Translations under genes and position numbers: made by a program
Shown: positions 1-64,000 of the stretch, one piece after another
Layout of the letters: each line of letters starts with the position of its first letter
Numbering within the stretch: position 1 is the stretch's first letter
Assembly (NCBI RefSeq): GCF_025698545.1
Contig: NC_068569.1
Location: 13,702,001 to 13,766,000 of the forward strand
Direction of reading: 5' to 3'
DNA: 64,000 nt
Source: Gossypium raimondii
Lineage: Eukaryota > Streptophyta > Magnoliopsida > Malvales > Malvaceae
Notes under the pieces: model-generated
Told to the model about the DNA's origin: nothing
Seen by the model: only the letters and a program-made list of their open reading frames with translations
The model's database searches: none

Positions 1-2323
1 TGTGAAAGTAGATTCATTCAGCTTTAATTTAATATCTCACTCAACTTCTAATTCAATTTCCACCATTTTGGTGGTTTTTAAAGTTACATCAATGCTGCTG
101 TCCAAAACTGTTTCATTGCAATTTTTTTAAAAATTCAATATAACCCTTTATAATTATATAACTTTCTCTGTAAATTTCAAATCACAACCAATTCCAGATT
201 TCAACTACTTCATTTAAATGCTAATGAAGTTCAACCAATCAACCATTTCAAACTAAAAACATGTATATTTCAATGTCTAACACAACCATCACATTCAAAT
301 TTACTTTGCATACTTAATCATTCATTCTATTACTTTTACTTCAATTCCTATACATGTCATATAAATCCAAAAGTTGTTTAACAAAATCTACCGAGTAATC
401 TGATAGTGTGATTCTTGATGTAGATCCGAGCCTCCGAATATATAAATACGTCAATCTACATGAAACAATAAACACACACAAGTAAGCTTATAGAAAGCTT
501 AGTAAGTTCATAGGCACAAAACATAAACCTTACCAAACATTTATACACTTATACATTATACACCATTACTAAGAGTACCTGTCAACCACAATCTTTGTTG
601 AGTTCCTTGGTATAAACTCACAGCTACTTATTCTTTTACCATAATTCCTTTGGGCCCATTTGTCACTTATCATCCTTGATCAAAATTAAGGAACGGTTAC
701 GAAAAATTGAGTACTTCACTTCCACTTTGCCATAATTTAACTATGGTCTTACATATGATCACTTATCACTTGTCCCTGATCAGATAAGTGTAGCTAGGCT
801 ACCACTTATCACTTTGTCACTTGATCAGATAAGTGTAGCTAAAGCTATCACTTATCACTTTGTTACTTGATCAGATAAGTGTAGTTAAAGCTACCACTTA
901 TCACTTTGTCACTTGATCAGCTAAGTGTAGCTAAAGCTATCACTTATCACTTTGTTACTTGATCATATAAGTGTAGCTAAAGCTACCACTTATCACTTTG
1001 TCACTTGATCAGAAGTACTCAAATCCGGCGATCTGCTCAATTTGATCATTTATTCAATTTTCACATTTTTATTTTATTCTCATTTCAACAATAAATATAT
1101 ATTTCATCATACATTATATAATTCAGGAAATTAGCATTTAATCATTAAATTTCAGCCATATGAACTTACCTGGGTCGATTTGCTGAATTTGTAAAAGTTC
1201 AGGGACTAATCAGCTACTTTTTCTTTTCCTAGACTTGCTTCGGGTTCTCGATCTAAAATGCAAATTTATTCATTCATCAGCATCTAATTCTATTCTAATT
1301 CATTTCACAATTTATGCCCTTTAATTTTCGAAATTACACTTTTACCCCAAAATTTACAGTTTTTACAATTTGGTCCCTACTCAATTAACCTCTCAATTGA
1401 CCTAATTTTTCTCAATTAACACCTTTTTCAACTATTTTAGACTACTACATAGCCTTTTATATTCAAAACCGAAACACCAAACCTTAATTCCCAACTTTTT
1501 CACAATTAGGTCCCTAAAATCAATTTCTATCAAAATTACTTAATAAAATCATCATATAACAAAATTTAAGCTTTAATTCCATGTTGATTCATCATAAAAA
1601 TCCAGCACTCATCAATGGTAACTTTCAAAATCAGCCATGAAATCAAAAACTAATGAAATAATTAGTTGGACCTGATTGTAAAAGTATCAAAATCACAAAA
1701 ATTAGAAGAAATAATCAAAAATTAAACTTACATGATTCAAATATATGAAAAACCAGCTTGTTTCAGACCTCCTATGGCGTTTTTGCTGATAAATTGTGAA
1801 GAAATCTCTAGATTTTTCACTTTTGTCTTTGTTTTTTATATTTAATTTGTTAAGTTCCCAATTTTGCCCCTGCTTCTCCTTACTTTCTGCTGATTTTTCT
1901 TACCCAACCGTCCAGCCCATATACTTTGGGCCTAATTGCCTTTTAAATCCATCCTCATTAGTCACTTAAGCTATTTAATCACATTTTAACAAATTTTACA
2001 CTATTTTCAATTTAGTCCTTTTTAGTTAATTGACTATCCAAACATTAAAATTTTCTAACGAAACTTTAATACCAACTCATTGACACTCTATAAATGTTTC
2101 TAAAAATATTTATGGCTCGATTTATGAGTTTGAGGTTTCGATACCTCATTTTTGTTTCTAATTATTTTAATATTTATTCGTAGTACACTATTCACTATTT
2201 CAAAAATTTCCTAACTTCACATTTAACTTATACTCACTAAATTAATAATATTTTCTACTATTTGTCAGATTTAGTGATCTCGAATCACCATTTCGACATC
2301 ACTAAAAATTCAAAGCTATTACA
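1..2323 (-). mobile_element. LTR-type repeat, 3' part in window orientation, truncated by window start
   Basis: The stretch has no coding potential but shares features with the LTRs at 53842-63631. These include the phrase 'tccaaaactg' near 107, an 'agcttagtaagtt' segment near 496, and a 'gaacttacc' plus 'ttcaggga' block near 1160-1205. It ends in 'attaca' at 2323, the same type of TG...CA terminus. Read on the minus strand it would begin TGTAAT. The left end lies outside the window, so no target duplication can be tested. That it is a gypsy-type LTR is inferred from resemblance. Confidence 0.6.
757..1015. repeat. 46-bp tandem array with an internal palindrome in each unit
   Basis: Unit starts 'cacttatcac' recur at about 760, 803, 849, 895, 941 and 987, giving a 46-bp period (43 bp for the first copy). 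Each unit contains CACTTATC and, about 18 bases later, its complement GATAAGTG, so each can fold into a hairpin. Copies differ by a few substitutions, and tcac/ttac variants alternate between neighbouring copies. The array lies inside the LTR-type repeat. Confidence 0.9.
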
Positions 2324-2885
2324 AAGTTATCTTCTATAAAGACTTTTTTAAATAATTGGTTTTAAATAATATTTTTTTATCCAAGAAAGTAAGTGTACTT
2401 TGTAAGTTTAATATTTACTTCTTTTAGTAACTATATGTTTAGTTATTTGTTTTTTATTTATTTAGTTTTTCACATAATAGTACATTATCTATGTGGAGTT
2501 GATGATTTGGAAAAAGAGTTCTACAAATTGAATTTTTATCGGTGGGTTTAACAATTCATTAACAAGTGTTAACACTAACTACTATGATTAAACACATATT
2601 GATAGTTCACGTCTCGCATTGAATATTTTCATAGTATAAGTACCATTTGAACATTTTATAAAAGTATAGATACGAAATATGAAAATATCTTTAATTAAAA
2701 TAATTAATGTAATTTGCGGTTGTCCTTTATTTGAAATAAATTACTTTGAGATTTATTCTAGATAAAAACGACAAGAATTAATAACCACCTAGAAGGTTGA
2801 GAAAGGAAATAGGATCCAGTGAAAATAGACAACATGTTTGATGAGTACAACATATTCCTCTCAAAGTCAAAATTTGAGTGGTCAA
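2324..2885. other. AT-rich intergenic DNA
   Basis: No reading frame, RNA gene or recognisable repeat was seen. The right part must contain the 3' untranslated region of the zinc-finger gene that ends at 2886 on the minus strand. Confidence 0.5.
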
Positions 2886-4257
2886 TCAATTTTTGCAGAT
2901 GATTAATATAAAACAAGGGAGGAGAGCTCTAGGGCTTAGTGAATAGAGTTCCTCAATATTTGAATGGCAATCAGCTTTTCCAGCCACTGAATCGAAGCTT
3001 GATTGACCTTCCATTTCCCGCATTTTCTCTAAACCTTTAACAACCCTCCCTGCAATTACCCTGCACACTACCAGAGCTTTTCTTTGGGAATGCTGTTCTT
3101 TATCAAGTTCAACACTCTCCATAGCCCTTTTACTTGTGGAAGAAGTTAAAACACCCCAGCATCCGTTGGCTTCCTTCTTGCTGAAAAACCCTTGTCTTAG
3201 AATTTGACACACTTCGCATTGATCCAATGTGCAGAGGCTTGAAGTGTTTTCCATGCCAAGAGAGCATGCAACGGTTGAGCCATAGAACCTCAAAAGCTCA
3301 TTCCCATCAGCTAGGCAACGTGGATGTTTCTTCGATAGTTTATTTGCCTTGAGCTTTACCATTTCTCTGTAATCTTCAAATTGCACAAGAGTTCTTTGCA
3401 TGTTGTGAATCTTCAGTATCCTTTCAATTTCACCAAATTTATTTTCAGGCTCCAAAAAACTTGTTTGGCAAATTAATTCCACTATTTTCTTGGAGGAGTC
3501 TCCTTCAGAAAGTGCCGTGACTGCACATATGAGATGACTTTCAAGTTTCTCGATAACCAGAACAACATAATTTTAAAAGAACCAATAAATCACAGCATGT
3601 AAAACTAAAATTGTCATCCTAATTGACAGATGAAAAATACATATAAATGTTCATACATGAGTAATGAACTTTACCAGCATGCGTGGAGAGATGATGTGAT
3701 TCTATGGCTTCCAACTTTTTAAAAATTTCACCACATTTCTGGCAAACATAACGTTGGGACTCAAAATCAAGGGATCTTCTAGGCTTGGAAGAAGAGATGC
3801 CACAGCTACTTCTCATGAGTGAAGGACCCGCAATGATCTTCCTCGACCTTCTGCTATTGTAGGCCGGTTCCATAAAACGTTCTCCAGGACCAGGTGTGCC
3901 AGGCCTAAGGGTTCCCACAAAAGTTGAACCCCCCTTGCCATCATCATTACCTGAGCACTGAGTCTTGATCTCGAGAACACATTTGGAGTCGGTGAAAACG
4001 TCTTGATGGGTTATCTGATTGATAATCTCACTGCTCGCTATAGATGTCGGGCTGCCAATTCGTGGTGCCTTGTCAGCCTGTCTCTTGCTTCCATGAATGA
4101 CATCTCTCAAGTTAGATAAGGATCTTGAACACCCTGAACTACATAAACATGGGCTGTTTTTCTCAGTGCTGTCGTCGGCTGCTGGTTCCTTCACATCAGG
4201 CAACTTTGGTTTACAGTTGACTGATCTCTTGAGACTAGTTAACCAAGCTGAAGACAT
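2886..4257 (-). CDS. C2H2 zinc-finger protein with C-terminal PARP-like region
   Basis: Two coding exons, 4257-3675 and 3520-2886, are joined by a GT-AG intron of 154 bases and give 405 residues. The splice junction restores the family sequence HAVTALSEGDSSKKIVELIC. One zinc finger of form C-x2-C-x12-H-x4-H has ligands C172, C175, H188 and H193. Downstream lies the long conserved region of plant proteins such as Arabidopsis At1g75710 and At5g54630, whose C-terminal half resembles the ADP-ribosyltransferase fold. It contains the block CEVCQILRQGFF and ends PRALLPCFILIICKN. The N-terminal 165 residues are low-complexity and Ser/Lys rich. Family members are presumed nuclear; no enzymatic activity can be read from the sequence. 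The ATG at 4257 is the first in this frame and opens with MSSAWLTSLKRSV. Confidence 0.9.
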
Positions 4258-5773
4258 CTTATTCTCCCTTGCTTTGAACCCCTTTTTCTCTTCTCTACCA
4301 GTATGTTTTTTCTATGTCTCCAATCTCCATAACTCTTAAAAGTCTCACCTTTCACACCCTATGATTGCGCCATTAGAATTAAACAAGACAAGCATACATA
4401 CCATCACGGAAATGCTATATTTAGTTCGCGCATATTGTTTCTGTTTTTGTGCACTATTCTCTGTGTTTGGCAATTATTTCCTTGCTTGGACCAGCCATAC
4501 ACATTACAAAATCTAGGCAAGGTTTCAGACAGAGAAAAATGGGAAACAAAGCTAATCTTAGGCAATAAGTTAAGAAGATTCCTAAGAAGGTACTTGCCAA
4601 ATATATTCAATCAATAAGTTGCCTGGCCGTTTCTTTTTCTTCTCCTCTGATTTTCTTTTTTTAAAAATAAAATTTCCCAATTAATGAATCACTAATTATT
4701 AGAGATCCGAATCCATTATTAGGAGTATCAGACATTTCAGAGATTTTATAGTACTTATTTCCGTGAAACATGTAAAGAAACATTTGCCTTAACTCCCTGT
4801 CTTGTCTTTGAAGTCTTCACAGTTTAACTCACAGGATTTAAACTTGAGTGCCGATCAGTATTATATATATGAATGTTTTTTTGGAAAATTTTGAAGAGAA
4901 GAGTTGCATAGGGCTTTAACCTTGATTTATGAAGTCAACATATAACAATTTTGTCACCGCAACCTTGGCTTTGTTGGCTGATATTAGATACTTGATCATC
5001 TCCATTAATATCGGATGACACCAAAGTCTTTATGACTTGATGTAAAGCTCTTGTTCTTACGTGCCAAGCGTAGCATGCGGGGGCATGAATTACTGTCACG
5101 TCCAGAACAGAGAAATCAATCAGAACAAATATTAATGTTTTGTAAGTTTAGAAAGATGATTATCACTCTACCTGCTGGAAACATGTTTAAGTACGTTTTT
5201 ATGCTACAATCCAAATGAATTGAAGTCGTAGTGTTCACACTTCAACATGCTAACAGAACATGATCATATTCCAATTATTAATTTTCGTTATTATCTGTTA
5301 TCTAATAATAAATCAATACAACTATTAAGTGTGAAATCCATACTGTTTTGCCCTGTTTAATTGTATTTTCTTCTTCCGTATTTTTGGACATTTAAAGCTT
5401 CAAAAAGAAAGAATGAACAATAATGCCAGAGTACTTGAAAATTAGGAGATAAAATTTCAAGTAAAAGATGAAAATACTAGTATGAAAACCTTAGTTCAAT
5501 AGCAGAGTAAATTAAAAACCAAGTTTGAGTATGAACCGAATCGAGCTAAACTTTGTGCATCAAATTTTTGATTTGAGCTGAGATCAACCCTAGCAACGGA
5601 CCAACTCGGCTTGGTTACAGGTAAATACGTGAATGGAGATGCAATGTGCATGGTTTCTGATGCATAAAGGCTTTGATATGGTCTTATTGATAAAGCTTCC
5701 CTTTGGAAAGCATAGACATGTACAAGCTATGAACAGTGCTTTATGCTTACATCCAAAATACAACAATTTCATC
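4258..5773. other. Intergenic DNA between two minus-strand genes
   Basis: The left part must hold the promoter and 5' leader of the zinc-finger gene, and the right end the 3' untranslated region of psbQ. The short frames at 4404-4617 and 5590-5796 have no family resemblance. No RNA gene or transposon ends were recognised. Confidence 0.5.
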
Positions 5774-6823
5774 TTAGCCAAGTTTGGAAATAACATCGTT
5801 TAGAGTAGATGCGGTCTCAGCATAATACTTTTCTGCTTCAGGAGTGCTCTTGATCTTGGCTGCATGGTCAAGCTTGAAGAAACAAAAGAAAATCCATATC
5901 AGAACTGACAAGGTGAACTTGATTGGACAATTCATCATTCAATGGCAAATACGAGGTATCTCAGCGTTTAATCTCCAGTTGTTGACACTATCTATAGGGC
6001 ATTAGTTTGATGTAAACTATATGGCAAAAACGAAAAACAAATTTCAAAACTTACTTCGTCAATGATGTCGAAGAGCTTTTTAGTGAGTTCTTTGAGAGAC
6101 TTCTTTTCATCTTTGGGCTTTGAGGAAATGACGGTGTTTAGGTCATAGCGGAGATACTCAGCCTTAAGACGGAGATCATTCTGCACATAGGGCCAAGCCT
6201 TTTTGTCAATCAAACTCTTGACACCAAGAATGTCTTTGGCTGATTCCTTTGCCCTTTGAGCTGCCTGCTCTGGAGTAAGTGGTTGGAGGTAGAACCTATT
6301 TTTGTATGGCAGATTAAGGTCTCTTGGCTCATCTGAATTCAGAGTTCCAGCTGCCAAAATGCCCCCATTTTTGTCAAATATGTAACAATTCCATTTTCAA
6401 CCTACAATTTCAAGTTTTCATTTTCTTTGTAGACCATGGCCAACAGACACAAATTCAACCAAATTCCCCTCCAAACAGAACTAAATGCAAGGTGGAAAAC
6501 AAAAGATAAATCGACGACTTACGCAATCCACCGGAGGGTGGGGGAGGCGGGCCGACCTTGATGCTTCTTGCATCGGCAAGCACAGCTTGAACAAAGGACC
6601 CTGTGGCCAAACCAGCAGCAGCAAGACCCAGCACGGCTCTGCGTCCTGTTTCAGGCTCGGTAGGTGCCTGTTGGGCTCTGACGGTGAAACCAGGGGTAGC
6701 CACACCCAGTCTTTTGCTGCTACCAATGTTCAAACGGTTTTGGCCACTGACCCGGAGGCTGCCTTCGAGGACAGTCTGCGAGGAGCCACGTAAGCCTGCC
6801 ATGGATGCCATTGCTTGCGCCAT
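5774..6823 (-). CDS. psbQ: Oxygen-evolving enhancer protein 3 (photosystem II extrinsic PsbQ)
   Basis: Three exons, 6823-6523, 6350-6055 and 5872-5774, have GT-AG introns and give 231 residues, the usual size. PsbQ binds the lumenal face of photosystem II and helps retain calcium and chloride at the manganese cluster. Residues 1-50 look like a stromal transit peptide. RR at 61-62 followed by a hydrophobic stretch ending AVLA at 80-83 is a Tat-type thylakoid signal. The mature protein probably starts at D84 ([20 protein letters not shown]) and is about 148 residues. The family signatures [39 protein letters not shown] and [20 protein letters not shown] are all present. The ATG at 6823 gives the conventional start [10 protein letters not shown]; the codons just upstream (GTG AAG) hold no ATG. 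It is divergent from the kinesin gene, 684 bp between start codons. Nothing is broken. Confidence 0.97.
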
Positions 6824-7507
6824 CTTCACAACAATCTGACTTACTATCCGTTTTTGTTTTTTAACGGTGTTATTCAGGTTTGATCCAATTTTTATTTTTT
6901 TCAGTGATGTTGATTGGTTTTGGCCTTTTGCCCAGGCACCTTATCTGCCATTTTCTACTTTGGCTAACACGGATATGGCCTTAACCAATTGTTCTTAGAC
7001 ACGTGGTTGTCGATGATTTTGACATTCGACATGTTAGATTTCAGTGTAATGTTGACCTGCTTGTATTTTGGATCGTCGGCTCTGCAAGGAGTTTGATGCT
7101 TACGTCAGCAGTTGTTGACTCATTATCAGAGGCCCAATGTTTGAGTCCACACCTGGGTCAAGAGGATCAATATTAATGGGCTAAGCTACCCGACCCAAAT
7201 GGGTCCAACTCCGAAAGACGTTAGCGTTTGTAAATTTTTTATTTTTCATTTCGTAGGGGAGGGCGCCAGATCTAATTTCAAATCAATTCAAAAAATCCAC
7301 TCCCGAAGGCTCACAACGCTCTCTCTTTCGCTCTCCAAACCCTAACGTTCTAATTTGTTTCCCCAAATCCACATTCTTCAAGAGAATCAAATCGAAATTC
7401 CAATCTTCAAGTCCCTTTTCTCTGATATCAACGTCCCATACAACACTAGGATAAACTAAACGACTCTAACCAATAGCTTCAACTGAGTTTTTGACTGAGT
7501 TACAACT
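6824..7507. promoter_or_regulatory. Shared 684-bp upstream region of psbQ (-) and kinesin-14 (+)
   Basis: The two start codons face away from each other across this interval, so both promoters lie here. On the psbQ strand there is a GATAAG I-box (complement at 6940-6945), a motif common in light-regulated genes, and a CCAAT box (complement at 6913-6917). The kinesin side (about 7290-7480) is pyrimidine-rich and TATA-less in appearance, as is common for cell-cycle genes. Motif roles are inferred from the consensus alone. Confidence 0.5.
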
Positions 7508-10500
7508 ATGGCTTCCCGCAACCAGAACCGACCGCCTCGCAGCCCCTCCACCGTAAGCGGTTTTTCAATTTGTTTTAGTTTTATGATTTTTTTAATGATT
7601 CAATCTGTTTGTTTTAATTTTTACTGTTCTTATTATTAATTTCAGAGGAAGGAAATTGGAGATGAAAATCCGTTAGACAAACGGAGAAGGCTTGGAGCAG
7701 TAGGAAGAGGAGTAGGACCCACAGCAACAGGGCGAACCCGACGAGCTTTTTCAGCTGTTAACAATCTCCAAGACGCCACAACCGCTGCTAACGCCGAGAA
7801 CGCTGAGGAATGTCATGAATTCACTAAAGAAGAAGTGGAAGCGATTTTGAATGAGAGGCCGAAAGCTAAAAAGTTCGATCTGAAGGTAAAGCTATTATTG
7901 CAATTAGTTTTTTTGTCCTTTTGTAGATTTTAATTTTGTCATTTATTTATTTTTTATTTTTGTTGTAGGCTAAATATGAGCACGCGGCTGAACATAATAA
8001 AAGGCTTAAGCTTTGTGTGAAATGGTTTCAACAATGTGATGAGAATCATGTACTTGATAAAGAGAAGCTTAAGAATTCATTAGAGTCCGCTGAGAAAAAA
8101 TGCATTGATACAGGTAATTTTACTTCTTCCTAAACATTAATTTGCACTACTGCTTGATTTATGTTAATTAAAATTTGATTCTGCAGAGTTAGAGAAGAAA
8201 AACAAGGAGGAAGAATTGAATGCGGTTATTTCTGAGTTAAGGGACAGTAATGCGTCCTTACAGGAGAAGCTTTCGAAGGAAGTGTCTGAAAAGCTGGTAT
8301 GATATCAATCTTAAAAATCTATTGTGCATAGATGCTCTTCTTTAATGGTTCTTTTATATATGTGTTTGGTTTTAATAACTAGGATGCTATTAACCGCCAT
8401 AAAAGTGAAATTGAAGCTAGGGTTACTGCTGAAAAGTCAGTTGCTTCTTTGACAGAAGATCTTCAGAAAGCTCAGCAGGATATAGCAGCTGCGAATGAGA
8501 GGGTAGGGTAATATACATATTGAATTTGATGCTATTATTAAATTAGTGTCTACTTACAGGCTGAATTTTGTTGAATTTTGCAGGCTGCATCACTTGACAA
8601 TACACACAAGCGATTACAAGAGTACATCCTGAGTCTTCAACAGTACAATTCCAAATTAATTACTGACCTTGAAACAGTCCGTGAGTCGCTCAAACGTGTA
8701 GAAAAGGAGAAATTGACAATAGTGGAGAATCTTAGCTCTCTAAGGGGCCACTGTAGTTCATTGCAAGAGCAATTAACTTTGTCAAGAGTATGGTTTTTGT
8801 TTCAGCCTGCTGTATAATTTTTCTTAGCTTATTCAGTTGTTTCTTTTGCTTCCCTTCCCCTTTTTCCCTCCATATGCTTCATTGGAGTTGTTTGACCTTA
8901 TTTTAATGTTGCCATTGTTTGGTTAAGTTAGATTTTCATGATGACTAATTCTGAACTGCCAAAAGCATTTTCAGGTCTTTTGTGCAACTTTCTGTTTTAT
9001 TTGTCAACCTAAGTGATGTAACCTTCGGTTTTTATAGTAGCTGGTTTGTGATATACATGTCCTCATACATGCCAACTGTTCATTTTATTCTATAGCACTT
9101 AGGTTTGCATGGAGGCAACCTGTATTATCCTTTGGTTGTTATTATTTTCAGGCTTCACAAGATGATGCTGTTAATCAAAAGGAAACATTAGTTAATGAAG
9201 TCAAATGTCTACGAGGGGAACTACAACAAGTGAGGGATGATCGTGAACACCAAGTGTCAAAAGTTCAAGCCTTATCTGCCGAAATAGTGAAGTTCAAGGA
9301 AAGTACTGGAAGATCATTTGCAGAATTAGATAACTTGACTATGAAATCAAAATCCTTGGAGGTTGGTTGACTTTCTTAATACCAAATAGTAAAATCCATT
9401 TGGGCCAGCTTTCCTAGATTGCTTTTTACCTTTTGCAGGAAACATGCTCTTCTCAGAGGGAGCAACTAAGAATACTGGAACTTCAGCTTGCAGCTGCAAA
9501 CGAGAAACTAAAGGTAACAATGGCAATGCTTAAAATATAGACTTTATTTTCTTTATCTTCTTCTGCAAAAATATCATCAATCTGTCTCCTGATGTCATAG
9601 CTTTTTCTTCCTTTTCCTTTCTCCAGAGGGCTGATTTATCAGCTTCAGAAACAAGGGTGGAATATTTAGAACAAAAAAGAACCATACAAGAACTACAAGA
9701 TCGATTGGCAGATATGGAACATAAACTGATTGAAGGAGAGAATTTAAGGAAAAAGCTGCACAATACTATTTTGGTACTACAAGATCGATTGCCCTCCATT
9801 TGTCGCTTGTAATTATGTGATGATACTAACTTACCTATAATTGCAGGAACTGAAAGGGAATATTCGTGTATTTTGTCGGGTACGTCCTCTATTACCGGAT
9901 GATGGTGCGGCAGAAGGTGCAGTAGTCTCTTATCCTACATCAACGGAATCTCTTGGCCGTGGAATTGACTTGATACAAAATGGTATGAATTTTCTGTTCT
10001 TTCATTGCTATTCAATTTCTGTTCATGTCAAAAGCAACAGCCTTAATAAATTTTATCTCATTGTTAACAGGGCAAAAATATCCTTTCACATTTGACAAGG
10101 TTTTCAATCCTGAAGCTTCACAGCAAGATGTTTTTGTGGAGATATCCCAGTTGGTCCAGAGTGCCCTTGATGGATACAAGGTGATTTAGCTACTTTATAG
10201 TTTATACTTGTGTTTTTGTGAGTGGTGGGAAGGATTGTTTTTTCTTTTGTGTTTTTGTGAGTGGTGGGAAGGATTGTTTTTTCTTTTTCTTTCTTTTCAA
10301 AACTAAGGAAGATTTACATTTAAAGGTAGGTAATTCCTTTTGCACATACTTGTCTTCTTTGAAGCTAAATCCTGAATGTCTATTCTGATATTTGAGTTAT
10401 AAAATCACTAGCAATTGTCTATGGTTGCTATTTGATCTACATTATTTGCCTCTAGATACAGAGGAAATATGCATTCACAGGCTGTTGGTGGTTTGTTTTG

Positions 10501-12219
10501 TTTTCCAGGTTTGTATATTTGCCTATGGACAGACAGGATCAGGTAAGACTTATACTATGATGGGAAGGCCAGAAGCCCAAGAGCAAAAAGGGTTGATACC
10601 TCGTTCGTTGGAGCAGATATTCCAAAGTAGCCAGTTACTGCAGGCACAAGGATGGAAATACAAAATGCTGGTAATTTAATTCGATTCTGGTTTCCACCTA
10701 TTACATTGGTTAATCATGGTTTTAATCATCCCTTTATAAAATTTTAGGCTTCAATGTTGGAAATATACAACGAGACCATTCGTGATTTGTTATCAACCAA
10801 TCGATCTATTGGTTCAGATCCAACGCGTGCAGAAAGTGCAGTTTCTGGAAAGCAGTATACAATTAAACATGATGCAAATGGTAATACACATGTCAGTGAT
10901 CTGACCATTGTCGATGTTAGTACCATAACAGAGATTTCCTCTCTTTTAAGGCAGGCTGCTCAAAGCAGGTAAAATTGTTTACAATCTTGATGAATTTTTT
11001 TCCAATGTTGAACTGATTTGTCTTGCATTATGCATCTACCTTAGTTTGAGTAAGTTTCTACAGTGTTAAGTTGGAATTAAAATTGTTCCAGAAATTTCCC
11101 AAGTGAATGACTTTTTATGGAAAGACTTGGTTCTTTTAAATTACTAATCATTACAAACTATGAAATGTTTATGAATGATGAGGCAGTTAGTTTCTAGTGT
11201 AGGTAGCACAAAACTAAAAGAAAAAAAAAGACAAAAGTTTCTCTGATATATAATGCCTCATGAGTTTCTTCTTAATGACCATGTTACGGTACATTTGGAT
11301 ATTTAAGGGGGTTCTGTTTTTCTGTTTTCCAGGTCTGTGGGCAGGACGCAGATGAATGAACAATCGTCTAGAAGTCACATGGTTTTTACATTAAGGATAT
11401 TGGGCATAAACGAGGTAAATATACTTACTTTGAGTGCGTTCTTTATGTTGAATCTCTTGATAACCCTGTTTCTTATGTATACTGACATTTCTTTGCTTTG
11501 GTTCTGTAAGGGTACTGAGCAACAAGTACAGGGTGTCTTGAATCTCATTGATCTTGCAGGAAGTGAACGATTGTCAAAGAGTGGTGCAACTGGAGATAGG
11601 TTGAAGGAGACTCAGGTGTTTACATACTACTTGATTTTTCCTTTTCATAAATTGTTCTTTAATGTTATTACGCTGACGTCTTTCAATAAAACTAGGCCAT
11701 TAACAAGAGCTTATCGAGTTTGAGTGATGTCATATTTGCGTTGGCCAAAAAGGAGGATCATGTGCCTTTTAGGAATTCCAAGCTGACATATCTTCTCCAG
11801 GTAAAGTGCTCTTAAAGAACTTGTAATATTTTATACCTTCTCTTGTTGATGCTAACTCTGTTTGATGATATCATATTTGAGTTCACATTACCGTAGCGGT
11901 TCCTCCTCCTGAATGTAGCATCACTTTGACAAACATACCTTCTTTTAATACATTACATGGGGGCATAATCTCTGATAGCATTGATTTTGTTGTTGTATAT
12001 CATATTTCCTTTTAAATTTGTTTCCATCCACAATTACAGCCTTGTCTTGGTGGAGATTCAAAAACCCTTATGTTTGTGAATGTATCACCGGATCCTTCTT
12101 CGGTGGGTGAGTCTCTGTGCTCCCTCCGTTTTGCTGCTAGAGTGAATGCATGTGAAATCGGAGTTCCCCGCCGTCAGATGACATTGCGAGCAGCTGATTC
12201 TCGGTTGAGCTGCGGCTGA
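7508..12219 (+). CDS. Kinesin-14, C-terminal motor (ATK1/ATK5 type)
   Basis: Seventeen coding exons: 7508-7552, 7646-7885, 7969-8113, 8187-8296, 8383-8502, 8584-8787, 9152-9361, 9439-9513, 9627-9773, 9847-9982, 10071-10180, 10509-10670, 10748-10968, 11333-11414, 11511-11615, 11696-11800 and 12040-12219. All introns are GT-AG and all phases match, giving 798 residues. The N-terminus is basic (DKRRRLG). Residues about 110-430 are a predicted coiled coil that dimerises the motor. The neck and motor begin at about 433 with [14 protein letters not shown]. The P-loop GQTGSGKT is at 521-528, switch I NEQSSRSH at 650-657 and switch II DLAGSE at 683-688. ATK-type kinesins move toward microtubule minus ends and focus spindle poles in mitosis and meiosis. 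Length and architecture match Arabidopsis ATK1 and ATK5. All nucleotide-site motifs are intact. Confidence 0.96.
10210..10287. repeat. 39-bp tandem duplication in a kinesin intron
   Basis: Two adjacent copies of a 39-base unit beginning 'gtgtttttgtgagtgg' start at 10210 and 10249. They lie wholly inside the intron between exons 11 and 12 and do not touch the splice sites. Confidence 0.9.
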
Positions 12220-12842
12220 AATGAAGTTCTGATTATTATCACATTCTTTTATAACTGTAGTCGTAACTATATTTTGTAATTCAAGTGTTATGCGTTGAAT
12301 TTTTGTATCACTGTAGGGTTTCAGCTTTAGCTACTACTACTAATCATTTGTGTTTTTAGATTTATGCTGCTTCTGATAGGAAAAAAAAACGGTGCATTTT
12401 ATTTGACTGTGGCACAAAAGTAACTCTTTCATTGTTGTATGATATAAAGTTCATCATTTGATGAACACAGAAACAAAGGCATTCTATGTTTTATCAGAGT
12501 TCAGTTTTAGGCTTTTGCTTTCTTACTGTTCTTCAAGTTCTAATTCGATATTTCGTCAAGTATATAAGCAGACAGGGATTTCAGAACACTGGAAGACACC
12601 TTTCTGTAAACATGCTAAAACAAGGTTTTGACAAAACTGAAACGAATTTCATGGCCACAAAAAAAAAAAAAAAACACTTCATATTTTCTCTTCTAATGAA
12701 AAAGTAACAAACTGGGGAGATATTTATTTGTGATGGACATTGTAGTTCTAGACGTCTAGAACCTTCAAGTATCTCCAAAAGAAAAGATAAACGTATTAAT
12801 ATTATATACAGAATAGGAATGGCAGCTAATATGACAAAAGTA
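12220..12842. other. Kinesin 3' region up to the MULE target site
   Basis: No coding capacity. The first few hundred bases should be the kinesin 3' untranslated region. The last ten bases (12833-12842, gacaaaagta) are the left copy of the MULE target-site duplication. A run of A residues at 12660-12674 is the only simple repeat. Confidence 0.5.
12833..12842. repeat. Left target-site duplication of the MULE
   Basis: The ten bases gacaaaagta are repeated exactly at 19421-19430. MULE insertions typically duplicate 9-11 bp. Confidence 0.92.
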
Positions 12843-13000
12843 CGGTTTTTTACACAAATAGTATAGAAAAAAATACTGAAATATGATGTCAGAAATTTTT
12901 TTTACCAAAATAGGTTACTTTTTCATTGGAGCCTATTAGATAGGAGCCAATGAATAAAAAAATAAATTTTTTTGAATAAAATATAATTTTATACTTTTTC
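12843..13000 (+). repeat. Left terminal inverted repeat of the MULE
   Basis: It matches the reverse complement of 19262-19420 closely for about 155 bases, including 'accaaaataggttacttt' and 'ataaaatataattttata'. Similarity fades at about 13000. Confidence 0.88.
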
Positions 13001-13019
13001 GGGTTAGTATATAACCCGT

Positions 13020-13095
13020 ATAATACATAGTATTGACGCCTATCTGGGAGGCGCCAATGGTGGTGCCATACTGAGAGGCGCCAATGCTGTGATTT
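13020..13095. repeat. Left subterminal GGCGCC-type motif cluster of the MULE
   Basis: Within about 75 bases there are three related motifs: 'attgacgcctatctgg', 'gaggcgccaatggtgg' and 'gaggcgccaatgctgt'. The inverted counterparts occur at 19150-19210 near the other end. They are candidate transposase-binding repeats; that role is inference. Confidence 0.7.
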
Positions 13096-13100
13096 TTCCC

Positions 13101-13108
13101 TATAAATA
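13101..13108 (+). promoter_or_regulatory. TATA box of the MULE transposase gene
   Basis: TATAAATA stands alone in a less AT-rich stretch just inside the left end, about 260 bp before the transposase reading frame. A purine-rich leader (13140-13200) with a likely 5' intron donor (ctag|gtatt, near 13202) follows it. Confidence 0.5.
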
Positions 13109-13368
13109 CCCCCAACATAGACATAAATTTTACTACAGAAACGGAAGAAATAAGAAGGAAGGAAGCAGAAGAAAAGAAGGAAGGAAAAGAAGAAAAAACT
13201 AGGTATTTTGGTTTTTCTTTTTAAATAGAATGTAGAGTCTTGTTAGTAATTTTATTATTTGAAAGTTATTTTGTCATGTTATTAATTTTGTTAGCTTCTG
13301 AATGAAAAATTTTGCATTAAATTTTTATGTAATTTGTTTACATTTTGAAATTCTTTTTACGATCTAGT

Positions 13369-16051
13369 ATTGAAAATAGAGAATCGTTTTTTGTATGCGT
13401 TTATTTCGATGAAGAAATTTTGACAACAATTGTGGGATGTATATTTGAATGTCGCAAACAAGTAGCAATGAGATTTGATAGAAATATCTCGTTTGATGAT
13501 ATGAAGGAAAAAATTAGTGAAAAAATTTATAGGCGTTGTGGGAGAAGGATATCAAAAGTTTTCTACAAGTTTCCAGTTTCAACAGATCCAATAAAATTTA
13601 CCGAAATGGAACTTATAGACGATGAAGACGTGGAGACAATGGTCGCTCTTTATTGTGGGACTGAGAGTAACAAAAATGTACCGATTCAGTTATTTGCTGA
13701 GTTAGTCAGTGTGGAGGCAACTGAAGATCCCACTCCATTAGGTGAAGAAGGTGGAGTTAAAGCGCCGTGTATGGTGGTTCCGGTATCGTATGTTGATAGC
13801 CAATCACCTATACATGGGATAAATATTGATCTTAATGCTGCAACCGAGATTGATGTGGTTGGTGATGATGTATACTATAGTAGTGATCCTGTTGATTACG
13901 AAGTGAATAGTGAGAGTGATCCCGACGCAAACGAGGTCCCGGATTATATTGATGACGAAGGCGTGAATGAGGATGTAAACGTTAATGCGTCTTCAGTCGG
14001 AAACCAGATTCGTCGTATTGTGATACACAATAATCCTGGGGCACACATGTCTCGGATAGACCCCGATGCGGCACGGGCAGCTAAGTTTTCGGAGTACCCT
14101 GAAATACCACATGCTTACCGAATGGGTGTATATTCTGATCCAGATGAGTTACGCGTGGGCCAGAGATTTGAAAGTAAGGAAGAATGCATGTTTGCGATTA
14201 AGCGGTATAGCATGAATATATCAGTAGATTACAAAGTCATCGAGTCTAAACCAACATTATATATTGGAGAGTGTTGGAGGTCGGCAGAAGGCTGCAATTG
14301 GCGGATACGAACTGCATTTATACAGAAGTCGCAGATGTGAGAGATACGAAAATTTGTTGGGCCCCACACATGCACTTCAACACGTATGATAGAAGATCAT
14401 CGAAAACTTGACTCCAAAACTATCTGTATATGCATCATGCCAATAGTGAAAGACATGCCGACCATTAAAGTTTGATCGATTCTTTGAAATACAAGCACGA
14501 TTCCAGTATCGAGTATCATACCGGAAGGCATGGATAGTTAAACAGATGGCAATGGAGCAATTGTACGGAGATTTCAATGCATCGTACAATGAATTACAGG
14601 GATGGATAGCCGCCATGAGGGAACACATGCCGGGGACTGTAATTGAGTTGCAGACACGATCTTATTACGGGCCAAATGACCAACTACAATCGAGAAAAAG
14701 AATTTTCCATCGGATGTTCTGGACTTTTGATCAATGTGTGCGCGCATTTCTCCACTGCAAACCATTTGTGCAAGTAAATGGAACCTGGCTATATGGAAAA
14801 TACACACAGATCTTACTTCTTGCGGTTGTTCAAGACGGCAACAGGAACGTACTCCCGATAGCATTTGCCATCGTCGATAAAGAGAACATGGAATCGTGAG
14901 AGTTCTTTCTTACCAACCTGCGGAGGTATGTGATTAGCAATGATAATATTTGCATCATTTCCGATAGAGGGAAATGATTAATTGCAGCCATTAGCCATTC
15001 TGGTGTACCGTAGAGATCTGCATTCTTGATCCGCACATCGCGCTAACTTCCAAAGAGATTATAAGAATGCGATCGGAAGAGACAAGTTGTGAGAATGGGT
15101 AAAGAATTACCTTATCTTTTAAATATAAGTTTTAATGTTTTAGAGTAATACTGTAACTTAAATTTTTTTAATACATATGCAGCGTACGAGCTAGAGCCAC
15201 ACATTTTTCGCCAAAGAATGGCCCGGCTTGAGAGTGACATGGAGGGTCAAACCAACACATCTTTCCGGCAGTGGCTGGGTACCATGGAGCCGTGGCAATG
15301 GGCTCAATGTTTTGACGAGGGCTTTCGTTATGGTCAAATGACTACAAACTTAGTGGAGGGGATCAACGCTGTGTTATTAAAAACACGACATCTTTCAATT
15401 TCATCTGTCATCTCGGTAACCTTCTACAGGTTGGCTACCTTGATACCAAGAATGAGTCAGCAACAAGTGAACCAGATGGAGGCGAGATATGTCTTTGTCG
15501 AAGGCATTAGAGATGCAATGGTTGTAAACCGTCGAATGGCGAGGTCGATGACAGTAGAATTATATTCACGACATAATGAAACGTTTCGAGTTACAGAGAC
15601 CATCGGTTGTCGACCCAGTATACCACCTAGGTCCTACGGAGTTGATCTCCGAAATAGACGGTGCGATTGCAGGAGGTTTCAAACACTTCATTTTCCATGT
15701 GCACACGTCGTGGCAGCTTGTGCTAAAGTTGGATTCAATGTAGAACAATTTATCGATGAAGTGTACACCATCGAACGCACGTTGCGTGTATGAGAAAACG
15801 AGTTCCCCGTGCTTCCTGACCTATCTACTTGGGAGGTACCTCCGACGACGTTCGAGCTAGTCCCAGACATAAGGTTGCGTAGAAACCTGAAAGGTCATCC
15901 GCAATCATCCAGAATCCATAACAAAATGGACATTAGGTAAAAATCTGACTGGAATTTGTGTAGCGTATGCAGATTACCCAGTCACAATCGGAGTAAATGC
16001 TCTCTCCGAAACTACCATGTTGGACAATCATCTCAATCGAGTAGAAATTGA
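13369..16051 (+). pseudogene. MuDR/MURA-type transposase, decayed
   Basis: The first open part (about 13369-14337) includes the segment RFDRNISFDDMKEKI and an acidic linker, followed by a MuDR-type region near ELRVGQRFESKEECMFAIKR. The catalytic region follows (14546-14896, with KYTQILLLAVVQDGNRNVLP). Next are a probable 84-base intron (15099-15182), a SWIM zinc finger (CDCRRFQTLHFPCAH) and a C-terminal zinc knuckle CSVCRLPSHNRSKC (C-x2-C-x4-H-x4-C). In-frame stops occur at 14338, 14897, 14975, 15011 and 15791, frame shifts near 14470-14490 and 15040, and the expected first catalytic Asp reads Asn (QVNGTW). The original start codon seems lost. The family is clear; this copy cannot make transposase. 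Confidence 0.9.
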
Positions 16052-16196
16052 TATGTACTTCATTACATAAATATGGTTTGAATCATAAAATTGTCTACAA
16101 TTTGTTGCAGTTATGGAGACATTTTTAAACCATTATAATTTTATTTAGATAAGAACTATCATTACATAAATATGAGGTTGTTTATTACAAAAACCC

Positions 16197-17909
16197 CTAA
16201 AATTGATGGTTTGATGGTGTGGTTCTAGGGGTATATTTTTGTGGAGCTCGACGCTCACGTTGTGGGCGATTACGGTTATCAACATTCTCCTCAACAGTAT
16301 GTTGGGGTGTGTGAAACATAGATGAATAATCATATGGCTCAAATGCCATCGATGAACTTGATCCGGGATGAGAGGAGTACGATGGCGGATATTGGCTGGA
16401 AGGAGCGGAGTACTGAGGTGGATACGAGGCCACGAAATAGTCATCGCCCCCTAATTCTGGATGATAAGAACTATCCCTAGAATGTAGTTCTGGCTCTGGC
16501 TCTGGTGCATGATACAGATCTCGAAGGTGTTGCGTAATTCGTGTCGTATGCGGAGGGACTACAATCGACCGCCCACCAAATGTAAATGGTTTCCGTCTCA
16601 CAAGACCATCAGATATACTCTAACGAGGGCTGCAAATCCGGAGCACGATCCATCTGAGGTACCCTCTCGAACCGGTTGTTCCATATCGTAATATATTCTT
16701 CGTGCTCTTCTTCCCAATTATCTCCATACCTCCCCTTCTTGCTCATCCCATGGATCTCCCCCAATTGTACTAGCAGTGTCGGGATATACTGTATGCAACC
16801 GAACTGCCGGAGTACTCGATTGCCATGATACCACTCCACTACGTTAAAATTGATAATGGGTGCGCTAATGCACCATAGGTTTGAGTGGACGTGGGCAGAT
16901 GATGGCATAACTGCCATAATTTTCGGAGCAGAATACGACATCTAAATGAACTGCACAGTTAATAACGTTGTTATATTAGCGCGGGTTGAGTGAGATAAAA
17001 TAATAAAATTAAGTTTATATTTGAAAAACTTACCCCCTCTCTAGCATGATTCTCAATCATTAGATGATATATCAGAATCGTCGGTGACCTCTCGATACCC
17101 AGATTAGTACTCCACCTACGAAAACAAATTGTTAGAATAATATAATATAATATAATATAAAAAAGTCAACTAATTATTATAATGAGTAAAAATTCATCAC
17201 ATATTAACGAGTGGAAATACATATGATTGATGACTAATGGATGCCAAGAATGGCATCCGGTAAAGTGCCCACGATCTATGCAGATGAGGCATCCGCCTAT
17301 GTCAACCGCAGAAGGATTTGTTGTCCGACAAAGTTCGCGATACAGAATGGCTAAAACTGCGGACCCCCAACTGTATGAACGAGTGTTATGCGAATTGGAT
17401 AATAAGGGTAAATACATCAAGTGGACCTTACTACCGTTTGCATCCGGCATGAGTACACCCCCTATAAGGTGCATAATGTAAGCTCGAACAGCCTGCATCA
17501 CCACCCATTCATTAGCAGTACTTGGCAAATGCTCAAAATTGGTATGTAGCCATGAAAATCTCAAACTGGTAAATTTCCCCTGACTTGGCGAGCGTCAAAG
17601 TAATTCATTGCAAAGGGTAGCCGGCCTAGAGATTGAACTTACGCCCGTGACCGCATTCCCGTCTATGGGAAGCCCGACCTGTACTGCAACATCCTCTAGA
17701 GTGACGGTACACTCTCCGCACGGCAAATGAAATGTGTGGGTCTCCGGACGCCATCGCTCGACTAAAGCGGAAATCAAGTCGTATCACAGATCAAAAGTCC
17801 GAATCAATGCCGCTGATCCGAACCCGGCTAACTCTAAGTATGGTATTAGGCATTCATTTGGCTGAAACCCTACACTATTAACACGACCCCTCAATGCGCG
17901 GTACGGACC
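16197..17909 (-). pseudogene. Plant mobile domain (MAIN-like / PP7 long-form-like) gene, decayed
   Basis: Reading leftward from an acceptor at 17910, the conceptual product contains LELAGFGSAALIRTFDL, LISALVERWRPETHTFHLPC and VTLEDVAVQVGLPIDGNAV, the hallmarks of the plant mobile domain family. LCRTTNPSAVDIGGCL and INFNVVEWYHGNRVLRQFGC follow, and a Pro/Ser-rich tail ends QRERRAPQKYTP. Breaks include a stop at 17784-17786 that looks like CGA to TGA, another at 17595, a frame shift near 17275, and a stop plus frame shift near 16600-16620. A probable intron lies near 16942-17033. The first exon is not identifiable. The gene is tail to tail with the transposase, only 145 bp away. Such domains occur both in host proteins and in transposons; here it is a transposon passenger. 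Confidence 0.87.
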
Positions 17910-18429
17910 CTGACATTATTAAATTAGCAAAATAGTTAATACAATATAATTTAATTCAACAAATAACATGAATATCAAAAATAAATTTTATTTCCATCTC
18001 ATTAATAGTACTTGATATGTGATTATTATTATTAATTAGAGAACCCATTTCCGCAAATCGCAATAAAAAATGAATTCATTAATTTGTTTCAAAAAATCAA
18101 TAATTATCGTTAAATAAATACAAAATCAAATAAAATTTAATTATATAAAAGTTACATTATATAAAAATTAAATGAGTTAACAACAACTATGTGATTAAAA
18201 TGTCATTATAATTAAACTTTTAAAAAATGATTTTAATTTTTTATAATTAAACTTTTAGTGAAATGATTTTTAATTTTTTATAAACTTTATATGTTAAACT
18301 CACCAAATACTAAACTAAACACAACAACTTATAACTTAATCCTAAATTACTAATAAATTAAATTTTAAATAATTACAAACACAAAATTTATAACATAATC
18401 CCAAATACTAGCAAATTAATTATAAAATA
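17910..18429. other. AT-rich interior of the MULE
   Basis: No coding potential was seen. The first exon of the mobile-domain gene and its promoter should lie here or further right, but no conserved sequence was recognised. Confidence 0.45.
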
Positions 18430-18830
18430 ATTACAATATTCATACAAAAATTACAATATTACAATATATCTCCACATTACAATATTCATACAAAATTACA
18501 ATATTACAATATTCATACAAAAATTGCAATATTCATACAAAATTATAATATTACAATATTCATACAAAACAAATATAATATTCATACAAAATTACAAAAT
18601 TACAATATTCATACAAAAAATTGCAATATTCATACAAAACTATAATATTACAATATTCATACAAAAAATTATAATATTCAAACAAAATTACAATATTCAT
18701 ACAAAATTACTAATCCAAAACTATAAATACAAATTTAATTATAAAATAATTACAATATTCATACAACATTACAATATTCATAAAAAATATAATATTCATA
18801 CAAAAATTTAAAATATTCATACAAAATTCT
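18430..18830. repeat. Degenerate AT-rich array inside the MULE
   Basis: Variants of the roughly 20-base phrase 'aattacaatattcatacaaa' recur about twenty times with small indels. The open frame across it is an artefact of the repeat. Confidence 0.85.
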
Positions 18831-19261
18831 AATCTAAACTATAAACACTAAATATAGATAATTTATAATTAATAATTAATAACAAAAAATCACAATATCT
18901 TCTAAAATATATCCTAAAAAATTCACAAACTATATACTTTTTAAATTATAAACAAAATTATTTATTAAAAAAATACATTACCTTTTTTTCTTTCTTTCTT
19001 CTTCTCCTTCTCTTCTTCTCATTTCTCTCTTTTTTTTTTCTCTACCGTGTGGCATTGGGACCATTTACATTTACTTATAGGCAAAAGAAAAAATGCATGA
19101 AGGGACAACACATGCAACAGCATACAGGGGCTGCAGCGGTGGGCAGAGGGCTACCATTGGCGCCTCTCTATGAGGCTCCTTCATTGGCGCCTGTCAAGTA
19201 GGCGCCACCCGACCTGACCCGACCCGACCGTATTTTGACCCGTATTTTTTAAAAAAATATT
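18831..19261. other. MULE right interior with GGCGCC motif cluster
   Basis: This region includes a CT-rich tract (18980-19040) and, at about 19150-19210, 'cattggcgcctctc' and 'cattggcgcctgtc', inverted copies of the left subterminal motifs. The purine-rich leader near the left end and this CT-rich tract are also roughly mirror-placed. Confidence 0.6.
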
Positions 19262-19420
19262 AAAAAAGTATAAAATTATATTTTATTCAAAAAAATTATT
19301 ATTATTTTATTTATTGACACCTATCTAATAGGCTCCAATGAAAAAGTAACCTATTTTGGTAATTTTTTTTTTGACATCCTATTTCAGTATTTTTTTCTAT
19401 ACTATTTGTGTAAAAAACCC
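19262..19420 (-). repeat. Right terminal inverted repeat of the MULE
   Basis: It is the inverted partner of 12843-13000, with a few substitutions and a short (ATT)n expansion at about 19297-19310. Confidence 0.88.
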
Positions 19421-19430
19421 GACAAAAGTA
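19421..19430. repeat. Right target-site duplication of the MULE
   Basis: Exact second copy of gacaaaagta, directly abutting the element end 'aaaaaaccc'. Confidence 0.92.
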
Positions 19431-19710
19431 TATAATGAAATCTACAGCGTTTACAAGTTGAAATTATCAAGATCAAGGGAGGAAAAAACAGGGGTTTTAT
19501 CAGGAGAACGCCCATAGTAATTTCAAAGGGTTCCTTTTGTCTTTTCCTTCAAGGTTCATCTTACAATTTCGATCAAAATAATGTGGGTCTAGCTTTAAAT
19601 GTATTGTCGTTGTCTAAAAAGACAATTCTCTTGTTCAAACAAGCAAAGCCAACAACCACAGCATCAAGGAGAACCGCCTAGGGAGGTGCAAGAGCAGGAA
19701 GGAGAAAAAC

Positions 19711-20845
19711 ATGGAGGCTCCAGAGCAGCATAACAAGTCCAGAGTTGTGAAGGTTGACTCTGTTGAATCCTGGGACTTCTATTTTAACCAAGCTACAAAT
19801 CAAGGCTGCCCAGTAAGCTATTCAATCAGTCACCTCCATGTCTATTTTCTTTCTAGTGGTAATAGTTTAGCGTTGGTCCTCGTCCTCCATCATTGTTCCT
19901 TACAACAATCCCATCTGTCCCCTTTGCTTTGTCTTATAAAAGTTCCATATCCACATTCCACGGTTCATGTCTTTATCATAAATGGTCAGTCTGTTGATCT
20001 CAACCAAGGAATTTTGTTATGGTTTATTTTTTAATTTCAGTTTTTTTTTTTCTTCTGGATTTGTTGTAGATTGTTGTCCACTTTACTGCTTCATGGTGTA
20101 TTCCTTCAGTGACCATGAACCCCTATTTTAAAGAACTGGCCTCAGCTTTTCAAGATGCCCTGTTTCTCACTGTTGATGTTGATGATGTTAAGGTAACAAC
20201 TGTATGATCTGTTGATATTTTGTTCAGATTTGAGTTTTAAAATAATAGGTTGGCAATTTGGCATTTAAATTTAGACTTCACACCTACTGATCACAATGGA
20301 GATAGAGCTGTTTGTAATCCACACAAATTTTATTAGGACTAAATTGAAAAGAAAATTGGAGGTCCTAATACAATTTTACATTATTTTCAACTCATTATAC
20401 AAAGATAATTTAAAATTTTAAAAAAAATTAGGACCAAATCCCAAATAGATCTTAAAAAATTGAGGGGCCCGCCCCTCAACTACGCCCCTGGTTTGGCTTG
20501 TAAGTTGGATCATCACAACTTGTGGATTGGAGGATAAGTATCATTCCTTTTGTGATAAGGATGATTTCATTTGGTATTATTAGGTATAGTGGGTTCACAT
20601 TGTGCTCTATTTTTTAATTCCAGATTAGGTTTCTGGTTAGGTCAAGCGGTTAGCAATGATATATATATATATATATGAGTTGATTATTGTAGGAGGTAGC
20701 AACGAGGATGGAGGTGAAGGCAATGCCAACATTTTTACTGATGAAGGGAGGGACTGTAGTAGAGAAGTTGGTGGGAGCAAACCCAGAAGAGATAAGGAAA
20801 AGGATTGATGCCTTTGTGCAATCCAATCGTGTATATGTCGCATAG
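19711..20845 (+). CDS. Thioredoxin-like protein CXXS1 type (monothiol, WCIPS)
   Basis: Three exons, 19711-19812, 20070-20192 and 20693-20845, have GT-AG introns and give 125 residues. The product is a single thioredoxin fold. The active site reads W43-C-I-P-S47, so the resolving cysteine of the usual CGPC is serine. The segment MPTFLLMKGG carries the conserved cis-proline. Such CXXS proteins have been described mainly as disulfide isomerase-type enzymes rather than general reductases. No transit peptide is apparent, so a cytosolic location is likely. The MULE ends only 290 bp upstream of the start, so the present promoter lies next to, or partly within, transposon DNA. All residues expected for the family are present. 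Confidence 0.93.
20300..20500. repeat. Repeat-derived segment in the second intron of the CXXS gene
   Basis: It contains 'aggactaaattgaaaag' and 'aggaccaaatccca', phrases common in plant retroelement ends. A perfect 7-bp-stem palindrome, gaggggcccgcccctc, is at 20462-20477. No duplication was found, so the element type is undetermined. Confidence 0.4.
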
Positions 20846-21315
20846 TATGGATGGTTGTGATGTCTATACATGTTCGAAGGTGTAAAAAAAGGTGTTTGCA
20901 TCGCGTTCTTATAAGTGTGATTGATAAGATGGCACTCTAGAACCCGATTCACTTGACCATATTTGTTGTATAAAGCATGAAGATATCGAATTTCTTGTTT
21001 TGTTATTATCGAGTGGTGAAAGTGAAGGGGGTTAAACTTCAAACTAATGATGCTCTGATTTTTTTTAAAATTTGCTTCCTAAGCGGCGGACCAAAATAGC
21101 CCTATTTCCTGGGCTTACAAATGAGAATTTCATAGCTAATCTACAAGTCTATTATTTTTCTAGTGATTGAAAGAATTAAACATAAAAGCCCAATTCCGGA
21201 AAGGACTGTTGTTTATTTTTGGAGTTAATTAAACTAAATATTCCCAAATTATGAATTTTATTTTAAATTAATCCTGAAATTTTAAAATATTTTTATTACA
21301 TTTATATTAATTAGG
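20846..21315. other. Intergenic DNA downstream of CXXS gene
   Basis: It holds the 3' untranslated region and then AT-rich DNA up to the inverted-repeat element. No gene was seen. Confidence 0.5.
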
Positions 21316-21324
21316 TTATTATTA

Positions 21325-22855
21325 GGGTAAACTATGAAAATAGTCACTTTTGTTTGCCTTAGGTTACATTTTAGTTACTTATGTTTGAAATGTTACGTTT
21401 TAGTCAATTACGTTATCGTATTGTAACATTTTAGTCACTAAGCTATTAATTTCCGTTAACAATGTAACAGTAAGCTGATGTGGCACATTAAATCATCATT
21501 TCAAACGAAAATTTGAGGATAAATTATAAAATTGGTCCCTATATTTTTCATTTTGAGCAATTTAATTCTTTTCTTTTATGTTCTTTTAACTTTTTTTCTT
21601 TATTTTCCTTTCTTTTCTACTTTTCCTTTTGTTTTCCTCCTTCTCCATTTCTTTTAATGTAGTTTTTTTAAATATTTTCTATTTGTTAAAACTAGTCCCT
21701 ATACTTTTATTTTTTGAACAATTTAATTTTTTATTTCTTTTTTGTTAAAGAAAATTATCTTTGATTACATACTCGTGTGTAAACCCAATGACCATTTTTG
21801 ATCATTGCAAGATGAATAAAATCGATTTTATTGAATTAATCAACATCGATTCTTCTTCAATATATAATAGAACACCTAGCTAAATTCTACCAAAGACATT
21901 AATTTGTTTACCAAATTGGTGCCAAAAACTAGAAATCAAGTTAACTCTAATGGGATCAAAAGGGTTGACCAGTATAATGAGAATCTTCATTGAAAAATCA
22001 GGTCCAAGCAATTCTATAAAATCACCATAATAATCCATTTTTGGATCCTTTGTATAGCATCAACAATAAGTGTAAAATATCAAAAACCCCAATTCACAAT
22101 TGTTTACAATAAGCAAAAAAATATTTAAAAAAATCTTTATTCTGAGTTTTCATTGAAGATCAATACAAAATCGTTACCCTAAGTTGAAAAATATTAAAAA
22201 CTAATCAAAAGTAAGATTAAACAGAACGTACAAGAAATACCCAATACCAAAATAAAAGTATAAAGACTAGTTTTAACAAACGGAAAATATAGAAAAACTA
22301 TGTTAAAAGAAACAGGGAAGGAGGAAAGCGGTGAGAGAAAGCAGAATAGAATGAAAATAAAGAAAAAAAGAAAGTTAAAAATTTTGTATTGATCTTCAAT
22401 GAAAACCCAAAATAAAGATTTTTAATCCTTTTTTTGCTTATTATAGACAATTGTGAATAAAAATAAAAGGAAAAAAATAAATTGTTCAAAAAAGTAAAAG
22501 TATAGGGACTAGTTTTAACAAATGAAAAACATAAAAAATGATGTTGAAAAATAAAAAAATGGAGGAAAATAGAGGAGAAACAAAAGAGAATGAAAATAAG
22601 GAAGAAAAAAGAAAGTTAAAAACATAAAAGAAAAAATTAAAGTGCTCAATTGTATAATTTAACCTAAAATTTTCATTTAAAATGATGATTTAACATGCCA
22701 CGTCACCACTGTTATCTTTATTAATGACAATTAACGGCTCAGTGACTAAAATGTTACAATACGATAACGTAAGTGACTAAAATGTAACATTTCAAACATA
22801 AGTGACTAAAATGTAACCTGAGGTAAACAAAAGTGACTATTTTAGTAGTTTACCC
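21325..22855. mobile_element. 1.53-kb non-autonomous inverted-repeat element
   Basis: The outer roughly 220 bases form an imperfect inverted repeat. The left end begins GGGTAAACTATGAAAATAG and the right end, read on the other strand, begins GGGTAAACTACTAAAATAG. Both continue through 'cacttttgttt' and repeated 'acattttagtcac' phrases. Flanks are ttattatta (21316-21324) and ttattattg (22856-22864), an 8-of-9 match compatible with a MULE-size duplication but weak in an AT-rich context. No coding capacity remains. The interior holds further inverted copies of a 'gtatagggactagttttaac' block, so the element is partly palindromic twice over. Confidence 0.78.
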
Positions 22856-23592
22856 TTATTATTGTTATTATTATTATTATTATTATTAAACTGTTAATTT
22901 ATATGTTAATAACATGTCAGTACAATTTAAAATGAAAATCTTAAATAAACGTTAAAACTAAAAATAAAAAAGTAATCAAAAAATTTAGAAGTTAAAACTA
23001 AAATAAATTAAAACTGAACATGAAAATGAAAATGAAATATTAAACAGTAATTTTTAAAAAATGTTTAAAAAATTTTGAAAATGAAGATCTTATAAAATGT
23101 GAATTTAATGTCTCATTTAATAGTTAAATTAATAATTTTAATAAAAATAACTTCGTAATTTTGATAATTTTAAAATGTAATTAAAATAGTTAAACATTTT
23201 AAAATGTGGGAACAATATTATAAAATGAAAGCAACACAGACTCTTCTTGCGTAGGCGAAACCGAAAGGATGTGGCCGTGGTGTGGTGACTTTAGTTGTGA
23301 CAGTGGTGGAGTGCAAGTGACATTAAAAAGAAACAACTTTGGGAAAAGGTAAAAAGGAGTAGACTTTCTCTCAAATGATAAATCTCTTTCGGTTCCCGAG
23401 TCCAAATCCAAAGAAAATATTCCCCACCTTTCCTCACCATCACATTCTTCCCTCACAGATTCCCCCAAATCAACCAAATTCACTCGTTCCATATCTCCAA
23501 TCTATCTCTCTGTTCTCTTTTGTTTTGTTTTCTTCACTTTCTGCATCAAACATCTTCCGCTGTCTGGCATAACTGAATCCTTGCCGGGAAAA
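22856..23592. other. AT-rich DNA and bHLH promoter/leader
   Basis: A (TTA)n run starts at 22856. A TATAAA at 23219-23224 and a CT-rich leader (about 23400-23560) precede the bHLH start codon and are plausible core-promoter and 5'-leader features. Confidence 0.45.
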
Positions 23593-25044
23593 ATGATATC
23601 CCGGCGGCAACCGGGTGCGGAGGACCTGGTCTCCTCTGACAATCCCAATGCTTGGATTTTTGATGATTATGGTTTGTTAGAAGACATTCCTGTCCCTGGT
23701 GGTGATCTTCCCTCACTTGACCCTTCAGCCCCAATCTGGTCATCTCCTTCCCTTACTTGCTCTACTCCTCTCAGGTTCCTCTTTTCTCCCTTTTTCTTCG
23801 TTGCTTATGAACTTTGAAATGACATGGAATTCATTACTAGTTGTAAACCTCATGTTAGGTTAGCTCAACTTTCAAGTGGGCAAAAGTTCCAAGGAAGGAT
23901 TTTTCTAACATTATAGTTCTCAAAGCAATGATTTTTTTTTTTTTTACAACTTTTGTAGTTCTGTTCCAGTTTGTTATTTGTTTAGCCTTGTATTTTACCA
24001 TTATGTTTAGCAATGGACTAAGTGGTTGGCAAGCTACCAAGGCCCCCAGTTTCTCCTTCAAGTTAGGCTATGTTAATTTTCTCACTGTTCTTGAAACCTG
24101 CTCATTGACCTTTCTTCATGCTTCTGCAGTGTTGAATTCACTGAATCGTTTGGGAATTCAGACAATCTTAATGAAACAGGCTCCCGAAAACGGTATGCAA
24201 CTACTTTATTTTGCTTTTGTTATTGTATATTGCCATTGTGCTTGGTTTCATACCTGGTTTGCTTTAGTAATCCCTTCCCTATTCTGTCTCAGGATGAGGT
24301 CTGGATCATCCAGTGCATCTGGGTCCAAAGCTTGCAGAGAAAAGATGCGAAGGGATAAGCTAAATGACAGGCATGTATTGTTGTCCCTATTTCTCTCCCT
24401 TCAACCCAATTTGTTTCCTCTGATATTTATATGTTAATGTCTCAAGGTTCCTAGAATTGGGTTCTATCCTAGAGCCTGGAAGGTCTTCCAAAGTGGACAA
24501 GGCTGTAATATTAGTTGACGCTGCTCGGATGGTTACTCAATTACGGGATGAGGCCCAGAAACTGAGGGAGTCAAATGAGAGTCTGCAGGAGAAGATTAAT
24601 GAGCTTAAGGTGAGCTTGGATTTTGATGTTCATTTATTCTATGTTATATTTGGCAGTATACATGTACAAGTGTTGCATGTTAAAAAAATTATTAGATGCA
24701 TCAGTATTGCTTAAAATTTCCAGGTGGCTTGAGTATCCATTTCTTCTTGTATATGATGGGCTGAGTTCTATTTGTAGGCTGAAAAGAACGAACTTCGTGA
24801 TGAGAAGCAGAGGCTAAAGACCGAGAAAGATAATCTCGAGCGGCAAGTAAAGGCATTAGGTTCTCAGCCAGGATTCATACCTCAGGCTCCTGCTATTCCT
24901 ACTCCATTTTCTACCTCAAGCCAAGTTGTTGGTGGGAAACTGGTGCCTTTCGTTGGCTATCCCGGAGTTTCCATGTGGCAGTTCTTGCCTCCTGCTGCTG
25001 TCGATACATCACAGGATCATATGCTCCGCCCTCCTGTTGCGTAA
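23593..25044 (+). CDS. bHLH transcription factor, subgroup IVc (ILR3/bHLH115-like)
   Basis: Five exons, 23593-23774, 24130-24192, 24293-24370, 24447-24609 and 24778-25044, give 250 residues. The third intron needs a GC donor (ACAG|GCATGT) with a normal AG acceptor; the others are GT-AG. The bHLH region is about residues 94-143 with the basic part KACREKMRRDKLNDR, followed by a leucine-rich coiled coil through about 188. The C-terminus VDTSQDHMLRPPVA is the conserved tail of ILR3 and bHLH115. In Arabidopsis this subgroup activates iron-deficiency genes and is bound by the E3 ligase BRUTUS, which is thought to contact that C-terminal region. Function here is inferred from family. The ATG at 23593 is the first in frame that yields the acidic N-terminus. 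All DNA-contact residues look normal. Confidence 0.93.
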
Positions 25045-25589
25045 GCTGGCAACCTGTTATTTTGAGGTTGCTTTCCTTAGCAGAAACAACCATTGTTCAT
25101 AATTGTATCTGTCATCTCATCGGGTGTTGATCTTTTTGATCTGCAATGTTTACTATTTTACTCCCTTTTGAAAGAGTATGTGAAGTGAGAACTGAAAGCA
25201 ATGTTTGAAACTACATTGATTGCTCGGATATTCTAACTTTTGTATCCCTAAAAGTTGGAAAGCATTGATTACATTGCAGTTAAAGCAGTTTTGTGTAACT
25301 TGTACGTGTAATCAAGTGAAACCAGCTTATTTGCTTTTTTACCTATTTGATTCCTTAGATGCAATCGTTTGATAGCATCAGCCATTTGATGAAGTTGCCC
25401 TTTGATATTCCTTGAAAATGTTTTTATCTCTAAATGGGAAATGGAAACCTCAGATTCTTGTAAACACAGTAAGGTTTTTAATCTTCTACCTCTCGATTAC
25501 AAAGTTAAAATATAACGCGGTTGGCTATCCAAACAGGTCTTCAAAGTTTGATTTCAACAAGGTAGTTTGAATCCCATGTAATTTCCTGA
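25045..25589. other. Convergent intergenic space between bHLH and TauE/SafE genes
   Basis: This is the shared 3' space of two convergent genes, 545 bp. No other feature was seen. Confidence 0.5.
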
Positions 25590-27736
25590 TTAGTCGTCCC
25601 AAACATCAAGAGCTCCAAAGGTAGTCATCAAAATGGCACTCAGAGCCATCACCGTACCAACTGAGAACACAATTGGGGATGCCCTTCCGAACCGTTCTAT
25701 GGCCTTCTGCACCACCACCAGCCCAAGAAGCGATGCAATGAAACAAATAACCGAAAATATAAGGGCAGTGCCGGTGTGCTCCATGCCCAACAATAAGTAC
25801 TGGAATGCAGACATCGTGGATGAGAAGAAAACCATGAAAGAACATGTAGCTGCCGTCACCTGGAGCAAATGGTTACATCATTGCTTTTTGGCTTTTGCTG
25901 TAGATAAAACTATGGAACTCTATTATGGTTAAACAGGGATATGTAAACTGGTTTACTTACCTCGGGGGCTACTCCAACTTGAAGAAGAAGTGGGCTTATA
26001 AGCATGCCACCTCCGATTCCAAAAACTCCACCCAAGGCCCCAGCCATTAGAGCCATTAAGGGGAAAATTAGCTTGTTAACCACCCCCTTCACAAAAAAAG
26101 AAAAAAAAATATAAAAACTTGTAATCATTTCTCAAGTAGCTGGCTAATTTTGTAAATAGATTTTTGTGAAGCACCTGCTGATTTGGACCTTGGCCTGCAA
26201 TGGACTCTTTTCTGCGAAGGATCCATGCAGTAAAAGCTATGGCGAGGGGAACTTGAAGCAAGGAGAGAGACCAATATCCTATTCCACAAGGCTTCAGTGG
26301 TATGACACCCTGCATGTTTCTTGAATAACAATGAACATTGAACATGCCATGATTGATCACATAGATTCAAGATCATCCCCATCATTACATGCAATTTTAA
26401 ATTCTTAAATAAAAGTTAAAAATCTCCTCTCTCTCTTTTTTATGCTTCTAATTTTATAAAATTGATGCTATGTAAGGATTAAGATTAATACAAAAAGTGG
26501 GCACATAAACTCAAAGCTAGTGGACCATATATACTTAGCATAATGCCTATTGATAATTTTCACTCTCAAGGTAAATCCAAAGTAAGGTAGCTTTCCCTCT
26601 GCACTCCTTTTTATTTATTTATTTATTTTTCCAGTGGGTTTGCTGTAAAGAGAAAATAAAGTAGATGGTCCTTTAATTTCCAGGCAACTTTTGCAAAGGA
26701 AAGAATAGGGTATACACATAAAGCTGATTTGCAGAATCCTGTGAGATATTCTAACATAAGGCTAACAGTCAGGTAATAATTTTTCTTGAAAAATGGGACT
26801 GTTGTTATTATTTTCATTTAATAATCATTTCATATCCGGACATTACAAGAGCAAGACGTATTTGAAAATGAAAACAGTAGGAAAGTCATGCAAAATTTAT
26901 CCCAAAGAAAGACGAGACAATTAGACAAGAAAATGTTACCTGTCCATGGCGATTCCCACGAAGGAGATAGATGGCAAAGAAGGAAAACCAGACCATAATT
27001 AAGACCATCAGTTTCTTCCATGGAAACCTGCTACTACTTTCTTTATCTTCCGTATAACCAAAGGTTCTTTTAGACTCTTAACCTCGCCGCTTTCACCATT
27101 TTCCAGTTCTCCGTACCCATCTAAGGTTCCTAGATGTCGACCCGATTCCTTTTTCCAAAGCCTGACCCCGTTTCCACAAGTCTTAATGGTAGACCAAACG
27201 AGGAAAACGGCAAACATGATGGTGATCAACCACTCTGGTAACACAAGGTTGCAAACTATTCCCACACTGACGCCTAATAACATGAATGGCTCCGACAAAA
27301 GTGCTATATCATAGTCAATCAAAGACTTACCCCCAAACATGGCACTTTGGGCACCCAAGTTAAACATAACATTTGCAACTGACCCTCCCGTCACCATGAA
27401 AGCTGAGAAACTAGAGGCAGTTTTGAGGTCTAAACAACCCACGAGGGTGAGAATGGGAATAAACAACCCTCCCCCACCAATGCCTCCCGCACTGGATATG
27501 GAGGCAGCTACGAAGCTCAACACTGCTGCTACCACTGTGGAGGTTGATAGCTCCAGTCTGTTACCCTGCAACTTTAACAGGTGAAGAGTATTTTTCCTCC
27601 ATTGGAGAGTTTTGTTGATGAAGCTCTCGATTGTGAGATTATCATCTAAAATAGGATGTTTTTGCGTTGAATGGGATTGGCCCTGGCTGATGAGGAAAAT
27701 GAGAGAAACCCATCTTAGCAAATCCTGAATCTTCAT
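25590..27736 (-). pseudogene. TauE/SafE-family membrane protein gene with a one-base frame break
   Basis: Four exons, 27736-26940, 26309-26175, 26086-25961 and 25859-25590, have GT-AG introns. The product would be about 442 residues with a signal peptide and about eight membrane segments. The two family repeats are visible, the first with SSAGGIGGGGLFIPILTL and the second with GALGGVFGIGGGMLISPLLL. The family is annotated as sulfite or other anion exporters from bacterial relatives; the plant substrate is not settled. Exon 1 is 797 bases, one short of a multiple of three. Near 27030 the reading leaves KKVVAGFHGRN-stop, while FPWKKLMVLIMVWFSFF, needed for the next membrane helix, is in another frame. 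The break is in the cytosolic loop between the repeats. It may be a real deletion or a base error; all later exons are intact, so a sequence error is quite possible. Confidence 0.85.
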
Positions 27737-30154
27737 TTAGCTGGCAATTTTTGGATGGTGCTGTTCGTGTGGAAAAGAAGAGTCCTAGGGAATGTTCTTA
27801 TATTGAAGACGCGAATCTTGAATTGCATGGCAGTTTGTGGGAAAAAGAACAAAAAGGCGATCAATTTCAATATGGGTTTTTGAGATAACTTTTAACCATA
27901 TTATTATAATAAACACATATATCTCATCCGCTTATACCCCCCCCCCCCCAAAAAAAATCTCCTTCACTTTATTGATGTCAGCTCCGTTTGTATCTTCCTT
28001 CTTCGGAGATTTAATTAAGCATTTTTTTTATACAAACTAAGGATTACATGATTAAAAATATAATCATTAAATTTAAGAATTCAATATCTTATTTTTCTTT
28101 GTCATTCAACAGGCAAGTTCGACCTAAGGTTATATTGGGGATGGGGGGGGGGGGGTGAAGCACAGCTAGTGCCCCTTCTCATTCCAAGCGGGACGTCAGT
28201 TACATACATATACAATTAATGGCAGAAAACTCTGAAAAACTTTGAAGTGAAACTAGACAAGTAAACAAAATGCAGGTATTGCTGCGGCAGGTTTTATCCT
28301 CTTGTAGGTTAATTTATTATAAGGTTGTTCCTAGTGGCAGATGCTTTTTCTAACCATTAAGATTAACCCTTTGCATGCCTTGAAACTTTTAATGTAATAT
28401 GAGGGAGAATTGTCATGTTTTCTTTTTTATGTTGAAACTCTAAAAACAATGTGTGTGTTAAACTTGATTAAACGTGTTGTGTTTGTTAAGGATATGCTGC
28501 TATGCAATTGCTTACAAAAAAACCGAGTGATGAAGGTTGGAAGTGGAGATATTTAAGCAAACATTTTTGTGTTAATATGCATAACAATTGCAGCAAGAGT
28601 ATTAAATTTCTCTTTTTCTCCTGAATAAAGTTCCTGTTTGTGTTTTGTACATGGAGTATCCTATTTTCCCCTCTTCTATCCAAATAAATGGAAGGATCAG
28701 TAAGAAAAATAAGGTGAAATAAAATTTTATATTTTTATAATTTTTAAATAATTAAATCAAATTTTTATAATTTTAAAAATTTTGTTGCATGTGTTTCACA
28801 CTCAGCTAATAGACTAAGGAAACTGGCTTGCATTTGCATTTGCATTTCGTTGTTCAACAAGTGGAGGACCTAGAAATATCCCATGGACTAAAGTTGGCCT
28901 AAAAAAGAGCGTGGTCCCACACTTTCCTAACTTGTGAAAGAAATTATTGGAATTAAGTCATCATATTTTTATTTTTAAAAAATGCAAAGAAGAACGACCC
29001 CTGAATTGGCTAATTTTTGGCGACCCTTCTGCTCACAAAAGAAGCACGGCGTTCAAGAATAAAGAAAAGTCAACAATCAATTGCAATTGATGAGAGCAAA
29101 AACTGGGAAGAAAAGAAGTGATCACCTGAAACTAGCTGTAAAAAACGGATTTTAGAGTCCAGACATATGTTTGGGGCTTTTAATTTTTATATGGGATGAA
29201 TCCACATAGTGAAAACAGCAAAGCATCCCTCAGAAAATTTCGAGCTGATCTTCCCAAGGGAAGTAAGGGAAGGTTTAAGGTCTCAGTGCGAATACACACA
29301 CAGTGTTTGGATTGGAACGGATCACTGTCAAGGTGAAGGTATTATACAAAAATTGACTAATATAATAATATTTAAACCGGAAGAAGTGGTGGATGTGGAT
29401 ATGGATGAAATGTAAGAAAAATGTCACTTTCATTTAGGTCAATTAGGGCTGAGATTTAGAGCGTTAAATCCATTTCCTTTTGTCAAGTTTATCTCAATTC
29501 CACCCTCCGTACATTTAAAATGAAAAACCTATTGTTTTTTTATCATTGAAAACACAGTCAAGTTGATATTAAATGGTCGGGGAATTCAAAGACATTCATT
29601 TTCTTTTATCTTAGACTTCAAATCGACGCCTTTTTTTTATTATGAAAGATGTTTCTCAAGTTCTCAAGTTGCCAGACTCTTCTTGTTTTCAACTTGGGGG
29701 AAGCATTTATCAGATGATGTCACAATCGGCCTGTTTTTTTATTTCGAACATCAATGGAATGATGTTACAACTCTTACTTGCATGTATTTGTTTGGGCCTT
29801 TTTGAGATGAAGCTGTTAATGAAATCACTGGTTTTCGAAGGTCATTTCGGGGTTTTGATGGATCTGATAGAGGAGGAGTTTGGACCTTTTGGACCATATA
29901 ATTCTTGGGTTTTAGGCTGTTAATATGGACTGATACAACAGTACTATATTTTAGCAATTCTATATTCTGTACAGTATGAAACTTTCCATTAAGGCTAAAA
30001 GTAGTATCAGATGAAGAATGTTTAGATGATGCAACATCAACTTCAGAATCCATTTCATCTATATTTGCAAGCACATAAAGCACCATTCTCCCAAAGAACA
30101 ATTATAATTGGAACCTATAAGGTCCACCACAATGGAGTCTATCCCTTTAAATTC
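27737..30154. other. Intergenic DNA, 2.4 kb, no gene recognised
   Basis: The right-hand part of the TauE/SafE promoter lies at the left. A C13 run (27937-27949) and a G13 run (28143-28155) stand about 200 bp apart. Short frames at 29209-29923 and on the minus strand to 30101 show no family resemblance. The stretch next to 30155 is the 3' untranslated region of the receptor kinase. Confidence 0.45.
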
Positions 30155-33120
30155 TTAAATCTCTGAGGTAGGAAGATTCAGTGGATGAAGATTGATCATA
30201 TGCAAAAATCTTGCTGCTGAATATGGAGATGTTGAAGGCTGGGGGAGGTTAACTGATTTGCTCCCAAGCATGAGAATAGCTGATGACATTGTAGGCCTAA
30301 GTGCAGGGTCATCCTGAACGCACAACAATGCAATGTGTATCCATCTCAGAACCTCTTGAATCGCGCAATTGCCGGCAATGTTTGGATCTATCAACTCCTG
30401 TCCTTTGCCTTCATTCCACAGCAGCCCTGCCTGCTCAGGGCCATATGTTTAGGTGCAAGAAGCCTTAAGTTTAGGTACAATAAAGAGATAACAAAGAGAG
30501 GATGCCTACATATGTTAGAAGGCTTTGGCCGCAGTCCTGATGGTAGAACCCCCTGTTCCTTTTACCACTTAATATTTCTAGCATTAGGACTCCAAAACTA
30601 TAAACATCCGACTTGTTCGAAAACAATCCTTCTAGCGCATATTCTGGTGCCATGTATCCACTGCGCATTAGAGTAAATATTAACATCCTACGCTCTTGCA
30701 ATCGTTTATATTATGAATTTCAAATCTATTTGCCCCTTTTGTTTTCCATCTCATATTGACCTTTGATGAAATATAGCTAGAGAGGCATAACACATAATGC
30801 TTAGCAACGATAATTGTGCGAAGGAACAAAATGAAGTGCTTACTATGTGCCAACAACTCTCTCAGTATTGGCTTCCATTTGGTTGCCTCCAAATGTTCTT
30901 GCTGTGCCAAAGTCCGATATCTTAGGGTTCATATCATCATCTAACAACACATTGTTAGCCTTCAAATCTCTATGAATTATTGTAAGCCGAGAATCTTCAT
31001 GTAGATATTGAAGACCTCTTGCTGTTCCAGTGATGATGTTTGAGCGTTTTTCCCAGTCCAGTACTTTACATTTTTCAGAATCTGCCTTCAGAAAAAGCAC
31101 AAGAGTAACGTTCTTAGCTATTAAAAATCCCTGGATCTGATAAGTAATAAATCCTTAGACCAGACTTTTGACATGACAGGTTAAAGAAAGAGAGAACGAA
31201 CGTTACGGACCAAACAGAAAAGCATCCAAGCTGGTGTTAGCCATGTACTCATAGACAAGAAGCTTTTCATCTTCCTCCAAGCAATATCCCAATAGCCTTA
31301 CAAGATTCTTGTGTTGAAGCTTGAAAATTAGCTTCACTTCATTCTTGAATTCTTCAAGACCTTGTTTCGAGTTGATCGAAAGCCTTTTAACTGCTATTTC
31401 CTTCCCAGTGGGCATTTTCCCCTGAAATCATTTTGAAGTTAGTCCTGCAACAGAAGATTTTTCCTTGCAATTCTCAAAAGTGCATGTCTGTCGTTGGTGA
31501 GAGGTTAACGGCATGTTAATATACATATGATCCAATCTTGTATTGAAATTTCTACACATGAAATCATCTCCTGTATGAGTTAGTGAATCCCTTAATCCTA
31601 AGACAAATACTAATCAATTGCCAAATGTCAATAGATCAAAGAACTGGTTTCAACCTTGTAAACAGGTCCAAAACCACCTTCTCCAAGCTTATTTTCCCTG
31701 GAGAAGTTGTTTGTTGCAGTCTGTATGGTAGCTAAATTGAAGTGATGCAAGTCCCCGCTGTGATCCTCATCTGATAGATGTAGATGAATACTTTCCTCCG
31801 TCAAATGTGCAGGCTTTGAGCCTTGAGAACTTCTTTTTAATATTTCATGGCTTGTTCCTTCTACTGAGTATTGAGCAATAATGTTAACCTTTTGTGCAAA
31901 ATCGACAAGTTATAGTTTGACCAGAAAAAAATTAAAAGTCAAAGAACACCTTTTTGATTTCTCTTCCTGACTAAGGACGAATAATACGAGAAACCCGCCA
32001 CCAGAACTGATGCCAAAAAGCCTGCCAATGATGATGCAATGATAATGGTGTTCTTCCTTGTGCTTTTCCCTCCCTTACCTACTCCTCCTGTCACATTGTA
32101 CCAAATATTCATGTTATTTTAACAAGTCACAATTTTATCAACAAAGCTTGTAACATTTCCTTTGTGGAGAAGATCATTCCTCATTGCTAGGAATACATAA
32201 TAATAAGACCAATTTATCATAGGAATCAGAAAGCACCCCAAAGATTTCATAGTGCCCTTTCCTCAGGTATTAACTTCATATATAAGCTAAGTTACCGTCT
32301 AAATAAAAATTGTTCAAGGGTGATAAAATAACTAAATATTAAGCCTGTTTGGCTTACCTTCATTCTCCGGTGCTGATCCTGGTAGGTTTGATGTTTGCTC
32401 ATAGAAACGATACATTTCATACCTTATACAGCAACTTGGAGTTAAAATTCGCCACCCACTTCTCCCTATGCAGCAATCCTCTGTCTGATTCAACAATTCT
32501 CTCAAACAAGTAGAACAGCCGTCGACATCAAGATCTATGCTGCACTGAACGAGTCCATACCTACACCCCGGTCCGTTTCCGACCACCATTTCATTTGTTT
32601 GAAACATGTTCTTATACGGAGCCTGAGAAACTAAGGAATATAACAAACCTCGGGTACCGATATCGCCCTCTTCAGGTGAAGTGTTGTTCAGAGCATTCCA
32701 CATGAACAGCCTTGGATAAAGCTCCAGCTGGCCAAGAAAGTTGATGTTCGAGTATCGAAACAAGCATTGATCGTACCAAATAATTGCCCTTTTATCAGAA
32801 GGGCACGTTTGCGTGAGTGTTTGAGAGGCATTGCTGACACAAACCCGACACACATCACTAGAAACATCACCTCGGCAAAGGAAGAGACTGTAAATCCCGT
32901 TCAAGCTGTTGTTGTAGAAGCTCTTGTCGGAAGCGTTTGAGGACATATAATCCAAGAGCAGTGTAAGGTCAGATTTATAGCTTGCGGTGGCGGTATCATT
33001 ACCTGGACCTAAACAAAAATGATAATTATATGTTGGTGACTGACAAGCGATGAAGCTAATAAGCTCGAAGATTGTGATCAAATATATGGGTTTGTAAAGG
33101 GAATTCATTGTTTTCTTCAT
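30155..33120 (-). CDS. Cysteine-rich receptor-like kinase (CRK, two DUF26 domains)
   Basis: Seven exons, 33120-32358, 32087-31950, 31863-31655, 31421-31211, 31081-30844, 30660-30510 and 30430-30155, give 661 residues, the usual CRK size. A signal peptide spans about 1-26. Two extracellular DUF26 (gnk2) domains have C-x8-C-x2-C at C82/C91/C94 and C193/C202/C205. A membrane span lies at about 268-290. In the Ser/Thr kinase the glycine loop [11 protein letters not shown] is at 360-370, ATP-binding K382, HRD at 477-479 and DFG at 497-499, so it should be active and of RD type. CRKs act at the plasma membrane in defence, redox and stress signalling. Exon 3 needs the acceptor at 31864 (tactcag|tagaagg) to keep phase; a stronger-looking upstream AG would shift the frame. 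The start at 33120 ([10 protein letters not shown]) places the signal peptide at the N-terminus. Confidence 0.92.
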
Positions 33121-36100
33121 ACTTCTGATGGAAAAATGGGTTGAGAAAAGGATAAGTGGTATGATTCTAAGCTCTGGGTGGCCATTTGTTCTTTTGTAGA
33201 AATTAGATTGGGTTAGGTAAATAGACGTCTCTCTTTGTTCAGCTTCCACGGCACGTTGTTGATTTTGTGAAGCTTTGATGAATAAATAGTTTAAAACTGT
33301 GTAATATAATCGATAATTGTCGCTGCTGCAACCATCTGGTGGCTGAGTTCGTTTGGAGAGTTAGTTGATTGATTTCTAAAGGCCTGCAATGACATTTGGA
33401 AGGTTCTCAAAGAATGAGTCCGTCGAATGACGCATTTGATTTTTCTGAAGGAAAATACGAAGAACCTTGATTGAGTACATTTTATTGTAAGATGGCCAGC
33501 CTCATAACAATAAAAACTAATTAATATTGGGCGTAATGGTATGCATTTTCAAAGAAATAAGATAAATACAAATTTTAAATACGATATTATTAAACAACTA
33601 GATAATAAAATAGAACTGAAAATTATATTAAAAAATAAACAAATTTGACCTTCATTTTTTATGATTTGGGAAATTGAATTAGTTTGAATTATATGGTTTA
33701 TGTGAAATTTTGAATTTAAGTCTTTTAAATAAAAATTAATTTAAAATTTTAATTTAATTGATATCTAGTGCTAAACATCAAGTAAATATTTTTTACAGTA
33801 GTTAAGTTCAACTTCAAACTTTGATAAGATCATTTATATTTTAGATAAGGTTAGTGATTGTATTTCTATAGAATTTGAGATTTGGTCTTCGTATTTTTAA
33901 AGTTAAATGCTCAATCATCATTTTCATCGGTTGTGTTGCATCTGTCAAAATTTATTAATTTTATTAATTATATGCCATGTCATATGAGAACAATCTAATT
34001 AAAAATTCAAATTGATCATTTTTGACCAAAAAATACTTACTATTTTAATGATTAGTTGAGATTTTAAATAAATAAAATAGGACTTAAATCTTAATTTTTA
34101 AGTATAGAGTCTAACAACATATTTTAACCTTTAGGTAATTATTCGTCAAGCTTCTTAATTCAATAAGTAATTGGTATTGGTATTTAAAACATTTAAAATA
34201 GAATAAATAAAATATATTATGGAGATATTAATGTACGAAATAATAATTCTTATATTCTAAGGTAATTTCATTTTGCAAGAAAGACAAAGATGTTGTCAAA
34301 TTCCCAATTCCGCATACTTATATATTTAATTTCATTATGCAAGAGCCAAGAAGTTCATTATTGGGGCTTTAATTAAGTTTTAATAAATGATTCTGTACCT
34401 TTATCCTACACAAAATAATATCTTATTTCTAATCAAGACAATATGAGATTTCAGCACTAGTTTTTAAATAAAGGGTAATTAAAATATTAGTAAATTTATA
34501 ATTTACTCACTTAACTTTAAAATGTTACAAAATGGTTATTCAATTATTTAAAACTTTTTATTTAAGTTAGTGGATTGTTATTTTTTTTTTTAAAGTCTGA
34601 CTAGCAACCTCCAAACAACAATTTGATAATCGGTACAATGGATCAGTACCTATCCACAAGTAAATGAGCATACGTTAAATCCAAATCAATCTAATGATCA
34701 ATTCAAAAATAAAAAAAAGAAAGTTGTTTGAGTTTTAGTTCGTAGATTTGTGATGTTAAAAGTTGTTTTATAAAAAAAAAATGAATTGAAGAAGAGAAGG
34801 GGAATGAATGAAAGCATTCAATTAGTGCGACGGTGCAAGCAAAGAAGGCCATGCAATAGTGATTTTAATAGTTCAATAACCATATTTTAACTTTCTGAAG
34901 TTCAATGTAACCAAAATATAAGTATATTAATAGTTTATGACTTTAGTGTAATTTACCTTAAATAAATATAATCATTTTTTACCCAATACCTAATGTTCTT
35001 TTTTATCTTTCTATGGGATTTCTCAATGTTCATGGTCATAATTTTGCTTGCGAGAACTTAGAGTAGTTTAGCATTTAAAATATTGTAGAAAATACTTTTA
35101 AAATGTTTTATAAAAATTATTTTAATATTTAAGAGTTTAGAAAAAATATTTTGAGAAGATAAATATTTATTTAATGTTATAAAGTAAAAATATACTTAAA
35201 TTCATTAAAATTATATATAAATATATCAAATTAAATTATAATAAATTATTAAATGTTTGCTTTATTATAATTCATTATTTATATTTTGATACATGAAATA
35301 TAAATCTTAAATGCTTTTAAAACATTAATATAAATTGTTCTTAAAATTTAATTTAAATATATAAATCATATTTTGGATATTAAAATTATATATAAACACA
35401 CCCTTATAAAAGGGAGAGATCGACTTACATCGGTACACCTTTTCGTATATTTTTATTTGATTAATATTTAATGATCCAATCGTCATATTTCATATTTCAT
35501 TTATAGATAATGTATGTTAAATTTGATATAGTTCAAAATTTTCTAACTATCATTTCAAGAAAAATCTAACCGTTTATTTTATGTAAAAACTTTCAAATGT
35601 TTAACAAATATTAATATATATATATATAGTATTTTATATCGATATGTTAGAGATATCGATCGTTTAAAATTTTTACATGTATGATAAATACAATTATATC
35701 AATAAATTTAACAATTGAATCATTAAAATATTAAAATACAAAAGATACGAAAGTATGTGAAACTAAAATAATTTTACACTGATATAGTTGGATCCCGCTT
35801 ATAAAATTAAAATTGTAAAATATCTTCTTCTTCTTCTTTTATTCTTTCTTCCTTCTATTTCTTTTATAAATAATTTTATGAAAAATTTAAAACTGTAGAA
35901 ATTCATTATAATTAATGATTTATTTTTCTTTCCTCAAATAAAATGGTTGAAATTACTTCAATTTCCTTTCTTTTACTAACATTTAGTATCTAATCCAAAT
36001 ATAAGGCAAGCTTCTGAAGTCTAATTGGAAAAGCAGTTTTAAAGCTAACTATTTTAACATCGCTCTTAGCTTTTCAAAAGGAGTTGTAGTAACTGAAATT

Positions 36101-36319
36101 CATTTAATATTATTTCTTAAAGATAGTAAAAATCATGAAAGATTAAGCCGAGGTAAAACAAAATTCTTTCTAATTAAGCGGGACTTATAGGTTATACCGT
36201 AAGTTTTTCTTGGGATGGGGTAGAGCTTAGATATTTTTGTAAACAAATTAATGACCTAACTATGTATATAGCTAGAAAGAAGTTGCAATCGATAAATTTT
36301 AGCTGGTGATAGTAATAAT
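33121..36319. other. AT-rich intergenic DNA between CRK and GA 2-oxidase
   Basis: This includes the CRK promoter (a TATTTATT on the minus strand near 33281-33289), a small inverted-repeat element (34472-34960), a (CTT)n tract at about 35823-35850 and long AT-rich stretches. No gene was seen. Confidence 0.45.
34472..34960. mobile_element. Small non-autonomous element, copy A
   Basis: Roughly 490 bp with imperfect inverted ends. The left begins AGGGTAATTAAAATATTAG and the right, on the other strand, begins AAGGTAAATTACACTAAAG. The inner part (about 34550-34690) matches 49010-49160, so the sequence occurs at least twice in the window. No clear target duplication was found. Confidence 0.55.
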
Positions 36320-39300
36320 TTATACAAGAAACCTGGAGAGCCCTACTTTATATCCATAGAGTTGAACATCCTCCTGCACTTTCTGTCTATATTCCCTAAA
36401 GCTAAACTTTCTGTAAACCGAGGGCATGCTGCAACTCTCTATCACTGTCTCATACGATGGGCAAAGGAAATATGCTGCTGAAAACCTTTCTTTCGTTGGA
36501 TGCGTCACCGCACAATGTTTGACGCTTTTATAACAACCATTGCTCCAAGCCTGCACAATATCAATCAAAGCTTTTTAACACACTTAACTATTTTCGAACC
36601 GGTAAAGAAGGTGATTGGTATATATGAAATTGATCACCTGAAATAGATCTCCAATGTTGATGACTAAAGCCTCGGGATTAGGTTTAACAGCAATCCATTG
36701 CCCATCCTTCACTAATTGCAATCCTCCGACTTGATCTTGGTGCAATATAGTTAGGAAGTCGCTATCGGTGTGTGGCATTAGACCATAAATGTCTGAAGGA
36801 ATCGGGCAGGGTGGGTATCTGTTCAGCCGGAGATAGCAAGTGCTTGGCAAACAACTTTCCTGGAAAAAACTCGATTTGTGACCTAACTTCTCTGCCAAAA
36901 TTTCAGCTAATTTCTGACCAAGAATGGCGACTTTTGTGGCAAACGGTTCCATTGGTGTGCTGGTTAACACATTACGAGGTGTTAGAATCATTACGTATGT
37001 AGTTTGAAAAAAGAAGATAGAAAAGGAATCTCCCAATTGTGAGGAAGTGGTCCACACACAGTAGGGAGTATCTAAAAAAAATAGAATGTGAATAATGACA
37101 ATATATCAAAAAGAAAAAATAAATAAAGAATACACAAATTGAAACATCTTATTCTACTCAATATCAAATAGATAGAATTTAATAAAGTTTAAAAAAATTT
37201 ATTCTAAAATAAAATAAAAGAATTGTAGTTTTATATAAATTTACTTTTATTTTATTTTACCACCGTATTTTATTTAAATAAGAATTCGTGTCACTTAATT
37301 TTAACAAAATAACAGTGATAAAAATCAGCAAAAACGAGAGCCACTGGTGATGCCACGTCAAGCTTTTCCTTCCTTGCTGTGAGACTGGAATATTTGACTG
37401 AGTTGGTCTAAAAAAAAACTTGTGACCTTCAAGTCAGGAGGGTACGTTGCCTATGGGGGATGATGCATAGCCACTCGCCATAGATAAAAACGAGAAGAAC
37501 ATGCATGGAATGGAATTGCAAAGGAAAGGAAAATACCCATGTTACTTTGAAGGATTTGGTGCTGATTTTTCAGAACCATTTTCTTTTATCAGGGTGCAAT
37601 GTATCAGTACTGTATGTTCTTACCACCAAACATGACCACAAGAAATAAATGCCAACTTCTTTGAAAAAAAAAAATAAAAGCGAACATTGAATTGTCTCAC
37701 TAAATCTGAGAAAAAAGCTACCGAAACGTTGCAGCTTAATTCCACAAATAGGGTGACACCTCACACAATTTGACCATGGAGCTGTGATTCCTGATGTTTA
37801 CTGTGAAAAGAAGTAACTCAGTCTGAAGCTGAGTCCCAGTAAGTGTTGTACGAGTTGACAGAGAGGACCATCAAGTATAAAAAGTTGGAAAAATTAAAAA
37901 TATATCTGAGCCTGGGGTCTCTAGTGTGTGTGATAACCAACTACACCACCCACACAAATGGTCATGTGTAATTATTTAATTTGTTATTCTTGTGTTGTTC
38001 TTGTAACTTAAATTTTTGAAAACTTATTTAACATAGAAAACCGTATGGGTAATATTAAGGAAATTCATATGATATGCTAACCGTGAAGATTTTAAATTTA
38101 ACGGAGATTGGGAGGATAATACATGTTCGATATACTAATTATAAAACAACTCAATTGAAAATTTTATCCTATCAAGATTGACCCCGGACTATTATATTAA
38201 GAATCTATCACACTAATATGAGACTATTTAGAGAAAATAAGAAAATTTTTCATTATAGTTTTAATTTCCAAAATACTATTTTTCTTTAAAATTGAATATT
38301 TATAACATAATCTCTCTCTCTCTTTTTAATGTAATGCTATCCATTAATTTTAGCCAACTTTTCCAATAAATATTTTCAGAATATTGCTCCATTCAAATAA
38401 TATTAAGTTAAACTATTTAATCCATTTTTTAGTAAAATAATAAAACTTATCCCATCTAATCACATAGTACCTAGACAAGTATGAAAGATTAAATTCATCA
38501 CATCTTCTTCCATGCCATAATTAAAAACGGTGTAATGCCTACAACTATTAGCTCTTCTAAGCAAGCTTTAAGCTTGAGTTTTATAAGAGATCATTTAAAT
38601 TAATATTGAAAACAAATCATATATATTAACTAGTAATTCTCATATATAAATACATATAACTGCCTACTTTATTATTATCCAAAACTCAAATTTTTTTAAA
38701 AAATCGTACAAACTTAACTTAGACACGAAAACAGAAAGTAATAGTATGACAAAGATTTAAAAGAGTTTATTATATTACAGCAATCGGATTAACCTAGAAA
38801 AACAGTATGGATTTGAGCGTTGTTGTCTTGTCTCATCGTTGTAATAGTTGGTTTTTTGAATAAGAACTATACGTAGGTAAACTTAAATTGTATGCCGACA
38901 TGAAATATCAGTACATACAACATAAATTATACTAATAGATAAAACAAAAGGCTTTACTGTCTTAACTTAAAGAGAACCTATATAATAACAACAAACTCAT
39001 TTCGTTAGCTCTTTAATTCTTGGTTACTATTTGTTTTGCCGAATTTGTCGAAAAGAAACGAGGTAATGAAATGAAGAGAAAGCGATATCGTCAAGAAAAA
39101 TAAAAAATAAAAAACCGTAAATTGATTATAACATACCTTGAGATATCGTTCACGGGGATGTGGAAAGCTTCAGACCACCATAATTGCCTAAGGAAGTAGC
39201 TCGTGGGAGTGCCCCAACGGTAACTACCAGCGGAGAAATTCAAGAACTTGTCTTCCCTGCACTTGTGGTGGAAAGGTTGCTTGAAGACTCTCACTTGCTC

Positions 39301-39558
39301 CTCCCTCAACATCTCCAATAACTCCATCGAGATTCCATGGTTTACGACTTGGAAAAAACCCCATTGACGTGCAGCCCTAGCTATCTCTTTCTGGCACCTT
39401 TCCTTCTCCGCCTCGTTATGGCTTAAACGGCTGAGATCGATCAAGGGAAGGTGGCGTTCCTCCACCGTGACAAGCCGGTGGTCGTGGTTGTTGGAAGAGG
39501 TCTTGGAGTTGGCGAAGAGGGTCTTGTATGTCTCCAGAAGTGGGGGGTCTGAATCCAT
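36320..39558 (-). CDS. Gibberellin 2-oxidase (GA2ox8-like, C20 class)
   Basis: Three exons, 39558-39137, 36959-36638 and 36550-36320, give 324 residues. It is a 2-oxoglutarate/Fe(II) dioxygenase predicted to inactivate gibberellins by 2-beta hydroxylation in the cytosol. N-terminal DIOX_N motifs include GFFQVVNHGIS. Iron ligands are H204 and D206 (HTDSDFLTILHQDQVGG) and H260, and the 2-oxoglutarate-binding pair is R270/S272 (ERFS). The sequence RYPPCPIPSDIYGLMPHTDS points to the GA2ox8 branch. Oddities: intron 1 is about 2.2 kb, exon 2 begins about nine residues later than relatives suggest, and the residue after H260 is Cys where relatives usually have Arg. The core fold and ligands are intact, so it is probably functional, with some doubt about the exon 2 start. 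Confidence 0.85.
36960..39136. other. Large first intron of the GA 2-oxidase gene
   Basis: 2,177 bp, AT-rich, donor CAAG|GTATGT and acceptor ACCAG|CACACC. No gene or clear transposon ends were identified inside. Its size suggests an old insertion. Confidence 0.6.
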
Positions 39559-42500
39559 GTGTAGAGGCTGATCAAAACAGAAGACGGAGATCGAAGAGAG
39601 GCAAAAGAAAAAGAGAGAGGTTAAAACGGCTAATCATATAAGCGGTTCGTACGGTAGTGATGAGGGAGAAGGGGACAGAGGAGGGATTGGGACAAAGAAG
39701 ATTTTCTTTGTTTCCGTTCGATGAAAACGTTATACGGGTTTTCATTTTTTTCTTCCCTCTCATTTTTGACTTGGGAGACAAAGTTCCATTGCATGTCTTT
39801 TTGTTTACGGACTGTAGGTGAGGGTTGGATTGAATTGATTAATGAGTCTTGTTTTATTATTTTAATTTGATTTGTATTTTTTTAAGTAGATTTAAATTAT
39901 ATTTGATAATTTATTATTTTAAGGTTTCAAATTTACCATTTAAAATTTTTATGGTTTTTATGAAATTTTAAAAATTATATATATAAACAATTATAAAAGT
40001 TTGGAATTTTTTTAAATAGGTAAATTTATTATTTTTAAAACTGATTGGAATTAAATGAATATTTATACTAATTTCTTAATCAAAATTCAACTCGAATTAG
40101 TTTGAAAAAATATGTATGATCTATTAATTTTTCTTGTCAGTTTGAAATTTTATTTTTGTTTTGAAAATATTTATCAAAAGAATAACATCCAAAATTTATA
40201 AAATAAAATCCATTTTAATCAAAATAAATTTAAAAGCTCTAAATTCAAAATTAAAATTAGAGAATCGAACTGGATTGGAAAAAATCATAAAATTTAACAC
40301 ATCTAATCTTCAATGCAAAAATGAAGTGGATGTGAATTGGGTACCAATATTTGCGGGTTTTAGCATGTAGCGATATCTGAAAATAGAAGGTAATGTAATA
40401 ATAAATGTGGATGAATAAAACAGATGGCCTTTGGAATTAATGGACGGCTAGCTATAAGCAACCCATGCAAAGTTACTAAATTCTATGTCCGCTAAGCTAT
40501 GCCGCCATCCCCACTTTGATCATTTATAAAACGCTAGGTTATTGGTCAACTTGCACCACCACCTCCAACTAACCTGATGAAGAGAGCTACTAATAATTAC
40601 AAGGTTGAAACTCAACATTGCAACAATATCGCATATTCCCCACAGGGGCTGCCTACACTCCAGATTTTATTGCCACAAACAAATAATGCTAAATCGGTCA
40701 CATCATTCTTGTTAATTGTCAACAGGATATGTCTTCAGGTGTCTCTATTTTTATTATTTTGGAGTGAGAAAATCACAGAAAAGAGGTGGCCACTTTATTC
40801 TTTATGTAATAATATTCACATGGTGATGTAATCGGACAAAAGACATTAATATTTTTGATGAAATTAAACGCCAATTACGTCTTTATTATAGCCAACCATT
40901 TTGCATCTCAAAATACACACAATTCAATTTACTATTTAATTCTGATTTTAGGTAATATTTTGATTTTGGGCTCAACAGTCTAATTTATTCCTTTAAACTC
41001 CAATACCTACTTGATATTCAAAATGCATGTTTTCAAAATATATAAAGATAATAATAAAATTTAATCCATAGGCGTGGGTAACTATATATATATAAGATTA
41101 AGATAATACATGAGCTTAGCCTGAACCCAACAAATTCACTTAAATTAATTGCATAAAAGTAATAAAAAAGTATAAAACAAATTTAACCATTCATGTTTAT
41201 ATTTTTATTAATTTAGCCCTTATTTTTTAACTGAATTTGATCCTCAATCTTTAAAAAGAGTTAAATTTGACCATCAACCTGTTGAAAAAGAGTTGGAATG
41301 ATTTGTTTAATGAGAATACTAACTAAAATGTTAAAATTTTAAACACAAAGCTTGCATAATAATCCACATTGCTCCTTGCTAATTTTTTTAAAATTTTATG
41401 AACTTCTTATATTTTTTAAATTTTAACTTTGATTTATTTTATTTTGATAATTTGTAAAGTATTTATTAATATTAAATATAAAACAAATGATGTTATGTTA
41501 GCATGACGTGCATATGAACTGTTATGTGAGTTGTTATACCAACAACGTTAAAAGTTAATGTTTTAGTCATTATTTTCACAAAAAAAAACTATTTGACTTT
41601 TTTTTTTTTAAGATTAAGGGTCAAATTGATAGAATATGTAAATATTGAAGATTAAATTTATCATTATGCCAAAAAAAACTCAAGATATTTGTAACGGGTT
41701 ATCTCTTCATTTTTACCTGGTTAACATTTACCATGACATTATCACCCTCCGCCATTTTACTCTTCCATCAATATGCAACTTCGCACAACATATTCATCTG
41801 CATGACTAACATTAAAAATTAGAAAACTTAGAAAAGGAAAGGAAACAACGTAAGATTTTCATTTGATAACTACTTGCACATCACTGCACGTAGACGGTGG
41901 CTGTCTACGTCTATCTGTTGTTATCAGTTCTCTTATTATATAACTATCCTTAACTGAAAATAAAAGGAATATAACGAAAGGAGGATTGGGCCACACAGAA
42001 AAAAAAAATGCTACCTAGCTAACAATTCTCAGGAAAGGAAACAAGTCGACTTGAAGGAGAAGAATGCTTGATATATTATATATTATTACTCAGAAAAGGG
42101 GTTTAGAGGGAGTTATACTGGAAAAGGGAAAGGTAACATGTATTTATAGTAGAGCAAAATTCGGAAGGGGGGATTCGAATACTTTATTTGTGTAGTCGGG
42201 AAAAGATTGAAGGACAGATATTTTATTGGAAATGACCCCCCCATCAATCATTATAATTATTGGCGTTAATTATTTCCGAATGGGAAAACAGTACGGGATT
42301 ACTCAGAACCTATGCTTTATACAAAGACCACGCGGCACTTGTGAATATCAGAGAAACTCAGCTGGGCGAATGTAATTTAGCAGAACCACACACAAAACTG
42401 GCTTGCTGCTTCTCATTGTTTTGAAATTGGAGTGAGGAAGGTAATGGGAGATTTTTGAAACACAAAATGCTACAACTCTTTGTTTTTCGTTCAACCAACT

Positions 42501-42756
42501 GCTACAATTCAAAAGCACTTTTTCTAATGATATATATAGATAGGTATATAGTTGTATGAAGTATGTAAATTAAGTCAAGTAGTTCACATAAGAAAGACTT
42601 GTAAGAAGGAAAACCAAACAAAATTTCGGGTGTAGTATGTGAATGGTGAGAAGATACCTGGCTGAATATGAACCAATTAAAGGTTTTTGGGTTTTGGAAC
42701 TTCAATCATATTTAATTTCTTGAATGGTGAATGCTAAAATTTGAGAAGCAAGGCAC
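39559..42756. other. Intergenic DNA upstream of GA 2-oxidase
   Basis: It contains the GA 2-oxidase promoter side, AT-rich DNA and, at about 41165-41680, a stretch with MITE-like inverted flanks. Short frames are uncharacterised and unconvincing. Confidence 0.45.
41165..41680. mobile_element. Possible MITE-like sequence
   Basis: The left part reads 'ttaatttagccctta' and the right part, in complement, reads 'tcaatttgacccttaa'. 'aaatttaa' and 'taaatttaat' phrases mirror each other further out. Ends and duplication are not defined. Confidence 0.35.
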
Positions 42757-42921
42757 ATGACTGTTCCAAGGTCGGTTCCGCCCCATCACACTATGAGAGC
42801 TGGTCATGCCCAAAGTTGTTACCTTAACAGCAAAGAAGGGGGTGTCGAAGGCAGGGTTAATGATTGGAGTGAAGTCGTAACAAGGTAGTTGTATTTGAAG
42901 GTGCGGCTGGATCACCTCCTT
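42757..42921 (+). pseudogene. rrn16: Fragment of plastid 16S rRNA 3' end
   Basis: About 165 bases, clear from 42778. It includes 'gaagtcgtaacaaggtag' and the 3' end 'gcggctggatcacctcc' with the anti-Shine-Dalgarno core. It is a fragment of a roughly 1.5-kb gene and cannot function. Confidence 0.9.
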
Positions 42922-43188
42922 TTCAGGGGAGCTAATGCTTGTTGGGTATTTCAATTTGACACTACTCTACACCAAACAAGAAGTGAGCTACGTCTGAATT
43001 AAATTTGGAGATCAAAGTCTTCTTTCATTTCTCGACAGTGAAGTAAGACCAATCCCATGAACTTATTATCTTAAGCTGGAACAAGTTGATAGGATTCTTT
43101 TTACGCCCCTAGGTCCCTCTCATGTGGCGACATGGAAGTGTAAAAAGGGAAGAGAGGGATGGAATTTCTCTCGCTTTTGGTATAGCAA

Positions 43189-43262
43189 GCCCCCAGCATC
43201 TAGTGGTTCAAGACGCCTCTCTTTCAAGGAAGCGACGAAGATTCGACTTCCCCTTGGAAGTA
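43189..43262 (+). pseudogene. trnE-UUC: Decayed plastid trnE-UUC
   Basis: The anticodon arm context 'ctctctttcaagga' and T arm 'gattcgacttcccc' of plastid trnE are recognisable. The 5' arm is altered at the block junction and several stem positions are mutated. Confidence 0.85.
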
Positions 43263-43321
43263 GGGTATTACAAAAGGAAGTTGATTGTGTATTATCAATA
43301 AATCTAGAATTGATTCTTTCT

Positions 43322-43405
43322 AGGTCGATGCCCGAGCGGTTAATGGGGATGGATTATAAATTCATTGGCAGTATGTCTATGCTGGTTTAAATCTAGCTCA
43401 ACCCA
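43322..43405 (+). pseudogene. trnY-GUA: Decayed plastid trnY-GUA
   Basis: It begins 'ggtcgatgcccgagcggtta' and ends 'agctcaaccca'. The anticodon position reads ATA instead of GTA (ggattATAaatt), and T-arm pairs are lost. It lies 59 bp after trnE, as in the plastid genome. Confidence 0.88.
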
Positions 43406-43458
43406 ATAATTCATTGGCAGTATGTCTATGCTGGTTTAAATCTAGCTCAACCCAATAA
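43361..43458. repeat. 49-bp tandem duplication of the trnY 3' half
   Basis: The 49 bases from 43361 ('ttcattggcagtatgtc') are repeated identically from 43410, and a third start (ttcattg) begins at 43459. Both copies share the same decayed bases. Confidence 0.93.
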
Positions 43459-43625
43459 TTCATTGATCCATTATAACCTAAAATGCTTTATATTTTGTTT
43501 TAGAGAAAAGCTAAACAAAAAAAAAATAGGGAAGAATAAAAAAGTCCAATTTTCTCTGATATATCCATTCCTACGGTTATTTATTTTGTTATTTGTTCTA
43601 TTTATTTAGTTGTTCCATAAATAAA

Positions 43626-46600
43626 AAAATTAAAATATAATATATATATAATATAAATATATAAATTGAATAAAATTAAAATAAAATAAAGTAGTAAATT
43701 ACTAAAAAATTAATACATAAAATAAATACAATAATAGATAAAACGAGATGCGACTTCCCTTAGATATTTTATACTTTCTCCCACAAAAAAATTGTAATGC
43801 CTATTCCATTTGTAATTCCATTGTTTACTCACGTATCAAAAAATGAGTCAGTTCTACCAATCCTCTTATATATTTTGTTAAGAATATTGAATAAAACATA
43901 TCTATGTAACTACGATTATATGACCAATCATATATCAAATATATCATTTTATCCAATAAAATTCTTTTAAGACCCATTTTCAAAAATGAATTTAGTAAGT
44001 TGAAATTGATAAATCATTCAAAGTTGTTAAAAGGAAATCTAATACATAAATCATTGATATACCTATTTTTTGTCAATTGTTTAATAATTTAATTAATTGC
44101 TAAGTTTAATTAGTTATAACTGAGACATTATAATATGTCATATAATCAATTAAATTCATAACTATCAAATATATATATATATTTGAAAAATGTGAAAAAA
44201 TTCTTTTATAAGTAAAATATTATAACGTTTAATATATAACTTGTTTTTCTAAAATTATTATAATTATAATTATTATATTTAAAAATGATTCACATACTCT
44301 AATATAAAACTATATTTTTATAATTTTTATGAAATATTTTATAACTTTACTTTTTATATGATCATATCTATTTTTTTAATAATAATAATAATAATAATAA
44401 TAATAGGGTTAAATGTATTATCCCAGAGACATCTATTAGAGCTATTTCTTTAAACATGATTTTTTTTATGAAATAGGTTTCATCTGAAAAAACGAATTTA
44501 AATTGTGTGGTTTACATAATAATATCAATCAAAAATTAAATCAAACAATATAAAATTCAAACCAAACCAAACTAAATACATCGATTTAAATCGAATTTTT
44601 TATTTTCTTGATTTTTTTGTTCAAATGTATTTTTGGAGTGTATCAGTAAGGGATGTTAATAACACCCCAAAGAAAACAGTGGTGGCTTGTTTTTCATGTA
44701 TGGCTAGCAGGCTAGGAATTATGAATCGTGCCCTATAACAATTAAAGTTGAATATGAAGCATGGATTATTTTGGCATCATCAGAGTTAGGGAATCAGGAT
44801 TTTAATTTAGGGGGTAAAATTTCTAAATCCGAACAATCTTTTTTAACATAAAAAAGTGTCAATTCTTTTCGAATACTTCTTTTTTTCTTATCAAACAAAT
44901 TAATTTAATGTTTTTTTTTAAAAGCATGAACTATTTAACTATAAAAATTTTAAAAAATCACACTATGTAAAATTAAATATTTCTTTTCAATATGTAAAAA
45001 ATAACTAGTACTATATTAAAAATTTAATATTTGATTTTCTCCACTAATAACAGAATATTGAGGAACCGATTGATAATTATTGCTTTCTGACACCCTTTTC
45101 TTCAAAAAAGATTCGATCTTTTTGTTGACCATAATTTAATCGAAAAACCTGAAGACTATAATAATATATTAAACAACAGCATATTAGGAAAAAGAAAAAA
45201 TAATAAGTTAAATAAATAAAGAATATAATTTATGCAAAAATATTTACCGAGAGGTCTTTTGCATAAGGAGCTAAGAGGAAGATAATTTGTATTTTTTTAC
45301 TCTATGCTCTCTGTCTCGGCATCAAACTCCTTTCTTTTTCTCTCGGCAATGTCGGCACCATATCAGAAGAAAATAATTCATTAGTAAGACATACAAATCA
45401 AAATACAAGAAAATCACTAATTTAATAAGTATGAGTATGGGCCAAAATCATTTAATTTTGAAATTTGACTTTAAAGTCTATATTAAGCTTCTAAGTTTAA
45501 TCTTTTAAGGTTCATCATACATTAATATTTAATTATTATTAAAGTTATATAATTAAAAATTAAAAAATATTTTGTTAATATAAAGTATAACTTTATGGCT
45601 TAAAGGGCGAATTATATAAAATACAATTTGACTAAGTGGAACGAATGTTATATAATGTGGACATTAAATCTAAAATATATAATAATTTATATGTAAAATT
45701 CAAAAATTTTAAAAAATTTTGTGATGCTCATGGGCTGTGATTGAGATGAGTCACTCACATGGATAACAGGACCGGGAGAGTGGAGAGGATAAGGAGGATG
45801 AGGCTGTGAGTGAACTTCCCCGGAACTGATCATCTGCTGGAACCTTACCTACAATGCTACCGTGTCTTTTCTTTGCGTAAATACTGCCTTTTCTTTTGTC
45901 TTTTGTTTTTTTTTTTTTATCAAATTGGCATGGGACACCCAGAAATAGATGAACAAATTGGACTTATTTGAAGCTAAAATTTCATACAATCTTCCACATA
46001 CATATATGATCCTTCTCTATAATTATTGATCTTTTAGAAAAACAAAATCTATCTTTCCTTCCATCCTGCCTCTCTTAATTTCTTAACTTTTCAACCCTAT
46101 AGTTGGTAAAGTCGAAAGATCCATTCATCAATGCCTGCAAAAAATCTGTCCTCCTGTTGTCCATAAATCAATAGCTAGCCTGGTCGACGGAGGAACTAAT
46201 ATATTCTTATCATACCTGAGGATATATATATTGTCCAACATTCAAATTAAGAAAGCATGTGATTCATGCTCAGGTGGAGCAGCAACACTGCAGCAGTCGT
46301 AGTTTTAGCCAAAGATTGAGTGCCTAACGGATACCTAGCCACCTTTAAGAGCATAATAAGAGAAGGTCGATGTGAGTCACAAGTTTTAAAATTGTTTCAT
46401 ACCTAAATTGAGGATTGAATTTTTGACTACTAATAACGATAAGGTTATTTTTTAATATAAATATATATATTATTTATATGACATAAGAGTTTAAATTTAA
46501 ATTCAACTAATTTTATCTTCATCACAATTATAAAAAATGAAAAAGGTAAAAATTGGTTTGATTTTTGGCTACCTTGAAGCCCTAATCTTTGCAAGGGCAA

Positions 46601-48926
46601 AAACACGCAAATATCTTTTTACTGAATTAAACAAGCAGATAGAAACATAAAAGAGGTGACCAGTTTTTGCCTCCATTATTGTGAAACTATCCACATGGAC
46701 GGTTAGTGCGGGTACGGTGCAAAATTGTGTCAAAAAAAAAGGAAGTTTGTGGAGCGTTGTCATTTACTTTAAATGGGAATGGATGAGTCTCTCTCAAGAC
46801 TGTGATGATGGGGGAAGTGGCGGTTGATGGTGGGGCGGGCTTAGCTGGTCGTGTCGTTTGTTGGGCTTCCTTCGCTTTTTTGTCCTGTAATCACTATTTC
46901 ACACACACACACATATATATTTTGATTTCAATTAGACCCCCACTCAATCATTGACAGCCCCTGAAAATTCGCCCTTTTCAACTTTAATATGCTTGCTTCC
47001 ATGACCTGGCTGTTTTGTCATCGATACGGGTTAGCTTTCAGCACAGTACCACTCCCACCTGCCGACCTGCTCAGCTCACCTCATGTGCATGGCATTGTGA
47101 TTAGAATGATATTTTGGGTTATATATCCTAAAAATTTTATTGAAAAATTGTACTTTCTTAATTACTAAGGCCATCCAAGATTATTTGTTGAAATATGTTT
47201 TTCTAGCTATAACTTTGATAAATGTCAGGTCTTATTAAATGTCCTTAATAATCTTAAACCTAAACTTTATAAACATTTTCACTTTTTTTTTCACACAAAA
47301 CTATTCTACTACTTATCTTCTCAACTCTAAATTATTCTACTTATTATTCTCATGCTAAATTATCCATATAATTCTAAATTTAAATTTCAAAATTTTAAAA
47401 TAGTTTTCTTAATATTTCATAAAAATAAACATACAGCTCTACTTATACCGTAAACAAATGAAGAACAAGTGTTTCAATACCACCAAACTATGACTACAAA
47501 TGAGATAGACAAGTAAACCATCCCACTATTTATTATAAGTTTTGATCATAGATACTCTTTTTGACACGATGCCTATAATTATTATAATCTCTTTTTAACC
47601 CATAAATAGGAGGATAATGCGTTTTAACGCACTCGAACTCATGTCCTCCTGCATCGACAACAATATTCATACCAATCGAGTTAAGACTCAATCGTCAATG
47701 TTTTCTAATTAATACTTTTACAAATTAATTAGTAATTTGGACCATACAAATTAAAAGAGAATCTTACTTGGTAGCAAATATAAATCCATTAATTAGTAAT
47801 GTTGCGGTTGTTTTTGTGGTTGTCATTATTCCTGCCAAAGTCTTATTTCTTTTCTTAAATAAAGTTCTGTCATATTATTTTTTGTTCAAAAAAGTATAAT
47901 CGATTTAATTTTATATAATATTTAACTATTACATATGAAGCATAATTTGCAAAAATACATGTAATAAAAAAATATTTATGTGAGTTTTAAAAGAATCAAG
48001 TTCCAACATATAAAGAGAGGGGGAAACCAAGTAGCTCACCTGCTGGTCAAGGAAGGATTTCGGCAAAAACGTGATGTCTGGTGGATTGAAGAAACTCCGA
48101 TGGTGGTTTAGGAGGTTGTGGAGACGGAGAGGCAGAACATCTATCATCCCAGTTGAGTGTCACGGAACAAATGTCTTGAAGAGCTAGAAGGTTTTATTCA
48201 TTCTCTAGTAGAGGAGTGATTGTCTTATATTTGATCCGATTTATCAATTTAATTTGTGATATGAGATTTTGTACTGACATGAAGAAGTCTTTAGGTCCTT
48301 TAATTTTTATTTTCCTCGAATTGCCTAAAAATATTTATTGTCTTTGTTTTATGACGGTTATTTTTCTCTTTCTTTACTAATAAGAGCATCTCAATTTGCA
48401 TTACAAAAAGCATTTAAAATTTATTAGGTTTTACAAAATAGATGTTATACTTTTTTTTCTCTTAGATAATAAAAACACTAAGAATGTATGTTTCGATTAA
48501 AATTTTAAAAATATTTTTGGAAAATGAAACGAATATATGTGTTTTTTAAAATAGTTGTTCCTCTATTTTCATTAAAAATGGTTTGAAAAGGTTGACAATT
48601 GCTTTTAAATTTAATTGATGTAAATTCATATAAAAATTTATTTCAACACTTTTTAACATATCAAATCACTTCTCCTAATTTAAATTCATATGAACGTAGT
48701 ATCTTTTTTTTTTATTAAATTAGTTATTTTAAAACAAAATTATTTTATTTTAAGGTCTAGTCGTGCTGCACCTTTAGTTATTCCACTGGTGTAATTTGCT
48801 CTAGTCAAACTTTAAAAGTTTTCATCACAACATCTCTTTTAATTTTACCCAGACATATATGTTTAGTTTTTTTTTCTTACTAACTTATCTCAATAACTTT
48901 TAACTAATTCTATTATAAAATAAAGA
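43626..48926. other. Long AT-rich intergenic region, no gene recognised
   Basis: It contains an (AAT)n run at about 44379-44405, an (AC)n/(AT)n run at about 46901-46922 and scattered inverted AT tracts. Less AT-rich islands occur at about 45720-45880, 46260-46370 and 48030-48180, without a codable product that I recognise. Confidence 0.45.
48039..48147 (-). other. Possible isolated exon, identity unknown
   Basis: Minus-strand ATG at 48147, with 36 codons reading MIDVLPLRLHNLLNHHRSFF and onward to LDQQ. A good donor CAGCAG|GTGAGC follows at 48039/48038. I do not recognise the peptide and find no second exon, so this may be chance or a fragment of a lost gene. Confidence 0.2.
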
Positions 48927-49162
48927 GTAAGTTATACCCAATGTCACTAAATTATTAGTAAGTTAATATTTTGGTCATTCAACTTTAAAAATTACAAAAA
49001 TAATCACTAAACTATTTAAATATTTTCATTTAAGTCGTTAGATTGTTAATTCTTTTTTCTTAAAGTATAGTTGGTGAGCTTTGAACAACAGTTCAATGAT
49101 CGATATGGTGGTATGGTATCCATCGACAAGTAGAAGAACATATCTCATATCCAAGTTAATCC
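48927..49162. mobile_element. Small non-autonomous element, copy B, truncated
   Basis: Homologous to the left part of 34472-34960, sharing 'cacaagta/cgacaagta' context and the run of T followed by 'aaagt'. It stops abruptly at 49162, where a TGTAACACCCC terminus begins, as if interrupted by a later insertion. Confidence 0.5.
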
Positions 49163-51877
49163 TGTAACACCCCACACCTGGCTCGATCGCTGAATCCGAA
49201 TGTATGATGTCACACTACGTCGTCGAAGCAACTCAAGTTAATTAACACAAGTACAATCAATTTAATCATCATTACAACTCACATGCATACATCTATACAC
49301 TCAATACCTTCATTTTATCAATTTACGAGGTATATGGGTTAATTTCAGAGTTAGGCTCAAAACCAAACTCATATGTCAAAATTCAAATTCATGTCTCAAG
49401 ACAAGAATCTCTATGTCTTGAGACAATTCATAAATTATTTTAGAATTTTTAGCTTCGAAGTTAGCATGTCTTGAGACATAGTACATGAAAATTGTTCCAA
49501 CAATCTCGAGATATGTTCTTTTTGTCTTGAGACTTAATGGTCAAATAGAAAAAAATGCACATTTTCAAACATCCAAATCTCACTTAATTGTACCTAAAAC
49601 ATACCCAAATACTACACCAATACAAAATCACCAATTTAACACATGTAACCACAACCAAACGTCATTAAATCTTAACCATCAATACGTCACTGTCTAATCA
49701 ACTAATTCACATATTCAAACGCATATAATCTACCATAATTATCTACTAATTCAATGATAAAATTTCACTTTTGTAACTCTTTTAGGTCAAATACCAAATA
49801 TACCAAAATGCAAACTCATCACCAAGACACAAACACCTTAGGTACATGTCATATAACCCAAAAACTACTTTTACATGTAAAAGAGATAATAAGGCATGTT
49901 CCGAGTTGAGTTGTTGAGTTGGATGCTTGACCAAGTTAAATCTACATTTACTCACAATCGAAACATGTTAAAACTGAATGTCGATAATGACAATAGAAAG
50001 ATCGCAAAATAAAGAAAAATAAGAACACACAGATTTTACGTGGAAACCCTTTCGGGGAAAAAACCATGGGCAGAGGAGAAGAAATTCACTAATGTTGAAA
50101 AACGAATGATACAAGAGGAGTTTCGACTAGGGGTGAGCATTCGATCGAATCGAATCGAATCGAATCGAAAATTTTCGAGTTAATCGAGTTTTCGAATATC
50201 ATTTTATCATCCTAACTTTATTTGAAGTTTTCTCGAATTGAGTCGAGTGAGATGGAATTCGAATCGAATCGAATATATTTGTTCGAGTTAAATTTTAAAA
50301 AATAATTTTGGGACCTTGTAACCATTGTCACCCATCGTAATAAAATTTGTCCACCTTAATCAAATTTTTTATTAACTTTCATCACTTCATAATTTATTTA
50401 TTAATTTTTTATATATTGGTTAGCTTCTTTGCTTGCTTAGTTGTTTTAATTATCTTGATTCTTGTCACTATGTATTTTAGAATTAAAAATATATTAAATG
50501 TAAAAATATGATTTTTTTAATAAAAGTTATTTTAAAATAAAATGTGAAATTGATACCAATATAAAATTTTAACACTAATATTTTATTGCATAATTAATAA
50601 TTTAATTTTAATATAAATATTCAATATGACTAAACAATTCAATAATATAAATAATATAAAATGTGAAATTTAATTTAATAATATAAATAGTAGATATAAA
50701 TAAAATTATTACTATTTATGTTTAGTGATTTTTTGAATAATTTTGATTTTTATTTGAGAGTAAAGGGTGAGAAGTAAAAGTTTAGGGAAAAATAAAAGTT
50801 TTGGGGAATAAAAGTTTGAGGAAAGTAAATAGGGGAGTAAAATTTTGGAGGAAAATATTAAAAAAATTGGAGGGGGAGGGTTTGGGATAGATGGGAGGTG
50901 GGATGGGAAGGAATAAAAGTTTTAGGGGAAAAGTGGGAGGAAGTAAAAATTTTGGGGGAAAATAAAAGGTTTTGAGGGTTTTTGGGAGTAAAATTTTGAG
51001 AAAAAATAAATGAGAGAGTAAAATTTTGGTGGGAAATAGATTTTGGGTAGATTGGGGAGTTGGGAGGGGAGGGGAGTAAAAGTTTTGGGGGGAAAGTGGG
51101 AAGGAGTAAAAGTTTTGAGGGAAAAGTAAAAAGGTTTGGGAGTTTGGGGTAAAAATGTAAAATATTATAGTTTGATATTCGAATTATTCGAATTATTCGA
51201 GTTATTCGAATTCGAAAACTCAACTCGATTCGAACTCGAAATTCGAAAAAAATATTCGAGTTGATTCGAATAACTCGATTAACTCGAATAACGATTCGTT
51301 TAACTCGAAATTCGATTTTTTTTCGATTTTTTCGAGTCGAATCGAGTTTTGCTCACCCCTAGTTTCGACTACATCTATTTAAAGGTTGAAAACCCTTATT
51401 CTAATCAATGTCAAATAGAAGAAGTGCACAAATCCCCCTAGTTTTGCCACTGTATTTTATTTTCACAATGATTCGGGTTACACAACTCTAACAAAACATG
51501 CGCACATAAACAAACATAATTGTAAGTTGAGTATTGAATACTCAACGGTGCTATTATAAATTGAATTAAAACATATAAACATAGAACACTAAAGCATAAC
51601 TATGAAATCGAAATTTAATTGTCGATTAAATTTTATTTGAAATATTATAATTCCTAATTCGAACCATAACGTATCAATTTGCCTTCTGACACATTTCGAC
51701 CTCAAATTTTAAGTAATTTGATATGTTTAATAATATTGTCCATTCTTCACTTTCATTCATTCATGATATCAATTACTCTCTAAGTCATCTAGCTTAATTA
51801 GCATCATAATAGTTCCTATCATAACTTTATATAATTTATTTAATCAATATAATATTAATTAACCATATCAATTCTAA
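49163..51877. mobile_element. TGTAACACCCC-bounded repeat, right end undefined
   Basis: It starts with TGTAACACCCC, the same 5' signature as the elements at 53842 and 57687. It contains retroelement-like text around 50035-50110 ('ttttacgtggaaaccctttc') and the hAT-like element at 50128. I could not pair its right end or find a target duplication, so more than one element may be present. Confidence 0.4.
50128..51361. mobile_element. hAT-like non-autonomous element, 1,234 bp
   Basis: Perfect 12-bp terminal inverted repeats TAGGGGTGAGCA / TGCTCACCCCTA are flanked by an exact 8-bp duplication gtttcgac (50120-50127 and 51362-51369), the hAT superfamily signature. Both subterminal regions are dense in tcgaa/ttcga steps (about 50140-50290 and 51175-51345). 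The interior (50750-51150) is a purine-rich stretch of gggga/ggagg/aaaagtttt units. There is no transposase. Confidence 0.9.
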
Positions 51878-54799
51878 TGTAACGGTAGTAGCCCGATTTT
51901 CAAGAGTGCCAAAAATATGGTTTCAGAACCTCATTTCGTAAATATTAAATATAAATATTTACGGAGTTAGAATAAAAGAATATTAAAATTTGGTCCTTCA
52001 ATTTTTCTATTAATTACTCAATTAAAGTACATGGACTAAATTATAAAAGTCTTATCATTATAGATTTTAAATACCTAAGGGACCAAAATAACAATTAAAC
52101 TATTTTCTAATGTGTGTTAGTGGGAAATGATGAAAGTTTCTACTTATAATTGATTAATGGTGATTAAGTTTAATTAATTAAGGTTAAATTAAGTTAATTA
52201 AGTAATTAAAAGTTTAATTAAAGTATATAAGACAAATTAGGTAAAAAGATGACATCTTTTTCTTCATCTTTTTAAACTTTTTGAGAGTTAAAACAAAGAG
52301 AACCCTTGGAAGCTTTCAAAGTTTTGGTCCTTATTTGGTAAGCTCAATTAAGGTTTTTTTTATATATAATTTTTATGTTTTTAAGGTCATAGGAGTTTTA
52401 TTTAGCTAGCCCATGTACCAATTTACAAAACTGTTAACGTTTTTGATAGATGTCAGTGTTGATTTCTTGAAGAAATTGGTGTTAAATTGATAGATTTTAA
52501 GCTTAGATTATGAAAAATGACTAAATTGTAATGTTTAGTTGTTAATTTTGTACATAAGGATAAAGTGAATAAAATATGAAATTGATGTAAAATTTTGGTA
52601 ATGATAGGTAATATAGGGCCTATAATGAATGTAATTGAGGTCAGTTTTCTAACCGAAGCTCAATATTGAAAGTTATGGTTATTTCAGTTTTAGGGACAAA
52701 TTTGAATAAAATGTAAAACTTTAGGGTTATCAAAAATGAAATTATTTAGGTTCATTCATGACATGGCATAGTGTATAAATGTTTGGTATTGATGGATTGA
52801 ATGGAATAATTGTATAGATCAAGAATTGAATCAAACCGGTGATAATTGAGAAAAAGTCAAAATTGTCGATTAGTCCCTGAAGATTCGGTTGTTTGTTGTT
52901 TTGACTAGGTAAGTTTATATGGAACTTTATACCTTAATTTTTAGTTATGTATGAATTATATTTGTTAGAATTGAGTAGAATTAGAGTAATTGGCACAAAT
53001 GTTTATATTGAACTGAATTGTAAATTCATGAAAGTATTGGTTATATGGAAATAGAACAAGATGCAAATGAGATTGTTGATTGAATTTATTTCTCATATGA
53101 GAAATGAAGTTGTGTACAAGAATTGATAATGTCAAATACACGGAAATGATGCTCGAGTGAACTTAGTAAAAGATTATGATATGTTTCGCATACCATTAGG
53201 GTTATACGTGCAATTAATCAAGGATTTACATGTTATTACGAGATTTAAAATTTGTTATAAATTCTTGGGTTATATGTATCGTTGGTTTAGCTTGGACGGG
53301 TAACACCGATATGATGTCAGCTTGTGTGAGCAACCCTAAAATATTGTTAGCTTGTGTGAGCATTACATTCTTGTGTATTTGAGTCCATTTTACTACAGTT
53401 TCATCGGGCGATGTTCAATTGATTGAAAAATGGAATTTAAATCATGAATTGAAAATGAAATAGTATTAATGATATTTGACATATTAATTGTTATATGATT
53501 ATGTTTTAAATGTTGACATCATTTACGTTCAAGAACGTAACTAACGTATTCAAATTTTGGTGATGATGCATATATAAATATGTATTCATGTGCCAACGAA
53601 ATGACATGTTTCAAGATGGTTTATCATAGGTAAAGTTTGGAGATTGCATGACTTTATTATTAGTTGAAATGACATTGCATTGTCTAGGTTTACATGGTGT
53701 ATGAGTAGTATTTGACTTAACAACTTGAATATAGATGCTTGAAGTATTTGGCATGTTTTGGTATTATTTTGATTTAAAAGAAATTGGTATTTGTTGGATA
53801 TGTTGATAGGTTTGATTGGAAACTTTGAAATAGGTACCAAATGTAACACCCCCTACCTGCATCCGTTGTCAGAATAGGGCACGAGGCATTACCGGAGTTT
53901 ACTGAACATTTTCAATAATTCTGAGTCATTTATTATTCATATTCTGAAAATAATCATAACGTCCCTCTGTTGGGCCCTAGAAGCTCAAAACATTCATTAG
54001 GAACCTACTGAGATTAAATCAGAATCATAGGAAATTTTTCGCAGAATTCTAAATATATATATATAGATTTTAATTTTATTTATTTATTTCCGAATTAGGT
54101 GCAGGATTCATACGGGCGTATCACATGACAAATCTTTTCATAAGAAATTGCATAACTGAAACATTTCCACTCTTTCATAAGCTCAATTATATTTTCATCT
54201 AAGCACTTACCATTCCAATGCACCTTATAATTTAAACATATTACCATTCAACAGTAATTTGACACTTGCCTAAACTTCAAGCAACAACATTGGTTAGCGT
54301 ACTTTAAATATTGACAAACTTATTTTCTCGCCATGTCTCACTTAAATTTATTACTCGTCTTAATACACATAATTTTCTTTGTATCAACGTATCAAAGATA
54401 GTCTCATATTTACATGTCATGATACATATCATTTTCTTGTTGTTTCTTCTTAAATATAAATCATTCAATTCATTATGACAATATTTCATGTACCATAATT
54501 TTTTTAAGTTCAATGTATATTTATTCCAGTAGCAGTTCATAATCTTGAATATGCATAATTATCAGGCAAGTTTCACATACATGTATTTTCCATGTCATAT
54601 TTCAGTATATCAAATAATTATCATTTCTATATATTTCAACTTTAATTTCATGATTTTAAATACTTATCATTTTCTATTTTTATCCCGTTTAATTTCTCGG
54701 AATTTCGATGGATTTTCAAGGGTACACTTTAGTTTACAAATTCGGGCCCGTCAATTTATATTCATGTGCGCACATTTCTCAATTCAGAGAGCACACTCC

Positions 54800-55180
54800 C
54801 ACGAACCTCATTTCTTACAACGGGATTACCAGTCCAGGCTAAATCCCCTGCGAGAGAGCACACTCCATGAACCTCATTTCTTACAATGGATTACCAGGTC
54901 CAGCTAAATCCTCAGTAATATAAACTCATAGAGTATTGTCGGGATTACCAGTCCAAAGCTAAATCCCAAGAACGATTACTTTAATGAGCTTGGATTTGAA
55001 TTACCAGTCCAGGCTAAATTCAAACCCTAATTCGGATTACCCGTCCGGGCTAAATCCATTTTCCACATATTCTTCGGGAGGACTATATCAAGATCACCCG
55101 TCCGGGCTAGATCTTTTTCACACATATTCTTCGGGAAGGCTATATCAGTATGAGATCACTCGTCTAGGCTAGATCCTTTT
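54800..55180. repeat. Array of 'ggattaccagtccaggctaaatcc'-type units
   Basis: At least six degenerate copies of 'attaccagtccaggctaaat', later as 'acccgtccgggcta', are interspersed with 'catattcttcggga' phrases. It lies inside the 53842 LTR. Confidence 0.85.
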
Positions 55181-55510
55181 TACTGTCAATTCCTTTTCAG
55201 AAATCCATCGAATTTTCCTTCCATTCAACCGGGATTTCTTCCCATCAATAACATACATTTCAAGCATTTAAGATAAAATTCAAGTTACACGAACTTACCG
55301 GGCTAAATTGTAGAAATACCAAAATTCAGGGACATTTTGATAATTTTCTATTTTCCTCGAATTTCCACCCAATCTTGATCTAAATTAATATTTCATTCAA
55401 TTTATTTATTTAAATAATAAAACAATTCATTTCATGCAATTTGGTCATTTTTGACATTTTTACAAAATTACCCTTAAAATTTTACTTTTATTCAATTTAT
55501 TCCCTGAACC

Positions 55511-55909
55511 TAGACCTGTCCATGGGCCGAGCAGCCCGGCCCGGCCCGATGGCCCGCCCGAAATATGGGAGGGTTCGGGTAAAAATATAGGCCCGAAATA
55601 TGGGCTTGGGCAAAAAAATGAGGCCCGTTTAAAAAATGGGCCGGGCTCAACTTTTTAGCCCGAATATAATAAATAAATTTGAGCCCGAGTCGGGCCAAAA
55701 AAGTATTTTTAAAATTAAAAAATAAAAATAAAAATATATATTTATTATATTCGAATTGGGCGGGCTGGCTCGGCCAAAAAGTTGAGCCCGAGCCCGCCCA
55801 TTTTTAAACGGGCCTCGTTTTTTTGCCCAAACCCATATTTCGAGCCTATATTTTTACCCGAACCCTCCCATATTTCAATGGTCAGCCTCCCTACCCATGG
55901 ACGTGTCTA
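55511..55909. mobile_element. Palindromic GC-rich MITE
   Basis: The ends are inverted: the left reads TAGACCTGTCCATGGGC and the right, on the other strand, TAGACACGTCCATGGGT. Nearly the entire 400 bp is an imperfect palindrome of 'gcccga', 'ggcccg' and 'aaaatgggc' phrases around an AT-rich centre near 55720. A TA duplication (55511-55512, 55908-55909) would fit the Tc1/mariner class, but that assignment is tentative. Confidence 0.75.
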
Positions 55910-58679
55910 GTTCAATTCTCTTCACTAAAAATTAATTATCTCTTTGTACAGAATTTGGATGATGTTCCCGTTTGTTTCTATTGAAAATAAACTCCTTAAG
56001 GATTTTAAAAATATAAATTATAACCCATAATTATCTTTTACAAATTTTAATTATTTTTCCAAGTCGGAACAAGGGAACCCAAATTCATTCTGACCTTGTC
56101 TCACAAAATTTATTATATCTCATGATTTACAATTCCATTACTTACACTGTTTCTTCTATGAGAAACTAGACTCAATAATATTTATTTCAATATTTTATTC
56201 ATACTCTAATTCGATTTCCACAATTTATGGTAATATTTCAAATTTAACCTACTGCTGTTGTCCAAAACTGTTTTAGTGCAAAATGTTGATTACTAGGTGT
56301 ATAACTCCCTTATTCCCTTTCTCTATAATATTTCCCATCACTTTCACTTATTTCTCTTCACTATTATATCAAGAACATAAGACCTTATATAAGAAAACTC
56401 TACTATAACATTACTTCCATGCTTTTTCAATAATATCAAACTTAAAAATATATTGAAATCTTGATGTTCTTACCTTGTGCTATTGATTTCAATCTTTAAC
56501 TTGATTTTCTCTCTCCTCCAGCTTCTATTTCTTGAATCTAACTTGATATTCTAGCTCCCCATTGTCTCCTTGTTATTCTTCTCTCTTGGAAGCTGTGGAA
56601 ATTCTTTTGATTTCTAGGTGAAAATGGTAAATTTTTGGTAGAAGGACCAAATTGTAAAGAAAGCAAAACTTTCTTTCTCCTCCTCTCTTCTCACGTTAGT
56701 TGCATGGAAATATCGTGGAATTGATGATTCTTCATCTTCCTTTTCTTATATATACTAAATAAAATACTAATAAAATAATAAAATATCATTTAAAAATCAA
56801 ATTAAAATATTAATAAACTAATATTTATTTAATATAAAATATCTCCAACATCATCATTATCTTCTAGATTTGTCTCTCTTCTAATTGACCATTTTCCCTT
56901 TATAATCTTTAAAATTTCATCATTGAGTCATCACTTAATTTGGTTAAATTGCGATTTAATCCCACAAAATTCTCTAGCTTTTCAATTTAGTCCTAATTCA
57001 TCCATTTTCTTTAGTTTCTAGATTATTCCACCCTTAAAATATTTACACTATTGGTCCTTCAACTTTTTATATATTTACACTTTAACCCTCAAATTTTGAG
57101 TATTTACTCTTGGGTAATAAAACTTTTCTTACTTTTGCAATTTAATCATTTCTTGAATTAATATGTCATAATATACTTCCCAATGTTGTCATAACTCAAA
57201 ATTATTCTTTTGTCACTTTATTTCCTTACTATATCAAAGATAATATCTTATTGTAAAAACTTTCGGGGTATTACACCAAATGGTTTATTTTTACCAAAAA
57301 CAGAGTCCACATCATGACAACCAATCTACCTTGTTGCAACATTGACCGATAGTGAGTCATGTCACGATTTCAAGTGGCCTGAGGTCACGGCGTGACAAAC
57401 TTGTAACAGCCCGTTTTCAGTAAAATCAGAATAGTGGTTTTGGGGCCACAAATCCGAGTCCGTAAGAAAAATTATTTTAAAGTTATTTTATGGTCTGAGT
57501 TATGATAGAAATATCATATAAAAATTTCATTAAGAAAATTTTACCGATTACATGATTAATTGTTAAAAGGACCAAATTGCATGAAATGTCAAAGTTGAGT
57601 TCTAGTAGCTATAAGTATTAGATAGCTATGAAATTCAAAATTGGATGTCCTTATATGGCAAATAGACCATTAAGAGGAGTTAGTAGTGTAACACCCCTAA
57701 CCCGTAACCGTCGTCGAATTAGGGTTAAGAGGCATTACTAATCAAAACAGACATTCATTAAAGTTCAATTTTTTTTTAAATATTAAACATGCAAAATTTT
57801 AAACTTCTCTTTTGACCATTTTGAACAAAACAAAGACATTACAATACAAATGAACCATAAGAAAATAAGTCATTTTCGTATGGCTATTAATCTCATATAC
57901 AATATATATAGGAGTACGACCTTCAAAATATTATCTAGCCTGTACATGCCATAAGTTAAAATTTAAACATTTTAATACCGAGACAGTAGATAGAGCGATG
58001 ATCTTGCTGACAATCCTTGAACTTGAAGCTTGATCTTTAAGTCTAAAAAAAATGAAAGACATAAACAAACAAAGTAAGCTTTTATAGCTTAGTAAGTCTA
58101 TAGCATAACTAAAATATATATAAATAATTATATAATTTCCTAGTACACTTAATGAATTCGCAATATACCATATATGTTATCATTTGAATAATTGCTATTC
58201 ATATTCATCTTATTTATAACCAAATATATGAACTCATAGAATTCATATCAATGAGTACATATATATATATATATAAACAACATGCATACAACCAATTGTA
58301 TATATAAATACTCATCAAAATCTTATAACCAAATACATTTACATATCATTTACATATAGTCAAATGCATACATAATTATCAACACTTAAAACCGAATGCA
58401 TATACAATTTAAAACATGAATCGCCAAATGTGTATATACATATATGCTTAACAAATATTATCATCGAATGTATATACACTTTAAACATGAATAGCCAATG
58501 CTTATACACATAACAAATATTATCACCGAATGTATATACACTTTAAACATGAATAGTTGAATGCATATATACATATGCCTAACAAGTATTATCACCGAAT
58601 GTATATACATGTTCTTCAAATACATATGACATTATTCATATGCATATCCATCATATTTAAACACATAATATAAACAGAT

Positions 58680-58850
58680 TCACCGGCACTTAGCCTGCTA
58701 GGTTTTAAAACCTGATTCAGTACACCGGCTTTTAGCCTGCTAGACTTATAGTCTGAATTGTTTCACTGGCATTAAGTCTGCTAGACATAAAGTCTGAAAT
58801 CTTTCACCGGCATCAAAGTTGCTAGACGTAAAGTCTGAAACATTCGATCA
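58680..58850. repeat. Array of 'caccggcattaagcctgctag'-type units
   Basis: Four copies about 55 bp apart of 'ccggca...tagcctgctag', each followed by an '...agtctgaa...' phrase. It is inside the 57687 LTR. Confidence 0.85.
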
Positions 58851-59188
58851 CCTTATAATGATCCAAACTAATAATTTCATACCTTCAATTTCATTCAAAA
58901 ACTTTTACATGAATATATATACATAATCGAATTTTCCATATACATATATAAATTTCATACTTAAATTCATTACAAGAACATATACATGTATACCTACATA
59001 ATCGAGTCTCATATAAACTTATATAAATGTCCTTCCTAAATTCAATAAAAGAACATATACATATATGTAAGCATGCTCATACTGAATATAACATATACAT
59101 ATAAATTACAACTCACATATATATACCTATTCAAACTACATATACAATCATGAGTTACATATCTTTAATCAAATCCAAGAGTTTATAC

Positions 59189-59197
59189 ATGTATATA

Positions 59198-59235
<38 letters not shown>
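59189..59235. repeat. (AT)n microsatellite
   Basis: A long run of alternating A and T within the nested LTR, likely length-variable. Confidence 0.9.
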
Positions 59236-59236
<1 letters not shown>

Positions 59237-60239
59237 GAACCTAATATATATGTTATACATACCTTTGATTAAAATCAAGAATTTATACATATACAACATT
59301 CATACTTTAACTAAATTCAAGAACTTATATATATATATATGTATATATATTCCAGCATTATATACACATATATATATACATACACATATATACATACTCA
59401 TACACATATCTAAATTCAAGACTTGTTCATGTATTTACATATATATTCGAATCTAACATATGCATATATAGCTTTCTTACCTAAATTCAAGATAAGAAAT
59501 TTACATGTATATATACATGCTTATTCGAATATCAACTGTACTTATATACATTTCTTACCTTTATTTCAACCCATAAATCTATACAAGATTATACTTGTAT
59601 ACTGAATATGCTATATATATAAATATCATCCATACTTCAAAATTTATTCAATCAATATACTTTTAGTTATAGCTCAACACAAAATATAATTAGTATACAT
59701 GTATAAATATTAACTTAATAACTTTTAATTGCTAATAGACTTAACTCGGACAGTGTAAAATCGAAACCGGACGATTAGTCGATGACTTTAGCTTTTCCCC
59801 GATCCAACTCTGATTTCTTTGGTTATTGATCTAAATATATTCAAAATGAGATAGTTTAAATATTATCACATTCAATTTAGTCCAAAAACACATAAATAGG
59901 TAAATTACCATTTTGCCCCTAACATTTACACTTTTTGCAATTTAGTCCCTATTGCATAAAACATAAAATACACAAAATTTGTCCACTCTATACAAGGGCC
60001 AAATGTACCTAGTGCTCATACAAGTCCAGATATTTCATTTATTTCACATTTTAGTCCCTCAAAAATTTAATTTCACAATTTAGCCCTAATTACTCAATTT
60101 CACCAAAAATTCAAAGACAAAACATGTTAATCTTTCACATATCTTTCATTTTTCATCATCAACTATCACAAAGCTCAAGCATTCATCAATGGGACATTTC
60201 AAATCATCAACAATTCACAAAATTAAGACATGGATTTTG

Positions 60240-60340
60240 AAGTATTCAAAGCAACAATCTCAAAAACGTAAAAATTATCAAAAACCGAGCTAAAGCAACA
60301 ATCTCAAAAACGTAAAAATTATCAAAAACCGAGCTAAAAC
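60240..60340. repeat. Short tandem duplication in the nested LTR
   Basis: The phrase 'agcaacaatctcaaaaacg' occurs twice, about 44 bases apart, each followed by 'taaaaattatcaaaaaccga'. Confidence 0.85.
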
Positions 60341-61679
60341 GAACCTTAAATCAAGCTTGAATATGGCTGAATCTATGCTTGTGTTTTTCTCTTCTTTCTT
60401 TTCTCTAGTTTCGGCTAAACATGGATGATAACAATTGAATTTTTACTTTGTTTTTAATTAACACATAGTAGTATTTTATTTATTTACCTTATTAACCTTT
60501 ATTAAATAATTTATATTTCATATAACATAAGGATAAAGTTGTCCATAGTCACCCACTATCATTTAAATGGCCTAATTATCATTTAAGACCCCTATTTTTA
60601 AAAGATAACAACAATTGAGTGCTTTTAGATTTGACCCCTAAATTTTTATTTTACGTGATTAAGTCATTTTATCAAATTAAGCACTCAAACGATCAAATTT
60701 TCATACAAAATTTTCACACATATTAATTCACATACTGCAAAATACTAAAAATAATATTAAAATATTTTTCTAACTCAGATTTGTGGTCTCGAAACCACTT
60801 TGTCCAATTAGGGTCAAAATTGGGTTGTTACAAGTAGATAAGTTTGATGATTCATCTATGGAAAATTAAATAAAGAAAAGGACTAAATTGGAAATAGAAA
60901 TAATTAAAGATGATAAAAATCTAATATCATCTTATATCATCATCTTTCCCAAATCAAAATGCATGGAAACCTTAGCTAAGAGAAAAGAACTCAAGAAATA
61001 TTATTTGGCTTAATTGGCTAAGTAATCTTGTCTCGTTTTTAGTAATTTTTATATTTTCGAGATCGTGATAGCTTAATTTAGCTATCTAAGGGATTAATTT
61101 GCAAAGTTATCAAAGTACTAGGGTTTTTCCATGGATGAGTATGTATGAGTTATGAAATTATGGTAGAAAATAAAAGGTTGTTGATAGATAAACAACTTTT
61201 GTAAAGTGAATTTTGATGAAATTGTAGTTTAGGGACTAAATTGAATAGATGTAAAATTTATGGAAAAATTTTGAATTTTATGAATTACATGGGTTGACAA
61301 TGTTACATGTTAAAGTTAGCTAGGCTTGGAATAAGGATTAAATTGCATGAATTTCATTTTCCGAGCCTAGGGATGAAATCATAATTAAGTGAAAGTATAG
61401 GGGCAAAATGGTAATTTTGCTTAAAATGTGAATTGAATTGAATATGAATTGTATTAAACTGAGTTAAATTTACTCGTATAGATCCGAATAGACCAAATAC
61501 GGAATTGGATCGAGGAAAAGACAAAGTAATAGATTAGTTGATTTTGTATACACGAACATTGTTGAGGTAAGTTCGTATAATTAAATTATGTATATTTATA
61601 TGTTTGAATTGAATGTTGTATATGTGAATTATGTAATTGATATTTGAATGAAATTGACTACATATCTGACAAAGCCCGA

Positions 61680-62220
61680 TAAATTTCAAGTCCCGTTTAA
61701 GCAAATAAAATTCGGTGGATACAGGATTTCCCGTATTGATTGTGGTCCTGCATATGTTGCGGACACACCATAGCTTAAAAGAGCATCCCGTTATTAGCCC
61801 TCTCGAGATTCCCGTTATATGGTTCTTGCGAGCTTCCCGTCAGTAGCTCTTCAGAGCATCCCGATCGGTTGTAATCTTGCATGTGTTGTGGGCACACCGT
61901 AGCTCTTATGAGCGCCTCGTTATATGGCTCTTCATGAGCTTCCCAACTAAAGGCTTTTTATGAGCTTCTTGATTAATGGCTCTCCGGAGCTTCTAGATAT
62001 GGCTCGTTCGAACTTCCCGATTTATGGCTATCCGGAGCTTCTCGTTAATGGCTCTTCGGAGCTACCCGTTATTGGCTCGCATGAGCTTCCCGATTATGGC
62101 TCTTATGAGCTTCCCTTTATACAGCCCGGATAAGCTTCCCGTTACATGGCTCACACATGCTTCTTGTTATATGGCTCGAAAGAGAGCTTCCCGATTATGT
62201 ACTTTAACGAGCACTCCCGA
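61680..62220. repeat. Array of 'gagcttcccgttatatggctc'-type units
   Basis: Some fifteen degenerate copies of about 27-30 bases, each pairing 'gagcttcccg' with 'tatggctc'. The open frame at 62024-62317 arises from the repeat and is not a gene. Confidence 0.88.
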
Positions 62221-63055
62221 ATATGAATTGACGAATTATAGATTTGTACACTTTGTGTGTACTACCTATGTATCCATCGATATTTCAAATGGTTCAACGG
62301 ACAAAGTTCTGATATAAGTGAAGATGAATTCTAAATGAGACATTACCTGTATACATCTGAAAATACATGGAAATTTGATATTTGATGAGCTCATCCCTGA
62401 TTCTTGATATTCACACGAAATACTTGACTAACATGTTTGATGAAATTGTGTGTATAGGCTATTAGCCATGCATTTTTGTATGCTTACCTTAAATGTAAAT
62501 GAATGGTAAGTTAATTTCCTGTTATACGAACTTACTAAGCACTAAGTGCTTACTATGTTTTATTTCCTCTGTTTTATAGTACTTCGAAAGCTCGTTGGGT
62601 TGGAAGCTTGGTAGAGATACTTCACACTATCCATCAGCTCGTTTCGGTATAAAAAAGTAAATTAAATCTTAGGTTATAATGGTTATAATGGCATGTATAA
62701 GCTAAAAGTGATCAAGAATGGCATGTATGTGTTTGGTTGAATTTAGCCATTGGAATGGCTTGTGATGAATATGTTTTGATGTGTAAATATATAAGGCTAT
62801 ATCATGTTTGGATGTTTAGTGTGAGATTGATATGGTTAATTTGTTAGTAATCTTATAAGTATTGTTTATATGCATTTTTGGTCAAATAGGCAAGTTTGGA
62901 TATATGGATTTATAAGGCGATATATCATGTATAAGACTTTATTTTTGGTTGGATTTGAATGTTTTGGATTGGTTTGTGAATGTGTTAAAGTGTTAATGTA
63001 AGTGAAAGGCAAGTTTGGGTGAGAAATATGGCTTGGAAATGGCCTTATTTTGTCT

Positions 63056-63410
63056 ACACGGGCGTGTGTCTCAGCCGTGTGTCATACACGGCTTAGCACA
63101 TGGGCGTGTGTTTTGGTCGTGTGTCCATTGCATCTTTAAAAATTCAAAACAGAATGCTCAGAACTGATCACATGGCCTGGCACACGGGCGTGTGGCTTGA
63201 CCATGTGACCCTTGCACCTATACACGGCCTAGCACACAGGCGTGTGACTTGGCCGTGTTACCCAAGTCAGAGAGTTACACGGGTACGTACACGGGCTGGG
63301 ACACGACCGTGTGTCCTATTTCGAATGCCCACACAGCCTGGGGCACGGGCGTGTCACATGGCCGTGTGGCTCACACGGCCTAACCACACGGGCTTGTGTC
63401 CCCTGCACCT
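63056..63410. repeat. CACGGGCGTGTG / GGCCGTGT array
   Basis: Numerous degenerate copies of 'cacgggcgtgtg' alternating with 'ggccgtgtg'. The two are partly complementary, so the array is rich in short palindromes. It is much more GC-rich than its surroundings and lies near the 3' end of the 57402 LTR. Confidence 0.88.
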
Positions 63411-63917
63411 TTGAAAAAATTTGAGATCTTGTGAAAAATTCTCTAAATACCTGGTTTAGTCCCGACTTGTTTCTAATGCATGTTTTGGGTCTTGATGACT
63501 CATATAAAGGACTTTATGAATATTATCTGACATGAATGTTAAATAATATGAAATGTTTGAATTTGCTCTGTTTATTTTGGTAATGCTCTGCAACCCTGTT
63601 TCGACGACGGATACGAGTTAGGGGTGCTGCAAAACTGTTTGGCCATGTCAAAATGTGAGGGAGATGACATCACGATGTCGGTCCTAAATATTTAAAATTT
63701 TGCAATTTAGGCCCATTTCATGCTCGGGTTGAAAAAAGAGCTTTCATAAGCTTAATTAAGACTTAGATTTGATTGTTTAACATTAATTGAATGTGTTTGG
63801 CATTAGATTGCACGTGTAAAAGATTTATTACTGTATATTTGACTATAGTTGCTCCAACAACGAATGTAGCATTTTGTAGCTCAGACTCCACGATCAGGTC
63901 GGACGAGGGGTGTTACA

Positions 63918-64000
63918 TAGCATACAACAAAATTACTAACCTTGATCACTTATCATACCTTGAATGGCTATTAGCATTCATGATACCATAAAGTCACCAA
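63918..64000. other. DNA after the outer LTR end
   Basis: No tRNA primer-binding site follows the GTTACA terminus, which argues against this being the 5' LTR of a longer plus-strand element. Confidence 0.4.

Follow-up and report, generated by a model that had tools for sequence, protein, structure and literature searches.

Does the plant mobile domain (PMD) gene that lies tail to tail with a transposase in a Mutator-like element (MULE) of Gossypium raimondii belong to the transposon, and what would it do there? The locus lies in a window of 64,000 nucleotides, the whole stretch of DNA that was analysed (C5:13702001-13766000 of the 751-Mb assembly), and carries a two-gene transposon of Mutator-like type, now decayed, with the following features, given in window coordinates.

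12833..12842, no strand: left target site duplication GACAAAAGTA, 9 or 10 bp, exact match to 19421-19430
12843..13000, + strand: left terminal inverted repeat (TIR), transposase side, aligns with the right end over about 157 bp
13034..13086, + strand: GGCGCCAATG units at 27-bp spacing beside the transposase promoter, 2 here and 3 each in L069, L070 and L071
13100..13108, + strand: TATA-like CTATAAATA of the transposase gene, putative promoter, 258-290 bp from the left end in 4/4 full copies
13384..16051, + strand: MURA transposase relic with DBD_Tnp_Mut, a partial MULE domain and SWIM, then a CCHC-like knuckle seen by eye (profile matches and reading)
16197..16941, - strand: 3' part of the PMD relic (PMD profile 250-326, E 2.9e-11), with a low-complexity tail and basic C-terminus
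17200..17915, - strand: main PMD exon of the relic (PF10536, E 1.3e-16), interrupted by stops and a frame change; intact relatives encode 239 aa in this exon
17916..18977, - strand: putative first intron of the PMD gene, AT-rich, splice-like borders by eye, no PMD match upstream of the exon
18422..18828, - strand: tandem array within the PMD intron, with TACAAAATTACAATATTCA as its + strand unit; AATATTCATAC occurs 13 times here, and 9, 12 and 14 times respectively in the relatives L069, L070 and L071
19072..19080, - strand: TATA-like CTATAAGTA of the PMD gene, putative promoter, 337-345 bp from the right end in 4/4 full copies
19157..19209, - strand: GGCGCCAATG units at 27-bp spacing beside the PMD promoter, from the repeat search
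19263..19420, - strand: right TIR, PMD side, aligns with the left end over about 157 bp
19421..19430, no strand: right target site duplication GACAAAAGTA, exact match to 12833-12842

A perfect direct repeat flanks the element (12843-19420); its left and right copies agree at 10/10 bases, an agreement with a chance of about 3e-6 at one fixed place given the base composition. The duplication may be 9 bp long if the outer G is assigned to the element end, and either length falls within the 8-11 bp of MULEs. The inverted ends of the element pair 12844-12999 with 19263-19419 (about 157 bp aligned); in MULEs the two TIRs may differ already when the element inserts. The first-pass annotation was thus right to call the MULE fully delimited. 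In a genome search with the ends, the best 40 of 330 candidates were scored, two of them being the window element's own ends. Three relatives (L069, L070 and L071), chosen since their coordinates looked complete, were read whole and align end to end with the window element, both gene regions included, at 91-92% identity over 6,669-6,769 alignment columns, so the window element is not a product of chance. Their lengths (6,504-6,697 bp against 6,582 bp for the window copy) leave no large deletion evident in the latter. Flanks read by eye gave a 9-bp duplication in L070 (CCATTATTC), one of 8 bp in L071 (one mismatch in 9) and none in L069.

The transposase relic on the + strand has PF03108 (E 1e-9) and SWIM (E 3.5e-7) above the Pfam cut-offs, whereas the MULE domain PF10551 stays below its own (E 2e-4, profile positions 2-43 of 99 only); these domains are of MURA type, and the frame is interrupted by in-frame stops and frame changes. 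It is faced from the - strand by the PMD relic, in which PF10536 is above the cut-off in two pieces and which is likewise broken by stops and frame changes. The MuDR-type transposase relic and convergent PMD relic proposed from the sequence are therefore both real, and the 145 bp reported between their 3' ends correspond to stop codons at ~16051 (transposase) and ~16197 (PMD).

This arrangement is not peculiar to the window. The best 150 of 2,881 first-look transposase candidates were scored and set against 324 pooled PMD places, taking the nearest PMD within 8 kb. In 70 of the 150 the nearest listed PMD lies downstream on the opposite strand (55 of the 70 at 1.4-2.0 kb), in none downstream on the same strand, and in two upstream and more than 7 kb off, while 78 have no PMD among the matches listed within 8 kb; random shifts of the transposase places gave a mean of 1.5 PMD neighbours and a maximum of 6 (200 trials). 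Moreover, a second transposase lineage, about 23% identical to the first in its N-terminal part, has 20 of 144 matches tail to tail with a PMD, one on the same strand as a PMD at 6.5 kb, and 123 without a PMD among the matches listed. The architecture of PMD and transposase is therefore fixed and not a chance capture, as had been supposed from the single locus. Relatives lacking the PMD gene, which the first-pass annotation named as one argument against its view, turn out otherwise in the four fetched of the 78: all four jump from the 3' part of the transposase to the PMD-side leader or end, and are thus internal deletions of two-gene elements.

For the main PMD exon, pairwise dN/dS (Nei-Gojobori) has a median of 0.53 among 27 sequences of the A lineage (346 pairs) and 0.40 among 18 of the B lineage (153 pairs), with some bias toward low values because the sequences were selected by protein similarity. 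The A pairs with dS >0.4 have a dN/dS of 0.24, all 25 of them including the single copy L043; between sublineages, four pairs lie at about 0.15 with dS of 1.3-1.6, near saturation, and four pairs with L035 have no computable dS. By these substitution ratios, related PMD exons show marks of purifying selection: the more distant pairs are constrained and the close ones drift to neutrality after insertion, a pattern expected of a working transposon gene and not of a passenger. Together with the tail-to-tail layout in two distant transposase lineages, this selection shows that the PMD gene has been a working part of the transposon.

The PMDs of MULE-A and MULE-B are 45-46% identical, and those of MULE-A and A' 67-69%. 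We called a PMD genic where no transposase match lay within 1.5 kb and the frame was long or conserved; one of these, L013, which we take to be a MAIN/MAIL-type gene, is 39% identical to the MULE-A PMD over the aligned exon and 44% over the best search match, and L009-L011, presumably another genic clade, are about 20-22% identical. The tree of MULE and host PMDs called for at the outset could be built, but its topologies conflict. Of the 64 loci that had PMD matches, five were dropped (L012, L041, L067, L068 and L069), and removal of five duplicates from the other 59 left 54; in this tree L013 groups with the A lineage (ultrafast bootstrap 98), whereas an alignment of 23 sequences free of stop-bearing rows favours a single group of all MULE PMDs. 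None of the three quartets could be rejected by the AU test (p 0.62, 0.18, 0.37), so transfer between host and MULE may have run either way, including from MULEs as the source of the host genes.

A first hint of function comes from structure prediction: the predicted shape of the MULE PMD resembles the fold of VANC21, an anti-silencing DNA-binding protein. A Foldseek search of the PDB gave 14 rows, none at E <=0.001, and sequence searches of the PDB gave nothing above chance; a predicted model of the genic PMD domain (alignment A1) had a pLDDT of 44 and was set aside. Weak DUF1985 matches came in 18 of 23 cases (best E 9e-5; L048 reached 18.8 bits against a cut-off of 35.1), and a DUF1985 search of the plant's own genome gave no match at E <=0.001, which is no sign of absence since control genomes likewise gave none.

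A second hint comes from the repeats. Exact spaced pairs of GGCGCCAATG occur 276 times genome-wide against 0 for the reversed control, and the 21 inward-facing ones among the first 100 of these pairs enclose both genes in four cases, the PMD only in three, the transposase only in two and neither in 12, among the matches listed. The AT-rich AATATTCATAC array takes up much of the inferred PMD first intron, and this unit has a single copy in the remaining 57 kb of the window. By the clades of the tree, the array is present in 20 of 22 A1 loci (missing in L040 and L054) and in none of 33 others (A2 4, L043, A' 3, L035, L018, B 18, genic 5); for four loci outside the tree, it was found in L067 and L069 and not in L041 and L068. 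Other repeats occur elsewhere: in L055, L065, L040 and L068 the units are 53-57 bp long and built around a palindrome, CGCC or CGCGCC, and in L035 a 51-bp unit is repeated about 10 times. A 31-base word of the array matches 53 genomic places and the reversed word none. These places fall into 44 clusters, and 28 of the clusters have a listed PMD, transposase or end nearby; within the genome part covered by the first 100 of the 276 repeat pairs, 19 of 21 clusters lie near an element mark, and of the 19 clusters with a listed PMD at <=4 kb, 18 are upstream of it. Furthermore, four short copies were read. L004, L005 and L007 contain no gene sequence and are made up of inverted ends and the array, which sits at either end in opposing orientation (the fetched stretch covers the second end of L007 only in part); L006 has no array and retains some of the transposase. 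As for motifs of known systems, the DOWN motif CATGCAGTTT of the MORC1 promoter, as given in the available text of PMC9899485, was found in none of the four full copies, and the VANC21 motif YAGTATTAY occurs once in the window copy, once in L071 and not at all in L069 and L070.

Taken as a whole, we read the element, at about even odds (probability roughly 0.5), as a two-gene MULE whose PMD is a VANC-like, sequence-specific anti-silencing factor that reads the element's own repeats. Each gene would be started from its own end, at the conserved TATA-like box and GGCGCCAATG repeats. The PMD protein, to judge from its predicted fold, would be a VANC-like sequence-specific DNA-binding factor recognising repeats in the element's non-coding DNA, most likely the tandem array of its own first intron. 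Silencing would be removed in trans at the recognised repeats, and both genes, as well as gene-less derivatives that keep arrays, could then be expressed or mobilised.

The best surviving alternative, which we consider unlikely, is that the PMD is a transposition accessory like mudrB of maize MuDR, assisting the transposase at the element's inverted ends or during integration, with no role in silencing. Maize MuDR has two convergent genes (mudrA/mudrB), each started from its own TIR, and the layout here is convergent too; the GGCGCCAATG pairs, in and beside both inverted ends, are where a transposition complex would sit. However, the predicted fold points to an anti-silencing protein, and the most repetitive array is in the PMD intron, at least ~600 bp inside the right end. 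Somewhat less probable still is that the repeats have an ordinary promoter or structural role whatever the PMD does, the GGCGCCAATG units being E2F-like sites driving both genes and the intron array AT-rich slippage. The consensus of E2F-like cell-cycle sites is WTTSSCSS, in which the element ends are richer than the interior, and GGCGCCAATG units adjoin the conserved TATA-like boxes on their upstream side at both ends of all four full copies. Tandem repeats also occur nearby: a TRF score of 150 was reached by 11 of 93 overlapping 1.2-kb control stretches from the rest of the window; yet none of the nine with GC <25% reached it, and this, like the array found at either end of copies without genes, argues against slippage for the intron array, though only for that part of the explanation.

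It is less likely again that the PMD acts on the host as the competitor first envisaged, mimicking MAIN/MAIL and poisoning or hijacking their complex with PP7L. The 39-44% identity to L013 would fit, as would the silencing work that MAIN and MAIL1 carry out with PP7L (available text of PMC7156037), but such mimicry predicts neither lineage-specific arrays nor their retention in gene-less copies. Finally, that the PMD is mere cargo, a piece of a host gene picked up at random as in a Pack-MULE, is very unlikely and was rejected, even though gene capture is common in MULEs (PMC13317346, in part) and Ikeda et al. 2017 (PMC5418596, in part) infer that the genic PMD-C was captured from the host twice, in grasses and Amborella, since the same arrangement recurs in distant lineages under purifying selection and the nearest recognised genic PMD, L013, is no close parent at 44% identity (best 150 of 3,973 candidates).

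Beyond this element, and with a little less confidence, we tentatively suggest that the PMD belongs to the same fold family as the DNA-binding part of VANC, that the PMD genes lying tail to tail in TIR-bearing MULEs make up a large group of anti-silencing systems of VANC type, each with its own array, and that host MAIN/MAIL proteins are relatives with the opposite sign. If the MULE PMD is such a reader of its own repeats, a very common plant transposon gene gains a mechanism and host PMD silencing proteins gain a structural template; PMD function is called undetermined or unknown in the literature excerpts available. The anti-silencing role speculated for MULE-borne PMDs by Ikeda et al. 2017 (PMC5418596, in part), and echoed in the available part of a 2021 review, according to which TE-encoded PMDs may counter silencing, could then be tested using a single protein and a single 48-bp repeat. 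No link between PMD and VANC fold, or of arrays to PMD MULEs, was present among the literature matches listed, a scope outside which most subscription journals and preprints fall, nor was the fold link present in the accessible parts of papers covering both VANC and MAIL1; the VANC21 crystal structure is cited as unpublished in the accessible part of a 2022 meeting report.

Among known systems, maize MuDR shares the convergent two-gene layout with the window element, in which the second gene is a PMD. The available text of Dupeyron et al. 2019 (PMC6446971) describes mudrB as apparently needed for integration, and its Table 1 lists a MUDR group 50, Gossypium raimondii elements included, with "PMD in antisense for most of them". 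The window element resembles this group in its 9-10 bp target site duplication, TIRs within 30-320 bp, SWIM transposase and antisense PMD; unlike in the window element with its arrays, no internal repeats or mechanism are given in the table row. Under-described in the sense of unknown, as the first-pass annotation had it, the system is thus not, since both the antisense PMD (PMC6446971) and the anti-silencing idea (PMC5418596) stand in the available texts; with the two-gene kind of MULE already in print, the part worth following is the mechanistic link to VANC21 and the lineage-specific arrays. Host PMD proteins such as MAIN, MAIL1 and relatives (PMC5418596, PMC7156037) have the domain in common, the genic L013 being 39-44% identical, but their genes are needed for silencing whereas the MULE copies are many and element-borne. 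Half of VANDALs carry "PMD and/or DUF" (PMC6446971, in part), but their TIRs are missing or degenerate, and the label was set aside for the window element with its long, conserved TIRs of about 157 bp. Compared with VANDAL/VANC of Arabidopsis (PMC5735166, PMC10398659; PDB 9lnj), the window element, known from its sequence and a predicted fold, has one accessory gene found, with a PMD instead of a clear DUF1985 (matches below cut-off), and shares with it non-coding tandem repeats specific to a lineage, here 20/22 A1 loci against 0/33 others.

A PF10536 search of one 751-Mb plant genome (G000) gave 6,035 first-look candidates for the plant mobile domain (PMD), 117 of which were scored. Among the 150 scored out of 3,973 candidates, a single recognised genic PMD, with no transposase match within 1.5 kb and a long or conserved frame, is close in sequence to the MULE PMDs (L013, C7:19288570-19289283), and this set has no second match above 45% identity.

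When read by eye, the PMD proteins of the A lineage, which includes the window family, of the distant B lineage and of the L018 lineage end in a similar basic, proline-rich C-terminal tail, possibly a nuclear signal:

Window 16197-16300, minus strand, basic tail: RNRPQRERR...
Locus L014, basic tail: RRNPARNRRRPP...
Locus L018, basic tail: RQNPRRARHLPN...

In three short copies devoid of genes, the PMD-side half is present twice, the two halves being inverted relative to each other, and both hold end sequence and the AT-rich intron array, with the following totals of array motif copies:

L004, C11:21065993: 8 copies
L005, C9:45797664: 15 copies
L007, C10:7854833: 16 copies, the second end lying only partly inside the fetched stretch

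Tandem repeats are also present at another PMD locus, L035 (C7:4212279), where the sequence upstream of the PMD exon contains about 10 copies of a 51-bp unit, and outside the element at window 760-1013 (46-bp unit, 5.6 copies). The MULEs of the distant B lineage, represented by L030, L015, L036 and further places, carry a PMD gene of their own tail to tail, and their noncoding repeats, such as ATCGCGTCC...GCGAT in L015 and L030, are unlike those of the window family.
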